From Candidatus Woesearchaeota archaeon (GTDB taxonomy: Archaea; Nanobdellota; Nanobdellia; Woesearchaeales; JAGVYF01), in contig JAHFLT010000007.1 of the NCBI GenBank assembly GCA_023264635.1, positions 1 to 51,946 of the forward strand: a stretch of 51,946 nt of DNA, in the 5' to 3' direction. The translations under genes were made by a program, and so were the position numbers. Shown here in pieces: positions 1 to 51,946 of the stretch; within the stretch, counting starts at the first letter, position 1, and each line of letters opens with the position of its first letter. The notes under the pieces were generated by a model. It was not told where the DNA came from, did no database searches, and worked only from the letters and a program-made list of their open reading frames with translations.

Positions 1-56
1 ATCCCCATACCAACGTGCTTTAGCACCCTCTTTTTCATGTCCTTGCTATAACCCAT
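1..56 (-). CDS. 5' end of a leftward gene, cut by the window edge (possible transposase N-terminus)
   Basis: An ATG at 56 on the minus strand opens a frame running off the window edge; 18 residues are visible, beginning [17 protein letters not shown] ribosome binding site lies about 7 nt upstream, inside a small dyad (GTATCC/GGATAC). The YSxDxxxRV pattern resembles the start of IS630-type transposases, but the piece is too short to assign. The start is well supported; the identity is a guess. Confidence 0.45.
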
Positions 57-140
57 GGTGTATCCTCCGGATACACACCCTGCAACAAGCACCACTGTAA
101 CATAATTACGGTTTAGAACAGTTTCTTTTTCCTTCCACAA

Positions 141-151
141 GATATATAAAC
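141..151 (+). promoter_or_regulatory. TATA box of the aldehyde dehydrogenase operon
   Basis: GATATATAAAC lies about 35 nt before the ATG at 184. This is the usual archaeal spacing for a transcript with a very short leader. An AAGGTG-type ribosome binding site overlaps the upstream GTG codons. Confidence 0.6.
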
Positions 152-183
152 TTTCATTCGCTGAAGGAATAAAAAAGGTGGTG

Positions 184-1662
184 ATGGTGGAGTATAAGCT
201 TTTCATTAACGGCAAGTGGGTAAAAGCTTCTTCAGGCAAGACTTTCCACCGAGTTAACCCTGCAAATCCCAAAGAAATTCTCGGCACATTCCAAGCTGCT
301 GGCAAAGAAGATATCAATGCTGCAGTAGATGCAGCTGCTGACGCATTCCCCAAATGGTCTTCTTTTCCCGCACCAAGAAGAGGAGAAATCCTCCTGAAGA
401 TTGCGCACCTGCTAAGAGAAAATAAGGAATCACTTGCTCGCGCCATGACAGAAGAAATGGGTAAGGTACTGGTAGAAGCAAGGGGAGATGTCCAGGAAGC
501 AATAGATGTCGCCGAGTATATGGCTGGTGAAGGAAGACGCTTGTTCGGATATACTACTCCCTCCGAGCTGCCCAACAAATTCTGCATGACTGTAAGGAGA
601 CCAATTGGTGTTATTGCCTGTATTACTCCATGGAATTTTCCCATGGCAATTCCTGCATGGAAGATAATGGCTGCCTTAATCAGTGGCAACACTGTCATTT
701 ACAAACCTTCTTCAGATACCCCAAGATGTGCAGTCAAACTTGTTGAAATAATGGACAAGGCAGGTGTTCCCAAGGGAGTCATTAATCTTGTCATAGGCCA
801 AGGAGTAGAGGTAGGGGACCATCTTGTCACACACAAAACCATTCGTGGCATTTCATTCACAGGCCATCGTGATACGGGTAAACACATCATCGGGATTGCA
901 GGATTGAAGCGCGTAAGTTTAGAGCTCGGCAGCAAAAATGCTCTCGTTATTATGCCTGATGCTGATCTTGACCTGGCAGTCGATGGCATCCTCTGGGGCG
1001 CATTTGGCACAACAGGCCAACGCTGTACAGCAGCCAGTAGAGTTATTGTTCACAAGTCACTGAAAAAAAAGCTTGAAAAACTTCTTCTTGAGAGGACAAA
1101 AAAGCTGAAGCTTGGTTCTGGCTTATCACCAAAAACAGATATAGGACCATTAATTAACGAAGCAGCACAGAAAAAAGTGCATAGCTATACTGAAATTGGG
1201 CTTAAGGAAGGTGCGAAACTTCTCTGCGGTGGCAGGAAACCATCACTGCCTGGTTATTTCTATGAGCCGACTATTTTCACTGACGCCACTCCACATATGC
1301 GTATCATGCAGGAAGAAATCTTCGGCCCAACAACATCAATTGTTGCTGTAGAAGATATTAATGAAGCGATAGAGATTACCAACAATGTTGACTATGGACT
1401 TGTCTCTTCAATCTATACACAAAACATTGCAAACGCCTTCAAAGCAATTGAAAAGTGTGAGACAGGTATTACCTATGTCAATGCAAGCACCATTGGTGCA
1501 GAAGTTCACCTTCCCTTTGGGGGTGTTAAACAGTCAGGTAATGGTCATCGTGAAGGTGGCATCGAAGGCATATATGAATTTACTGAGACAAAGACGGTGT
1601 ACATCGATTATTCAGGTAAATTACAGAAAGCGCAGATAGACATAACAACAATAAAACAATAA
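184..1662 (+). CDS. NAD(P)-dependent aldehyde dehydrogenase (succinate-semialdehyde dehydrogenase-like)
   Basis: Full-length member (492 aa) of the aldehyde dehydrogenase superfamily, which oxidises an aldehyde to a carboxylate with NAD(P)+. Visible motifs are the nucleotide-binding region [13 protein letters not shown], the glutamate motif LELGSKN near residue 247, the nucleophilic cysteine in GQRCTAAS near residue 281, and EEIFGPT. Of several in-frame starts (GTG 178, GTG 181, ATG 184) the ATG is preferred. The stop is one base before the next ATG, so it is probably co-transcribed with the class III aminotransferase. That pairing matches routes in which an omega-amine is transaminated to a semialdehyde and then oxidised, as in GABA or lysine degradation. 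The substrate cannot be decided from sequence. Confidence 0.9.
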
Positions 1663-1663
1663 A

Positions 1664-2944
1664 ATGAAACACATCTCAATTAAAACAACAATCCCCGGAC
1701 CAAAGAGCAGTAAATTTCTCTCGTCATTCAAAGAACGTAATGGTGGCTGGATGAGTCCGCATCCCTACGTCCATAGCAAACAGGGTGAGGGTTGTTATTT
1801 CTCAGATATTGATGGAAATATGTATCTCGACTTTGCCAGTCAGGTTGCTTCTAATCCCCTGGGGTATAATCATCCAACATTAGTCTCAGTTGTCAATCGC
1901 TACAAAAATATGTTTCCTGTTAAGTATGGTGGTCAGGATTTTGTTGTTCCAGAGCACGTTGAGCTGCTAGAAGAGCTAGTAACTATAACACCAAAAGAAT
2001 TAAACGCAGCTTTCCTTGTCAATAGCGGAGCTGAAGCAGTTGAAAATGCAATTAAGATAGCAATGCGTTCTCAACCCGCAACAAAGTTTGGTGTGTCATT
2101 TGAGAATGGCTGGCATGGGAGAACATTAGGAGCCCTCTCACTGACAAATTCCAAAGTAGTCCAGAAAAAAGGATACCTTACTTTTCCGGTGAGGCGATTG
2201 CCATATGACGTGTCTGCAGGAGAAAAACTGCAACGCCTTATTGATGCAGAGGCTACACCAGATGAGATTGGTTTTGTTATAATCGAACCTATACAAGGGG
2301 AAGGCGGCTACTATGTTGCGCAGAAGGAGATGGTACAGGAAGTGCGGAAGATAACCAAAGACAATGGAATTCCCCTCATCACAGACGAGGTACAATGCGG
2401 TATCGGAAGAACTGGTACATGGTGGGGAATCCAGCAATTTGATGTTGCACCGGACGTTATTGCAAGTGCAAAGGCTTTGCAGGTTGGTGCTACCATTGCC
2501 AACAAGAAAATGTTTCCTGAGCCCGGTGGCATCTCGAGTACATGGGGCGGTGGTCATGTTCTTGATCTTGCGCTTGGCATGGCTACGATTCAAACAATCA
2601 AGAAAGAGAATCTTCTTGTTCACAACCAAAGAATGGGGAAATTGCTCCACGCACGGCTGCATGAGCTTGCAAGCGAGATACAAGATCTACAGCATGTTCG
2701 CGGGATGGGACTCATGCAAGCTTTTGACGTTCCATCATCTGAGTATAGAAATGCCATGATTTACGAGTGTGCAAAGCGGGGTCTCATTGTTCTTCCTTGC
2801 GGTAAGCAAGGTATCAGGTGTATTCCTCCTTATATTGTAACTGAAACAGAAATAGATGAAGCATGTTCAGTTCTCCATGATGCAATGCATGTGTGCAAAA
2901 AAAGAAGATTTATCAAGATAGGAGACTATTATCATGCCAGGTGA
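1664..2944 (+). CDS. Class III PLP-dependent aminotransferase (GABA/ornithine/lysine aminotransferase family)
   Basis: A 426-aa fold-type I PLP enzyme. The N-terminal region has the family pattern (DIDGNMYLDFASQ, LGYNHP), the PLP-phosphate segment NSGAEAVENAIK, the FENGWHGRTLGAL segment, the cofactor aspartate in ITDEVQCGIGRTG, and a Schiff-base lysine in ASAKALQ near residue 270. It transfers an omega-amino group to a keto acid, giving a semialdehyde. The gene follows the aldehyde dehydrogenase by one base and the two probably form one catabolic step. Candidate substrates are 4-aminobutyrate, lysine or ornithine derivatives; I cannot choose between them. Confidence 0.88.
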   Translation: MKHISIKTTIPGPKSSKFLSSFKERNGGWMSPHPYVHSKQGEGCYFSDIDGNMYLDFASQVASNPLGYNHPTLVSVVNRYKNMFPVKYGGQDFVVPEHVELLEELVTITPKELNAAFLVNSGAEAVENAIKIAMRSQPATKFGVSFENGWHGRTLGALSLTNSKVVQKKGYLTFPVRRLPYDVSAGEKLQRLIDAEATPDEIGFVIIEPIQGEGGYYVAQKEMVQEVRKITKDNGIPLITDEVQCGIGRTGTWWGIQQFDVAPDVIASAKALQVGATIANKKMFPEPGGISSTWGGGHVLDLALGMATIQTIKKENLLVHNQRMGKLLHARLHELASEIQDLQHVRGMGLMQAFDVPSSEYRNAMIYECAKRGLIVLPCGKQGIRCIPPYIVTETEIDEACSVLHDAMHVCKKRRFIKIGDYYHAR

Positions 2945-3004
2945 AGAACCATGCCCGAGGAATGTGCCAGATGAAAAAATCATTTGTCTGTACGAGGTGG
3001 GATA

Positions 3005-4027
3005 ATGCAGTTGCTTTTTGACTTAATGGATGCGCTTGGGCCAAGCGGTCATGAACAAGCGGTACGTTCTATTATAGCTAAAGAAATAAAGCATTATGTA
3101 GATGAACTCATGATAGATAAATTTGGCAATCTGATCGCCCACAAAAAAGGCAAAGGGCAACGTATTATGCTGGCAGCCCATATGGACGAAATTGGGTTAA
3201 TGGTTTCTCATATAAAAGATAATGGCCAGATATCATTTGTAGCACTTGGTGGCATAGAACCATTGACTCTCATAGGGGAGCAAGTTAAGATTATAGGTGA
3301 AAAGAACATTCTTTGGGGTGTCATCACGACAGAAGATATTCATGCGGATTATGAAGTGAAAAAGCTGCCGGTGATGGGAGACTTGTATGTGGACACTGGC
3401 CTTTCAAAATCAGGGTTAGTTGAACACGGCGTGCATGAGGGGGCGTTCATGGTCCCTTTCAATGAAGCTGTGTACTTGGGCAGCAAAGAGATCGTTTCTG
3501 GCAAGGCATGCGATGACAGGATTGGATGCTACAGTTTGATAGAGCTCATCAAGCGTATGCATGGCAAGAAAACAGATGATCTTTATTTTGTGTTTACTGT
3601 GCAGGAAGAGATAGGGTTGTATGGTGCAGGAATCGCTGCATACAGATTAGATCCTGACTGGGGAATTGCTGTGGAAACAACGAGTGCAGAGGATTGTGAA
3701 GAGCGTTATCCTAGTAGAATCATGGGTTGTGGTCCTACGCTTATTCTAAAAGATGCTGAAATAATATCAAACAAATGCCTGAATAATGTAATCCGGAAAC
3801 TATCACATGAGAATAAGATTCCCCTTCAGCTTCGTGTAGAGGATGTTGGCACAACAGATGCCACAAAGATAATGCTTTCTAAGGGAGGCATACCATCCAC
3901 AGTTATTTCCGTTGCAGTTCGCAACATACACTCAACAGTTAGCATAGTTTCCATCAATGACATAAATAACCAGATACGCATTCTGGAGCTGTTGTTGAAG
4001 AATCCACCAAAAGTATGTGAGGTATGA
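3005..4027 (+). CDS. M42-family metallo-aminopeptidase (deblocking aminopeptidase / endoglucanase M-like)
   Basis: A 340-aa M42 peptidase, a family of cytosolic tetrahedral (TET) aminopeptidases that trim peptides. Metal and catalytic positions are visible: H59 and D61 in AAHMDEIG, the bridging aspartate in ACDDRIG, the catalytic/ligand pair in VQEEIGLYGA, and the last histidine in RNIHSTV. The position usually held by aspartate in the DVT motif reads ETT here, a conservative change. ATG 3005 is chosen because GAGGTGG lies 4 nt upstream; an in-frame TTG lies further upstream. It follows the aminotransferase by about 60 nt. Confidence 0.88.
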   Translation: MQLLFDLMDALGPSGHEQAVRSIIAKEIKHYVDELMIDKFGNLIAHKKGKGQRIMLAAHMDEIGLMVSHIKDNGQISFVALGGIEPLTLIGEQVKIIGEKNILWGVITTEDIHADYEVKKLPVMGDLYVDTGLSKSGLVEHGVHEGAFMVPFNEAVYLGSKEIVSGKACDDRIGCYSLIELIKRMHGKKTDDLYFVFTVQEEIGLYGAGIAAYRLDPDWGIAVETTSAEDCEERYPSRIMGCGPTLILKDAEIISNKCLNNVIRKLSHENKIPLQLRVEDVGTTDATKIMLSKGGIPSTVISVAVRNIHSTVSIVSINDINNQIRILELLLKNPPKVCEV

Positions 4028-4078
4028 ACGTAAGGCGTTCGTTTGATATACATGATACATTATCTTTAAGAAATTTCC

Positions 4079-4360
4079 CATTGTTAGGGCTCTGTAGAAA
4101 GTCTCGCTCTCGCTCGCCATTGCACCTCAGCTCGCATGTGCTGTTAGTCTGCAGAGTGACACAAAGGAGAACCGCTGTTCTCCTTGTGCAAGAAGCCTAT
4201 GGCTTCTTTGCATTTCCCGGATGGAGCACAAAGAAATCTCGCAGATTTCTTGTGCAAGTTGCTTCGCAACTTTGCATCCCCTTTGTCACTTTTCCTGACT
4301 CTTGAAGGTGCTCGCCCTTAAGAGTGGCAATAGTACACTTTCTACAGAGCCCATTGTTAG
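4079..4360. mobile_element. 264-bp MITE-like element with 15-bp inverted repeats and a 9-bp target duplication
   Basis: The element occupies 4088-4351. It begins GGCTCTGTAGAAAGT and ends with the exact reverse complement. It is flanked by the direct repeat CATTGTTAG (4079-4087 and 4352-4360), a clean target-site duplication. It encodes no protein. The interior is a chain of short perfect hairpins (such as AGAAATCTCGCAGATTTCT and AAGTTGCTTCGCAACTT) joined by GTGCA/TGCAC linkers. The core is shared, inverted, with elements at 15850 and 17244, but the terminal repeats differ. A 9-bp duplication fits mobilisation by an IS1- or IS256-like transposase, which is inference. Confidence 0.8.
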
Positions 4361-4664
4361 TGATGTTGTTTTTGTTGTTGATGATTTGTAGTCATCTTTA
4401 GATAAAGTTGTTTACACTGGTTTGGAAGCAGCACATCAAGAGTGTTATGGTCAATTACTTATTCCAGCAATACAAGTGGGGGTAATAACTGGTGCTATCA
4501 AAAAAAATCTAGGGGAAACAATTGTCAGATTAAAACAGGGCATAGAAAGATTTATGCAAGAATATGGAAAACAAATACAATTGAAAAACGTAACATTTGT
4601 TGGTTATAGAGATTCTAACACTGCAGGACAATTGACAACAGGATTAGGAAGAGTTTCCACGTAA
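4352..4664 (+). pseudogene. Probable macro-domain remnant
   Basis: From 4422 to 4664 the frame encodes about 80 residues (AAHQECY, LLIPAIQVGV, ETIVRLKQGIERF, VTFVGYRD). These resemble the C-terminal half of an ADP-ribose-binding macro domain (IPAI..G, then a helix, then a final beta strand). In the same frame upstream, SDVVFVVDDL ends at a TAG, and the inverted-repeat element sits immediately before it. No N-terminal phosphate-binding loop (NAAN) is present. I read this as a decayed gene whose front was lost or separated by the insertion. The family call is tentative. Confidence 0.35.
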
Positions 4665-4960
4665 CTAATCAAACAGTTCTTGTCCCTCGTTCTTTTTCTT
4701 TATTGAAATTCATTCTCGTTAGAAATTTTGCCACAGCGCGACATTGAGAAGGAAGGAACAACAGGAATTCTAATTTTGTTCTCTCAATGGAATACCTCCA
4801 TACCATTTTTGGTACAACGACTTTTTGTACCTGTGCAATAATTATGGTTCAGCACAAAGCGTTTTCTTGGACAATAAGTATATATATCATATCCACGTAG
4901 GATAATAATTTACGAGTAAATATAAAATATATAAAAAAAGGATAAAAAAAGGTGAATGCA
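4665..4960. other. Non-coding stretch upstream of the FEN-like gene
   Basis: No gene is seen. It holds a stem-loop around 4742-4789 (CATTGAGA ... TCTCAATG, with GAACAA/TTGTTC inside), a GGTACAA/TTGTACC dyad at about 4810-4831, and a 22-bp sequence at 4821-4842 that recurs exactly at the end of the window. The last 50 bases are the AT-rich promoter of the next gene, with a TATA-like AAATATAAAATATATAAA near 4919-4936. Confidence 0.6.
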
Positions 4961-5806
4961 GTGGGTGTCCAAATCTCTGGTGTTTTACCTTCTAGAGATA
5001 TCACTGTTCACCAGCTAAAAGGCAAACGTCTTGCAATAGATACGCATCTGATTATTCATCAATACCTTTTGAGTACACCATCATTGGACAAGTTTGGTCG
5101 TACTACAAACCATCTCGTTGGCGTGTTCCACCATGTTACTCATCTCCTCTCTCTCGGAATCAAGCCAGTCTATGTCTTTGATGGGTCTTTCCTTGAGATA
5201 AGGAAGCATGAGAAATTCGTGAAGGATGCATCTCAACCGAGAGTTACTTCAGTTTTATCCTTAGAGATGATAAATGAAACAAAAGCACTTATCACCGCAC
5301 TGGGCGTCCCCGTTGTTCAAGCCCCGGCAGAAGGAGACGCACAAGCAGCACATATGTGTGTAAAAGGAGATGTTTTTGCAGTAGCTTCAACACAATATGA
5401 TGCATTGATGTATGGTGCCAAAAGGATTGTGATGAATCTGCGCAGGCTGTCAAAGAAGGTGCAGCTCTATGAGCTTAAAGAGGTATTAGCATCATGCAAA
5501 ATGGATCACAACCAGTTTGTTATGTTCTGTATGCTTATTGGGACTGATTTTAATCCCGCAGTGGAGAATCAGAAAAATGCACTCCGTTTCGTGCAGAAAT
5601 ACAGAACATTCACCCGCACATTTGAGAAGATTAAGTGGCAATATGGCTATCTGCCGAAAGCAGTTTATGAGCACATCAAAACGATGCCAGTGACGAACAA
5701 ATACCAGCTCCGTTATGGCCCTGTAGATAAAGAAGTTGTAAAGAGGATCCTTGTGGAGCATGGCATGAGTGAGAAACGCATCTGGTCTGTGCTTGATAAA
5801 ATCTAA
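4961..5806 (+). CDS. FEN-1/XPG-like nuclease, divergent, with a substituted active-site aspartate
   Basis: A 281-aa protein starting MGVQI like archaeal FEN-1. GTG 4961 is chosen because AAAGGTG lies about 8 nt upstream and the sequence then matches the family. FEN-1 removes 5' flaps in replication and repair using a two-metal site. Here D27, D74, E124 and D196 occupy expected positions, but the usual DYD triplet (as in SQDYDSLL) reads TQYDAL, so the first aspartate is Q145, and the second glutamate of EGE is D126. The helical-arch segment between D74 and E124 is about 20 residues shorter than in FEN-1. The GIG helix-two-turn-helix motif is not recognisable, and the C-terminal PCNA-binding tail is absent. 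It is either a specialised paralogue or a catalytically weak protein. Confidence 0.8.
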   Translation: MGVQISGVLPSRDITVHQLKGKRLAIDTHLIIHQYLLSTPSLDKFGRTTNHLVGVFHHVTHLLSLGIKPVYVFDGSFLEIRKHEKFVKDASQPRVTSVLSLEMINETKALITALGVPVVQAPAEGDAQAAHMCVKGDVFAVASTQYDALMYGAKRIVMNLRRLSKKVQLYELKEVLASCKMDHNQFVMFCMLIGTDFNPAVENQKNALRFVQKYRTFTRTFEKIKWQYGYLPKAVYEHIKTMPVTNKYQLRYGPVDKEVVKRILVEHGMSEKRIWSVLDKI

Positions 5807-5843
5807 GTAATCTTTAAATAACAATTGTTTCTCCTGTGACACA

Positions 5844-6554
5844 ATGAAAAGGATATTCATCATCTTGCTACTATCACTCCTTATTATAGGCTGTAGAAAA
5901 GGAATACAGGAATATCAGCATGGGGAAATAATTAAGCCTGTTGAGCGTATAGGTCCAGTAGTAGAAAAAAATTCATCAGACGGAAAAAAAGAAACCAAGC
6001 CATTTGAGCTTCAGATGCCGAAAGAGAAGATACCTCTCCCCAAGCGCCAAACTTTTGAGTTGACAGAGCGTGACCTATTTACTGAAAAAAGATGGAATCC
6101 GGGCAAGGTGTCTGTCTTCAACATAACGTTAGGAGATTCTATGGACTTGATTTTATCTACGTTAGGAAAGCCAGATGAAGTGATTCATCATCCCATTCAG
6201 GATATAGTCAATATTGGATATGGCCCTGTTATAGGATTAGACAAGACGGGACTTTTTTTTCACCTAGTGAACAAGACGCTAGACAGAATAACGATAAAGC
6301 AGGAGTTTAATCAGTATCTTCATGGTCAGACAGTGATAAACTATACCAAAAAAGACATTTATGAGAAGTTTGGTATTCCACAAGAGCAGGAAGATCTTCC
6401 CAAATTCCGCATCTTCAGGTATTCCCAAGGACTTGAGATAATCCATACTGCCAAGCAGATGAAGGCCTTTGTACTAACTTATCCTAAAAAAATAGATACT
6501 AAAACTAATGGTAAAACCAATGTCACGGTGGAGGAGAAGGATAGCGTGGATTGA
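5844..6554 (+). CDS. Predicted lipoprotein of unknown function
   Basis: A 236-aa protein with a signal peptide ending in the lipobox LLIIGC (cysteine at residue 17), so probably lipid-anchored outside the membrane. A charged linker rich in K, E and P follows to about residue 75. The rest is a globular region with two similar GxP turns (TLGKPDEV, KFGIPQEQ) that could be an internal repeat. I recognise no family. It ends overlapping the convergent gene by 32 bp. Confidence 0.75.
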   Translation: MKRIFIILLLSLLIIGCRKGIQEYQHGEIIKPVERIGPVVEKNSSDGKKETKPFELQMPKEKIPLPKRQTFELTERDLFTEKRWNPGKVSVFNITLGDSMDLILSTLGKPDEVIHHPIQDIVNIGYGPVIGLDKTGLFFHLVNKTLDRITIKQEFNQYLHGQTVINYTKKDIYEKFGIPQEQEDLPKFRIFRYSQGLEIIHTAKQMKAFVLTYPKKIDTKTNGKTNVTVEEKDSVD

Positions 6555-7350
6555 ATTCTTTAGTGACATAATAACCATTATTTTTCTCGTCTATTTCTAT
6601 TATCTTGTCATCAGGGTCAAGGAGGATGGAAATCATGGTCTTAATGGTTTTCCCCAGTGGGAATGCAACTCTACTTGTAACCCCTGTTTTTCCTGCTAAG
6701 ATAGAAGGCATGACCAATCTGCTTTCAACCATAATGTTGCCAGTATCAATATCGGTAACTCTATAGGACAAAACACCTGAGGGGGAAGGTATATTGCCAC
6801 CGTTCTTTACGACTATAAAAAAACTTCCCGTGTTGCGTTCTGGCATATCCACATAGACGGAAGACACAGACAAGTCAGATGCATCAGAAACAAGAAGGAC
6901 TTCTACTGGTAGCAGCAGCCATTTATTATCATTGCATTTGTTTACTCCTTCACACGTATAGGCTGCGAAGTAATTCTTTCCACTCTTCAGGTGTTGCCGT
7001 GGGATGTTCAACACTGAGGAAACTCCTGCTTTGCCTTCCATCCAGCGCAGCTCTTCTGCGCTTGTCAGCACTGACCCTTCAAAATCAAATGTTACCCAAT
7101 CATTTGACTTGTAACATGGTTGTTTGCAATACCATCCCGCTTTCCAGACATAGTTGTCTTTTGCAGTGAGTGTCAAGTGCAGTGTTTTCTGGTTAGGTGG
7201 TAGTACATAGACATCTTTGTCTGCAGTTATTTTCTTGCCATGCTCGGCAAATAGTGATCGTGCAATATAGCCTGTCAGCACCTCTTCTCCGTACGGAATC
7301 AGTGGGACAACCAGTAATATGGCAATAAGAGAAAGTATAACTCTTTTCAT
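6523..7350 (-). CDS. Secreted protein with a C-terminal CARDB-like beta-sandwich
   Basis: A 275-aa protein with an N-terminal hydrophobic signal or anchor (ILSLIAILLVVPLI). The middle has paired cysteines (WYCKQPCYK; YTCEGVNKC) that could form disulphides. The C-terminal part reads SVYVDMPERNTGSFFIVVKNGG and ends DEKNNGYY, a pattern typical of CARDB/Ig-like adhesion domains. It probably sits at the cell surface. Its 3' end overlaps the convergent lipoprotein gene. Confidence 0.72.
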   Translation of the reverse strand: MKRVILSLIAILLVVPLIPYGEEVLTGYIARSLFAEHGKKITADKDVYVLPPNQKTLHLTLTAKDNYVWKAGWYCKQPCYKSNDWVTFDFEGSVLTSAEELRWMEGKAGVSSVLNIPRQHLKSGKNYFAAYTCEGVNKCNDNKWLLLPVEVLLVSDASDLSVSSVYVDMPERNTGSFFIVVKNGGNIPSPSGVLSYRVTDIDTGNIMVESRLVMPSILAGKTGVTSRVAFPLGKTIKTMISILLDPDDKIIEIDEKNNGYYVTKEFNPRYPSPPP

Positions 7351-7408
7351 GTACAGAACACTATTTTGGATGTATTTATATTTATAGCAAATTCACCGTT
7401 TAAAATAG

Positions 7409-8050
7409 TTACCCTACAACAATTCGTGCATCAACCACTTTGCCAGTCTTGCTATTGAGAATGAACGGGTTGATATCCAACTCATCTATCTTTGGCACTT
7501 TCTTTGGTAAGAGGGAAACCTTTACCAATATCTTCCTGAGTTCCCCAAGATTCGCCTTAATGCCACCCCGGTATCCTTCTAGAATCCTCTTTCCCTTCAA
7601 CTCATTAATCATCTCCTGTGCATCATCATCTGTGATAGGGCAAACCCTGAACGCCACATCTTTTATCATCTCGACGAAAATTCCTCCAGAGCCAAGCATG
7701 ACACAGTGCCCAAATGTCGGGTCACGTTTAATGCCAATAATCAGTTGATGCCCTTCAATATATTCCTGCACTAAAATTCCCTCAAGTATGAGCTTGTATT
7801 TTTTTGCTGCGGCCATTAAGATATCCAACTTCATCTGCAGTTCATCAGGATGCTTTACAACAGTCACAGCGCCGATGTCTGATTTGTGCACAAGGTTCTT
7901 TGCAGACAGTTTCAATACAAGGGGAAAAGAAAATTTCTTGCACTCCTTCACTACATCTTCCGGTTTTTTGCACAGTATATGCTTTGCAACCGGAAGATAC
8001 TTCTGGAGAAAATCCTCTGCCTTAACTTCTGTCCATACCTCTTTTTGCAT
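7409..8050 (-). CDS. Acetate/acyl-CoA synthetase (ADP-forming), beta subunit (ATP-grasp)
   Basis: A 213-aa ATP-grasp subunit (usually about 230 aa). It binds ATP and exchanges phosphate with the alpha subunit, making ATP and an acid from acyl-CoA, ADP and phosphate. Visible features are FPLVLKLSAKNLVHKSDIGAV, which carries the conserved histidine, then LVQEYIEGHQLIIGIKRDP, MLGSGGIFVE and LDINPFIL. The matching alpha subunit is 1.7 kb away on the other strand, so the two are not in one operon here. Confidence 0.88.
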   Translation of the reverse strand: MQKEVWTEVKAEDFLQKYLPVAKHILCKKPEDVVKECKKFSFPLVLKLSAKNLVHKSDIGAVTVVKHPDELQMKLDILMAAAKKYKLILEGILVQEYIEGHQLIIGIKRDPTFGHCVMLGSGGIFVEMIKDVAFRVCPITDDDAQEMINELKGKRILEGYRGGIKANLGELRKILVKVSLLPKKVPKIDELDINPFILNSKTGKVVDARIVVG

Positions 8051-8057
8051 CCTTTTT

Positions 8058-8534
8058 CTATTGTTTGTCTTTATTTATACTTTTCTCTGGGAAATAGCTG
8101 GAAACCCAATCGTTAACCTTTTTCACATCTGGTGCTAAACGTTCAGAATCTGTCCAGACCCAATAATCCAGAGGTGATTTTGGATATTTTTCTGCTGTTG
8201 CCCAAAGGACTTCGATGCTCACGTCATCTGGACTTGCCTTACTTATATTCACGTTTCTTAAATCCAGTTCTTTTATGAGAATGCTTTCAATATCATTTTC
8301 CCCGTGTTTTCCTCCGTGTTTTCTTTTAATGCCTTCTTCACAATAATTAACCAGTTCCCGTTTAAGGACAGGCATATCGCCAGTAAGCTGATTATATATT
8401 GTTCTTCCTGCATCAATAGGTCCAAGCCTCGCTATCATTGCAAGTCCAGCAATACCTACTGCGGCATATAAAAATTTCACTCCCCAGCGTAAGCCAAAAC
8501 CAGAGTCATAACAATCATGTTCTTCGTTTGCCAT
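8058..8534 (-). CDS. Hypothetical single-pass membrane protein
   Basis: 158 aa from the ATG at 8534, preferred over an upstream start because GGTGAT precedes it. One hydrophobic segment (KFLYAAVGIAGLAMIARL, about residues 20-37) is followed by a soluble mostly helical domain. No family is recognised. It ends 7 bp before the start of the acyl-CoA synthetase beta subunit on the same strand and may be co-transcribed with it. Confidence 0.65.
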   Translation of the reverse strand: MANEEHDCYDSGFGLRWGVKFLYAAVGIAGLAMIARLGPIDAGRTIYNQLTGDMPVLKRELVNYCEEGIKRKHGGKHGENDIESILIKELDLRNVNISKASPDDVSIEVLWATAEKYPKSPLDYWVWTDSERLAPDVKKVNDWVSSYFPEKSINKDKQ

Positions 8535-8627
8535 GAGAATCACCAACACCCCCTTAAAGAATAGCTATTTATTGTTTGTGGGTGTCAGACCTATAATTAG
8601 GAGAAGCTAAATACTTAAATAGCAATA

Positions 8628-8855
8628 ATGTCCAATCCCCCCAAAAAGGTAGTTATAATAGTGTTAATATGTCATAAGTGCGATGAAAACATCAAAACCT
8701 TTTTCTTGATGAAGTAACTGCTAAGAAGGTATGTACCACGTGCAGTAACCGATTGAATGGAAGTCTCCATGTGGACAAAACTCAATTTTCCCCTTGAAGA
8801 AAGCATTCCCCAGAGAATAAGAGATGTCAGAAAAGTAGCCAATGAGTATAGATGA
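8628..8855 (+). pseudogene. Frameshifted small zinc-ribbon gene
   Basis: An ATG at 8628 encodes MSNPPKKVVIIVLICHKC and continues to a TAA after about 30 codons. The next frame then encodes KKVCTTCSNRLNG, giving a CxxC...CxxC zinc-ribbon spacing. A second shift at TTTTCCCC returns to the original frame and runs to a TGA at 8853 (PLEESIPQRIRDV). Both shifts lie in homopolymer runs (TTTTT and TTTTCCCC). Read together this is one protein of about 75 aa with two compensating single-base errors, so it is either a young pseudogene or an assembly artefact. A TATA-like AAATACTTAAATA lies upstream near 8609-8621. Confidence 0.45.
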
Positions 8856-8887
8856 TCGGGAGTGACACTGGAAGCAATACGACCTTG

Positions 8888-9646
8888 CTATATTTTTATT
8901 TCATCTCCTACCTTAAATCCGGTTTCATTTGCAGTCCCTGCTCTCACTTCCAGCACAAACGCAGCTTCTCTTGGAGATGAGTATGTCTGGCAAGGCTCGC
9001 TTGTGCATGGCTGTGCAGTATAAACCAAAATAATCTTGTTGTCTTTGTCAATAAAAATAATATCCAATGGGATTAGTGTATTTTTCATCCAGAATGAAGC
9101 ACGTATTGGTGGATTAAATGCAAACAGCATTCCCTCATATTCTTCCAGATTGCTGACATACATCAATCCATTAGCATGATCTTCTGGAGTCTCAGCTAGA
9201 GTCACCAATAATTCTTTCCCATTAATAATGGCTTTCTTTCTCTCTTTTTTCATACCAACACATTTCCCTTGGTTGCAAAGGGGTACGAGAATATCCATCG
9301 TTCTTAGGGCACATGATGGAGTTGTGATAGAACATTCTTTGTCATTGCAACGTTGGGCCTCATAGTGTGGTAATGGCTTATCTTTTAGAAATACACCCTT
9401 TTCTTTTCCACATGGACCATCATAGAATGTGCTGGTGCAATCATTGTCACTAGAACACCCATTCTGACATTCATCCAGTGTTCTGACGTATCTGGTATTT
9501 CCATCATCACAGCGCCAATGGGCAAGAAGGTCATCCTGTTTTTTTTCTCTTGGTTCTTTACAGCTTACTAATGTGATAATCCCCAAGAAAAAAACGGCCA
9601 CCATAAAAATGACCCTCGGGAAGTTCTTTATAGTAATCATACCCAT
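8888..9646 (-). CDS. Lipoprotein with Cys-rich region and DUF192 domain
   Basis: From ATG 9646 this encodes about 252 aa. The start is supported by a lipoprotein signal peptide ending LVSC and by a TATA box at about 9665-9676, 20-25 nt upstream; earlier ATGs would run into the divergent gene. A cysteine-rich segment (about 11 Cys, such as DECQNGC, SDNDC, CNDKEC, CNQGKC) suggests disulphides outside the cell. The C-terminal 115 residues are a DUF192 domain: ANGLMYVSNL, MLFAF, ASFWMKNTLIPLDIIFID, AAFVLEVRAGT. DUF192 proteins are exported and of unknown function. Confidence 0.8.
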   Translation of the reverse strand: MGMITIKNFPRVIFMVAVFFLGIITLVSCKEPREKKQDDLLAHWRCDDGNTRYVRTLDECQNGCSSDNDCTSTFYDGPCGKEKGVFLKDKPLPHYEAQRCNDKECSITTPSCALRTMDILVPLCNQGKCVGMKKERKKAIINGKELLVTLAETPEDHANGLMYVSNLEEYEGMLFAFNPPIRASFWMKNTLIPLDIIFIDKDNKIILVYTAQPCTSEPCQTYSSPREAAFVLEVRAGTANETGFKVGDEIKI

Positions 9647-9719
9647 GGATATTCCATAGCAATCTTTATATAAATATCCCCCTATTAAAGCGTCTAGAAA
9701 AGAGGAAGAAAAAAAGAGG
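9647..9719. promoter_or_regulatory. Divergent promoter with a central TATA element
   Basis: TTTATATAAATA at about 9665-9676 is nearly symmetric. Leftward it lies 20-25 nt from ATG 9646, giving a leaderless transcript. Rightward it lies about 50 nt from ATG 9720, leaving a short leader with a GAGGAAG ribosome binding site. Confidence 0.5.
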
Positions 9720-11090
9720 ATGAACCTGCAGATATTCTTTAACCCGAAAAGTGTGGCCGTTATAGGAGTTTCAAAGAGCTCGAGCAAGATAGGCCACGTC
9801 ATATTCCGGAATATTCTCGATGGCCATTGGAAAGGGATGCTTTACCCGGTGAATCCCAATGCAGAGACTATTCTGAATTTTTCCTGTTTCAAAAGCGTAT
9901 TAGAGATAAGGCCACCAATAGACTTGGCAGTAATAGCAGTCCCTACAGAAGGCGTGCTGAAAGTAGTGGACGAATGCGGTAAAAAAGGCATAAAGCATAT
10001 TGTCATGATTACATCTGGCTTTCAGGAAGTCGGTAATATAGAACTGCAAAACAAGCTCCTCAAGCTCTTACAAAAATATAAAATAGCTGTCGTTGGCCCC
10101 AATTGTTTAGGTATCTTTGATGGGTACACCAAACTAGATACTCTTTTCCTGCCAAGGTACCGATTGAGCAGGCCTAATCCGGGTGGCATATCATTCGTCT
10201 GCCAAAGCGGTGCAGTAGGAAGTGCAATCCTTGATTTAGCAACAACTGAACATTATGGCTTCTCCAAGTTTGTCAGTTATGGTAATGCGTTAAATGTGGA
10301 TGAGGCAGAATATATTGACTATCTTGGTAATGATCCAACAACAAGAGTTATCTGTCTCTATGTGGAAGGTGTTAAAGATGGCCCAAAATTTCTGCGCATA
10401 TGCAAAAAGGTTACTAAAAAGAAACCCATCATTGCACTGAAAGCAGGAAGAAGCCCGGCAGGAGCGCAAGCAGCTCTTTCGCACACAGGAGCTCTTGCCG
10501 GTGCAGCAGAAGTTTATGATGGTGTTTTCAGGCAAGCGAACATTATCAAGGCAAATTCGCTTGAGGAGATGTTCGATTATGCCAAGGCTTTGGAGAAAGG
10601 CATGCTGCCAAAAGGACCAAGAGTTGCAATAGTCACTAATGGTGGTGGGTATGGAATCCTTTCCACAGATGCAGTCGCGCAGTATGGTCTCGAGATGGCT
10701 CACTTTTCTCTAGAAACTGAAAAGATAATAGCTGCGGTGCTGCCACCGATTGTTAAAGTGCATAATCCTCTTGATTTGGCTGGTGACGCCACCACAGCAA
10801 GATATCACGCAGCTCTAGAAGCATTAATGAATGACAGGAATGTGGATATGCTGTTAGTTATTGTACTGTATCAGACACCCATTATAACGACAGATATCGT
10901 TGACACCATCATAGAACTCAACGACCTAAAGAAAAAACCCATCGTGGTTGTTTCAACAGGCGGAGAATTCACCGAAGTACTGAAAAAATCGCTGGAAGAG
11001 ACAGGGGTCCCCTGTTATACTTTTCCAGAACAGGCTGTTAGAGCGTTGAAACAACTATGTGCATACAATGCAAAAAACCATCGGAAGTAA
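9720..11090 (+). CDS. Acetate/acyl-CoA synthetase (ADP-forming), alpha subunit
   Basis: A 456-aa alpha subunit with the expected order: CoA-binding Rossmann domain (SVAVIGVSKSSSKIG, VNPNAETI), ligase domain with VGPNCLGIFD and FVCQSGAVGSA, and the phospho-histidine loop LSHTGALAGA near residue 255. With the ATP-grasp beta subunit it converts acyl-CoA, ADP and phosphate to acid, CoA and ATP, the main substrate-level ATP step in many fermentative archaea. It could consume acids or CoA esters arising from the amino-acid catabolic genes at the window start, which is inference. Confidence 0.92.
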   Translation: MNLQIFFNPKSVAVIGVSKSSSKIGHVIFRNILDGHWKGMLYPVNPNAETILNFSCFKSVLEIRPPIDLAVIAVPTEGVLKVVDECGKKGIKHIVMITSGFQEVGNIELQNKLLKLLQKYKIAVVGPNCLGIFDGYTKLDTLFLPRYRLSRPNPGGISFVCQSGAVGSAILDLATTEHYGFSKFVSYGNALNVDEAEYIDYLGNDPTTRVICLYVEGVKDGPKFLRICKKVTKKKPIIALKAGRSPAGAQAALSHTGALAGAAEVYDGVFRQANIIKANSLEEMFDYAKALEKGMLPKGPRVAIVTNGGGYGILSTDAVAQYGLEMAHFSLETEKIIAAVLPPIVKVHNPLDLAGDATTARYHAALEALMNDRNVDMLLVIVLYQTPIITTDIVDTIIELNDLKKKPIVVVSTGGEFTEVLKKSLEETGVPCYTFPEQAVRALKQLCAYNAKNHRK

Positions 11091-13062
11091 TGGACGCAAA
11101 ATTAGTAAAGGTAATAATAGTATAAAAAAAGACCTTCTTCAGTGGAAGCTCCATCATTGGGTAAGTGATTTCCTTAAAGTAAATGTAACGCTATTGATAC
11201 TTCTTTTTGTGTTGGTGTTGATAGGCGTTCAGATGCAGTCCATCTGTGACAGGTTACCTTGTCATACTCCTAAAACAGTGGAAGATGAGTATACGATTAA
11301 GGGCTTGGAACTAAACGAGAAGGTTGGAGACAAAGCACCAACCATCAGCAGCGCCCATCTTTCGCGTAGCATGGCTGATGCCATTATCCGCACAGGAGGC
11401 GGGGTTACAAAGTATTCACAATACATTAGGTTCGCTGGTGATGGTCGTGATCCTATAGCAAGCGGCACTGCATTCTTCGGTCGTGATAGGCGCGGTGTGG
11501 TTAATGACTACCTCCATTTCAATGCAAAAGATGATATCTATGAATATAGTGTGGTTTTCGAGAAAGGCCTGCACAGCGCTATCCAAAACAATAAGCTTAC
11601 AGACTTTGTCAATCAGCCATTGTCACTTCTAGGAGATAGAGTGTATATTGTCGATGCCACTGTTGATACAAGCAATAAGAAACTCACCCTCAAAATGGTT
11701 GATACACTTCTTGTAGATCTCCTTGCAGAGGGTCAGGAAAAGGCATACCGCATTGGAAGCAAGGTGTATGAGGTGAAAGTACTCATCATAGACAATAACA
11801 ATCAGGTTAAATTTATTGTGAATGGTCACGAAACAAAAAACCTGCGCAAAGGCGATGTTGTTATACTACCAGATCAAACTGTTATAGGCGTCACTGAAAT
11901 GCTTCTGAACGAAGCTGGAGAAGGTGCTGACCTTGTCAAATTCTATGTAGGCAGCACCATGCTGGAAGCGACGGATAAATACAGTGATACTGACCTTTCA
12001 TATGATATGCGTTCTCATCGGGCTTCCCTCCATAGCGCAAAGGTACAGTACGTTGGTGCAGTCGAGGGAACAACATTCACTCTTTCTAGCATGAAATTCC
12101 GTGCAGAAGCATCGTCTAAACAGGGTGATATTTATATTCCAGTAGGTGGCTCATTGCGGCAGCAGATGCTTGAGCCAGATGCCATGTTTCCAAACAACTG
12201 GGACCTGGTCTACAACGGATTTGGCATAGGAGACCAAACAAGAAGGCAGGGCACTGTGCCATTGGAATTCGCCACAACAGGAGGTGGATATAACCTTTTT
12301 TTTTCTAACTCGCAGGGTGTCAGTTATACCATCCCATTCATCTCAGCTCAAAATACATTTTCTTATGGAGATGGAAAGCGTTTGCTCCATTTCACTGAAG
12401 CAGGAAGTTCCACAATCTATCCAATTACAAAAAATGACATCTTTATCGTTACAAGTCAGAATAATGGTCGTGGTACAACAAATGTTCTTTCCTATGACGG
12501 TATTGACACAGCCACAAAGCGTCTCTTCTTCCGCGATTGGGCGCTGGGGCAGAAGATAGTCCCCTATGAGACGACAGGTGTTGCTGGTCAAGAAGGCAAA
12601 ACAATGTTCAATGCCGGTGGTCATGAGTACTCTGTATTTATCTCTTCTGCAGTAGGGAACTCTGTGGCAGTTGACCTGAATGGAGACGGTATCTTGTCTG
12701 GCGGGGAGGCTAACATAGTGCTTGCCGGAGGGGGAAGGTTGGACATCAATGCAATAAGCGGTTCTTCAGCTATACTGCAGCTTATTGTGCCAGCTCGTTT
12801 GCTCAGAGAATCAAGAACAGATGAAGCAACACAAATAACCATAACAAAAAATGACTACTCCGTGGACATAGATGTTCCAAATCAAGGAGACCTACAGTTA
12901 ACTGCTGTAGCGAATAAAGATATGCTCTTAGGACAGACAAAATTTGGTACACTTTTTCAGATAACTCGCAGAAAGACGACAAGTGGATTGTTCATCGATT
13001 TCCCAAGAAAGCAGGCTCTGGCAAGTGTGACCATAAAAGTGCAAAACAGGCTTACACAGTAA
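11068..13062 (+). CDS. S-layer protein paralogue lacking the C-terminal S-layer domain
   Basis: About 664 aa, similar along most of its length to the main S-layer protein at 28734. Shared blocks include the YxQYxRF segment, ASGxxxFxRD, DYLxF, LLGxxYxIV, VNGExT-like strands, LNEAGE/ANEAGE, GDxYxPxGxxLRQxxxEPxxM and NxDxxYxG. It has a membrane segment (VTLLILLFVLVLIGVQ, about residues 40-55) instead of a cleavable signal peptide, and stops before the region equivalent to the S_layer_C domain. The 5' end overlaps the synthetase alpha gene by about 23 bp (GTG 11059 is an alternative start). It is probably a membrane-anchored minor surface protein or one of variable expression. Confidence 0.82.
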   Translation: MQKTIGSNGRKISKGNNSIKKDLLQWKLHHWVSDFLKVNVTLLILLFVLVLIGVQMQSICDRLPCHTPKTVEDEYTIKGLELNEKVGDKAPTISSAHLSRSMADAIIRTGGGVTKYSQYIRFAGDGRDPIASGTAFFGRDRRGVVNDYLHFNAKDDIYEYSVVFEKGLHSAIQNNKLTDFVNQPLSLLGDRVYIVDATVDTSNKKLTLKMVDTLLVDLLAEGQEKAYRIGSKVYEVKVLIIDNNNQVKFIVNGHETKNLRKGDVVILPDQTVIGVTEMLLNEAGEGADLVKFYVGSTMLEATDKYSDTDLSYDMRSHRASLHSAKVQYVGAVEGTTFTLSSMKFRAEASSKQGDIYIPVGGSLRQQMLEPDAMFPNNWDLVYNGFGIGDQTRRQGTVPLEFATTGGGYNLFFSNSQGVSYTIPFISAQNTFSYGDGKRLLHFTEAGSSTIYPITKNDIFIVTSQNNGRGTTNVLSYDGIDTATKRLFFRDWALGQKIVPYETTGVAGQEGKTMFNAGGHEYSVFISSAVGNSVAVDLNGDGILSGGEANIVLAGGGRLDINAISGSSAILQLIVPARLLRESRTDEATQITITKNDYSVDIDVPNQGDLQLTAVANKDMLLGQTKFGTLFQITRRKTTSGLFIDFPRKQALASVTIKVQNRLTQ

Positions 13063-13711
13063 TCAGGTGTTTTGGGCTTCTTGTCAGGATTTCAACATCT
13101 TTGCTTACATACAAAGTGTCCTCAATCCGTATGCCAATAGATGGTCTTCCTGTGATGTAAATGCCCGGCTCGATAGTGATAAAATCTCCTTTTCTCACAA
13201 TCCCGGGATTATTTGAACTGATACGGGGACCTTGGTGAATCTTTTTTCCTAAACCATGTCCCAGGGAATGTAAAAAATATTTCGCATACTTACCCAAGAG
13301 CTTGCGCGCGTGCTTGTCCAACGTGCCTCCATTACTATTTACTTTGACTATCTCACAACATTTTGTTTGGCAGTTTCTGACCAGTTCATACAATCTTTTC
13401 TCTTTTGGAGTCGGTTGGCCAATAAAAAATGTTCGTGACATGTCACTGCTCAATCCTTTGTCTCGTGCGCCAATGTCAATAATCACAAAACCTCGTCGCA
13501 GTTTGCATTTGCTGGCCCAATGATGGATCTCTGCTGCATTATTGGCAACTATGGTTCGGAACGCTGGTTTCACACCATGCTTTCGAAAATATCTGTTAAT
13601 GAACCGTGCAACATCCATCTCTGTCGTGAAACGTGGAAAATTCTTTAGTGCTTCCTCGTATGCATCATCAGTAATCCGACATAGCCGTTTCATGACAGCA
13701 TAAGCGTTCAT
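13052..13711 (-). CDS. M24-family metallopeptidase (Xaa-Pro dipeptidase-like catalytic domain)
   Basis: A 219-aa pita-bread fold enzyme comprising only the catalytic domain, with no N-terminal creatinase-like domain. All five metal ligands are visible: the two aspartates in VIIDIGARDKGLSSDMSRTF, the histidine in HSLGHGLGKKIH, and the glutamates in TIEPGIYI and IRIEDTLYV. It should remove N-terminal residues from peptides, probably before proline. Its 3' end overlaps the convergent S-layer paralogue by 11 bp. Confidence 0.88.
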   Translation of the reverse strand: MNAYAVMKRLCRITDDAYEEALKNFPRFTTEMDVARFINRYFRKHGVKPAFRTIVANNAAEIHHWASKCKLRRGFVIIDIGARDKGLSSDMSRTFFIGQPTPKEKRLYELVRNCQTKCCEIVKVNSNGGTLDKHARKLLGKYAKYFLHSLGHGLGKKIHQGPRISSNNPGIVRKGDFITIEPGIYITGRPSIGIRIEDTLYVSKDVEILTRSPKHLITV

Positions 13712-13782
13712 ACCAATTTCATTATTTTAGAAGTTTAAATAATTGGTGGATAGTACAATAGAAAAAAATATGGAGTACCTCT

Positions 13783-14142
13783 TCAGTCTCTAAAAACGTA
13801 TTTGTTGTTATCCCCTTTATACACAATTCCACCTTCGAATGTTTCTCCTTCTTGATACAAAGGTGACTGGTATGTTTGATTCAGAAGGTTTACCAAGTAA
13901 TCTGCTGTTTTTTCATTCGTTGCTTTTGAATACGTTGCTTGTAGTACATACCGTAATCCCTCTCCTGCTGCTTCTTGAGCAATCGGTAGCAAGTCTTCAG
14001 GTAATTCCGGATTATCAATGCTTTCAGTCAGCCAAAGTTCCAAATCGCTCGGAGTTTGCGTAAGTTTTCTGATAGCTGGCAGTTGTGCTTCAATCATATC
14101 TTTCGTTGCATTGCAACTGAAAAATCCATATGCTTGTCCCAT
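13783..14142 (-). CDS. Hypothetical acidic protein
   Basis: 119 aa from ATG 14142, chosen because GAGGTGAA lies 4 nt upstream; an in-frame upstream ATG at 14184 has no such signal. The protein is soluble, acidic and mostly helical (MGQAYGFFSCNATKDMIEAQL at the N-terminus, GIVYKGDNNKYVF at the end). I recognise no family. Confidence 0.65.
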   Translation of the reverse strand: MGQAYGFFSCNATKDMIEAQLPAIRKLTQTPSDLELWLTESIDNPELPEDLLPIAQEAAGEGLRYVLQATYSKATNEKTADYLVNLLNQTYQSPLYQEGETFEGGIVYKGDNNKYVFRD

Positions 14143-14228
14143 TTGATTCACCTCAATCTGTTCATTACGTGGAAGAAAAGTCAATGTTATATAAACCTTT
14201 CTATTTTGTTGTTACTAATAAGTGACTA

Positions 14229-15377
14229 TCATTTCAAATAATTTTCTATTCTCTCCATCGCTTCCTTAATCAATGGCAGCTTTGCTGCATAAGAACATCG
14301 TATGAATCCTTCACCATGTTTTCCAAATTCAGAACCAGGCACAACAGCAACCTTTGCCTTGTTCAGTAAGTCTTTTGCAAAATCACAACTGTTTTTCTGG
14401 GTAATATCAGTAATTTGCGAGAATGTGTAGAATGCTCCATCTGGCATGTGTGTTCTCAATCCTAACTCATTCAAACGTGGCACAATGTATCTTCGCCTTC
14501 TGTCATACTCATTTTTCATATCATCCCTATACCGTTTTGGTAGTGACAATGCTTTCAAAGCCATCCATTGAGAAAGGTGCGGAGGGGACAATGTCATATA
14601 ATGATGGGGCATACTGGCGGCTTTAATGAATTCGGACGGTCCGTGCATATAACCCATTCTAAAGCCAGCCATTGCATAACTTTTTGAGAACGTATGGAAT
14701 GTCACAACATGGTCCTGCATCCCATTAAGCGACCCGAATGAAATGTGCTTCTTGTCATATACTAAATCCTCATACGCTTCATCGCTGAAGATATACAAAT
14801 CATGCTCGAGTGCAATAGCTGCAATAGCTTCCATAGTTTTCTTGGAAAGGACATTTCCAGTTGGGTTTTCCGGTGTATTGATGAGCAGCACTTTTGTTTT
14901 CTTTTTATCAATTGCAGCGTTAATTGCTTCTGGCTGCAGCTCAAAATTATTTTCTTCCATGCAAGGCACTCCAATAGGCACACCTTCAACCAGATCAATG
15001 ATAGGGATATAGCCAAGATAACCAGGGTCCTGAATCAATATCTGTTCAGTGGGGTCTATGGTTGAAAGCAATGCTGCGAAAATTCCTTCCTGGCTTCCTG
15101 TAGTGACAATGATATCATCTGCATCTGCATTGATTTTGTTCTCCTTCTTCAGCTTTTGTGCAATTGCCTCTCGCAGCTCCACTTTTCCATTAGGTGCTGA
15201 ATAATGCGTAGTCTTGCCGATTATTTTTTTTCCATAATCCAGAATAGGTTTTGGCGTGATGAAATCCGGTTCTCCGGGACCCAAAGAAACAATATTCTTA
15301 TCTTCAGCTGCAATTCTCAGAAGTTTTCCAATGACAGCATCTGGAAGTTGAAGGTCACGTTCAGAGATATGAGTCAT
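14229..15377 (-). CDS. Class I/II PLP aminotransferase (aspartate aminotransferase-like)
   Basis: A 382-aa fold-type I aminotransferase. Motifs in order: LGPGEPDF, the cofactor-binding VTTGSQEGIF, NTPENPTGNVLS, SDEAYEDLVYD, the Schiff-base lysine in HTFSKSYAMAGFRMGY, and a C-terminal arginine in GFIRCSYA that binds the substrate carboxylate. It transfers amino groups between amino acids and keto acids; aspartate, alanine or aromatic substrates are possible. It stands alone between two small leftward genes. Confidence 0.9.
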   Translation of the reverse strand: MTHISERDLQLPDAVIGKLLRIAAEDKNIVSLGPGEPDFITPKPILDYGKKIIGKTTHYSAPNGKVELREAIAQKLKKENKINADADDIIVTTGSQEGIFAALLSTIDPTEQILIQDPGYLGYIPIIDLVEGVPIGVPCMEENNFELQPEAINAAIDKKKTKVLLINTPENPTGNVLSKKTMEAIAAIALEHDLYIFSDEAYEDLVYDKKHISFGSLNGMQDHVVTFHTFSKSYAMAGFRMGYMHGPSEFIKAASMPHHYMTLSPPHLSQWMALKALSLPKRYRDDMKNEYDRRRRYIVPRLNELGLRTHMPDGAFYTFSQITDITQKNSCDFAKDLLNKAKVAVVPGSEFGKHGEGFIRCSYAAKLPLIKEAMERIENYLK

Positions 15378-15410
15378 GTTATATTTCTTGAGAGAATTTA
15401 ATATTTAAAA

Positions 15411-15770
15411 CTACTCTTCTTCCTCATCCTCATGATGTTCGCTGTACTCTTCTGCACACTTATCACTACAGAACCTGCAAACCTCACCGTGAAATTCCTC
15501 CTCAACAGCACCATCCACAAGAACTTTCCCGCACGTCCTGCATTTTGCTCCTTCGCCTTCTGCATGAGCTCCTTCCATGAAGCCCTCTTCCCACGTGGAA
15601 ATCTCATCATCTTCCTTTAATTCTTCCAGTGAATGAGGATCATAAACATCTTCATCTTTCTTCTTCTCACGTATATTCTCATGTAGTTCTTCGTCTTCAG
15701 ACATTTCTCGTCGCTTTGCAGTCATGGAAGCAGTAGGTTGCTTCACTTTTGGTGTTTTGGATTTTAACAT
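15411..15770 (-). CDS. Small zinc-ribbon protein with highly acidic tail
   Basis: 119 aa from ATG 15770 (MLKSKTPKV), or 124 aa from an ATG 15 nt earlier. The N-terminal half is charged and probably disordered. The C-terminal half has CRTCGKVL ... CRFCSDKCAEEY, two cysteine pairs spaced like a TRASH-type metal-binding ribbon, then a run of E, D and H. It may bind a metal or be an RNA/protein-binding factor; no specific function is evident. Confidence 0.65.
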   Translation of the reverse strand: MLKSKTPKVKQPTASMTAKRREMSEDEELHENIREKKKDEDVYDPHSLEELKEDDEISTWEEGFMEGAHAEGEGAKCRTCGKVLVDGAVEEEFHGEVCRFCSDKCAEEYSEHHEDEEEE

Positions 15771-15849
15771 GTACCAACCAAGCACTCAGCTCTATAAATA
15801 ATTTGTGTTAATGAAAGGTGAACACGCAGAAAGTGAATGACCTCCCATG

Positions 15850-16053
15850 CTCCATCCCAAAAAGTACTCAGCAGCTTTAGGTCGAGCCTTAGCAGTAGCC
15901 CATTTTGCACTGACAAAGGGACGACATCTAGGAAATGCAAAGAAGCCATAAGTTTCTTGCACAAGGAAAACAGCGATTCTCCTTTGTGTCAGCTATCATC
16001 TAAAAATGCAAAGGCGAGAAGCTGCTGAGCCAAGCGAGAATTTTTGGATGGAG
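15850..16053. mobile_element. MITE-like modular hairpin element, copy A
   Basis: A 204-bp element bounded by CTCCATCC(C)AAAAA on the left and its complement TTTTTGGATGGAG on the right. The interior is homologous along its length to the copy at 17244-17455: the GTCGAGCCTTAGC segment, TAGCCCATTTTG, TGACAAAGGG, and the hairpin with TTCTCCTTTGTGTCAGC. It encodes no protein and I see no target duplication. The core is also shared, inverted, with the element at 4088-4351. Confidence 0.75.
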
Positions 16054-16132
16054 TCATTTGGTGTTATGCTCCTTTCACTATCTGTGCGGTAGTAAGGAAA
16101 ATTAATATAACAATGTTGCTTGAAAAAAGGGG

Positions 16133-16555
16133 ATGTCAAATAAGAATGAAGAACTAAAGAAATGGCTAAAGGCTTACCTCAAAAGTAGGTTAGCCACATC
16201 TTTAGTCCACATTGAAGAAAGTGAAAACACACTATTTGTGGAGTATACTGAAAAAAAGCATTTGTATGTCATTTATCCAATCTTTAATGAAATAGCACCA
16301 CTACTAGACAAGGTAAAAAGTAAAGAACATTCGATTACAATTGTTGCATTGAATACTGATAAGAACGTGATTCAATTGGTTGAGTGGTGGGATGAGTTAG
16401 CTCAATATCCTCAATTAAGCCTATTTTTTGTTGTTCCAGAGATGAGCGAGAAATGGGCAATCTTTCCATTCACGCATAACAAGATAACTGAAAGAAAGTA
16501 TCTTGAGAAAGGTTTACGGGCCATGGCAGAAGGGATAGGTTATTCTCGTGAGTGA
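16133..16555 (+). CDS. Hypothetical protein between two MITE copies
   Basis: A 140-aa soluble protein with alternating helices and strands (LKKWLKAYLKSRL at the N-terminus, TIVALNTDKNV and LSLFFVVPE as strands). The fold pattern resembles small alpha/beta nuclease-like proteins, but no catalytic motif is clear. AAAAGGGG precedes the ATG closely and a TATA-like AATTAATATAA lies upstream. It ends 2 bp before the 3' end of the convergent next gene. Confidence 0.6.
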   Translation: MSNKNEELKKWLKAYLKSRLATSLVHIEESENTLFVEYTEKKHLYVIYPIFNEIAPLLDKVKSKEHSITIVALNTDKNVIQLVEWWDELAQYPQLSLFFVVPEMSEKWAIFPFTHNKITERKYLEKGLRAMAEGIGYSRE

Positions 16556-16557
16556 AA

Positions 16558-17073
16558 TTAGGCACCATCAGGTTGTTCGTGTTTAGCTGCTTCATAGATT
16601 GCCACAAAGAGCTTTTCAGGTAGAGACAATCCAGCTTCAACACAACACTTTGCAAGCTGGTATCCTTCTATATTTTCCTCACTTTCCCTGCATGCCAGGA
16701 TACGAGAGATAGTTTCTGTGCATAAAATACCACCATTTAATGATAAAGCAGCAGGATTTCCATTCCTTTGTGCCACTTCTAATGTCTTTAAATCAACAAA
16801 GAGATTCTCTTTCTTTAGTTTGTTTTCTTTTTGTGAAAATCCATATCCTTGTAAAGTTATTACTATAGCATTTGCCAAGATTTCTTTCTTGCTTTTGCCT
16901 TTAATAACATAATTTTCCATAGAACAAAACGGTTTATCTCTCACTTTTTCTAACAAAAACACCCTTCCAAGGTATTTCTTGCTCCTTTGCCGAGCTCCCT
17001 TTTGTGTCCATTGGTTCTGGACAAGATAAGCATAGGTATTTCCCTTAACAGTTTTTGTCCTTATGAAAGCCAT
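16558..17073 (-). CDS. Conserved hypothetical protein, IS1634-like N-terminal motif
   Basis: About 170 aa when started at the MRMAFIRTK segment; the same frame is open further upstream to 17139. The front part (FIRTKTVKGNTYAYLVQNQW ... RQRSKKYLGR) resembles the N-terminal strand-rich segment of IS1634-type transposases and of a family of short DPANN proteins. No DDE catalytic domain follows. The rest is helical. It lies tail-to-tail with the 16133 gene, and the pair is bracketed by the two MITE copies. Confidence 0.6.
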   Translation of the reverse strand: MAFIRTKTVKGNTYAYLVQNQWTQKGARQRSKKYLGRVFLLEKVRDKPFCSMENYVIKGKSKKEILANAIVITLQGYGFSQKENKLKKENLFVDLKTLEVAQRNGNPAALSLNGGILCTETISRILACRESEENIEGYQLAKCCVEAGLSLPEKLFVAIYEAAKHEQPDGA

Positions 17074-17243
17074 CCTCATTTTTAAGCACCAGAGCTTAAA
17101 AACTTTTTGGGCTACACGTACGCTATAGGTAACTATCACTATCTTTGCTAATGTTTGCTAATGTCAAATACTCACTTTCTGCTTCTTTAGTAGTACTTTT
17201 GATGGTACTTTCTAGATTGCTTCTTATCTGTATAGTGTGGTGG

Positions 17244-17455
17244 CTCCATCCAAAAAAGCGTTAGCAGCCTAAGGTCGAGCCTTAGCCTTAGCCCATTTTG
17301 TGCTGACAAAGGGGAAGCTCCCTACGGGAAATGTAAAGAAGTCATAGGATTCTTGCACAAGGAGAACAGCGGTTCTCCTTTGTGTCAGCTATCATCTAAA
17401 AATGCAAAGGTGAGAAGCTGCCGAGTTGAGCGAGAGCGAAAATTTTTGGATGGAG
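17244..17455. mobile_element. MITE-like modular hairpin element, copy B
   Basis: A 212-bp element with 13-bp perfect terminal inverted repeats (CTCCATCCAAAAA / TTTTTGGATGGAG), in the same orientation as copy A. Internal hairpins include AGAACAGCGGTTCT, and TGACAAAGG faces CCTTTGTGTCA as an outer dyad. It is non-coding. The copy at 15850 has small deletions relative to this one. Confidence 0.75.
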
Positions 17456-18071
17456 TCATGAATGGCATAGATACCCCATTTCCGGGATATTCTGGAGTAT
17501 CAAATAACTTTTAGAGGAATATTTCGTGTTCCTCTCACAAAAAATTCCAGGGTTTTTTGTATTATTCTAACCAACAAAAATAATTACCAAAATCAAATTT
17601 CTCCTGATGGGTTTGTATACTCTCCGTATCCTTTTTCTCCTTTCATATGGGCATCACATATAATAAACACTTCCAAAAATGCTCTCGCCCTCTTAACATG
17701 AAAACTGTTGTGGTTTAGTATGTGGTTAGATGAAATAGATAACTAGTTATTGTTATCTAATTGGTATATTATTGAAAGTTATTGTCTATATTCTCCTCAA
17801 TACTCTCTTCAATGTGTCAGTCCTACTCTATTCCTAAGACTGTCCCATCATATTCCCATTCTCATTCCTAAACCATAAATCATTCTCATTCCCATTCTCA
17901 TCAACATACTCTAAACTCATTCTGCACCCTACTCGAAGAATCACGGACAAAAACCAACCCCATTCCTATTCTCAGTCTCATTCCTAATACCAAAAAAAGA
18001 TTAGGAATAAGAATGGGAATCATTCTCTTTCCCAATATAGTCCCATTCTCAAAGATAAAAGAAAAACTGTC
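17456..18071. repeat. Non-coding stretch with CATTCTC/ATTCC motif array
   Basis: No gene is seen. Exact CATTCTC copies lie at 17857, 17881, 17893, 18021 and 18044, interleaved with CATTCC and TTCCTA variants, so the 17.82-18.05 kb stretch is a degenerate short-motif array. It includes a hairpin with ATTCCTAAT (17980-17988) facing ATTAGGAAT (18000-18008). The array lies just 3' of the leftward HTH gene at 18072. It could be a set of operator sites, a partition-type site, or simple degenerate repeats. Confidence 0.55.
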
Positions 18072-18761
18072 TCATTGAAGAACTGGTTTCTCTAATTGAG
18101 ATACATAAATCTTCTCTTTCACCTGTCTGACAGACCCAATGGAATCATTTTCCTCTAATTCGCTTAGTAGCCTATAGAACGTGCTTCTAGAACAAAGATG
18201 TTGCTCATCAACAATAATCTCCCTTAACTGTAAACCCTCTATTTTTCCATACTTCTCAATGACGGACTGGATAGATCGTTTCACATATTCCTTTGCCTTT
18301 TTGGCGATTTTCTTTGTTAGGTGCTCTTTTGGAGTTACTGCCTGAGTAATTTTACGTTCTCCCTTTTCCAGAAGTGAGAGTCTTCGATGCAGCTCTTTGA
18401 GTGATTCATATAGTGGGGTATGTAATTGGCCGCTAGAAGCGAGCTTGCCTTCAACCTCCTCCAGTTTATTTAGTAATGGTTCTTGTGCTTCAAGGACAAT
18501 ATTTAATCGTCGATGAACCATTTCCAACTGGGTGTTCAGCATCGCTGTCTGTCTCTCAAACAAAGTCATCTTTTGGGTCTTTTCCTCTTCCCCCTTTTTA
18601 GTTTTATGTGTCTGTTGTTCCAAGAGGCGTATCCTTATATCGTGTTCATCGTTTTTTCTATAGAAATAGTGAAGCCATTGCGTCAATAGTGAGGTCTCTT
18701 CTTTGAGTTGCCCAAGGAAGGAGTGAACAGATGTGCCTTGGTGTGGCTTCTTGAATAACAT
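18072..18761 (-). CDS. Coiled-coil protein with C-terminal winged-helix domain
   Basis: A 229-aa protein. Residues about 20-130 are long heptad-like helices (RIRLLEQQTHKTKK, LNTQLEMVHRRLNIVLEAQEPLLNKLEEVEGKL). The last 70 residues look like a winged helix (LQLREIIVDEQHLCSRSTFYRLLSELEENDSI). It is probably an oligomeric DNA-binding regulator or a plasmid-type replication/partition factor. It is transcribed divergently from the other coiled-coil/HTH gene, with a TATA box 22-32 nt upstream and hence probably leaderless. Confidence 0.68.
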   Translation of the reverse strand: MLFKKPHQGTSVHSFLGQLKEETSLLTQWLHYFYRKNDEHDIRIRLLEQQTHKTKKGEEEKTQKMTLFERQTAMLNTQLEMVHRRLNIVLEAQEPLLNKLEEVEGKLASSGQLHTPLYESLKELHRRLSLLEKGERKITQAVTPKEHLTKKIAKKAKEYVKRSIQSVIEKYGKIEGLQLREIIVDEQHLCSRSTFYRLLSELEENDSIGSVRQVKEKIYVSQLEKPVLQ

Positions 18762-18839
18762 AAGAAAAAATGAGTAAAAATACTATATAAACATTTCCGT
18801 TCCCCAAAATTTATATATACTTTCTAGTTTGTTTATGTT
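18762..18839. promoter_or_regulatory. Divergent leaderless promoters of the two HTH genes
   Basis: CTATATAAAC (about 18783-18792) serves the leftward gene starting at 18761, and AATTTATATATAC (about 18808-18820) serves the rightward GTG at 18840. Each lies 20-32 nt from its start codon, leaving no room for a leader. Confidence 0.55.
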
Positions 18840-19373
18840 GTGAAAAACCTCATACCCCCGCTTACTTTATCGGCAGTGCGTCTACAGATAAAACGTGCAT
18901 TTGATAAGATCAAGCTCCAGTTTGAAGAGCATCTAGAGGCTATCAATGAGAATACAAATGAGATTCAATCTAACTATCATATGCTCAAGGAACTCGACGA
19001 AAAAGTTGAAGTACTCCGTGAGAAAGTAGAAGCTGTTCAACTCCATCTGAGTCGTGTAAGTCCTGATTTTGAGTACAAAAATGATGTTCCCTTTGATATA
19101 CAACCGCTCTCAATAAACGAAAAACGTCTCCTTCAAGTGCTTTTGGCCGCTGATAATTTCTTGTCGTATGGAGAACTTGCCAAGGCAATGAATCTCTCCA
19201 TTTCTCTCGTCAGAAGTTATGTCACTAATCTGATTGGCAAAGGAGTTCCAATTATTAAGAAATATATAAACAGTAGGCCTTTAATCACCGTCGATGAAAA
19301 ATTCCGGGAAATTCAGGAAAGGTTAGATATAGCTCACCTCGGCCAACGTCGCCTAGACGCATTCTCTCGGTAA
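18840..19373 (+). CDS. Coiled-coil protein with helix-turn-helix domain
   Basis: 177 aa from a GTG start placed by the TATA box at about 18808-18820. Residues 20-75 are a coiled coil (FEEHLEAINENTNEI, LDEKVEVLREKVEAVQ). The C-terminal half is a winged-helix module (INEKRLLQVLLAADNFLSYGELAKAMNLSISLVRSYVTNLIGKG). The architecture mirrors its divergent neighbour with a different sequence. It probably controls this accessory region or acts with the adjacent recombinase. Confidence 0.68.
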   Translation: MKNLIPPLTLSAVRLQIKRAFDKIKLQFEEHLEAINENTNEIQSNYHMLKELDEKVEVLREKVEAVQLHLSRVSPDFEYKNDVPFDIQPLSINEKRLLQVLLAADNFLSYGELAKAMNLSISLVRSYVTNLIGKGVPIIKKYINSRPLITVDEKFREIQERLDIAHLGQRRLDAFSR

Positions 19374-19407
19374 AATTTTCAATCAACAATCAAATGTTTT
19401 TACATAA

Positions 19408-19983
19408 CTAATAGAAGTTCCGAATAACTTCTTCATACTTCTTCTGTGCATCAAGAAAACTAGGTATTCCATAGATTTGAAGCGTTGTTCTTATATCTGC
19501 ATGACCAGCAAGTCGTTGGATGTAGTTTGGAGGCATACCGAGAACAATAAGGTTACGTACAAAAGAGTGCCGAAAGATGTGTGGATTTAGATGTTTTCTC
19601 GCTGGATCTGGATGGCGCACCCCCGCGCTTTCCGCTATCTTTCTCACTAATTCGTTTATGCCCGATAGGTCTATTCCATCTGTTCTAGTGTTATTGGATT
19701 GGATTAGTTTGCCATGATGTCTATTGCCTAAGTAGAACTTTATGTCCATTAGAGTATCATCATCTATAGGTACTGAGCGCGGTTTTCCCCCTTTGCCATG
19801 AGGGATATAGATTAACTTTCTTTCAAAGTCAACATCCTGGGTGCGCGTATCTCTCACTTCTGACCTTCGCATGCCAGTTCGTGCAAGGAGTTTGATAACC
19901 AGCCGGTCACGTAAGTTATTTGCTGAATTGATTATCCGTTTGATTTCTTCAAGGGTAAGGTAATATTCATTTACTTTTGCCAT
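19408..19983 (-). CDS. Tyrosine recombinase/integrase, catalytic domain only
   Basis: 191 aa from ATG 19983 (MAKVNEYYL); an ATG 12 nt earlier is possible. It contains the catalytic set: arginine in RTGMRRSEV, lysine in GKGGKPR, HxxR in HIFRHSF, histidine in LAGHADI and a nucleophilic tyrosine in LQIYGIP. The N-terminal core-binding (SAM-like) domain of XerC/D-type recombinases is missing, so it is a minimal integrase. A TATA box (ACTTATATAA, 20011-20020) precedes it and an AT-rich tract follows. It would catalyse site-specific integration, excision or inversion. Confidence 0.85.
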   Translation of the reverse strand: MAKVNEYYLTLEEIKRIINSANNLRDRLVIKLLARTGMRRSEVRDTRTQDVDFERKLIYIPHGKGGKPRSVPIDDDTLMDIKFYLGNRHHGKLIQSNNTRTDGIDLSGINELVRKIAESAGVRHPDPARKHLNPHIFRHSFVRNLIVLGMPPNYIQRLAGHADIRTTLQIYGIPSFLDAQKKYEEVIRNFY

Positions 19984-19995
19984 GTGCGTTCTCAT

Positions 19996-20753
19996 GCAAT
20001 AATACCCTATACTTATATAAAAACATTGTGTTTTTGCAATAAATCAACATAAAAAACGCAATATACTTATTAATTTCATTGCATAATAACTATTTTTTTT
20101 ACAAAATGATTGTATTTTTTCTTAATTCTAAATGAACTAAAAACTATAATCATTTTAACGCGAAATAAGCTCATTTTGGCTTAAATTATTTTGAAGATAG
20201 CTTTTATCACCCTCCAAACTTTAAATGATCTATTAACCACAAAAACCCATTTTTGCACAAATGTATAGAAGGTTTACTCAATTAATTTATTCCTCACTTT
20301 ATTTCAGCAAGTTGTATTCTACTAATTGAATCATCTTGTAATTTTCTTGACAGTGATCTTATTAACCTAGTAAGAGTACTATCTATTACAATTTCCACAA
20401 AGGTTATTTTATAAAACTATTATCATAAACTATTTTGTATATTAGGATTTTTAAATTAGTTATTACATATTAGTTATCATATAAAATAATTTATATAATA
20501 TATATTTTATAGTATAATAAACTTATTTTCTTTATGGAAAAAATCATTAAGGTCATATTCAAAGTGAGAGTTACTAGATTATACTATTCAACTTTTGACT
20601 AAAAATTTTCTTCATATAATTTTATTATAAATGTTTCAAAGAGAAAAACCATTATTAGGCACCATGTATGATAACTGTTTTACAGTCTGATTAGTAGTAC
20701 TGTATGATTCTAGTGCCTCTAATAAAAATGAAAAAAGAAAAGAAAAAGTGAGC
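19996..20753. other. Very AT-rich non-coding tract next to the integrase
   Basis: No gene is seen. Much of 20020-20640 consists of long A/T runs, with repeated TGCAAT and TTATATAA-type words. At 20652-20725 there is an imperfect inverted repeat, TTATTAGGCAC facing GTGCCTCTAATAA. It encloses two copies of TGTATGAT (20665-20672 and 20701-20708) and the dyad ACTGTTTTACAGT. It could be a recombination site, a replication-origin-like unwinding tract, or the 3' terminator hairpin of the PAC2 gene. Confidence 0.5.
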
Positions 20754-21488
20754 CTATCCCATATAACTTAGCTCTTTTTTCTTCTGTTCTTGTGACAGCT
20801 GTTGCCCAGATTCTAGCAGTTTCTTAAGTTTTCCTTCAAAACGTTCTGCTTGCTCTACTAGGGGCTTGGGGTCTACGTTTAAACCAAGATATTTGTCCAG
20901 TGCGATAATTACATGCGATGCTGCTCCGCTGTCTGGCAGATTGCTATGGCTTTCCGCAAATATACACGTTAAATTTTGTTTTTTTGCTTTCAATAATAAG
21001 GCACCCGTGATTCCAACGATAATACCCTCTTTGAGTGCTTCAAGTCCAGCAACACGTAATCGTTCAGTTACTTTTTTGTCAGATGTAAAAAAGAAAATTT
21101 TTGGCCGTTCATTTTGCTCCAAAGACCCAATTCCTTCTATGCTAATAATCTCTTTGGCATCTACAGATTCTAAGAAATTAAGTACAACACTTACAATTTT
21201 CCACTCCATTCCAACAGTTGGTGTAACACCATGAACTACAACAATATTATACTCCTTATTATAATGAATGCTTATTGGATGGATTAGTTTTGAGTCATGT
21301 ACAGCAGCAATAGCTGGTATCTCCTCAAACCACAGATTTCCTATCTCCTCTGTGCGGAGATGATCTATTAAAAATTCAGTAGTAATAGTCCCAACTAAAC
21401 CAAATCCAGGAAATCCAATGATGACTGTGGGATTCTTCAGCTTCTTCGTTACCTTGATTTCTGCAGGCATATTTTTCACCTCTGGCAT
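20754..21488 (-). CDS. PAC2-family protein (archaeal proteasome assembly chaperone homologue)
   Basis: A 244-aa PAC2 domain protein. The N-terminal motif PTVIIGFPGFGLVGTITTEFL is characteristic, followed by the SIEGIGSLEQNERPKIFFFTSD and GITGALLLKAKK segments. Archaeal homologues (PbaA/PbaB type) assist 20S proteasome assembly. The C-terminus SYMG is near, but does not match, the HbYX proteasome-docking motif. Stand-alone gene. Confidence 0.85.
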   Translation of the reverse strand: MPEVKNMPAEIKVTKKLKNPTVIIGFPGFGLVGTITTEFLIDHLRTEEIGNLWFEEIPAIAAVHDSKLIHPISIHYNKEYNIVVVHGVTPTVGMEWKIVSVVLNFLESVDAKEIISIEGIGSLEQNERPKIFFFTSDKKVTERLRVAGLEALKEGIIVGITGALLLKAKKQNLTCIFAESHSNLPDSGAASHVIIALDKYLGLNVDPKPLVEQAERFEGKLKKLLESGQQLSQEQKKKELSYMG

Positions 21489-21534
21489 AATTAAGTATAA
21501 ACATGTTTAAATATCTTCGTTTTATAAAATAGGT

Positions 21535-22974
21535 ATGGCCTTGCCCATCGAAGCACAACTAAAGAAGATAGAGGAACACAAAAAGCGAGACAGCCTTATT
21601 TACTCGGTACTGGACGGTTCTGCTTTTGCAGTCATGGCTGGTTTTGGAGAAAACTACTTGAATGCCTTCCCAATAGAGCTTGGTGCGACTAATCAGCAGA
21701 TGGGGTTGTTCACATCATTGCCACAACTTATTGGCTCTGGGTCACAGGTGCTTTCAGCAACATTAGTGGAGTCGTTCAAGAAACGAAGAACACTCATTGT
21801 TGTTGCTGCTTTTTTGCAGGCTTTGACATGGATTCCCCTTATGCTGATTCCGTTCATTCCTAAGCATCTACGTCTAGCCTCTGCACTGTTGTCGATAGTG
21901 CTCTATTTTGTGTTTGGCAATGTGCTTTCACCAGCATGGAACAGTCTTATCGGTGATCTTGTTCCGGCAGAGAGTCGTGGCGCGTTTTTCGGTAGGAGAA
22001 ACAAAGTAACCGGGTGCATTACCTTTCTTTCTGTATTTGCAGCAGGGCTTGTCCTTAATTTCTTCCAGCAGGAGAATATTCTATTTGGCTTTTCATTTAT
22101 TTTTAGCGTCGCACTGCTCGCACGCTTTGTATCACTTTGTTTCTTGGCTAAAATGGTTGAGATGCCATATAGTTATCTAACTCAAAAGAAACTTCGCTTC
22201 TTTCATTTCTTGCGCATGTTGAACAGTACAAATGCAGGTCTCTTTATTCTTTATCTGTGTTTAATGAACTTTTCTGTCCAGATAGCCGGTCCATTTTTTT
22301 CTGTGTTTATGTTGCGTGATCAACAATTCTCTTATTTTGAATTCATGCTGGTTAATGTTGTAGCGATCATTGCCCAGTTCTTAACAATGACATACTGGGG
22401 AACATCGGCTGATTACTATGGAAATAAGAAGATTATTATGATTACCGGACTTCTGCTTCCGATTGTCCCTTGGTTGTGGCTTCCGTCACACAATGTTGTT
22501 TATTTGATGGCAATCCAAGTTGTTTCTGGTTTTGCATGGGCAGGCTTCAACTTGGCTTCCGTGAACTTTATCTTTGACAATACGCTGCCCGCGGAACGCA
22601 TAAACTATTTTGCATATTACAATGTCTTAAATGGTTTCTCTGTTTTTGCAGGTGCTTCACTAGGAGGTTTCCTCGCAACACACATAACATCTCAGTGGAT
22701 CTTTGCATCTCCTTTACAATTTCTCTTCCTTATTTCTGGTTTATCTAGGGCCATCATATCTTTCATCTTTTTGCCGCGTATAAGAGAAGTGCGTTCTGTC
22801 CACCTAGCACAAATAAAGGAACTTTTCTGGAATCTTGTCGCTGTTCGTCCTATCTACGAAATGTGTTATGAGTTAGTTCTGTGGATGAACAGGTTAGAAC
22901 AAATGAAAAAAAAAATTGAAGTTGCCGTGGAAGAAAAAATCAATCACGTTGGACAGAAATTGAAGAGAAGATAA
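21535..22974 (+). CDS. MFS transporter
   Basis: A 479-aa protein with about 12 hydrophobic segments from residue 20 to 420. It carries the cytoplasmic-loop pattern GDLVPAESRGAFFGRRNKVTG between helices 4 and 5, typical of major facilitator proteins, and a second-half loop TSADYYGNKKIIMITG. Both termini are charged and cytoplasmic. The substrate is unknown. It ends 2 bp before the convergent Arg/Ser microprotein gene. Confidence 0.85.
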   Translation: MALPIEAQLKKIEEHKKRDSLIYSVLDGSAFAVMAGFGENYLNAFPIELGATNQQMGLFTSLPQLIGSGSQVLSATLVESFKKRRTLIVVAAFLQALTWIPLMLIPFIPKHLRLASALLSIVLYFVFGNVLSPAWNSLIGDLVPAESRGAFFGRRNKVTGCITFLSVFAAGLVLNFFQQENILFGFSFIFSVALLARFVSLCFLAKMVEMPYSYLTQKKLRFFHFLRMLNSTNAGLFILYLCLMNFSVQIAGPFFSVFMLRDQQFSYFEFMLVNVVAIIAQFLTMTYWGTSADYYGNKKIIMITGLLLPIVPWLWLPSHNVVYLMAIQVVSGFAWAGFNLASVNFIFDNTLPAERINYFAYYNVLNGFSVFAGASLGGFLATHITSQWIFASPLQFLFLISGLSRAIISFIFLPRIREVRSVHLAQIKELFWNLVAVRPIYEMCYELVLWMNRLEQMKKKIEVAVEEKINHVGQKLKRR

Positions 22975-22976
22975 TT

Positions 22977-23090
22977 TTATCTTCTCCTTCGTGAACGAGA
23001 ACTTCGTCGCGAACTGCTTCTGCTACTTTTTGAGCTTCTGCTGCTGCTTCTTGAACTTTTTTTTGCAGACCTTGCGCGTCGTGCCGCCAT
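22977..23090 (-). CDS. 37-aa arginine/serine-repeat protein
   Basis: Begins MAARRARSAKKSSRSSS and ends RSSRSRRRR: of 37 residues, 16 are serine and 14 are Arg or Lys. A near-perfect ribosome binding site, GGAGGTGG, lies 5 nt before the ATG, which argues strongly that it is translated. The protein must be disordered and strongly basic, resembling protamines, RS domains and histone-tail-like nucleic-acid binders. An overlapping longer frame on the same strand lacks such a signal and runs into the MFS gene. Function inferred only from composition: DNA or RNA binding or compaction. Confidence 0.6.
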   Translation of the reverse strand: MAARRARSAKKSSRSSSRSSKSSRSSSRRSSRSRRRR

Positions 23091-23215
23091 TGTTGCCACC
23101 TCCTTTGATGTGAACAGAATATCTCCATGACATTCTCTTTTTTAAATGTTTGCAAACATTTTTAAAGAATGAGAGCCATTTATTACTAGTGGTCACTGAA
23201 AAAAATGTATCACCC

Positions 23216-23560
23216 ATGGATTGTCTTAAAAATCTCGAAACAGTTTTACAAGAAAAACTTTTTACACGTTTAGTGGGAGAAAATCCCAAGAGTATGCAAA
23301 AAATTTTGCAAACCGGAATAGATTCTCTAAATCCTGAATATGAACGAATGTATTTTCTTTATGAGGTTGTCGGTTATCTTCAAGGGTCATACACTCATGA
23401 AGGAGTTAGACGATGGTTTCAAAGAGAAAGGGTTCAGTTAGATGGCAAGAGCCCATTACAATTATTGAATGGATTGGATGGTAGGTGGGATTGTTACAAC
23501 AAGGAAGCACAACATATTCTAGAATTAGCTAAATCATCTACTGACTCAGGAGCCACATAG
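23216..23560 (+). CDS. DUF2384/MbcA-ParS antitoxin-like protein
   Basis: 114 aa from ATG 23216; an in-frame TTG at 23150 could extend it. The C-terminal part reads GSYTHEGVRRWFQRERVQLDGKSPLQLL followed by a short helix. This matches the antitoxin/toxin-binding domain of the Xre/MbcA/ParS family (a W-F/R-R turn, then L.G.SP..LL). No RES-domain toxin gene is adjacent, and there is no N-terminal Xre HTH, so it may be an orphan or have another role. The family call is moderate. Confidence 0.55.
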   Translation: MDCLKNLETVLQEKLFTRLVGENPKSMQKILQTGIDSLNPEYERMYFLYEVVGYLQGSYTHEGVRRWFQRERVQLDGKSPLQLLNGLDGRWDCYNKEAQHILELAKSSTDSGAT

Positions 23561-23648
23561 AATTGTTCATAGTCTTCCGCTTTCTGAAAACTCCCCAAAG
23601 AATTCACCCCAAACATTTAAAATACACTTACCATTTCATGCATGCAAT

Positions 23649-23751
23649 GCGTCGGTGGTCTAGTGGTTATGACTTCGGCCTTCCAAGCCGACTACCGGGG
23701 AAAGTTACATAGCAATGTATGACTTCCGGAATTCGAATCCCCGCCGACGCA
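23649..23751 (+). tRNA. tRNA-Gly(TCC) with a 31-nt T-arm intron
   Basis: Acceptor stem GCGTCGG/CCGACGC, D stem GTC/GAC, anticodon stem TCGGC/GCCGA around loop CTTCCAA (anticodon TCC), T stem CGGGG/CCCCG with loop TTCGAAT, discriminator A, no encoded CCA. The T arm is interrupted between positions 53 and 54 by an intron at 23701-23731. The junction folds as a bulge-helix-bulge: central helix CCGG/CCGG, 5' bulge GGA, 3' bulge AAT, inner stem AAGT/ACTT capped by TACAT/ATGTA. Cutting after the second base of each bulge restores CGGGG-TTCGAAT-CCCCG exactly. A TATA box (TTTAAAATA) lies about 30 nt upstream. Confidence 0.93.
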
Positions 23752-23866
23752 TATGAAGTATGCGGAAGGCGGACCAGCCTAAATTATTTTTGATGCTGCC
23801 CGCCGACGCAGCTTATCTTTTTTCTCTAAGCAAACCTTTTAAACCAGTGACTTTTTTACTGTCATT

Positions 23867-24511
23867 ATGAGAGAAACAATTATCTGTTTTTGTGCGCACT
23901 CTGATGATCAGATTATTGGTCCCGGTGGCACGTTGGCGAAATATGCCCGAGAAGGTATTCATATAATTACTGTTGTTTTTTCATACGGTCAACTTTCTCA
24001 CCCACATTTAAAGGAAGATGCCATCATTTCAATGCGTGTTAATGAAGCGATAAAAGCAAATGAATTTATTGGGGGTGGCCAAGTACTTTTCTTTGGTCTT
24101 TCTGAAGGACGATTTTCTGAAGAAGCAGAACAAAAAGGGATCCACACAAAAATAAAAAAACTTCTTCAAGAGTACAAACCCGGAAAAATTTTCATTCATT
24201 CACTCGATGATCCTCACCCAGACCACAAAGCAGTCTATGAAGTCGTGACATTTGTTGCAGATGCAATAAAATATGCAGGTGCGATATATGCATTTGATAT
24301 ATGGAATCTCTTCAATTTCAGGAAGCGCTCAGAACCAAAGTTGTATGTTGATATATCAGATACATTTAAGATCAAAATTAAAGCGCTTCGTGCTTTCGAA
24401 AGCCAAAAACTTACACTATTCACATTGCTCTGGAGCGTCTATTTTCGGGCAATACTTCATGGGCTTTACCACCGCTGTAAATTTGCAGAGCGGTTCTACA
24501 AGGTGCGCTAA
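23867..24511 (+). CDS. LmbE/PIG-L family N-acetylglucosaminyl deacetylase
   Basis: A 214-aa zinc deacetylase of the LmbE family. The zinc motif AHSDDQ (AHxDD) is at residues 10-15 and the second motif is HPDHKAV. The family removes acetate from GlcNAc attached to inositol, malate or similar acceptors. The stop is 2 bp before the next gene, a GT4 glycosyltransferase. Such pairs (transfer of GlcNAc, then deacetylation) occur in GPI, mycothiol and bacillithiol biosynthesis. In this archaeon a glycolipid or surface glycan is more likely, which is inference. Confidence 0.88.
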   Translation: MRETIICFCAHSDDQIIGPGGTLAKYAREGIHIITVVFSYGQLSHPHLKEDAIISMRVNEAIKANEFIGGGQVLFFGLSEGRFSEEAEQKGIHTKIKKLLQEYKPGKIFIHSLDDPHPDHKAVYEVVTFVADAIKYAGAIYAFDIWNLFNFRKRSEPKLYVDISDTFKIKIKALRAFESQKLTLFTLLWSVYFRAILHGLYHRCKFAERFYKVR

Positions 24512-24513
24512 AG

Positions 24514-25656
24514 ATGAAAAAATTAGTAGTAGTGACAGATAGTTTCCTTCCAAGATGGGATGGGGTTACTAGATTTCTGTCAGAGGTTCTGCCAGCTCTG
24601 GCTGAGCAATGGTCTATCACGATTCTCGCGCCCGATATAAAAAGCATATCTAAAGTTGCTGTAACCAATATTAAGGTTGTGCGCTTCCCCACGTTTTTTT
24701 TTTCGGTTAATGATTTTCCTATCGCAAAACCAACAAAAAAAAAAATGCTACCTTACATAAAAGAGGCAGACTTGGTGTTCGTTCAATCCCTTTCAACGTT
24801 GGGAATGTGCGGTATTTTGGCGGCTAAGAAAGCGCAGAAGCCAATCTTGGCGTATACTCACGTTATTGAGTGGGAGCTCGTGCCGACATCACTGCCTTTC
24901 CTCCCCCACTTCTTCCAAACTCTCGTCGGGTGGTTTGTGAAGAAAATTATCCGTTACTTTTACAATCAATGTACAACAATTCTTGTTCCAACACATGAAA
25001 TGTTGTATATGCTTGAAGAAGAGCATATCCTCCCGGTTAAAACACTGGTGCCACTTGGGATTAATAGCTCCCGTTTTATCCCTCCCAAAGAAAAAAGATA
25101 TGCTAAGTCTTCCATTGGGCTTAATCCTGATAATATTGTTATAGGATATTGTGGTCGTTTAGGAAGAGAGAAGAGTTTAGTAACACTGTATAAAGCATTT
25201 ACAAGCTTACAAAAACAGTACAGAAATATCACCCTCCTTGTCGTTGGCAAGGGTTTAGCAGAGGAAACCATCATTTTTACATCCAAACGTAACGTCGTAT
25301 TAACCGGTTCGGTAGATAACGTCGTGCCATATCTGCAAGCAATGGATATTTTTGTTCTTCCATCATTAACGGAAACAACTTCTCTGGCAACGCTTGAAGC
25401 AATGTCGTGCGGCATCCCGGTTGTGTGTACTCCAGTAGGCGCTATAAAAAATTACATAGTGGAAGGTGAAAATGGATTTCTTTTTCCTAAGAGAAATGAC
25501 CAGACTCTGAAGAAAAAATTGGAATGGCTAATAGCGAATCAGAAAGGCAGACACCGGATGGGCGAGCTTGCGCGAAAGATGGTGATAGAAAGGTATTCTT
25601 TGGATAAAACGATAGCGCGGCTCAAGGCAGTCCTAAATGAATTTAAGGGTGACTGA
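24514..25656 (+). CDS. GT4-family glycosyltransferase
   Basis: A 380-aa GT-B fold enzyme. N-terminal Rossmann half: VVTDSFLPRWDGVTRFLSEV. C-terminal half: IGYCGRLGREKSLVTLYKAF, then PSLTETTSLATLEAMSCGIPVV, which binds the nucleotide sugar with the expected E-x7-E region. It is retaining, with a NDP-sugar donor. It lies between LmbE and the arginase-family gene with almost no spacing (next ATG at 25658), implying an operon. The acceptor is unknown. Confidence 0.9.
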   Translation: MKKLVVVTDSFLPRWDGVTRFLSEVLPALAEQWSITILAPDIKSISKVAVTNIKVVRFPTFFFSVNDFPIAKPTKKKMLPYIKEADLVFVQSLSTLGMCGILAAKKAQKPILAYTHVIEWELVPTSLPFLPHFFQTLVGWFVKKIIRYFYNQCTTILVPTHEMLYMLEEEHILPVKTLVPLGINSSRFIPPKEKRYAKSSIGLNPDNIVIGYCGRLGREKSLVTLYKAFTSLQKQYRNITLLVVGKGLAEETIIFTSKRNVVLTGSVDNVVPYLQAMDIFVLPSLTETTSLATLEAMSCGIPVVCTPVGAIKNYIVEGENGFLFPKRNDQTLKKKLEWLIANQKGRHRMGELARKMVIERYSLDKTIARLKAVLNEFKGD

Positions 25657-25657
25657 G

Positions 25658-26437
25658 ATGCAAATTATAGGAATACCATCAGCATTTGGCTGTATTGGTA
25701 AGAGTAAAGGTGTTGCAAAGGCACCGGCAGCAATAGCAGAACACCTGCGTTTCATTCTCAGCCAGCAGAATAGTTCTCCTTTAGATTATGCTGAAATTCC
25801 TATCAATCACTCTAATTTTGCAGAGACTACTACATCCATTGAACATGTTGCACGTACTGCTGAGCGAGGAAGTATCTTTCTTGGCGGAGATCACTCCATA
25901 ACTTACCCGCTAGTGAAAGGCATCGCCAAAGAGCATCCGTCCATAGCGCTAGTAGTTTTTGACGCGCATCCTGACTGCGTCCATACGTTCTCTCCCCCTA
26001 CACAAGAGGATGTTATCCGTGTTCTTGTGGAAGAAGAGGTTCTCGTGCCTCAGCGTATTTTCCTTGTAGGATTGCGAGCAATTTATCCTGATGAAGCTAC
26101 ATTTCTCACTAAAAAAAATATAAGGTGTTATACTATGGATGCAATTTTCGATCTGGGTATGCAGCAAGTGATGGATGCTCTCACAGAGCAGCTATTGTCC
26201 TTTCAGACACTGTATGTCAGTATAGATATTGATTGTCTTGATCCGGCTTTTGCTCCCGGTGTTGATTATCCTGAACCTGGTGGCTTGTCATCACGTGAGC
26301 TTTTGTATGCTCTCCATCGTCTGTCTGCACTAAAATCATTTTCCTATATCGATGTCGTAGAAGTGAATCCAGAGAAAGATAAGGGAGAGACTGCATGGGT
26401 AGCAGCGAAACTGGTCACAGGTATACGACGATTTTAG
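25658..26437 (+). CDS. Arginase/agmatinase-family ureohydrolase
   Basis: About 259 aa from ATG 25658, supported by AAGGGTGA upstream; an in-frame start inside the preceding gene is less likely. Manganese ligands are present: histidine in LGGDHSIT, DAHPD in VVFDAHPD, and the pair of aspartates in SIDIDCLDPAFAPG, followed by the conserved glutamate in EVNPEKD. It would hydrolyse arginine, agmatine or a related guanidino compound. Agmatinase would feed polyamine synthesis. The substrate is unresolved. Confidence 0.88.
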   Translation: MQIIGIPSAFGCIGKSKGVAKAPAAIAEHLRFILSQQNSSPLDYAEIPINHSNFAETTTSIEHVARTAERGSIFLGGDHSITYPLVKGIAKEHPSIALVVFDAHPDCVHTFSPPTQEDVIRVLVEEEVLVPQRIFLVGLRAIYPDEATFLTKKNIRCYTMDAIFDLGMQQVMDALTEQLLSFQTLYVSIDIDCLDPAFAPGVDYPEPGGLSSRELLYALHRLSALKSFSYIDVVEVNPEKDKGETAWVAAKLVTGIRRF

Positions 26438-26478
26438 TATACGAAGCTTTTAAATACTACTCTCTTTCCCCATAGACT

Positions 26479-26673
26479 ATGGGACGCGTAAAGACACAAC
26501 TGATTAAGCGGACAACGTTTGAAATCTATAAGAAATATGGTTCTTCATTCACTGCAAATTTCAATGACAACAAGCCGCTTCTAGCTAAATATGCGCAAAT
26601 CTATTCCAAAAAGCTGAGGAATTCCATTGCCGGATACATGGCACGACTCGTTAAGCGAAAACAAGAGATTTAA
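26479..26673 (+). CDS. 30S ribosomal protein S17e
   Basis: A 64-aa protein beginning MGRVKTQLIKRTTFEIYKK, followed by NKPLLAKYAQIYSKKLRNSIAGYMARLVKR, which is the archaeal/eukaryotic S17e pattern at normal archaeal length. The ATG lies about 26-30 nt after a TATA-like CTTTTAAATA, so it is probably leaderless. It is followed 9 bp later by Alba, a plausible two-gene operon. Confidence 0.95.
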   Translation: MGRVKTQLIKRTTFEIYKKYGSSFTANFNDNKPLLAKYAQIYSKKLRNSIAGYMARLVKRKQEI

Positions 26674-26682
26674 GGGATACCA

Positions 26683-26964
26683 ATGGACGCAGACAATTCC
26701 ATTTATGTTGGGAATAAACCATTCATGAACTATGTTACTGGTGTTGTCATGCAGTTTACTACAAAAGGTGCGCAGGAAGTGATTGTCAAAGCTCGTGGTA
26801 AATTCATTTCACGGGCAGTGGACATAGCAGAGGTTTCATCGAAGAGATTCCTTGAGGGTCAGGTTGAGCCGAAGAACATCGTCATTAATTCAGAAGAATT
26901 TGAGAACAAGGAAGGAAAGCGTGTGCGGGTTTCTACCATCGAGATTGTATTGGGAAAAAAATAA
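26683..26964 (+). CDS. albA: DNA/RNA-binding protein Alba
   Basis: A 93-aa Alba. Shows [18 protein letters not shown], the basic loop [17 protein letters not shown] and a C-terminal beta hairpin ending IEIVLGKK. Alba dimers coat archaeal chromatin and bind RNA. Alba normally has acetylatable lysines near the N-terminus; here the front is [12 protein letters not shown], acidic. Preceded closely by S17e. Confidence 0.94.
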
Positions 26965-27001
26965 AACTTTATTAACAGAATGGTTCTTTTGATTTACTAG
27001 T

Positions 27002-27152
27002 GGGCCAGTAGTCTAGCTTGGACAGGACGGCGGGCTTCGGACCCGTAAACCCCGGTTCAAAAAATGGTTTAAAGTTGGGAGTTTGAGGTCTGGAATGTTC
27101 CTCACACTTCAAACCATAAACTTCAAACCAATTGAAAGTCCGGGCTGGCTCG
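27002..27152 (+). tRNA. tRNA-Arg(TCG) with a 77-nt T-loop intron
   Basis: Acceptor GGGCCAG/CTGGCTC, D stem GTCT/GGAC, anticodon stem GCGGG/CCCGT around CTTCGGA (anticodon TCG), T stem CCCGG/CCGGG, discriminator G, no CCA. The T loop is split after TTCAAA by an intron at 27062-27138. The junction forms a bulge-helix-bulge: outer helix is the T stem itself, central helix TTCA/TGAA, 5' bulge AAA, 3' bulge AGT, inner helix GGTTT/AAACC. Splicing after the second base of each bulge gives the 7-nt loop TTCAAAT. The intron interior folds further (GTTTGAGG ... CCTC). A TATA-like CTTTATTAA lies near 26967. Confidence 0.92.
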
Positions 27153-27236
27153 TTGCTTGAACATAACTTGTACATAAACATTCTATAAACATTCTACGTT
27201 CGTTATCTATTTAAGCTCTGAAACCATGGAAAAACT

Positions 27237-27923
27237 ATGCAAAATAAGTTCCAAGCTATCATATTTGACTTAGACAATACCCTTCTCGATTTTATGGAAC
27301 TAAAACGTCGTACCTGCGATGCTGCCATGGATGCAATGATTAGCGCCGGCTTGCAAATAAATAAACAGGAAGGTCTAGATATCTTATTCTCATTATATAA
27401 CCAATATGGTATAGAAGATCACATAATCTTCCAACGTTTCCTGAAGAAGATAAAAAGGGTGGTGTCGTATCCCGTTCTTGCTGCAGGTATCGTCGCTTAT
27501 CGAAATGTTCGAACCAGCTATCTTCTGCCTTATCCCAATGTCTATCACACTCTACGTGAGTTACAAAAACGTGGTTTACTCATTGGTGTTATAAGTGATG
27601 CACCCCGTCTCAACGCCTGGATAAGGATAGCAGCATTACGTCTTACCTCCTACTTTAAGGAGGTCATTACTTTCGATGACACTAAACAAAAAAAACCATC
27701 ACCCGCACCATTCAAAAAAATGCTCCATGCCCTAAATCTAAAACCCAAAAATTGTTTAATGGTTGGCGATTGGGTGGCAAGGGATATCAAAGGTGCAGCG
27801 GCGTTAGGAATAAAAACGTGTTATGCGCGATATGGTACAGTAAGAAAGGAAAAGTCACATGCAGATTATATAATAGATGATATCTCTGAACTTATTGCAA
27901 TTGTAGGCACTAAAAGTAAGTGA
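27237..27923 (+). CDS. HAD-superfamily phosphatase
   Basis: A 228-aa haloacid dehalogenase-like hydrolase. Motif I is IIFDLDNTLLDF, motif II the serine in GVISDAPR, motif III the lysine in KKPSPAPFK, and motif IV GDWVARDIKGA. An alpha-helical cap lies between motifs I and II (about residues 20-95). Resembles the phosphoglycolate phosphatase/Ndr group; the natural phospho-substrate is unknown. Followed 18 bp later by the thioesterase gene. Confidence 0.88.
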   Translation: MQNKFQAIIFDLDNTLLDFMELKRRTCDAAMDAMISAGLQINKQEGLDILFSLYNQYGIEDHIIFQRFLKKIKRVVSYPVLAAGIVAYRNVRTSYLLPYPNVYHTLRELQKRGLLIGVISDAPRLNAWIRIAALRLTSYFKEVITFDDTKQKKPSPAPFKKMLHALNLKPKNCLMVGDWVARDIKGAAALGIKTCYARYGTVRKEKSHADYIIDDISELIAIVGTKSK

Positions 27924-27941
27924 AAACATAAGTGAGAATCA

Positions 27942-28466
27942 ATGAAAATAAAATTAATGAAAATGAAAACTCCCTCTGATTCCAAAACAGTAATTTCTCA
28001 AGTAATGGTGCAAAGAAATGCACAGAGCATTTCTTGCACAAGAAGCTATAGCTTCTTTGTGCAAAATGATGCAAATCATTATGGCACTATCCATGGCGGC
28101 GTTATCTTAAAGCTCATCGACAATGCCGCATGGGTCTGCACAGTGCGTCATGCTGAGCAAATGTGCGTCACCGCATCTATCGACAGGATTGACTTCTGTT
28201 TACCTATTAAAGTAGGTGAACTTGTTACTTTAGAGGCAATTATTGTTTACGTAGGAAAAACCTCCATAGACATCATAGTTACGACGACATCCGAAGATTT
28301 ACAGAAGTGTCAAGTACGTCACACAAACACAAGTTATGTGACGATGGTGGCCGTAACAAAGCAGGGAAAACCAACGTTCGTGCCACGAATGCGTTTCGTG
28401 ACTCTTGAAGAAAAACGTCTTTGTGAGGAAGCAGCGCATCGACGGAAAAAAAGGACAATCATATAA
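27942..28466 (+). CDS. Hot-dog acyl-CoA thioesterase with an in-frame hairpin insertion
   Basis: A 174-aa protein of the YciA/BACH-type hot-dog family, which hydrolyses acyl-CoA. The catalytic segment NDANHYGTIHGGVILKLIDNAA is intact and followed by TASIDRIDF. Just before it the protein reads VISQVMVQ, then 17 extra residues (RNAQSISCTRSYSFFVQ), then NDANHYG. The extra 51 bp (28014-28064) are bounded by GTGCAA repeats and made of two hairpins. Removing them restores the normal family sequence. The frame is kept, so a product with a small surface insert is likely. Several ATGs lie near the start; 27942 is the first. Confidence 0.85.
   Translation: MKIKLMKMKTPSDSKTVISQVMVQRNAQSISCTRSYSFFVQNDANHYGTIHGGVILKLIDNAAWVCTVRHAEQMCVTASIDRIDFCLPIKVGELVTLEAIIVYVGKTSIDIIVTTTSEDLQKCQVRHTNTSYVTMVAVTKQGKPTFVPRMRFVTLEEKRLCEEAAHRRKKRTII
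28014..28064. repeat. 51-bp modular hairpin unit inside the thioesterase gene
   Basis: Two perfect palindromes, AGAAATGC-acaga-GCATTTCT (28014-28034) and AAGAAGCTATAGCTTCTT (28040-28057), with the word GTGCAA immediately before and at the end (28008-28013 and 28059-28064). The same modules and GTGCA linkers build the cores of the MITE-like elements at 4088, 15850 and 17244. The length is a multiple of three and no stop codon occurs in the frame used. Confidence 0.75.
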
Positions 28467-28733
28467 TAATTTAGTATTATTTAGTAATAACAACTTTCCG
28501 TAAACTATATAAATTAGTCTATCTACCACCAAGAGTAAGGATGCTCATCGTGGCATGTCCTTCGTTGTCTTTACACCATTTAACAGTAAGAGGATGGCTT
28601 TAAATTTTCCACCAAAAAGTGGTAACTAAAGCTTAAATAATACCACCTCTTGCCCAGAGATAGTATTTGTACATTTGTACGATAGCTTGTAGGGTAGCCC
28701 AAAAAATAAACGTAACATTGGAGGTGTTACAGA
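28467..28733 (+). promoter_or_regulatory. Upstream region and leader of the S-layer gene
   Basis: GCTTAAATAAT at 28631-28641 is a good TATA box, predicting a leader of about 70 nt. GGAGGTG at 28720-28726 is a strong ribosome binding site 7 nt from ATG 28734. The leader contains the near-palindrome GTACATTTGTAC (28669-28680). A second TATA-like AAACTATATAAAT lies further upstream at about 28502-28514, so a second promoter or small RNA is possible. No other gene is seen. Confidence 0.6.
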
Positions 28734-31679
28734 ATGGAAGTAAAGAAGGCAATAAGAAAAGTAATAGCATTAGGTACTGGTGCAGCTATGGTTGGTTCCA
28801 CAATCATGGGCGCAATGGCAGCAGACCTAAGTAGTTATCCAGCACCATTTATTAGTAAAGATGCAAGCGGTAAACCCGTTTTTGATGCATGGCTAATAGT
28901 GGGAGATACAGCAGCACCAGCAGATATTATAGGTGTCACAGATGTTGCAGTCAGCTTGCAGTCACAGATGACTGAAGATGTAGCGATGCCATCATCAGGT
29001 GCTCACGGATCAGCTGTGCGGTATGCAAAAGGCGATGGAGTGTCCATAAGCATTCCCAATGATATGTTGGAAGTCCGCGAAAAGCTTGGTCAAGTTCGTG
29101 AAACCCTCACTGAATTTGATTTGGATGGCCTCCGCGGCGGAACAGTCTCTACAAATGAAGGAACAACAGATTATAACCAATATTTGAGGTTCTTGAACAG
29201 CTTAAACTCTTCAACCTCAGACTATATTGCAAGTGGTCTCGTCACCTTTGATCGTGATGAAGATGATGTCGCAGGTGATTATCTCTTCTTCCGGAATGGC
29301 GACAACTTGTTTGAATACGAGATAGAGTTCGAAGAAGGATTGAAGAGCACAGTTGAGTGTGTCACTGGAACAACATGTACAGCTGGTGACGAAAGAAGAC
29401 TCCGTGATCTTGAAGACGAACAGCTTACTCTCTTGGGTAAATCGTATACAATTGTCCGGACACGAGTGACAACGACGTCAAATAACCTCAAACTCGAACT
29501 TTTGGGAGGCGATGTTATAGACACATTGGAAGAAGGTCAATCCAAGACCTATACAATTGATGGTAAAGACTATGAAGTAACTGCCGTTATCATAGCAGAT
29601 GGTGGCCGTGGTTCTTCTAACACCGTTAAGTTGAACGTTAATGGTGAGTTAACACGAGAACTCGTTGAAGGCCAGACAGATGTTTTGAAGGATGGCACAG
29701 AGATAGGTGTCAGGGAAATACTGGCAAATGAAGCTGGTGAAATCTCTGGAGGGGACATAGTCGAATTCTTCCTCGGTGCAAATAAAGTGAGATTAGAAGA
29801 TAACGACTATACTGACAGCAACTTTGTTTCTTCAGTCAAGGTAAATGAAGAAAACATTCAAGATGCAAGTGTCAGGATTCGCGCAGTAGAACCAGATGCA
29901 AACACTGTTGAGTTACAGGACATTAAATATAGACTCCGAGCAAAAGCAACCCGTGGAGATGTCTATGTACGCCCTGGTCAGGGCTTGAGACAGTTCTTGG
30001 ATGAGCCAGAGGGGATGTTGAATCCAGATTGGGATATTCGTTATGAAGGACTGACAAAGTCAGGCACGTCCACAGTGAAGCTTTCCGCAAGAAGTTCTGA
30101 CAGCTACGACTTAGTGTTTGAGAACCGCGAAGGTGTGCATTACAATGTGCCTTTCATGGATAACTCCCAGGCAAGGGCATCATTACTTGGTTTTGCTGGT
30201 ACAAAATACGGTGATAGCAATAGAGACTTAGTCACAAGTGAAGGAAGAATTGCGCGGTCATCAACGACAGGATGTTTAAACCAAACGGGTGGAGTAGGCT
30301 CAACATTCAACAGCAGCTTCTGTGTCTTCAACATAGACGTGAACGATCTCTTTGTTGTGACTAACTCACCTCAAGATGATTCGTCTTTTACGCACGTCTT
30401 GACGTACACAAGCATAGATACCGTGAACAATCAGCTTACCTTTAACGATGAAGGGACTGGCCAGAGAAAGCTTACTTATACAGTAGCAACCGGAGCATCT
30501 AATCTGGGTCTTTTGGGTACAGCAGACTTAGTCGTAGGCGGTTTCACGTACGGAGTTTTCATACAGAACGTGACACACAGACAGGGCAACGATGGAAATA
30601 TCTTTTCGGCATCAGCAAAGAACTTCCCCATTGCAGTTGACCAGAACGCAGATGGTACTGTTTCAGGTACACCTATTAGGATAGTTATCAATGGTGGTGG
30701 ATTTTTGGATATGAACCCACAACAAGACTGGATTTCTACAGTTGGAGCAACAAATAAAGGTGCATCAACCAACGTCAGGAATGGAACAGATTTTGCGGGA
30801 TCAACGTTGCGCTTTGGTAATACTATTGGTAGCACAGACACGCACGCGTCCGTTAACTTGACAACGCTTGCCAAGATGTTTGACTCCAATGGTGTCTTAG
30901 GTGCAGTCGTTTCTGAAAGCCTGAACGTCTCTGTTCGAGGGTATGTCTCTAACGGGCGAAACGTTGCAGACGTTGACGTTCCAACCCCACAAACGTTTAC
31001 AGACCTACTAAGCGACGAAGCAGCAGCGAACACTGGCGGCTTGACAAGAACATTACTTGAAATGGTGTCCTTGAACGAAGTTGACAAGCAGCAAGGTCTC
31101 ACTGCCTATGGTGCATTCTTTGACTTGGACCAGAGCGTACGACAGAGAAATGAAGGGGATGTTCTGACGATAGAATACCCACTCAGTCAGCGTGGTGCTG
31201 ATGTCTTTGTTGTGACAGGTAAAGGTTCTACCGTGAAAGAATCTGGTGGCGCTGGAAAAAGCCAAGTGATACACCCCATCAATGTCGGTGTCACAAAGCT
31301 TGCATCGCAAGTAGCAGACGTCAAAGGCCAGAACATGATTGTTGTTGGCGGTCCATGTGTCAACGCAATCGCAGCAAAGCTGATGGGCAGCCCAGAGCCA
31401 TGCGCAAAAGACTTTGAAGCTGGAAAAGCACTTGTCAAACTCTTTGAGAATGACGGCAAAGTCGCAATGCTAGTTGCAGGGTACGAAGCAGTCGACACTC
31501 AGCGTGCATCCAAGTGGGCTTCTCAGGATGGCGGATCCAAACTGAAAGCGCTCTCTTCAGGTCAGAAGGAAGTAGTGTTACTGACCGTCAGCCCCGAACC
31601 AACAGTTCAGGTCGCTGAGAAGAAAGCAGCTGAAGCAATGCCTACCAAAGCACCTGCCAAAGCACCTGCAAAGAAATAA
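28734..31679 (+). CDS. S-layer protein (major surface-layer candidate)
   Basis: A 981-aa secreted protein. Signal peptide MEVKKAIRKVIALGTGAAM..., probably cut after GAMA. The mature start (ADLSSYPAPFI ... VGDTAAPADIIGVTDVAVSLQ) is the archaeal S-layer N-terminal domain. A long beta-rich middle is shared with the paralogue at 11068. The C-terminal part (DVFVVTGKGST, MIVVGGPCVNAIAAKLMG, VAMLVAGYEAVDTQRASKW) is the S_layer_C domain. It ends in an Ala/Lys/Pro tail (AAEAMPTKAPAKAPAKK) that may contact the membrane or glycans. A strong ribosome binding site and a T-rich terminator after the stop fit a highly expressed gene. Confidence 0.9.
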   Translation: MEVKKAIRKVIALGTGAAMVGSTIMGAMAADLSSYPAPFISKDASGKPVFDAWLIVGDTAAPADIIGVTDVAVSLQSQMTEDVAMPSSGAHGSAVRYAKGDGVSISIPNDMLEVREKLGQVRETLTEFDLDGLRGGTVSTNEGTTDYNQYLRFLNSLNSSTSDYIASGLVTFDRDEDDVAGDYLFFRNGDNLFEYEIEFEEGLKSTVECVTGTTCTAGDERRLRDLEDEQLTLLGKSYTIVRTRVTTTSNNLKLELLGGDVIDTLEEGQSKTYTIDGKDYEVTAVIIADGGRGSSNTVKLNVNGELTRELVEGQTDVLKDGTEIGVREILANEAGEISGGDIVEFFLGANKVRLEDNDYTDSNFVSSVKVNEENIQDASVRIRAVEPDANTVELQDIKYRLRAKATRGDVYVRPGQGLRQFLDEPEGMLNPDWDIRYEGLTKSGTSTVKLSARSSDSYDLVFENREGVHYNVPFMDNSQARASLLGFAGTKYGDSNRDLVTSEGRIARSSTTGCLNQTGGVGSTFNSSFCVFNIDVNDLFVVTNSPQDDSSFTHVLTYTSIDTVNNQLTFNDEGTGQRKLTYTVATGASNLGLLGTADLVVGGFTYGVFIQNVTHRQGNDGNIFSASAKNFPIAVDQNADGTVSGTPIRIVINGGGFLDMNPQQDWISTVGATNKGASTNVRNGTDFAGSTLRFGNTIGSTDTHASVNLTTLAKMFDSNGVLGAVVSESLNVSVRGYVSNGRNVADVDVPTPQTFTDLLSDEAAANTGGLTRTLLEMVSLNEVDKQQGLTAYGAFFDLDQSVRQRNEGDVLTIEYPLSQRGADVFVVTGKGSTVKESGGAGKSQVIHPINVGVTKLASQVADVKGQNMIVVGGPCVNAIAAKLMGSPEPCAKDFEAGKALVKLFENDGKVAMLVAGYEAVDTQRASKWASQDGGSKLKALSSGQKEVVLLTVSPEPTVQVAEKKAAEAMPTKAPAKAPAKK

Positions 31680-31687
31680 GGCCTAAA

Positions 31688-31740
31688 ACCTTTTTTTTCT
31701 TTTCTTTCTTTTTTATTATTTTCTTTTATTCATTTAGACA
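31688..31740 (+). terminator. T-rich terminator of the S-layer gene
   Basis: Starting 9 bp after the stop codon, the plus strand has repeated runs of four to eight T separated by single C, A or G over about 45 bp. This is the intrinsic-terminator signature of archaea, with no hairpin needed. Confidence 0.7.
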
Positions 31741-31776
31741 AAATCTTAAATAACACTCCTTTTTCCACTCTGTATT

Positions 31777-32433
31777 ATGTCCCTAGATACATACTTCGGC
31801 CTCAGTAAACCAGATGAGAAAAAGGAGATGACAGTAAAGTCAGCTCTCGCAGACATAGTTTTCGAACCGAGATCAGTATACGAAGGAAAACACAAAAAAC
31901 TCTACACATTCGACGCCAGTCTGCGAGCACTACGAAAACGTGGCTACGAGCGCCATCCGCGTCCGGCAGAAGCGTTTGACCTTATCTGCAGAGGATTAGA
32001 AAGGAAACTACAACCAGAACAGCAAGCAATTGTTGATGATATGACGTGTAAAGATGGTGAATGGTTGAGCATGGTGGTGACGTGTAAAAGAAAGATGCTA
32101 CATTGTTATCTTGACCCGGAGAATCTCATATGGGATGGAAACAAATACGTTGTGCAAGGAGGAAAACTGAAACATGCGGGTGAAGAAGTGTATTCAATTG
32201 GCTCATTGTGTGGGTGGGTTCCCATTAAAAACGTGAACGGAATAAACCCCCTTCTCATTGAGAAGCTCTGGTCTCGTCCGTATGCGATACTACCAGAAGA
32301 AATTAGACAGGATGCATTGATTTGGCTTCCACCGGAAAATGTGTTGGTGCCTGTCGGTAGCAGCCACAGAGGCCAGTATGATGTCTACGCCTACTTCAAC
32401 TACAGGGCCTCTCGCGGAGTTAGCACGCGTTAG
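31777..32433 (+). CDS. Hypothetical protein
   Basis: A 218-aa soluble protein with a probable leaderless start (CTTAAATAACA about 28 nt upstream). It has mixed alpha/beta character, with EWLSMVVTCKRKMLHCYLDPENLIWDGNKYVV and SIGSLCGWVPI in the middle and four scattered cysteines with no ribbon spacing. I recognise no family. It lies between the S-layer gene and the convergent MoxR/DUF58 locus. Confidence 0.68.
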   Translation: MSLDTYFGLSKPDEKKEMTVKSALADIVFEPRSVYEGKHKKLYTFDASLRALRKRGYERHPRPAEAFDLICRGLERKLQPEQQAIVDDMTCKDGEWLSMVVTCKRKMLHCYLDPENLIWDGNKYVVQGGKLKHAGEEVYSIGSLCGWVPIKNVNGINPLLIEKLWSRPYAILPEEIRQDALIWLPPENVLVPVGSSHRGQYDVYAYFNYRASRGVSTR

Positions 32434-32496
32434 TGCAAAGCGGTAATGTGCAGAAGATGCAAACACAAAATAGGGAAGGAACTGAGCAAGAGTATT

Positions 32497-33354
32497 CTAT
32501 CCTTTCATCTTCAGTACTTGGTGGAAGACATCAAAGACAGGTGTTCCAGTTGTAACGGTAACAAACTTCGCCCCTATCCTGTCGGCAACATCTTTAACTG
32601 AGTAAATATGTTCATTCAATTTCTGCTCATATTTCTGAACAAGTCGTCGTGAAATAAAAGTATGAAGCGTAGATCGTGTCTCAGCATCTTCTAAGATGAT
32701 GTCTCCTTTGACATCAAGATCACGCTCCCGCTCATCAAGCACTTGGATCAGCACTACTTCACTTCTTTTATACTTGTAGAGAGTTTCTCTCAGTTCATTT
32801 ACATCAAATAAAAAATCAGATATAACAACAATGAATGCTTTTGACGTGACCAATTCTTTATACTGTTCTAATGAGTCCATGAAGCGTGATTTTCCTTCAG
32901 GCCGCATTTTGTTTAGGTGTTCTACAAGCGTAATGAGCTGATTCATGCCTTTCTTTGGTCTTAAGATATTCAACTTGTCGGCAAATGTCGAAAGGACGAA
33001 TTTTTCATTATTTCTCAATGCCATATATGCAAACCCGATTCCAAGCATTGCCCCATAATCAAATTTGGTAGTGCTGTTTCCAAAATCCATACTCGCGCTG
33101 GCATCAACGACTGCATGAAGGATGAGGTTGCGTTCTTCCTCGTATCTCCTAATAAATAGTTTATCAGTCCTCCCGTATGCTCTCCAGTCAATGGCGCGCA
33201 CATCATCTCCTGGCACATATTCTCTATAGTCTGCGAAGACAAGGCCGTGTCCGCAATATTTTGATTCTTTGCTTCCAGCATATTGAGCATTGACGCGCTT
33301 CTTAAGCACGATTGCGAAACGGTCAAGCTGCCGTAAGAAGTCAGTACTGATCAT
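32497..33354 (-). CDS. DUF58 domain protein (MoxR-associated, VWA-like)
   Basis: A 285-aa DUF58 protein. It has the hallmark segment DYREYVPGDDVRAIDWRAYGRTDKLFIRRYEEER followed by a VWA-like fold with VVDASASMDFG (DxSxS MIDAS motif) and IVVISDFLFD. DUF58 proteins are encoded with MoxR AAA+ ATPases and are thought to link the ATPase to metal-dependent or envelope client proteins. It overlaps the MoxR stop by 4 bp, so it is translationally coupled. Confidence 0.9.
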   Translation of the reverse strand: MISTDFLRQLDRFAIVLKKRVNAQYAGSKESKYCGHGLVFADYREYVPGDDVRAIDWRAYGRTDKLFIRRYEEERNLILHAVVDASASMDFGNSTTKFDYGAMLGIGFAYMALRNNEKFVLSTFADKLNILRPKKGMNQLITLVEHLNKMRPEGKSRFMDSLEQYKELVTSKAFIVVISDFLFDVNELRETLYKYKRSEVVLIQVLDERERDLDVKGDIILEDAETRSTLHTFISRRLVQKYEQKLNEHIYSVKDVADRIGAKFVTVTTGTPVFDVFHQVLKMKG

Positions 33355-34316
33355 TTTAACAGGTGTTTAATGATATCGTCGGTAGTCTTCCCTTCCCGTT
33401 CAGCCTTGAAATTCAGGATGATTCTGTGTCGCAGGACGGGGATAGCCATTGCATCGATATCCTCTTCACTTACATATTTTCGTCCTTTAATCAATGCACG
33501 CGCTTTGGCAGCAAGAATGATCCCTATGGATGCACGGGGTGATGCTCCAAATTCTATGATCTCTTTTTCGTGTCTGGTCTTCACGACTATGTCCACTGCC
33601 CGCTTTTTAATGTCATTCGCAATAGGCACTTCTCTTGTCAGTTGCTGGAGTAATTTGATTGAATTTTTTCCGAGAAGCGTTTTCAGCGAAGGATTATGCT
33701 CCTGCTTCGTATACCGTTCAGCAATTTCAAGTTCATCCGCAACACTGGGATAATCAACTTTTATCTTCAGCAAAAACCTGTCAATCTGTGCTTCAGGAAG
33801 TGGGTAGGTTCCCTCCATATCAATTGGGTTCTGTGTTGCCAAGACAAAAAATGGTCTGTCTAGTGAGAATGTCTGGTTTCCCACAGTGACTTGTTTTTCC
33901 TGCATTGCTTCCAAGAGTGCAGCTTGCGTTTTTGGTGTAGCCCTATTAATCTCATCTGCAAGGATTATGTTGGCGAAGATAGGTCCTTTCTGGAACCTGA
34001 ATACCTTGTGGCCTTTGTCATCTTCTATAACGTACGTTCCAGTGATATCAGAGGGCATAAGGTCTGGAGTGCTCTGGATGCGCGAGAACTGCAAGTCGAG
34101 GATTTGCGCAAGCGTCTTTATCATCAATGTCTTGCCTAATCCTGGATAGGATTCAAGGAGTGCATTCCCATCGCACAAGACGGCGATGATGATATGTTCT
34201 AATACTTCTTCTTGGCCGACGATGACTTTGTTCATCTCAGCCATGATGCTATCAAAGGTGTCCTTTAGTCTCGTGATATTCTTTACTTGGTTGATTGTTG
34301 GTGTAACAACATTCAT
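33351..34316 (-). CDS. MoxR-family AAA+ ATPase
   Basis: About 321 aa from ATG 34316; an in-frame ATG at 34334 is possible. Walker A ESYPGLGKT, Walker B IILADEINRA, sensor 1 LATQNP, the arginine segment LPEAQIDRF and ASPRASIG sensor 2, all standard for MoxR. It is the chaperone motor of the MoxR/DUF58/VWA system. It is upstream of and coupled to DUF58, but separated from the BatA-like genes by dcd and a membrane protein gene. Confidence 0.92.
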   Translation of the reverse strand: MNVVTPTINQVKNITRLKDTFDSIMAEMNKVIVGQEEVLEHIIIAVLCDGNALLESYPGLGKTLMIKTLAQILDLQFSRIQSTPDLMPSDITGTYVIEDDKGHKVFRFQKGPIFANIILADEINRATPKTQAALLEAMQEKQVTVGNQTFSLDRPFFVLATQNPIDMEGTYPLPEAQIDRFLLKIKVDYPSVADELEIAERYTKQEHNPSLKTLLGKNSIKLLQQLTREVPIANDIKKRAVDIVVKTRHEKEIIEFGASPRASIGIILAAKARALIKGRKYVSEEDIDAMAIPVLRHRIILNFKAEREGKTTDDIIKHLLK

Positions 34317-34411
34317 ACAGTTTTCTTTAAACATGCTGTCTTTTTAAAGTTTCTGCCCAAATCTTTAATCTGCCTAAATCTTTAAATATATAATTTACTT
34401 AATGGGGTATA

Positions 34412-34918
34412 ATGTCCATTCTCACAAAGCAGGAAATCCTCAAAGAAATAAGGAAAGGCCATATTCTAATAACTCCATTTGTTCCAGAAAATGTTGGTCC
34501 CGGCTCACTTGATTTGACGTTAGACAACAAATTCCGTACGTTCATCCGCTCACATAAAATCTACGATGTTCATACCACAGACTATAGTGATATCACAAAA
34601 CTCATTATTACAGATTCAATCGTTGTTAGGCCACAGGAAACAATCCTCGGTATAACCAAAGAAAAAATAACCCTCCCAAGCAATATGTGTGGTTGGCTTG
34701 AGGGGAGGAGCAGATTTGCCCGTCTCGGTTTAATGATACACATTTCAGCTTCGTTCATGCAGCCCGGCATAAGCAATCAGCAGGTCTTGGAGATAACTAA
34801 TGTGGGTCATGTGCCTCTGCGTTTACATGCAGGCACACGAATCTGCCAGTTTATCTTTCAGAAAACTATTGGCAAGGCAAGATATTCTGGCAGATTCCAG
34901 AAGCAGACAGCTCCATAA
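34412..34918 (+). CDS. dcd: dCTP deaminase / dUTPase-like protein
   Basis: A 168-aa trimeric dCTP deaminase-family protein. Shows GPGSLDLTLDNKF, the catalytic segment GWLEGRSRFARLGLMIHISASFMQPG and ICQFIF near the end. It deaminates dCTP to dUTP, or to dUMP in bifunctional archaeal forms, supplying thymidylate. It points opposite to its neighbours and splits the MoxR locus. A TATA-like TTTAAATATATAATTT precedes the start. Confidence 0.9.
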   Translation: MSILTKQEILKEIRKGHILITPFVPENVGPGSLDLTLDNKFRTFIRSHKIYDVHTTDYSDITKLIITDSIVVRPQETILGITKEKITLPSNMCGWLEGRSRFARLGLMIHISASFMQPGISNQQVLEITNVGHVPLRLHAGTRICQFIFQKTIGKARYSGRFQKQTAP

Positions 34919-35066
34919 CAAGAGTCATGAGTCGCTAGGTAATGGTGAGAATGTTTGCTTGTGAGTGGTGGCAAACGGTTTTTGTTTGTGGTAGCAGGTG
35001 GTAAGAGTAGTTGGTGAGCAATCATCAGTGAAGTAATAATAACCAGCGACATGCAAACCAATAATT

Positions 35067-35834
35067 TTATTCTCCGAGTGAATGTAGTTTCAGATTGTAT
35101 TCTTTTGCCAGTTTGAACTCCTTGGGTTTATCTTCAGAACTAACTTTATCTGATTGCGCGCCAATCTCCACGGGAAAATTGTTCAGGTTTAGATCTCTCT
35201 TCTCTGCTTCAGACACTTTGCTTAAGTCGATATCACTCAATGTGGGTTGTATCTGGATATCAAGAACATCATTGCCCAACTTTGCCACTCTTATGTCTCC
35301 GTAAATGTCATTTGTCTCATTCAGTTGAATCGATGGAATTTGCTGTGGTGGCCTGTTACGGAAGAAGGTAAAATCACCAAAAGCATCTAGTTTTAGATCC
35401 CATAATCCTGCAGTTGTGAAATAAATTGACAGAAAGGCCAACACTCCGACGGTAAAAAGTTTCGTAATAACTTTCCTCTGATTGATAAGGCTTCCGACAG
35501 ACACTGTTTTCATTTTCTCTATTAATTCATTGAACAATGCCAACGTAAGCATGTTCTCATTGCCGATATTGTCTCGTGCTGTCCTGAGTATTTCTTTGAC
35601 TTCCGGATTCCTGTCCTCAACTGTCTTTAGCTGGAATGTCTTTGCGCGGTGGGATATCAACCATCCAAAAAATGCAAGAGAGATGACTAGGGGTATGAGC
35701 ATGCTCATGGTAAAGAAAGCGAAGAAAAGCTGCAGCATGAAGAAACTGATTCCCGCATCAAGGAGACTCTCGAGAATGATGACTTTATAGACTTCTGCTC
35801 CCACCTCCTTGAACAGCCGTTTGATTGGTTCCAT
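35067..35834 (-). CDS. Membrane protein of the MoxR/VWA locus
   Basis: A 255-aa protein with two or three membrane segments near the N-terminus (FFMLQLFFAFFTMSMLIPLVISLAFFGWLI, residues 31-60), another near residue 130 (LFTVGVLAFLSIYFTTAGLWDL), and a soluble C-terminal half with acidic repeats. No named family recognised. Its start codon overlaps the stop of the coiled-coil gene upstream by one base, so it belongs to the same operon. Confidence 0.75.
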   Translation of the reverse strand: MEPIKRLFKEVGAEVYKVIILESLLDAGISFFMLQLFFAFFTMSMLIPLVISLAFFGWLISHRAKTFQLKTVEDRNPEVKEILRTARDNIGNENMLTLALFNELIEKMKTVSVGSLINQRKVITKLFTVGVLAFLSIYFTTAGLWDLKLDAFGDFTFFRNRPPQQIPSIQLNETNDIYGDIRVAKLGNDVLDIQIQPTLSDIDLSKVSEAEKRDLNLNNFPVEIGAQSDKVSSEDKPKEFKLAKEYNLKLHSLGE

Positions 35835-36334
35835 CAGTTACCTTTGCACGCCGCCAAATCAGCGCTTAATTTTACATTATCCTTCCGTAAAATATCATTT
35901 TTTATCTCAACATCATTTACTTTATCCAGCGCATTTTTCACTTGTCCTTCAAGGTTGCCTGCTCTTGTTTTCTCTGTTTCATACAATGCCTTTGTCTCCT
36001 GTAGACCCTGTTGCGTCTGCGTCAGCGCTCCTTCTGTTGTCTTTAGTTTTCCTTTGAACTTTTCCAGGTCACTCTGTGTCTCCTCATACAGTTGCCCGTA
36101 CTTGGCAATATCCATCTTGCTGGTGTTGATAGTCGTGGTTGCGCTGGTGTATTGCTCCTTCCAGTGTCTCAGCTCAGCTGAGCATGTCTTTAGGTTTGTT
36201 TTCGTTGACTGGTAGTTTGAGATAATTTCTTTAAATGTTCCTTGATAATAATAAGAAATACCACCCAGCAGAATGAAAGTGACAGCTATTGCAAAGATCA
36301 GAAAACTGTTGATATGGCGTTTCATGAAACTCAT
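35834..36334 (-). CDS. Membrane-anchored coiled-coil protein of the MoxR/VWA locus
   Basis: A 166-aa protein with one N-terminal membrane segment (FLIFAIAVTFILLGGISYYY) and then a long coiled coil (residues 40-165; LKTTEGALTQTQQGLQETK). The coiled coil lies outside the cell if the N-terminus is cytoplasmic. It probably serves as a spacer or scaffold for the VWA proteins encoded around it. Confidence 0.72.
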   Translation of the reverse strand: MSFMKRHINSFLIFAIAVTFILLGGISYYYQGTFKEIISNYQSTKTNLKTCSAELRHWKEQYTSATTTINTSKMDIAKYGQLYEETQSDLEKFKGKLKTTEGALTQTQQGLQETKALYETEKTRAGNLEGQVKNALDKVNDVEIKNDILRKDNVKLSADLAACKGN

Positions 36335-36388
36335 AGCAGCAACTCAGGTGTTACATACAATTAGGTATTCTCCTTGTTCTTACATATA

Positions 36389-38806
36389 TCACATGTCATT
36401 TTCTTTAAATCTCCGGATAGCTATCTCCAGCAGAAAGATGACCATTGCAGCGACAAGGAAATATTCTTTCAAATCCCTCTTTTCGCGGCGTTCTCTTCTG
36501 GAGACGCTCTTAACAAAGTCTGCAATTTGTTTAGTTTCTGTGGGTTTAAATAACTTGCCGCCAGAGGAAGCCACGATTTTATGCAACGTTTGACTCATGC
36601 CAAGATCCTGGTATTCTCTTTCATAATCAGCTGCATAGGTTGCCTCAAGCAGTTTATGAAATCCTTCTTTCTGTTGCGTGAACACAGATTGGTACATGTC
36701 TTTCTCCACTTTACTGAACTCCATCCTTTCCACAACAGGAACTTTTTTTGATTTCACGAACGCCTTACTGGGCGTATTTATCCGCGTGTCATCAACGCTC
36801 ACAACATATTCCTTTTTTCGCTCAGGATCACCGATATTCCAGTTGAATATTCTTGTCATCAGCCGTGAGTTCCTTTTGCTGAGAAGCTCCCCCAGATTAT
36901 CTCCAGAAAATCCGGTGATAGTCGTTACCCTTCCCAATCCATATCTCCAGACAGTTACAATCGGTTCTCCAACATTATTGCTAATAAGCAGCTGTGCATT
37001 CGCTTTTGGCACAACCTGATTCGTACTTTGTACAATGGCATCGATGTCAAGGTCTTTTGTGATGAAATGGTTGCTGTTCAATATGACCAACCCAGCTGGA
37101 CCTGTTTGTGGTTTCTCTTCAGCTTCTCCGAAGATGACCTTGAACCTATTTGCCTCAGAGGCATGAAAGTAGATGCCGTTCCCGTTTTCTGCAGTGTCCT
37201 TAAGGAACTGCTCATCGACATGTGCCCCCACTCCGACGACATACACCTTCGTTCCCCTGCTAGCCATAGCAGATGCTATATCCTTGGTCTGCTGTTTTAT
37301 TCCATCATTGAATGTCATCCCATCAGTAAACAAGATGACGTTCTTGTCTCCCTGAACGTTTTTCAGCAGTTCGTTAGCTCCCAACAGCCCAACATGGAAA
37401 TATGACTGCCCAGAACCCTTCAACCTGGATAGTTTATCGAGTAGTACTTTCTTGTTCTGATACAGCGGTGCAATGTCCTCAACCTTATATGCCTCTGTAG
37501 CAAATGCCACTGCACCTATCTTGTTTGTCTGGCTTAAGCTGTCTACAACACTCATTGCAAGAGCTTTTGCCAGACTCAACCCTCTCTGTTCCCGTCCAGC
37601 TGTCTGCACAAGTTTTCCATTGACAAGTTCATATGTTTCTCCCGTTGTTCCCGAGATGTCAATGACTACAACAATATTGGAATTCCCCCGTTTTCTTTCG
37701 CCTTTTCCCACAGTGACTGGCAGGATTGATTCTAGTAATGATCCTTTGTACTTGCCCCCGTCAAAGCTGTGTTCTCCGCCAATGATCGCAATACCATTGC
37801 CATCTATTGCAAAATTGGTAAGCGGCTCCAAGTTGCGCACGTCTTCAGCAGGAATATCATTCAGCACAACTGCATAATACTTGTCAAGCTCTTTTGGAAT
37901 TATTGCAGCTTTTGTCACATCATACAGTTCATCCACTATAGTAAGCAGCGGATCACTTTTTTGTGAGACAAAAAGGATGCTCGGCTTGTCTACGACGTGG
38001 ATTGTCTTATAAAACACATTATTCTGGGGAAAATAATCATTATCCGCAGTTATCCTGGCGACTATTTTATGGTATCCCTTGTCAAAGCGCCTGGTGAAAA
38101 AAATCTCGTCACTATTTTCTCCTTTTGTTATTCTCACTTCAGTATCGGGAATGGGGATATCATCAATAGTGAGAGATAATGTATAATCCTTAGTCCCAAA
38201 ATGAACAACTCGTGCAAGGATATTGTTTTCTGCATCAGTGACTGTTTTTGTAGGCCCAAATACAGCAACGCCGACATCTTGTTTAACTGGCTCAAGCGCT
38301 ACTGCGCTGATAGTCGCATTCAAGCTCGCCGCAAAAAGGCCAGCATCTTCCATGCTGATACCTTCATGGCTGTTGCCATCGCTTATCAAAAGTATATTCG
38401 AGTCCTCTTCAAGCGAGTTCAGGATACCTTCTCCCAGGGGAGAACGAAGCCCCGTTGCAATCATCTGCAGTTGGAGCGGAAGCTCTTTTTTTAGACCTGC
38501 GAGCAGCGTAGGAATGGGATGCATGTCGAAGATGTCCATTGAGGTTGAATTATCATAGAGGATTGTCAGCTTAAGATTTCCCTGTACCTTGCTCGTAGTT
38601 TCCTGAAAAGGCGCTGCCAGCGCGAAAAGGAGAAGTGTAAAAATCGTGGTTCTACTAAAGAACACAAATGTGCGCATCAGTTTCCGTGTTTTTTGTACAC
38701 GTGAATCTGGATTCTTTACCGTAACGAATTGTCTTCTGACCAGAAAAAAAATAAAGATGATGATCACGGGAAGAAGGAAAAGGTATTCCGGATGGAGGAA
38801 CATCAT
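36389..38806 (-). CDS. BatA/B-like membrane protein with two VWA domains and a GATase-like domain
   Basis: An 805-aa protein. Two N-terminal membrane segments (residues 6-22 and about 47-65), then a first VWA-like domain with LYDNSTSMDIFD (DxSxS). A class I amidotransferase-like segment (AIIGGEHSFDGGKYKGSLLESILPV) follows, then a second VWA with VVVIDISGTTG and LFTDGMTFNDG. Near the C-terminus is another membrane segment (EYFLVAAMVIFLLEIAI). It spans the membrane with large metal-binding domains, like aerotolerance-type BatA/BatB. The stop overlaps nothing; the upstream gene ends one base before its start, indicating one operon. Confidence 0.85.
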   Translation of the reverse strand: MMFLHPEYLFLLPVIIIFIFFLVRRQFVTVKNPDSRVQKTRKLMRTFVFFSRTTIFTLLLFALAAPFQETTSKVQGNLKLTILYDNSTSMDIFDMHPIPTLLAGLKKELPLQLQMIATGLRSPLGEGILNSLEEDSNILLISDGNSHEGISMEDAGLFAASLNATISAVALEPVKQDVGVAVFGPTKTVTDAENNILARVVHFGTKDYTLSLTIDDIPIPDTEVRITKGENSDEIFFTRRFDKGYHKIVARITADNDYFPQNNVFYKTIHVVDKPSILFVSQKSDPLLTIVDELYDVTKAAIIPKELDKYYAVVLNDIPAEDVRNLEPLTNFAIDGNGIAIIGGEHSFDGGKYKGSLLESILPVTVGKGERKRGNSNIVVVIDISGTTGETYELVNGKLVQTAGREQRGLSLAKALAMSVVDSLSQTNKIGAVAFATEAYKVEDIAPLYQNKKVLLDKLSRLKGSGQSYFHVGLLGANELLKNVQGDKNVILFTDGMTFNDGIKQQTKDIASAMASRGTKVYVVGVGAHVDEQFLKDTAENGNGIYFHASEANRFKVIFGEAEEKPQTGPAGLVILNSNHFITKDLDIDAIVQSTNQVVPKANAQLLISNNVGEPIVTVWRYGLGRVTTITGFSGDNLGELLSKRNSRLMTRIFNWNIGDPERKKEYVVSVDDTRINTPSKAFVKSKKVPVVERMEFSKVEKDMYQSVFTQQKEGFHKLLEATYAADYEREYQDLGMSQTLHKIVASSGGKLFKPTETKQIADFVKSVSRRERREKRDLKEYFLVAAMVIFLLEIAIRRFKENDM

Positions 38807-40624
38807 CTAGAAATCACCTCTCATTTTGATGTAGAATAACTCAAAAAGTACGATTAACATCCCTATTATTATTGCATGCGTGTCATAGGGGATGGGTTTT
38901 AGTCGTTTCTCTCTGCCGCCTGAGATAAGTGAGTCTCCCCCCGAACTCTTGGTTTGCTTTGAAACATCTGATTCCCGTTCATTAAGTAGGTTGGCAGCCA
39001 CCTTTTTATCTTCCATCGTGTAGATACCTATAGTATCAAGGACAACGCTAGTATCTGTCTTATATCCATTTGGCGTTTTTATCACTTGTTTTCGTGGAAG
39101 ATTAAGAATCTTGCCAGTGGCATAATTAAGTGAAGCAATAGATCCCTCGTCTGTCAAAAAATCAAGAGTGCGTTTCCAGAAAATGGGATAGTACAAATCA
39201 GCTTTGAAGTCTGATTCATCATCCATAAGGCCATAATAAAGCACTTTCCCCTTGCCCAGCTTGCTTAGTGTGATGACGGGTGAATCATCAATTGTTGCAA
39301 GAGCTGTCGTGCCTGATTTTGCTTTAACCTTGAAAAATTTATTGACTGTTCCGAAAGTGATGTCCTTGGTGATGCTTGTGTCTTCAGCAACGGTTATCGG
39401 TGCTCTTCTTTCATCCAAGGATAAGAAATCTACAGGTAGTAATCCTTGTAAATCGACTTGGAATAAGTCTGGTTGCGCCATAATGATGACGCTTGCGCCG
39501 TTGTTTACTCTGTCAATAATTTGTTTTATAGTACCTGGCAGCAGCAGTTTGCGGTTCACATTATTAATGATGATGATATCATGATCGATGTTCAATGCTT
39601 TTGGTGGCGTTTCAACATTCACCACAATCCTCTCCAACAGGTCAAGCGCAGTGCTGATGTATTTTCCTTTGTTATTGGTAATAAAAACAATCTTGGTTTT
39701 CTTGTCTTCGGGGGTGCTTATGTATGCGACATTATCTACTTGCAAGTCATCTTTGGTCTCAAGTTCAATCTTCGTTATCCCTTTCGGTGTGGTGAATGAG
39801 AACACCTCCGCATTTCGCGGCGGGATAATAAGAGTATCCTTGATGTTATTGATTCGTATAGGCACTTTTGCTTCTACGTCATTAAAATTCTTGACAACAA
39901 CCCGTGATTTGTCTTCTTCAACAGTCATGTCAACTATACCCACATTTTTTGCCGCAGATGCCACACTATTAAATTCGACAATTATTCCCAATGATTCAAG
40001 CATTTTTTTCGCCACATTCAGGTCTACATCAACATTCGTATCTATAAAGTCAGAGAAGACAACGACCTTTCCTTTCTTATCTCTCAGAAGATCTCCAGCA
40101 AAAACAAGTGCATCATACAAATGGGTGGAAACATCTTTAGGTTGTAAAGTGGATAATGATGTTTCAGCATCAGCAGAGTCTGCATTTTCCAGAATTATTT
40201 CTGGCACTCTGCCTGCAGCAATGATGGTATTTTTTTTCCCAAAAGAATTTTTCGCGAGGACTATTTCCTGTTCAAATCTCGTCTTTCCGGAGGGCATAAT
40301 GGTTTGTGAGCTTGCAGAGATATCAATTACAAGGACAGTATGTTCTACAGCTATGCTCTCGGGAACATTGATAAACGGTTTCATTACAGCAATAACTAAA
40401 GTAGTCAGCGCAAGCAGCTGTATAAGGAACAATACGTTGCGCAGCAGCGTTATGAAAAATGTTTTCTTGAACCCCTGAAATTGCAGCTCGCGGAAAAAGA
40501 ACATGAGTGAAGGTATTTTTTCTATGCGCGGTTTTGGTCGTATAAGGTAAAGAATAATGAGGGGGATAATAACATAGGCAGCATAGATTCCTGCGGGATA
40601 CATAACATACTGTGCTATATCCAT
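38807..40624 (-). CDS. BatA-like VWA membrane protein
   Basis: 605 aa from ATG 40624 (MDIAQYVMYP), or 607 aa from ATG 40630; the long upstream extension in this frame has no membrane or family character. N-terminal BatA motif: AAYVIIPLIILYLIRPKPRIEKIPSLMFF, then a second membrane segment. VWA motif VLVIDISASSQT (DxSxS) with VVVFSDFIDT. A GATase-like domain (ITNNKGKYISTALDLL, ASVIIMAQPDL, GKVLYYGLMDDE) follows, and a C-terminal membrane segment (AIIIGMLIVLFELFYI) closes it. It is the first gene of the leftward locus and a partner of the following 805-aa protein. Confidence 0.84.
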   Translation of the reverse strand: MDIAQYVMYPAGIYAAYVIIPLIILYLIRPKPRIEKIPSLMFFFRELQFQGFKKTFFITLLRNVLFLIQLLALTTLVIAVMKPFINVPESIAVEHTVLVIDISASSQTIMPSGKTRFEQEIVLAKNSFGKKNTIIAAGRVPEIILENADSADAETSLSTLQPKDVSTHLYDALVFAGDLLRDKKGKVVVFSDFIDTNVDVDLNVAKKMLESLGIIVEFNSVASAAKNVGIVDMTVEEDKSRVVVKNFNDVEAKVPIRINNIKDTLIIPPRNAEVFSFTTPKGITKIELETKDDLQVDNVAYISTPEDKKTKIVFITNNKGKYISTALDLLERIVVNVETPPKALNIDHDIIIINNVNRKLLLPGTIKQIIDRVNNGASVIIMAQPDLFQVDLQGLLPVDFLSLDERRAPITVAEDTSITKDITFGTVNKFFKVKAKSGTTALATIDDSPVITLSKLGKGKVLYYGLMDDESDFKADLYYPIFWKRTLDFLTDEGSIASLNYATGKILNLPRKQVIKTPNGYKTDTSVVLDTIGIYTMEDKKVAANLLNERESDVSKQTKSSGGDSLISGGREKRLKPIPYDTHAIIIGMLIVLFELFYIKMRGDF

Positions 40625-40630
40625 GTGCAT

Positions 40631-40835
40631 GAGCAAAATATGTTTATGTTTAAATAAGTTACAGCATTCTCTAGAAACTTTGTAGAAACTTTGACATCTA
40701 TTCTGAGAATACTCTCGAGAATGTAGAGGATGTCTACATTGAATGTAGTGAGAATGCACCTGTTTTAGATTCCGTAAACTATTTAAAGAAGCAGCGATTA
40801 GGAAAAACATATCCATCTTTCGAGGTGACTTATTA
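40631..40835. promoter_or_regulatory. Divergent control region with GAGAATG motifs
   Basis: Between the leftward VWA operon and the rightward lipoprotein. CATTCTC/GAGAATG occurs at 40665-40671, 40717-40723 and 40750-40756, and ATTCTGAGAAT is an 11-bp palindrome in between. TTAGAAACTTTG-type words are tandemly duplicated near 40671-40693. TATA candidates are TTATTTAAACAT leftward (as read on the minus strand) and AACTATTTAAAG near 40777 rightward. GAGGTGA precedes ATG 40836. Confidence 0.5.
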
Positions 40836-41351
40836 ATGAAGGTAAACGTAATTGCGGTGATAATTGGGTTAATATTCATTCTGGCAATAGGGTGTGCAGC
40901 ACCAGAGCAATCAGTACAAGCTCCTCAAGCTGCTCCTCATCAAGCAGCACCTGCTGAGAAACCAGCAGCTCCTGTAACTCCTCCACCAGCAGCTCCTGCT
41001 GAAATGCCCACTACAGAGAAGAAAGTCGAAGCACCCACAAAAGAAGAAAAATCTGCAGCTGTTGCAACAAATGTGATAAAATTAGTGCAGCAGGATGGGT
41101 ATGTTGTATTTGACAAAAATGATATAAAAGTTAAGAAAGGGTCAATAGTCACTTTCCAATACGCTGGAGAAAAGAGCAAGACCGTTGTCAATGTCTATGG
41201 CCCAGATGGAAAGCCAGTAGGAAAACTGAGTGGGAGTGGCTATCTTGTCTCTGGTCAGGAATGGGCAACACCTTCTCTTGACAAGGAAGGTGTTTACAGC
41301 ATGAAAATTCTGTATGGCAAGAAACTAGAAGGGACAATAACAGTTGAATAG
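40836..41351 (+). CDS. Lipoprotein with Pro/Ala-rich linker and cupredoxin-like domain
   Basis: A 171-aa lipoprotein: signal peptide to the lipobox LAIGC, then a Pro/Ala/Glu linker to about residue 72. The last 90 residues form a beta domain (YVVFDKNDIKVKKGSIVTFQYAG ... GVYSMKILYGKKLEGTITVE) with the pattern of cupredoxins. The Cys/His/Met copper ligands of blue copper proteins are absent, so it probably uses only the fold. It is exposed on the cell surface and divergent from the VWA operon. Confidence 0.8.
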   Translation: MKVNVIAVIIGLIFILAIGCAAPEQSVQAPQAAPHQAAPAEKPAAPVTPPPAAPAEMPTTEKKVEAPTKEEKSAAVATNVIKLVQQDGYVVFDKNDIKVKKGSIVTFQYAGEKSKTVVNVYGPDGKPVGKLSGSGYLVSGQEWATPSLDKEGVYSMKILYGKKLEGTITVE

Positions 41352-41375
41352 GTTTTCCCTTTTTCTTTTTTACTT

Positions 41376-42593
41376 TTATTTCTTATTTTCAGCTTTTCCG
41401 TAAAAGATATTATCTTTGTCTCTCGTGATAGTAATCTTTATTTTCTTGCCTATGTTATCCAGTCCTTTCATCTCTCTGAGCGTTATACATCTTCCTTTTG
41501 CAGCTGCAAGCAATTCATCAGGATATCTTCCCGGAACGACGACAACAGCTTCTACGCACTCTCCAGTTTTGAATGGCTTTGGGAGAGGTTTTGTGTTTTT
41601 CAGCGTGTGATCTTTTGCGAACAAGTCAATAGCTGGATAAGTAGACTGTAATTCTGTAAGGAACTTTCCAAATGCCTTCCACCTGACCTGCTTAGTTGGA
41701 TTCCTTCCAAATCGATATAAAAGGAAGTTCTGTACATACACTTTCTTGCATCCAATACTTTGTGCAAAAGCTACTATGTCCTTAATATCCTGTTCATTGA
41801 CTCCTTTTAGATAGACTGGTGCAATGACAACATCTATCCCTATTTGAATAGCATGTTCAACCATATCTCTTACCTGTGCACTATTATATCTGTTAGTCCC
41901 TGCTAATTCTTTGCTTTTCTTGTCGCTAATGGCGTTGATTGAGACATCAAGCTGCCCCAATCCCGCCTCTTTAACTTCCGTAAGGAAATATTTTGATAGT
42001 AGTGTACCATTTGTAATGAGGGCTATTTTACCAACAAGTCGGAGATGTCTAATGTCCCCAATCAGCTGAATCAATTCTGCATATAGCGTAGGCTCTCCTT
42101 GCGTGTTGAGCCATATATCCATAATCTCCTCTTTGAAAGCGAGAACTTTCTCGAGTTCCCTGACAAGGTATTCCCTCTCTACGACATAGTCTCGGCTTTT
42201 CCTGCTGTCGTCTCCCTCATCTACTGAACAAAATGTGCAGTTAATGTTACACCCTGTTATAGGTTTTACCTCTAGCATATTAGTCCCTCTGTCAACAATG
42301 CCAAATGCAAGGCTTCCAATAAGCGGTATGCCACTATTCCCGTGTATAAAATATGCAGGCTTCTTCGTCACAATGCTACGAAGTCCCGGAAGGTACGTAG
42401 TAAACATGACTCTGAAACGCTCTCTCACTTCTTCTTCGCTGGTTTCCTCTATTGTCAATACGTTTCCTTTTGCATGGATTTGGCTAGAGAAGGCCGCTTT
42501 GGGAATAACCAGTTCAAATATCTTATACAGGTTGACCACAATAGAATTCTCTTCTTCATGGAATGAGACCATTTCAAAGTGAACAGCTGCCAT
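41376..42593 (-). CDS. Radical SAM protein with C-terminal TRAM-like domain
   Basis: About 405 aa. The iron-sulphur motif is CNINCTFC (CxxxCxxC), followed by the GEPTL segment (NTQGEPTLYAEL) and ITNGTLLS, typical of radical SAM barrels. The tail GRCITLREMKGLDNIGKKIKITI... has the small beta-barrel character of TRAM domains, which bind RNA. That combination suggests tRNA or rRNA modification; the specific reaction is unknown. ATG 42593 or 42602 can be the start. Confidence 0.86.
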   Translation of the reverse strand: MAAVHFEMVSFHEEENSIVVNLYKIFELVIPKAAFSSQIHAKGNVLTIEETSEEEVRERFRVMFTTYLPGLRSIVTKKPAYFIHGNSGIPLIGSLAFGIVDRGTNMLEVKPITGCNINCTFCSVDEGDDSRKSRDYVVEREYLVRELEKVLAFKEEIMDIWLNTQGEPTLYAELIQLIGDIRHLRLVGKIALITNGTLLSKYFLTEVKEAGLGQLDVSINAISDKKSKELAGTNRYNSAQVRDMVEHAIQIGIDVVIAPVYLKGVNEQDIKDIVAFAQSIGCKKVYVQNFLLYRFGRNPTKQVRWKAFGKFLTELQSTYPAIDLFAKDHTLKNTKPLPKPFKTGECVEAVVVVPGRYPDELLAAAKGRCITLREMKGLDNIGKKIKITITRDKDNIFYGKAENKK

Positions 42594-42706
42594 GCTGTGC
42601 AAGAAAAGTCTCCATTATTTAAAGTTCACTGGGAGAGTAATCACTAAGTGATAGTAATGAACACGAGCACAATAATACATAAATAGTTCATTGGCATTTT
42701 TTGTAT

Positions 42707-43303
42707 ATGGACGGAAAGATAACATTTACCTATGATACTCTCTTTGAGTTTGTCAGGAGAGAAAAAAGCAGGGAGGACTTGCAGAAAATTGAACCCTCAT
42801 TTTATCTGGATGTTATGAATTATCTTCAAGACAAGGCAAAATCATTTGCACAGTCCAATAATAACGTCTTTGCAGAAGAGGAACAAGTGAAACTCCAGAA
42901 GCAAATAACAAACATCAAACTGCTTCTTAGGGACATCTATGAATGGAGAGAAAAGAAGATAATGCACATGGCCCTGATTAAAAGCAGAACACTCTCTTCG
43001 GTAATAGATACGTCCTCTCTTCTCGAAGAAGAGAAGCAGCTGTTTAATGATTTACTTGCCATCTTTTCGCAGCATCGTAATACTATCCTTAACCACCTGC
43101 TGGGCAAGCAGCAGAGTATTCAGACCAGTGAGAAGATAATCATCACTTTCCTTCAGCCAGTGCCAAAATTCGTAGGCAGAAATCTGGAATTATATGGTCC
43201 TTATGAGTTAGGTAATGTAGCTACGATTCCCAAAGAGCTTGCTCTTGTTCTTATCGCAAAAGGTCGTGCTCGAGAAGTTACGGAAGAGAAATTATCTGTC
43301 TAA
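42707..43303 (+). CDS. GINS complex subunit Gins51 (archaeal replication)
   Basis: 198 aa from ATG 42707. The helical A domain begins with TYDTLFEFVRREKSREDLQKI and FYLDVMNYLQDKAKSF. The C-terminal B domain reads IIITFLQPVPKFVGRNLELYGPYELGNVATIPKELALVLIAKGRA, the Gins51/Sld5-Psf1 pattern with the A domain first. GINS couples the MCM helicase to Cdc45/RecJ at the replication fork. It is isolated from other replication genes in this window. Confidence 0.88.
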   Translation: MDGKITFTYDTLFEFVRREKSREDLQKIEPSFYLDVMNYLQDKAKSFAQSNNNVFAEEEQVKLQKQITNIKLLLRDIYEWREKKIMHMALIKSRTLSSVIDTSSLLEEEKQLFNDLLAIFSQHRNTILNHLLGKQQSIQTSEKIIITFLQPVPKFVGRNLELYGPYELGNVATIPKELALVLIAKGRAREVTEEKLSV

Positions 43304-43390
43304 ATTTTTCAGTGAGACTCTCTTCATTGTACCACCAAATGAGTTTTTCCATATACAAAAGTTTATTAATGAAAAAGGTAGCTAGTCCAT

Positions 43391-44332
43391 ATGCGAAAAA
43401 AGAGGAGAACAATACTAATAATCCCTATTCTTTTGTTTCTGGTACTGGCTGGTTTCCTTTTCTTTTCTTTTTCAGAGAGAGATGATAAGGTAACTGGGAA
43501 AGCTGTTACAGAAGAATATGCGTATAAATTGACGGACGTTACTAGTTCATTCAATCCTCTTCCTAAATATTCAAGTGTAGTCACTTGTAGTTTCGATAAA
43601 AAATCAACTAAAGCTATTTATGAGCAACATTGGCCGTCTGCGCCTGACTATTTTGACCCCTCAACAAAAACTCTGTTCAAAGGGAAACCCCAACATGATC
43701 AGTGGAAATTTAGTGTAACGTGGAATTCACCCCCGAGTATAATCAAACAGGGAGACAGCTTTACTATTCTATGGGTAGGAGATGGGAGTTACCTTACAAA
43801 AGGAGATAATTTACAGAAAGCAGGATTTGTTGTTGTTGATTCTTCTTCTGGTGCTCTAAGCGCAAAAAGAAGTGTGGGAGATTACTATATTGTTATGACG
43901 GGATATAGTCGGGATAACGAGTTCAATTATCACCCATTGTTAAAAAAATCAAATAGAGTTTCAACAATTACTGTAAATGCAAATCAGGACTCTCTCAAGA
44001 AAGCGTTTCTGTCGGTTTCTTTGACAGCAACATCACGTACGTGTGGGGGATGCGAAGAGCCAGACCCAGTTTGTGATGGTAATGTTGAGTATCAGTATAA
44101 CTTGGTAAAAAAACCAGTCTGTAATGACCCGCTTGTTTTAGACGAACAAACGTGGGAGTGTGTTGAATCATGTAAAGAAACAAGGGAAAAGGTTCTCTCT
44201 CAGAACATTGTCTCTTCTTTTATGGCTCTTCCCCCACTTTCTCCTGAAGACCTAAATGGAAGAAAATTCGCATTGAAAAATGCTCCTCGCTATATACCTG
44301 ATTATAATGTTATGTATGGAGGAGTAGGATGA
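43391..44332 (+). CDS. Secreted/membrane-anchored protein, first gene of a three-gene surface operon
   Basis: A 313-aa protein with a lysine/arginine-rich start and one membrane segment (ILIIPILLFLVLAGFLFFSF) and the rest outside. It has a beta-rich domain (SFTILWVGDGSYLTKGDN ... GDYYIVMTGYSRDNE) and a cysteine-rich segment (CGGCEEPDPVCDGN ... CNDPL ... CVESC). I recognise no family. Its TGA overlaps the ATG of the next gene (ATGA), so they are translationally coupled. Confidence 0.75.
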   Translation: MRKKRRTILIIPILLFLVLAGFLFFSFSERDDKVTGKAVTEEYAYKLTDVTSSFNPLPKYSSVVTCSFDKKSTKAIYEQHWPSAPDYFDPSTKTLFKGKPQHDQWKFSVTWNSPPSIIKQGDSFTILWVGDGSYLTKGDNLQKAGFVVVDSSSGALSAKRSVGDYYIVMTGYSRDNEFNYHPLLKKSNRVSTITVNANQDSLKKAFLSVSLTATSRTCGGCEEPDPVCDGNVEYQYNLVKKPVCNDPLVLDEQTWECVESCKETREKVLSQNIVSSFMALPPLSPEDLNGRKFALKNAPRYIPDYNVMYGGVG

Positions 44333-45723
44333 AAAAATATTTTTTGGTGATAATTATAGTTATTTTCCTTGGCACAATTGTCTTTGCCCAGGAAAGAGTG
44401 CTCCTGCCTCAGAGTATAACTATCACCAAAGATACCCCTGAGAACCACAAATCAATTCCACTGCCAGGAGGGTATACATACCTAATAAAAGCTACAGGGA
44501 CTCAGGGTGCAGGACCTGAGAATTATAATGGTGCTGATTGGTTTTATTGCTTTGAATGTCCTGGTGGACCTATTAAGCTCGCGGAAAGAATGGGGTCAAT
44601 GGGGGCACCATCTCGCGTCAAAATCACCCTTGGTGAAGAAGAAGTGTTTTACACACTAAGAGGCACATACGGATTTAGAAGCATAAAACCCCCTGAGTAT
44701 AGAGATGATCACACCTATGAAGAAGAAAGAACACTTTCAGCTCCAACGTTTTTATCTGCTCAAGGAACGCTATATTATGGCGGGCAACTAACGTTACAGG
44801 TATACGCATTATGCAAAGAGGAAGATAAACAAAAAGAAGGTCCATGCAAAAAATGTGCCGAGAAAGAAGAGAAGAAGGGGTATAAGTGTATATGTAAAAA
44901 AAAATACACACGAGACCCATCAGGTAACTGTGCTTTACAACGGAGTGATGCTCAAGAAAAACCAAAGGAATCTTTCTTTGCTGTCTGTTCAAATAGCGAA
45001 GCAGGCTATCCAGAACACAATGTGATTTCTTGTCCCAGTCCAACAGCATCAACAAGCACATCAAATATAGTAACAGGAGCATTCGCAGCTTTGAGAAAGT
45101 TTTTAGGGTTGTCAAATCCTACAGGACACGAAATAATAGAGAGTGGGAGTCCATGTGTTTCCTCTTTGCCATCCAAAAAAGACATTGAAGATCCACCATC
45201 ACTACCAGAACTTCTTAAGAAGATTGAAATAATTTCTTCTATAAAAGAGTATGTCAGCCCTATTCCTGATCCCTCACGGGGTGTCAAGGTAATTGTCAAA
45301 GGAACAGGAATCTATAAAGGACGAGAGGAAGAAGATATAACTGTTGATGGCGCATTTTGTTTTAATAATAAATGCATAAACTACAATGGGAATAAACCTC
45401 TTGCTACAGACATATTACTCATCAATGAAAAACCATTAAGGTCTTTAGCAGAACTAACATATAATAACAATCACGAGTATACCGCTTATGTTCAAGTACC
45501 ACTTTCATTTTCTGACGAAGGGTCATCAATATCCTTTAGTCTCCTCTCTGGAGTATTATCACTTGTAGGAATAATGCCTCCGGGTGTTGATGGAACATAT
45601 AAGGAGAAACAAGTTGCATTCACTGTAGAAATTTACGCTGTATGCAAAAAAGGAGATAAATACATGTATCGCGATACCGAAGGAAGAGGATGGAAAGGAA
45701 GGTGCATCAAGAGAAAGGACTAA
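44329..45723 (+). CDS. Secreted cysteine-rich protein, second gene of the surface operon
   Basis: A 464-aa protein with a signal peptide (MKKYFLVIIIVIFLGTIVFAQ). It has two similar halves ending in LQVYALCKEED (about residue 165) and VEIYAVCKKGD (about 445), suggesting a duplicated beta domain. A cysteine-rich EGF-like segment (CKKCAEKEEKKGYKCICKKKYTRDPSGNC) lies between, resembling a disulphide module. A hydrophobic stretch near residue 395 (SISFSLLSGVLSLVGIMPPG) may be membrane-associated. No family recognised. Confidence 0.75.
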   Translation: MKKYFLVIIIVIFLGTIVFAQERVLLPQSITITKDTPENHKSIPLPGGYTYLIKATGTQGAGPENYNGADWFYCFECPGGPIKLAERMGSMGAPSRVKITLGEEEVFYTLRGTYGFRSIKPPEYRDDHTYEEERTLSAPTFLSAQGTLYYGGQLTLQVYALCKEEDKQKEGPCKKCAEKEEKKGYKCICKKKYTRDPSGNCALQRSDAQEKPKESFFAVCSNSEAGYPEHNVISCPSPTASTSTSNIVTGAFAALRKFLGLSNPTGHEIIESGSPCVSSLPSKKDIEDPPSLPELLKKIEIISSIKEYVSPIPDPSRGVKVIVKGTGIYKGREEEDITVDGAFCFNNKCINYNGNKPLATDILLINEKPLRSLAELTYNNNHEYTAYVQVPLSFSDEGSSISFSLLSGVLSLVGIMPPGVDGTYKEKQVAFTVEIYAVCKKGDKYMYRDTEGRGWKGRCIKRKD

Positions 45724-45748
45724 GAGAAGAAAAACCCATTGAAAAAAA

Positions 45749-47512
45749 ATGACTACGCGCATGATAAAAACAGGGATAGTATTCAGTATGTTGTTTCTGC
45801 TTCTTTCTGTTATTAGTCTTGCTTATAACATCCAGAAACCTTCTCAGAGTGATCTTTACGAAGGGTACACAAATTTCCAGTTTTGGGCAGAAGAGCGTTG
45901 GGAGAATCCGCCAGCTTATTCTCTTTATGTCTCTCCAGCAGATGTTACTATCGAGTATCGTGATGATGTAATAAATAAGATCCAGCTACAGAAAGACATG
46001 GGGTATATTGCATTAGCAGCTGCAGCAAGCTTTCCTCACATACGAAAAAGCGTTACTGTTAAACACTTTTCTGGAGACAAAAAAGAAATGAAAATAACAG
46101 TTCCTGCAGAAAGACTATTCAAAACTCTTGCTCTTGAACAAACCTCTGAAGAATTCTTAGCAAGTATCTCACCACCAGCAACAACCTGCACGTTAAAATC
46201 TGAAAAACCGACAATGGAACAAGATGAAAATCAAAAAGCGACAGTAAATTGTCTTAATGATGAAAATCAACCAGCTGTTTGCCCAGATGTTAGTTTTAGG
46301 CCACTTCAAGCAAGCTTCTATGGATCATTTAGTCCCAACAGGAAACCCAGCGACAAAAAATCAGCTTCTGTAACATCTACTTTTACTGCAGAAGAAGTTG
46401 CAGAGTTTGAAATCGAAGCAGATATAGGAGTGCGACGTTGTTCGGCAAAGCTAAAAGTCACCCCACCACAGCCAACAAGTTGTTCCATGGAACTGCAGAA
46501 AGATGATATGGTTATTAACGAGTTACAGGGAGTGATTGTTGCCTGTAGTGGAATAAAGAAACCAGCGCCTTGCCCTATAAAAAATATTGTCTGGAAAGTG
46601 CAAGGCGGGCAGATAAATCCCAATACAGTTTCAACCTGGGAGTGGAAAGCAGGAGCGTCGTACATTGCACCAGGCGTTGCAGGTTCTTATGCAATTAAAG
46701 TGACACTTCCAAATGGTGCATCATGTGCAAAAACAGTTTCTGTTTCCTTAAGTCAGGTTGTGAAAGTAGAAGCAAAGTTTGGTTGGAATCTAGTATCTAT
46801 CCCTATTAAAAGTAAAGTAACTGATATCTTAGGAACAGCCCAAGCAGTAATTTATCGCTATACTGGAAAGTGGGAACGCTTTACAGGTACAGAACTTGAC
46901 CCAGGAGCTTATTTTGTAGAAGTGGACAAACAGAGTACCCTCAAAATACCCGCAGAAAATCCAACAAAGGTGGGAGTGAACAAAGGGTGGAATGCAGTTG
47001 GCCTTCCTATTTCTGCTGAAAAGAAACTAAAGGATGTTACTCTTCTAGTGGGAAGCACAGATGTGATATTGTATCGCTTCGATCCAGCCACGCAGCGATG
47101 GAAAGGGGTAGTTTCAGAAGATATCATTTCTCCACGAGAAGGCTATCTTGTCTTTACAAAGGAAGCAGGCACCCTCTCAATAGCACCACCAGATGCCTGT
47201 TCGATAAATCCACCAAATGCTGTGATGAGTAACAATGATGGTAAAGCGTTTACTGTCAGTTGCACAGCAAAAAAAAGACAAGTGGCATGTTCCTCTATGT
47301 ACTGGGATACTACCTCCCCAGGATCTCTCCTTGGTTTGCCGGGATATTCCGATCTTGGGCCATACGATTCACGTCGTAAACCCACACAAAGCGTTTCTTT
47401 AGGTATGCCGGAGAGAGGTGGGGTAGTAATTGCATGCGATCACCCAGTTTCCGGAATAACCGTGCCAACAAACTGGATCTGCTGCACGTCAACAATAATC
47501 CTAAAAAAATGA
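45749..47512 (+). CDS. Secreted multidomain protein, third gene of the surface operon
   Basis: A 587-aa protein with a signal peptide (IVFSMLFLLLSVISLAYN). Two or three Ig-like domains each contain a cysteine pair (TTCTLKSEKPTMEQDENQKATVNC; TSCSMELQKDDMVINELQGVIVAC; DACSINPPNAV...FTVSC). A pair of tandem domains opens with FGWNLVSIPIK and KGWNAVGLPIS, a repeat common in archaeal and bacterial surface proteins. The three cysteine-pair domains share the pattern C-x-(ψ)-x2-(N/K)P, so they are internal repeats. It probably forms part of an extracellular complex with the two genes before it. Confidence 0.78.
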   Translation: MTTRMIKTGIVFSMLFLLLSVISLAYNIQKPSQSDLYEGYTNFQFWAEERWENPPAYSLYVSPADVTIEYRDDVINKIQLQKDMGYIALAAAASFPHIRKSVTVKHFSGDKKEMKITVPAERLFKTLALEQTSEEFLASISPPATTCTLKSEKPTMEQDENQKATVNCLNDENQPAVCPDVSFRPLQASFYGSFSPNRKPSDKKSASVTSTFTAEEVAEFEIEADIGVRRCSAKLKVTPPQPTSCSMELQKDDMVINELQGVIVACSGIKKPAPCPIKNIVWKVQGGQINPNTVSTWEWKAGASYIAPGVAGSYAIKVTLPNGASCAKTVSVSLSQVVKVEAKFGWNLVSIPIKSKVTDILGTAQAVIYRYTGKWERFTGTELDPGAYFVEVDKQSTLKIPAENPTKVGVNKGWNAVGLPISAEKKLKDVTLLVGSTDVILYRFDPATQRWKGVVSEDIISPREGYLVFTKEAGTLSIAPPDACSINPPNAVMSNNDGKAFTVSCTAKKRQVACSSMYWDTTSPGSLLGLPGYSDLGPYDSRRKPTQSVSLGMPERGGVVIACDHPVSGITVPTNWICCTSTIILKK

Positions 47513-47534
47513 TACTAAAGTTTATAGAATCAGT

Positions 47535-47852
47535 TTACAACAATTCCAGCTTCTTTGCCCTGAATCCTTTCCGCTGTACATTTGTCTTTTTGCACGTCTT
47601 GCAGGTGAATCTAAGGTCTGTTTTCTTGGAGCCTTTCTTTCCATACATTTTCCACCCGGACAGCGCTCCTTTTGACATGCGTCCTTTGTTACCAGTACCT
47701 GTTGATTTTCCGCGCTCAGCCATACGGTATTTCGAGCCATGACTTCTTGGGTGCGCAGTGCCCATTGTCCTCTTTTTAGCAGGGTGCACACCATGCTCGG
47801 TATGTTTCTTGCATATCGGGCAGAAATGCATAATCTCTTTGGGCATATTCAT
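47535..47852 (-). CDS. 50S ribosomal protein L44e
   Basis: 105 aa from ATG 47852 (MNMPKEIMHF); the same frame is open upstream but lacks the family sequence. The zinc-binding pairs CPICKKHTEHG and CKTCKKTNV are those of L44e. A TATA-like TTTAAA lies about 25-30 nt upstream, so it is leaderless. Divergent from L35Ae. Confidence 0.9.
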   Translation of the reverse strand: MNMPKEIMHFCPICKKHTEHGVHPAKKRTMGTAHPRSHGSKYRMAERGKSTGTGNKGRMSKGALSGWKMYGKKGSKKTDLRFTCKTCKKTNVQRKGFRAKKLELL

Positions 47853-47928
47853 GATAATGCCAGAAACGGTAATGTGTTTAAAAAAGTTGTGCAAAAACTT
47901 TATAAATTGCTGCAAAAATCAACTGTTT
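47853..47928. promoter_or_regulatory. Divergent ribosomal protein promoters (L44e / L35Ae)
   Basis: TTTATAAAT at 47899-47907 is 22-30 nt before the L35Ae ATG at 47929. The minus-strand TTTAAA around 47877-47882 is 25-30 nt before the L44e ATG at 47852. Both genes appear leaderless. Confidence 0.55.
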
Positions 47929-48186
47929 ATGCAAGGACGTGTCGTGAATTTTCGGGGAAATATCCGGATGCAGAGGTATAACTATTTGCTTATCACCGTC
48001 CCAGGAATCGATTCAAAAGAAAAAGCAACATCTCTGGTAGGCAAAACAGTGCTCTGGAAATCCCCAGCAAACAGGGAGATACAAGGTAAAATTACTGCTC
48101 CTCATGGAGATGGTGGGACTATCCGTGCGATTTTTGAGCAAGGCATGCCTGGTCAATGTCTGGGAACTGTCGTGGACATTCAGTAA
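47929..48186 (+). CDS. 50S ribosomal protein L35Ae
   Basis: 85 aa starting MQGRVVNFRGN, with KATSLVGKTVLWKSP, the conserved strand IQGKITAPHGDGGTIRAIFEQG and the end MPGQCLGTVVDIQ: the archaeal/eukaryotic L35Ae. ATG 47929 is set by homology and by the TATA box; the frame is open much further upstream but that part is not ribosomal-protein-like. Confidence 0.9.
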   Translation: MQGRVVNFRGNIRMQRYNYLLITVPGIDSKEKATSLVGKTVLWKSPANREIQGKITAPHGDGGTIRAIFEQGMPGQCLGTVVDIQ

Positions 48187-48221
48187 TTTATACAAGTTTT
48201 AGTAATTCACACAAGTTTTCT

Positions 48222-48431
48222 TTACAAGAATGTTCTGACAGCATCTCTTCTTATTTTTTCCCAGAGGATATAGAGCGCAGCCAGAATGCCCAGCGCAGCG
48301 AGCACAGAAACCATAAGGTTATCTGGTATAATTTCTATTCCTGTAATTGAATTACGTAATCGCAGTAAAATATATGAACTGACAAGGAACAGTGCCCCCC
48401 CAAGAAGATGCCCGAATGTGAAGAGCCGCAC
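48222..48431 (-). CDS. Small membrane protein, third gene of a micro-operon
   Basis: 69 aa from GTG 48431 (MRLFTFGHLLGGALFLVSSYILLRL), with two membrane segments (residues 8-25 and about 40-57, LMVSVLAALGILAALYILWEKI). GGGGTGA lies just upstream. It follows the stop of the preceding gene by 4 bp. No family recognised. Confidence 0.6.
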   Translation of the reverse strand: MRLFTFGHLLGGALFLVSSYILLRLRNSITGIEIIPDNLMVSVLAALGILAALYILWEKIRRDAVRTFL

Positions 48432-48435
48432 GCAT

Positions 48436-48537
48436 TCACCCCACGATTTTTGTCAATATTCCGCTATATGCAAGAATGATTCCCAGCAAAAATCCCAAGA
48501 CAAGATACTTTAACCGCATGAGTATGCCTTTCTTCAT
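48436..48537 (-). CDS. 33-aa membrane peptide, second gene of a micro-operon
   Basis: Begins MKKGILMRLKYLVLGFLLG and continues IILAYSGILTKIVG: one membrane helix. Its ATG overlaps the stop of the preceding gene as ATGA, a standard coupling arrangement, which is the main evidence that it is translated. Confidence 0.55.
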   Translation of the reverse strand: MKKGILMRLKYLVLGFLLGIILAYSGILTKIVG

Positions 48538-48686
48538 GCAGCAGGTACCGGGCAAAGAGGCAACTGGAACGGCAATGGAATAATTCCTTGGGCGACAAGC
48601 GCAGTAAGCACAATGCCAACAAGAATCCCTGCAATGAAATACAATGCTTCACGTTCAAACAGGTACCAAATAAACCCTTTTTTCAT
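48534..48686 (-). CDS. 50-aa membrane protein, first gene of a micro-operon
   Basis: Begins MKKGFIWYLFEREALYFIAG with the membrane helix IAGILVGIVLTALVAQGIIPL and ends with a proline-rich tail with one cysteine (LPLCPVPAA). AGGTGA lies 5 nt before ATG 48686; an in-frame ATG two codons earlier is less well placed. The front MKKGF/MKKGI is shared with the next gene. Confidence 0.6.
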   Translation of the reverse strand: MKKGFIWYLFEREALYFIAGILVGIVLTALVAQGIIPLPFQLPLCPVPAA

Positions 48687-48786
48687 AAGCATCACCTGTA
48701 TAGTATGGAGACCATGTTCTATATAATAGTTTCCCCGGTGTGTTATCCCCTAAGTTTTTCTTCTCGATGATTTAATTGTTGTCATT

Positions 48787-49644
48787 TTAGGACCTCATTT
48801 TGCGCTGGAACGCCTGCCATGGCGTTTCCAGCTCTTCGAAGTTAAGACTCATGTGCGGTCTTATGTGGTTGTACCAATGCTTATACGCTTCAGCTGTTGG
48901 GAATGCATCTCTGTGTTGTTCGTAAGTATGGAATGAGCGTTCTACTTTGCCGTTTGATTGTGGATGTTTGATACGGCAAAGTATTTGTTTTATGCCGTTA
49001 TCATCGAGAAATTTCTTGAATTTGCTATCACCATCCATATTACTTGTGAACTGGCTTCAGTGATCGCTGATGCATTCCTTAATATGACCGTATTGAAGTG
49101 CTTCTTTCATTCCTTCAATGCTCTCTTCTGTTGTTGGACTATTGCATTCTCGTATTGCAAGTAGTGCTCTGCTTGCATCGTCCAACACTTTGAAGACCCA
49201 AATGCCATCATTTGGGCGCTGATGCCAATCAATATGCACAGCCGTTAAACTGTATCTTCGTTCGTACCTGATCCAGTTCTTCTCTCGAACCACTGTCTTG
49301 TCATCTTTCTTTGCCAATCCTTCACAGAGAAGTATTTTGTGAATCTTGTTATGTGATATATGAACCTTATAGTCCTTCTCAATGAGCTTTTCCAGCGGAG
49401 GTGCAGAAAGCCTGTACCTATCGTGAGCGATTCTCACGACGGCAATCTCTGCCTGAGTGACTTGTTTTGTAGGAGGCCCCATACGGGCTCCTACAATAGG
49501 AATTTCTCCTGTCTGCTGATACTCACTCCCTATCTGGTCTACTCTTCGTTGACTCACACCAGCCTCCTTTCGTGCTTGGTAACTGCTCAATCCCGTGTTC
49601 TTTTTCTCAAGAATCCCCAGGACTCTACTTTTGTTCAGTTTCAT
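48787..49644 (-). pseudogene. IS481-like transposase with an in-frame stop
   Basis: Start at ATG 49644 (MKLNKSRVLGILE) by homology. The N-terminal helix-turn-helix (SSYQARKEAGVSQRRVDQIG) is followed by an rve-type DDE domain: VHIDWHQRPNDGIWVFKVLDDASRALLA, ISDH, then a TGA at 49057-49059, then SQFTSNMDGDSKF and KHPQSNGKVERSFHTYEQ with the third acidic residue. Families of this type usually read SDHGSQF, so the TGA replaces a glycine codon (GGA). The frame is otherwise open for about 285 codons. IS ends are near 48780 and 49697 but their inverted repeats are weak. Confidence 0.8.
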
Positions 49645-49753
49645 AACCGAACAATTCCTGTCCTGAGGAAATACTTTCAGGATAACACAGTGTCTAAACA
49701 ATGTAGGTAATTTTATATATCCTCTCTCCATTAAAATTATGGGGTGGGAGATA

Positions 49754-50788
49754 ATGAAGTTTGAAGTTACCATAAACAAAAAGCATGCATACATGATCAT
49801 AGCAATGATAATGCTTGTCGGCGTCTTTGTCGTTGCACAGACATCTACTACTCCTGTTGTTTCACATAAACTAAGTCAGATCACGAAAGAGAATGGTGTT
49901 GCACTGGATATAACAAATACTAATGATGGAAAAGTCGGGATAGGGACATTGAGTCCAGCAGCAAGATTAGATGTTGTTGGTTCTACCACTACCGGAAATA
50001 CTATGCTTCGTGTAGGCAGTCCCGCAGATGTAAATCATCGTGGCTATGACGTTGCTGTTGTGCAAGGAGGCCCGGCATCGGACTATGTCGGAACTGTTCT
50101 TAATGTTCAATCACGTAGCTTAGATGAGACTGGATATGTCTTGCTAAATGTGCAAAATGCAGTCGCTAATACCCCTTCGAGTAAGCTATATGTTCGAGGT
50201 GACGGCAACGTCGGCATCGGGACGACAACACCAACCCAAAAACTTGATGTCAATGGGGTGATTAAGGAATCAGTTGCCGGTGGTCTTTTCTATGGTAGTG
50301 CTACAAGTAATTTTGGTTCTAGTGGAAAAGAACTTGTGATAACTGTTAATAATGGTCAAGGTGGAGCTAATGATGAGGTATGGATTGGGCCTAATACTGG
50401 TGGTTATGTTGGACACATACAACTTGCAGCATCACAAATTCATTATTCTGGACAACTGATTGGGCCTTCGGATAGGAGACTCAAAGAGAATATCCAATAC
50501 ATTCCCACTGCAATTGATACAATAAGAAATCTAAAACCTGCAACTTTTGATTTTATCAATGGACAGAAAAATCGTGTTGGTTTTATTGCGCAGGAAGTCC
50601 AAAAAGTATTGCCTCATTTAATTTTTACTAATACCAATGGGATGTTGGAATTAAATGAGATAGGAATTTTACCTTATGCAGTTAAAGCAATGCAAGAACA
50701 ACAGCAACAAATTGAAGAGAACAAAAAAGAGATAAATATGTTAAAAATAGAACTCTGCAAGAAAGACAAAACATATTCTTGGTGCTAA
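49754..50788 (+). CDS. Surface protein with C-terminal peptidase S74 autoprocessing (ICA) domain
   Basis: 344 aa from ATG 49754, chosen because GGTGGGAG lies just upstream; ATG 49739 is in frame. One N-terminal hydrophobic segment (AYMIIAMIMLVGVFVVAQT) anchors or exports it. The stalk has two GIGT-type repeats (KVGIGTLSPAARLDVVG, NVGIGTTTPTQKLDVNG) typical of tail fibres and trimeric adhesins. The last 110 residues are an intramolecular chaperone domain: SDRRLKENIQYI with the Ser-Asp cleavage site and Lys five residues later, then VGFIAQEVQKVLP and a coiled coil. It should trimerise and cut itself. It lies between two insertion sequences, and its TATA box (TTTTATATATCC, about 49710) is at the edge of the first. 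Confidence 0.88.
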   Translation: MKFEVTINKKHAYMIIAMIMLVGVFVVAQTSTTPVVSHKLSQITKENGVALDITNTNDGKVGIGTLSPAARLDVVGSTTTGNTMLRVGSPADVNHRGYDVAVVQGGPASDYVGTVLNVQSRSLDETGYVLLNVQNAVANTPSSKLYVRGDGNVGIGTTTPTQKLDVNGVIKESVAGGLFYGSATSNFGSSGKELVITVNNGQGGANDEVWIGPNTGGYVGHIQLAASQIHYSGQLIGPSDRRLKENIQYIPTAIDTIRNLKPATFDFINGQKNRVGFIAQEVQKVLPHLIFTNTNGMLELNEIGILPYAVKAMQEQQQQIEENKKEINMLKIELCKKDKTYSWC

Positions 50789-50814
50789 ATTGTGGTTATG
50801 GAACAATAGCACAA

Positions 50815-50836
50815 GATTCTTTTTTTTTCTTTTTTC
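50815..50836 (+). terminator. T-rich terminator of the S74 surface gene
   Basis: GATTC followed by nine T, C and six T about 30 bp after the stop codon: a poly-T archaeal terminator. Confidence 0.6.
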
Positions 50837-51524
50837 AACTGACCTAAACCTCATTATTTGCACACTTTAGCTTATTCCACTTTTCGATGGGTGTTAGGTA
50901 TCCGATACCTTGATGTAATCTCTCTTTATTATAATACTTTACATACTGATCGAGACAGACAAATCTCTCATCATATTCCTGTTTGTACGTACCAAACCAT
51001 CGTTCAATTTTCCCATTAGTTTGGGTGTGATGTATCCGTCCTAGAACATGCCTAATCCCCAACTCATCACACCATACGGTAAAAGGTCCCTTTTCTGCTC
51101 TTGCAGGCGTAAACTGAGTACCATTATCGGTTAGTATTGCTTTTGGCTTGCCGTACTTTGCAATGGCATTACGAAACGCAAGAAGAGTGTTCTCAGTGGT
51201 TGCGTGTGCAAAAATTTCGGCATGAATCAGGACTCTGGTACAGTCATCAATATACGCAATCAAATTTTGTCCTGTAACTGGATCTGCTGTCCAATCCGTA
51301 TGCCAAAGATCATTTGGGTTAGGATACTCATATTTCACGAACTTAATTTGAGAAGGTCTCTTACGTTTACATAGCTTAAATCCATGGTCGTTATAAGTTT
51401 GTTGAATTTTTCGTTGCGACACTTTGTACCCCTTGCTCTTGAGGCGAATCCATAACTTATGGCTTCCAATCTTGTGTTTGTTCCACTCGTTGATAACAAG
51501 AGTTACGAAATTTGGATTTAAATG

Positions 51525-51596
51525 TCAGAATTCCACTCGTGTTTTACGGGTGGAGAGCGTAGCATATAGTACTAATTGTAGCTCGTGGAATTCTGA
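51525..51596. mobile_element. 72-bp inverted-repeat element in the transposase gene
   Basis: TCAGAATTCCAC at the left end faces its exact complement GTGGAATTCTGA at the right end. The interior is non-coding with a further partial dyad. It brings a TGA into the transposase frame. Confidence 0.65.
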
Positions 51597-51603
51597 GCAT
51601 GTT

Positions 51604-51696
51604 CAAAAACCGCGGTCCATTGACAGGACGGCTTGTAAGGAGGATTCTTCTTGGAATCCTCCCATCATGCCGCCCGTCTCTGACTGGCGGTTTTTG
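51604..51696. mobile_element. 93-bp palindromic element in the transposase gene
   Basis: Ends CAAAAACCGC and GCGGTTTTTG are inverted repeats. Inside, GGAGGATTC faces GAATCCTCC around a short loop, and GACAGGACGGC partly pairs with GCCGCCCGTCTC, so the whole unit could fold into one long cruciform. It interrupts the transposase frame after its HTH region. Confidence 0.6.
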
Positions 51697-51924
51697 ACAG
51701 GTTCCTTCTTCCTTCCCCTAATCCTAGGTTCCAAGGCGGTTAAACCGCCTTGTCTGAATCTTTTGAGGAGGTAGTAAATTGTCCTCCGTGGAACCTTTCT
51801 ATTTCGAGCTATTTCACTAATAGGAGTTATGCCAAGCATAACTTGTCGTAGAATATATTTTCGCAGTTTTGGTGTCCATTTGACATACATGTTCTCCCCT
51901 CATTTTGGACACCTAACACCTCTG

Positions 51925-51946
51925 CTTTTTGTACCTGTGCAATAAT
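51925..51946. repeat. 22-bp repeat shared with 4821-4842
   Basis: The last 22 bases of the window (CTTTTTGTACCTGTG and on) are identical to 4821-4842 and may extend past the edge. In both places it lies beside mobile-element debris. It may be a fragment of an IS end or a preferred insertion target. Confidence 0.6.

Follow-up and report, generated by a model that had tools for sequence, protein, structure and literature searches.

An acyl-CoA thioesterase gene of a tiny-celled archaeon of the Woesearchaeota order contains a precise insertion of 51 bp made of two adjacent hairpins, which is read in frame as 17 residues and which belongs to a repeat family of the same genome. The best explanation, with a probability of about 0.8, is that a stand-alone micro-repeat, defined by its structure, was copied into the gene. 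The insertion is known from a single assembled genome. All the positions given below refer to the window, i.e., the whole stretch of 51,946 nucleotides that was analysed (Table 1).

Table 1. Position of the thioesterase gene, of the parts of its insert and of the related elements in the window.
Feature	Position	Strand	Basis
Acyl-CoA thioesterase gene, hot-dog fold (4HBT, YciA/ACOT7-like)	27942-28466	+	ORF, Pfam, PDB, model
Double-hairpin insert, 51 bp, reads RNAQSISCTRSYSFFVQ	28014-28064	+	absent from 14 homologues; covariance-model match
Hairpin 1, TGCAAAGAAATGC-acaga-GCATTTCTTGCA	28009-28038	+	sequence, DNA fold, RNA fold
Hairpin 2, CACAAGAAGC-tata-GCTTCTTTGTG	28037-28061	+	sequence, DNA fold, RNA fold
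Constant junction CTTGCACAAG between hairpins, family signature	28033-28042	+	48 genome copies vs. 4 reversed
Left GTGCAA of direct repeat	28008-28013	+	sequence
Right GTGCAA of direct repeat	28059-28064	+	sequence
MITE family A, doublets 4159-4213 and 4226-4277, TIR GGGCTCTGTAGAAAGT	4087-4352	-	sequence, covariance model
MITE family B, doublet 15935-15989, TIR CTCCATCC(A)AAAA	15850-16053	+	repeat search, covariance model
MITE family B, doublet 17331-17385, empty site GGGGAAGC then TCCC at 17318/17319	17244-17455	+	sequence, covariance model

The thioesterase ORF encodes 174 residues and its frame stays open across the inserted block. The product matches 4HBT in Pfam (E = 7e-18) and acyl-CoA hydrolases in the PDB (E down to 9.7e-31). 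Its AlphaFold model (mean pLDDT 86.6) retains the hot-dog fold and strand beta-1, the best structural match being the acyl-CoA hydrolase 1vpm (TM 0.82, on query). The insert is localized three residues ahead of the catalytic Asn. The spacing N45-D60-T77 is the same as that of Asn28/Asp43/Thr60, i.e., the mutated residues of S. aureus 5egj, 5egk and 5hz4; the catalytic Asn, Asp and Thr thus appear to be retained. The 17-residue insert is predicted to be a disordered loop, with pLDDT < 50 for insert residues 27-38.

Fourteen distinct homologue loci were obtained by a scan of GTDB species genomes (G058, i.e., L051, and G329, i.e., L050, included). They belong to Woesearchaeota, a Nanoarchaeota MAG, Thermoplasmata, Omnitrophota, Methylocapsa and actinobacteria. 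All 14 are devoid of exactly 17 residues at the same site, with no other gaps nearby, and since these homologues come from wide archaeal and bacterial taxa the absence of the segment is taken as ancestral. The thioesterase reads ISQVM-VQ[17]NDANHYG, vs. ISQVM-MPTDANNQG or TSKLM-MPNDANFAG in the homologues; in this notation, the two residues past the hyphen could sit on either side of the insert. The DNA of six relatives reads ATG ATG CCN AAT/ACN GAY at the site, hence ATGCC in 6/6, and an insertion behind that GC yields the observed thioesterase sequence within two substitutions.

The sequence-only reading had described a 51-bp block of two palindromes placed directly before the catalytic segment and bounded by GTGCAA, whose removal restores VISQVMVQ-NDANHYG, and had proposed that a repeat was captured there as 17 amino acids without breaking the frame. 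The observation is confirmed and its interpretation as an insertion is supported: the position 28014-28064 holds, the sequence without the block aligns gap-free with the homologues, the comparison with relatives that it had suggested finds the 17 residues in none of them, and the contrary case that it had envisaged, i.e., distant orthologues with the segment, is not seen among the 14. The bounds stand in part. Two GTGCAA copies are indeed found with a spacing of 51 bp (...GTAATG GTGCAA AGAAATGCACAGAGCATTTCTTGCACAAGAAGCTATAGCTTCTTT GTGCAA AATGATGC...), but they need not be a target-site duplication: the module itself opens with (G)TGCAAAG and closes with CTTTGTGC, so that the repeat is mostly element sequence.

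The 51 bp are free of stop codons. Both hairpins are near-perfect and have the junction TTGCACAAG in common. The variable stems of this copy contain no mismatch, which suggests that the insertion is fairly recent or that the structure has been maintained. The DNA fold of the region has an energy of -18.2 kcal/mol, vs. -9.2 +/- 1.8 kcal/mol for shuffles (z = -5.1). The hairpins begin 67 nt past the start codon and are stable in the predicted RNA fold. No terminal inverted repeats flank this copy.

The block represents a module that can be written CAAAG-stem-CTTGYRCAAG-stem-CTTTG. In the 1.316-Mb genome the full pattern, CAAAG-N-CTTGYRCAAG-N-CTTTG, has 48 matches per strand vs. 0 for the reversed pattern (it is self-complementary and the same 48 matches are thus found on each strand), and the 10-mer CTTGCACAAG occurs 48 times vs. 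4 for the reversed 10-mer, both counts being well above chance. Looser patterns give 55 and 63 matches, some of which overlap, and 0 in the controls. A covariance model trained on ten varied copies gives 137 genome matches at E <= 0.1, both strands counted. The top three are the three stand-alone copies, all in the training set; one of them, the thioesterase copy, is matched at 28008-28062 with 67.7 bits. Across the family the junctions are constant, the stems vary and their complementarity is preserved: for 16 varied doublets from eight genomes, the arms pair with their own partners at 143/160 positions vs. 76.7 +/- 6.6 with shuffled partners (0/10000 shuffles). The shared parts are structure and junctions only, and a repeat listing across the window thus omits the thioesterase copy. 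An exact search with the stem AGAAGCTATAGCTTCT matches the thioesterase locus alone without mismatch. A near-identical donor of this copy could not be found; even the best-matching doublets elsewhere have other stem sequences, and the closest one, in a genome of another family, is identical at 44/49 positions, gaps apart. With gathering scores, Rfam gives one tRNA only for the whole window, and the doublet matches no curated family.

Tip inversions between copies (CATAG/CTATG, L014 vs. the others) suggest that the hairpins do form in the cell. The tips inverted in a flip-flop-like manner (GCCTATGGC vs. GCCATAGGC) are those of L014:1549-1597 with reference to the other family-A copies, and those of L021. 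A parallel subfamily of double hairpins has another junction, CCAAAG-stem-CTTGGACCAAG-stem-CTTTGG, and is found at L141, L143-L148, L150, L155 and L157 (G000 C42, C44, C14, C29, C12, C3, C24, C31). The unit length is divisible by three in 7/9 varied doublets and most frames are stop-free, these being too few independent cases for a rule.

The majority of the doublets sit within intergenic MITE-like elements with at least four unrelated terminal inverted repeats, i.e., GGGCTCTGTAGAAAGT (two doublets each), CTCCATCCAAAAA, GGCGCCATTGAAAAG and GTATGTGGAAAGYATC, present on the carriers A, B, C and L037. The claim that the block is built from the modules of such elements is therefore correct, the same module being found at 4159-4277, 15935-15989 and 17331-17385. 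MITE family A, whose members measure about 266 bp and hold two doublets spaced 66 bp, has more than a dozen nearly identical genome copies and is thus considered as recently active; contigs C17 and C32 start within such copies. The copy of the window is bordered by ATTGTTA direct repeats (4080-4086 and 4353-4359). The same-genus genome holds further MITE-like carriers of doublets. The long ORFs that run across the MITE copies L083, L149 and L154 appear spurious. An exact 22-bp repeat, CTTTTTGTACCTGTGCAATAAT, is also present in the window at 4821-4842 and 51925-51946, the second copy being the very end of the contig.

Three doublets have no terminal inverted repeats: the thioesterase copy, where the inserted unit is the hairpin doublet alone and not a whole MITE, L081, immediately past a tRNA gene, and L047, which follows a RelA/SpoT-like gene. 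At the L081 site the same-genus genome is compact and doublet-free, the tRNA and the next gene being almost adjacent. The genome-wide search for the module, suggested from the sequence alone, thus revealed a repeat family of dozens of copies, and no second conserved gene of the genome interrupted by it among the module matches inspected. This points to a single capture event and not to a Rickettsia-style series, and the capture may be the accident of one site. At L142:1489-1547 a module runs across the 3' end of a 222-aa ORF, whose stop and few final codons seem to come from it. Matches to CTTGCACAAG or CTTGCGCAAG in or near genes at L008, L025, L040, L045, L095 and L096 have no hairpins and were attributed to chance; the weak covariance-model match L153 (E 0.047), which lies in a UDP-sugar gene, is normal coding sequence.

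The strict module pattern is found in 9/288 genomes of the order. Clean double stems are present in the source genome, its same-genus relative, G388, G455, G359 and G542, and partly in G030; the matches of G543 have no clean stems and were rejected. Several related families of the order thus have the same architecture with other stems. Among the inspected copies from other genera, none lies across an ORF of at least 100 aa. It must be noticed that L099 and L104 (G388, another family) are intergenic rows of several different hairpins beside a doublet.

MITE family B offers a second comparison of filled and empty sites. Six copies read GGGGAAGC[AAAG...CTTTGCGC]TCCC-TACGGGAAATG with small variations, i.e., a doublet of 59 bp follows GAAGC in them, where the copy at 17244-17455 has GGGGAAGCTCCC. 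The latter copy is the exact empty site and reads GGGGAAGCTCCCTACGGGAAATG; four more copies are also without the second doublet. Within MITE B this doublet is thus either complete or missing altogether. The filled site shows only GC, the unit being directly 3' of GC (AAGC|TCCC). In the thioesterase gene the unit would lie at ATGC|C of the ancestral codons, provided that two substitutions took place later. From these two sites, we infer an insertion 3' of a GC dinucleotide.

The moved unit would have the form GC|AAAG-stem1-CTTGYRCAAG-stem2-CTTTGYGC, and its target in the thioesterase gene would be at or beside the ATG-CCN codon pair ahead of the catalytic loop. Past strand beta-1 and ahead of the catalytic Asn, the 17 residues would bulge out into a flexible loop, N45, D60 and T77 staying in place, and the protein would thus tolerate the insert. 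The doublet would normally spread within MITEs mobilised in trans; it could also be copied or excised alone, most simply via a single-stranded or cruciform hairpin intermediate in replication or repair. The best fit is either a hairpin-mediated copying while DNA is replicated or repaired, or a movement in trans by some enzyme. A wider hypothesis, i.e., a mobile family defined by its shape, recognised by its junctions, with stems rewritten yet complementary, moving by itself at GC sites of Woesearchaeota-order archaea through a single-strand or RNA-based mechanism and occasionally adding peptides, is considered as unlikely.

The alternative that deserves the most attention, although somewhat unlikely, is that the doublet is only the interior of a MITE and not mobile by itself, a whole MITE having been inserted and then decayed, or its core having been moved by recombination or gene conversion. 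Most doublets are indeed within TIR-bounded elements, and one family-A copy has 7-bp direct repeats at its ends. Nevertheless, the thioesterase gene contains no trace of MITE termini and differs from its homologues by exactly 51 bp; in MITE B it is the doublet alone that comes or goes, and doublets are solitary at L047 and L081. It is quite improbable that the insertion has freshly inactivated the gene, translation starting downstream or never. The position so close to the catalytic Asn, stable hairpins near the start codon that could slow ribosomes, and the fact that a genome search did not find the gene in the sole same-genus genome would agree with a broken gene; against this, the 174-codon frame is intact, the catalytic residues appear to be retained, the residues upstream of the insert still match the homologues and the predicted fold has a high confidence.

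Removal of the 51 bases from the mRNA, as an archaeal intron of the bulge-helix-bulge type giving a protein without the insert, is very improbable: the length is a multiple of three, direct repeats lie at the bounds and the ends of the block are able to pair (TGCAAAG/CTTTGTGC), but the predicted RNA fold consists of two hairpins with no bulge-helix-bulge at the boundaries, intergenic copies of the module, for which splicing is unneeded, are common, and a block read in frame requires no removal. No more credible is a repeat copy mis-joined into the contig during assembly. Contigs C17 and C32 do start inside the repeat; yet a mis-join is expected to bring an identical copy, whereas the stem combination found here is unique in the genome, and the block joins in one frame two flanks that are exactly homologous. 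As for a lineage-specific coding indel that would be palindromic by coincidence, indels ahead of the catalytic loop are conceivable, but all the family constants (CAAAG, CTTGCACAAG, CTTTG) and two complementary stems are present and the reversed-pattern control is 0 in the genome; the chance of this explanation, already contradicted, is negligible.

The inserted doublet recalls several known systems. Rickettsia palindromic elements (RPEs) are palindromic repeats of about 100-150 bp, in several families, found between genes and, with insertions in many unrelated genes, in frame within conserved genes whose frame is preserved (PMC10969869). The comparison with them, made from the sequence alone, is valid for an in-frame palindromic repeat in a conserved ORF that is also intergenic, but not for its extent: the doublet has 51 bp, two hairpins and variable stems, and is known from one gene and one capture in an archaeal host. 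The double-hairpin elements of Allomyces mtDNA and related repetitive hairpin elements are, as far as the account of Paquin et al. 2000 in PMC2800124 goes, tiny units of two hairpins side by side, which closely related organisms may have or lack and for which no enzyme is known; an RNA-mediated movement was suggested there since flanking duplications are missing. A mobile or polymorphic unit of two adjacent hairpins is common to both, but the elements of that account belong to fungal and sponge organelles and the doublet to MITEs of an archaeal chromosome, so that the likeness is an analogy and not a membership. The doublet may work like RPEs and these Allomyces elements, to which it is likened by architecture and description. 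As with prokaryotic MITEs, most doublets ride in short non-coding TIR-bearing elements; unlike them, the thioesterase copy is TIR-free and the doublet is common to MITEs with unrelated TIRs. REPINs are mainly extragenic and their REP sequence is conserved (PMC3116915). The doublet resembles REP/REPIN by its short paired palindromes, and Y1 transposases exist in the source genome, but its stems are not conserved; a RAYT-type link was rejected, no doublets being found in the flanks of the three Y1 genes of the genome. No precedent of an archaeal in-frame palindromic element was found in the literature searched, mostly open-access.

To our knowledge, Rickettsia is the main case for which selfish palindromes turned into protein sequence have been discussed. 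The thioesterase gene provides a clean archaeal case of this change from palindrome to protein, with an exact comparison with uninterrupted homologues. Together with the other pair of filled and empty sites in this genome, this comparison makes both the rule for the target and the unit that moves testable. The repeat family has a conserved structure and conserved junctions, its stems are not conserved, and it is found on unrelated MITEs and in several families of the order. Such a conservation of shape over sequence raises the question of what recognises the doublet.
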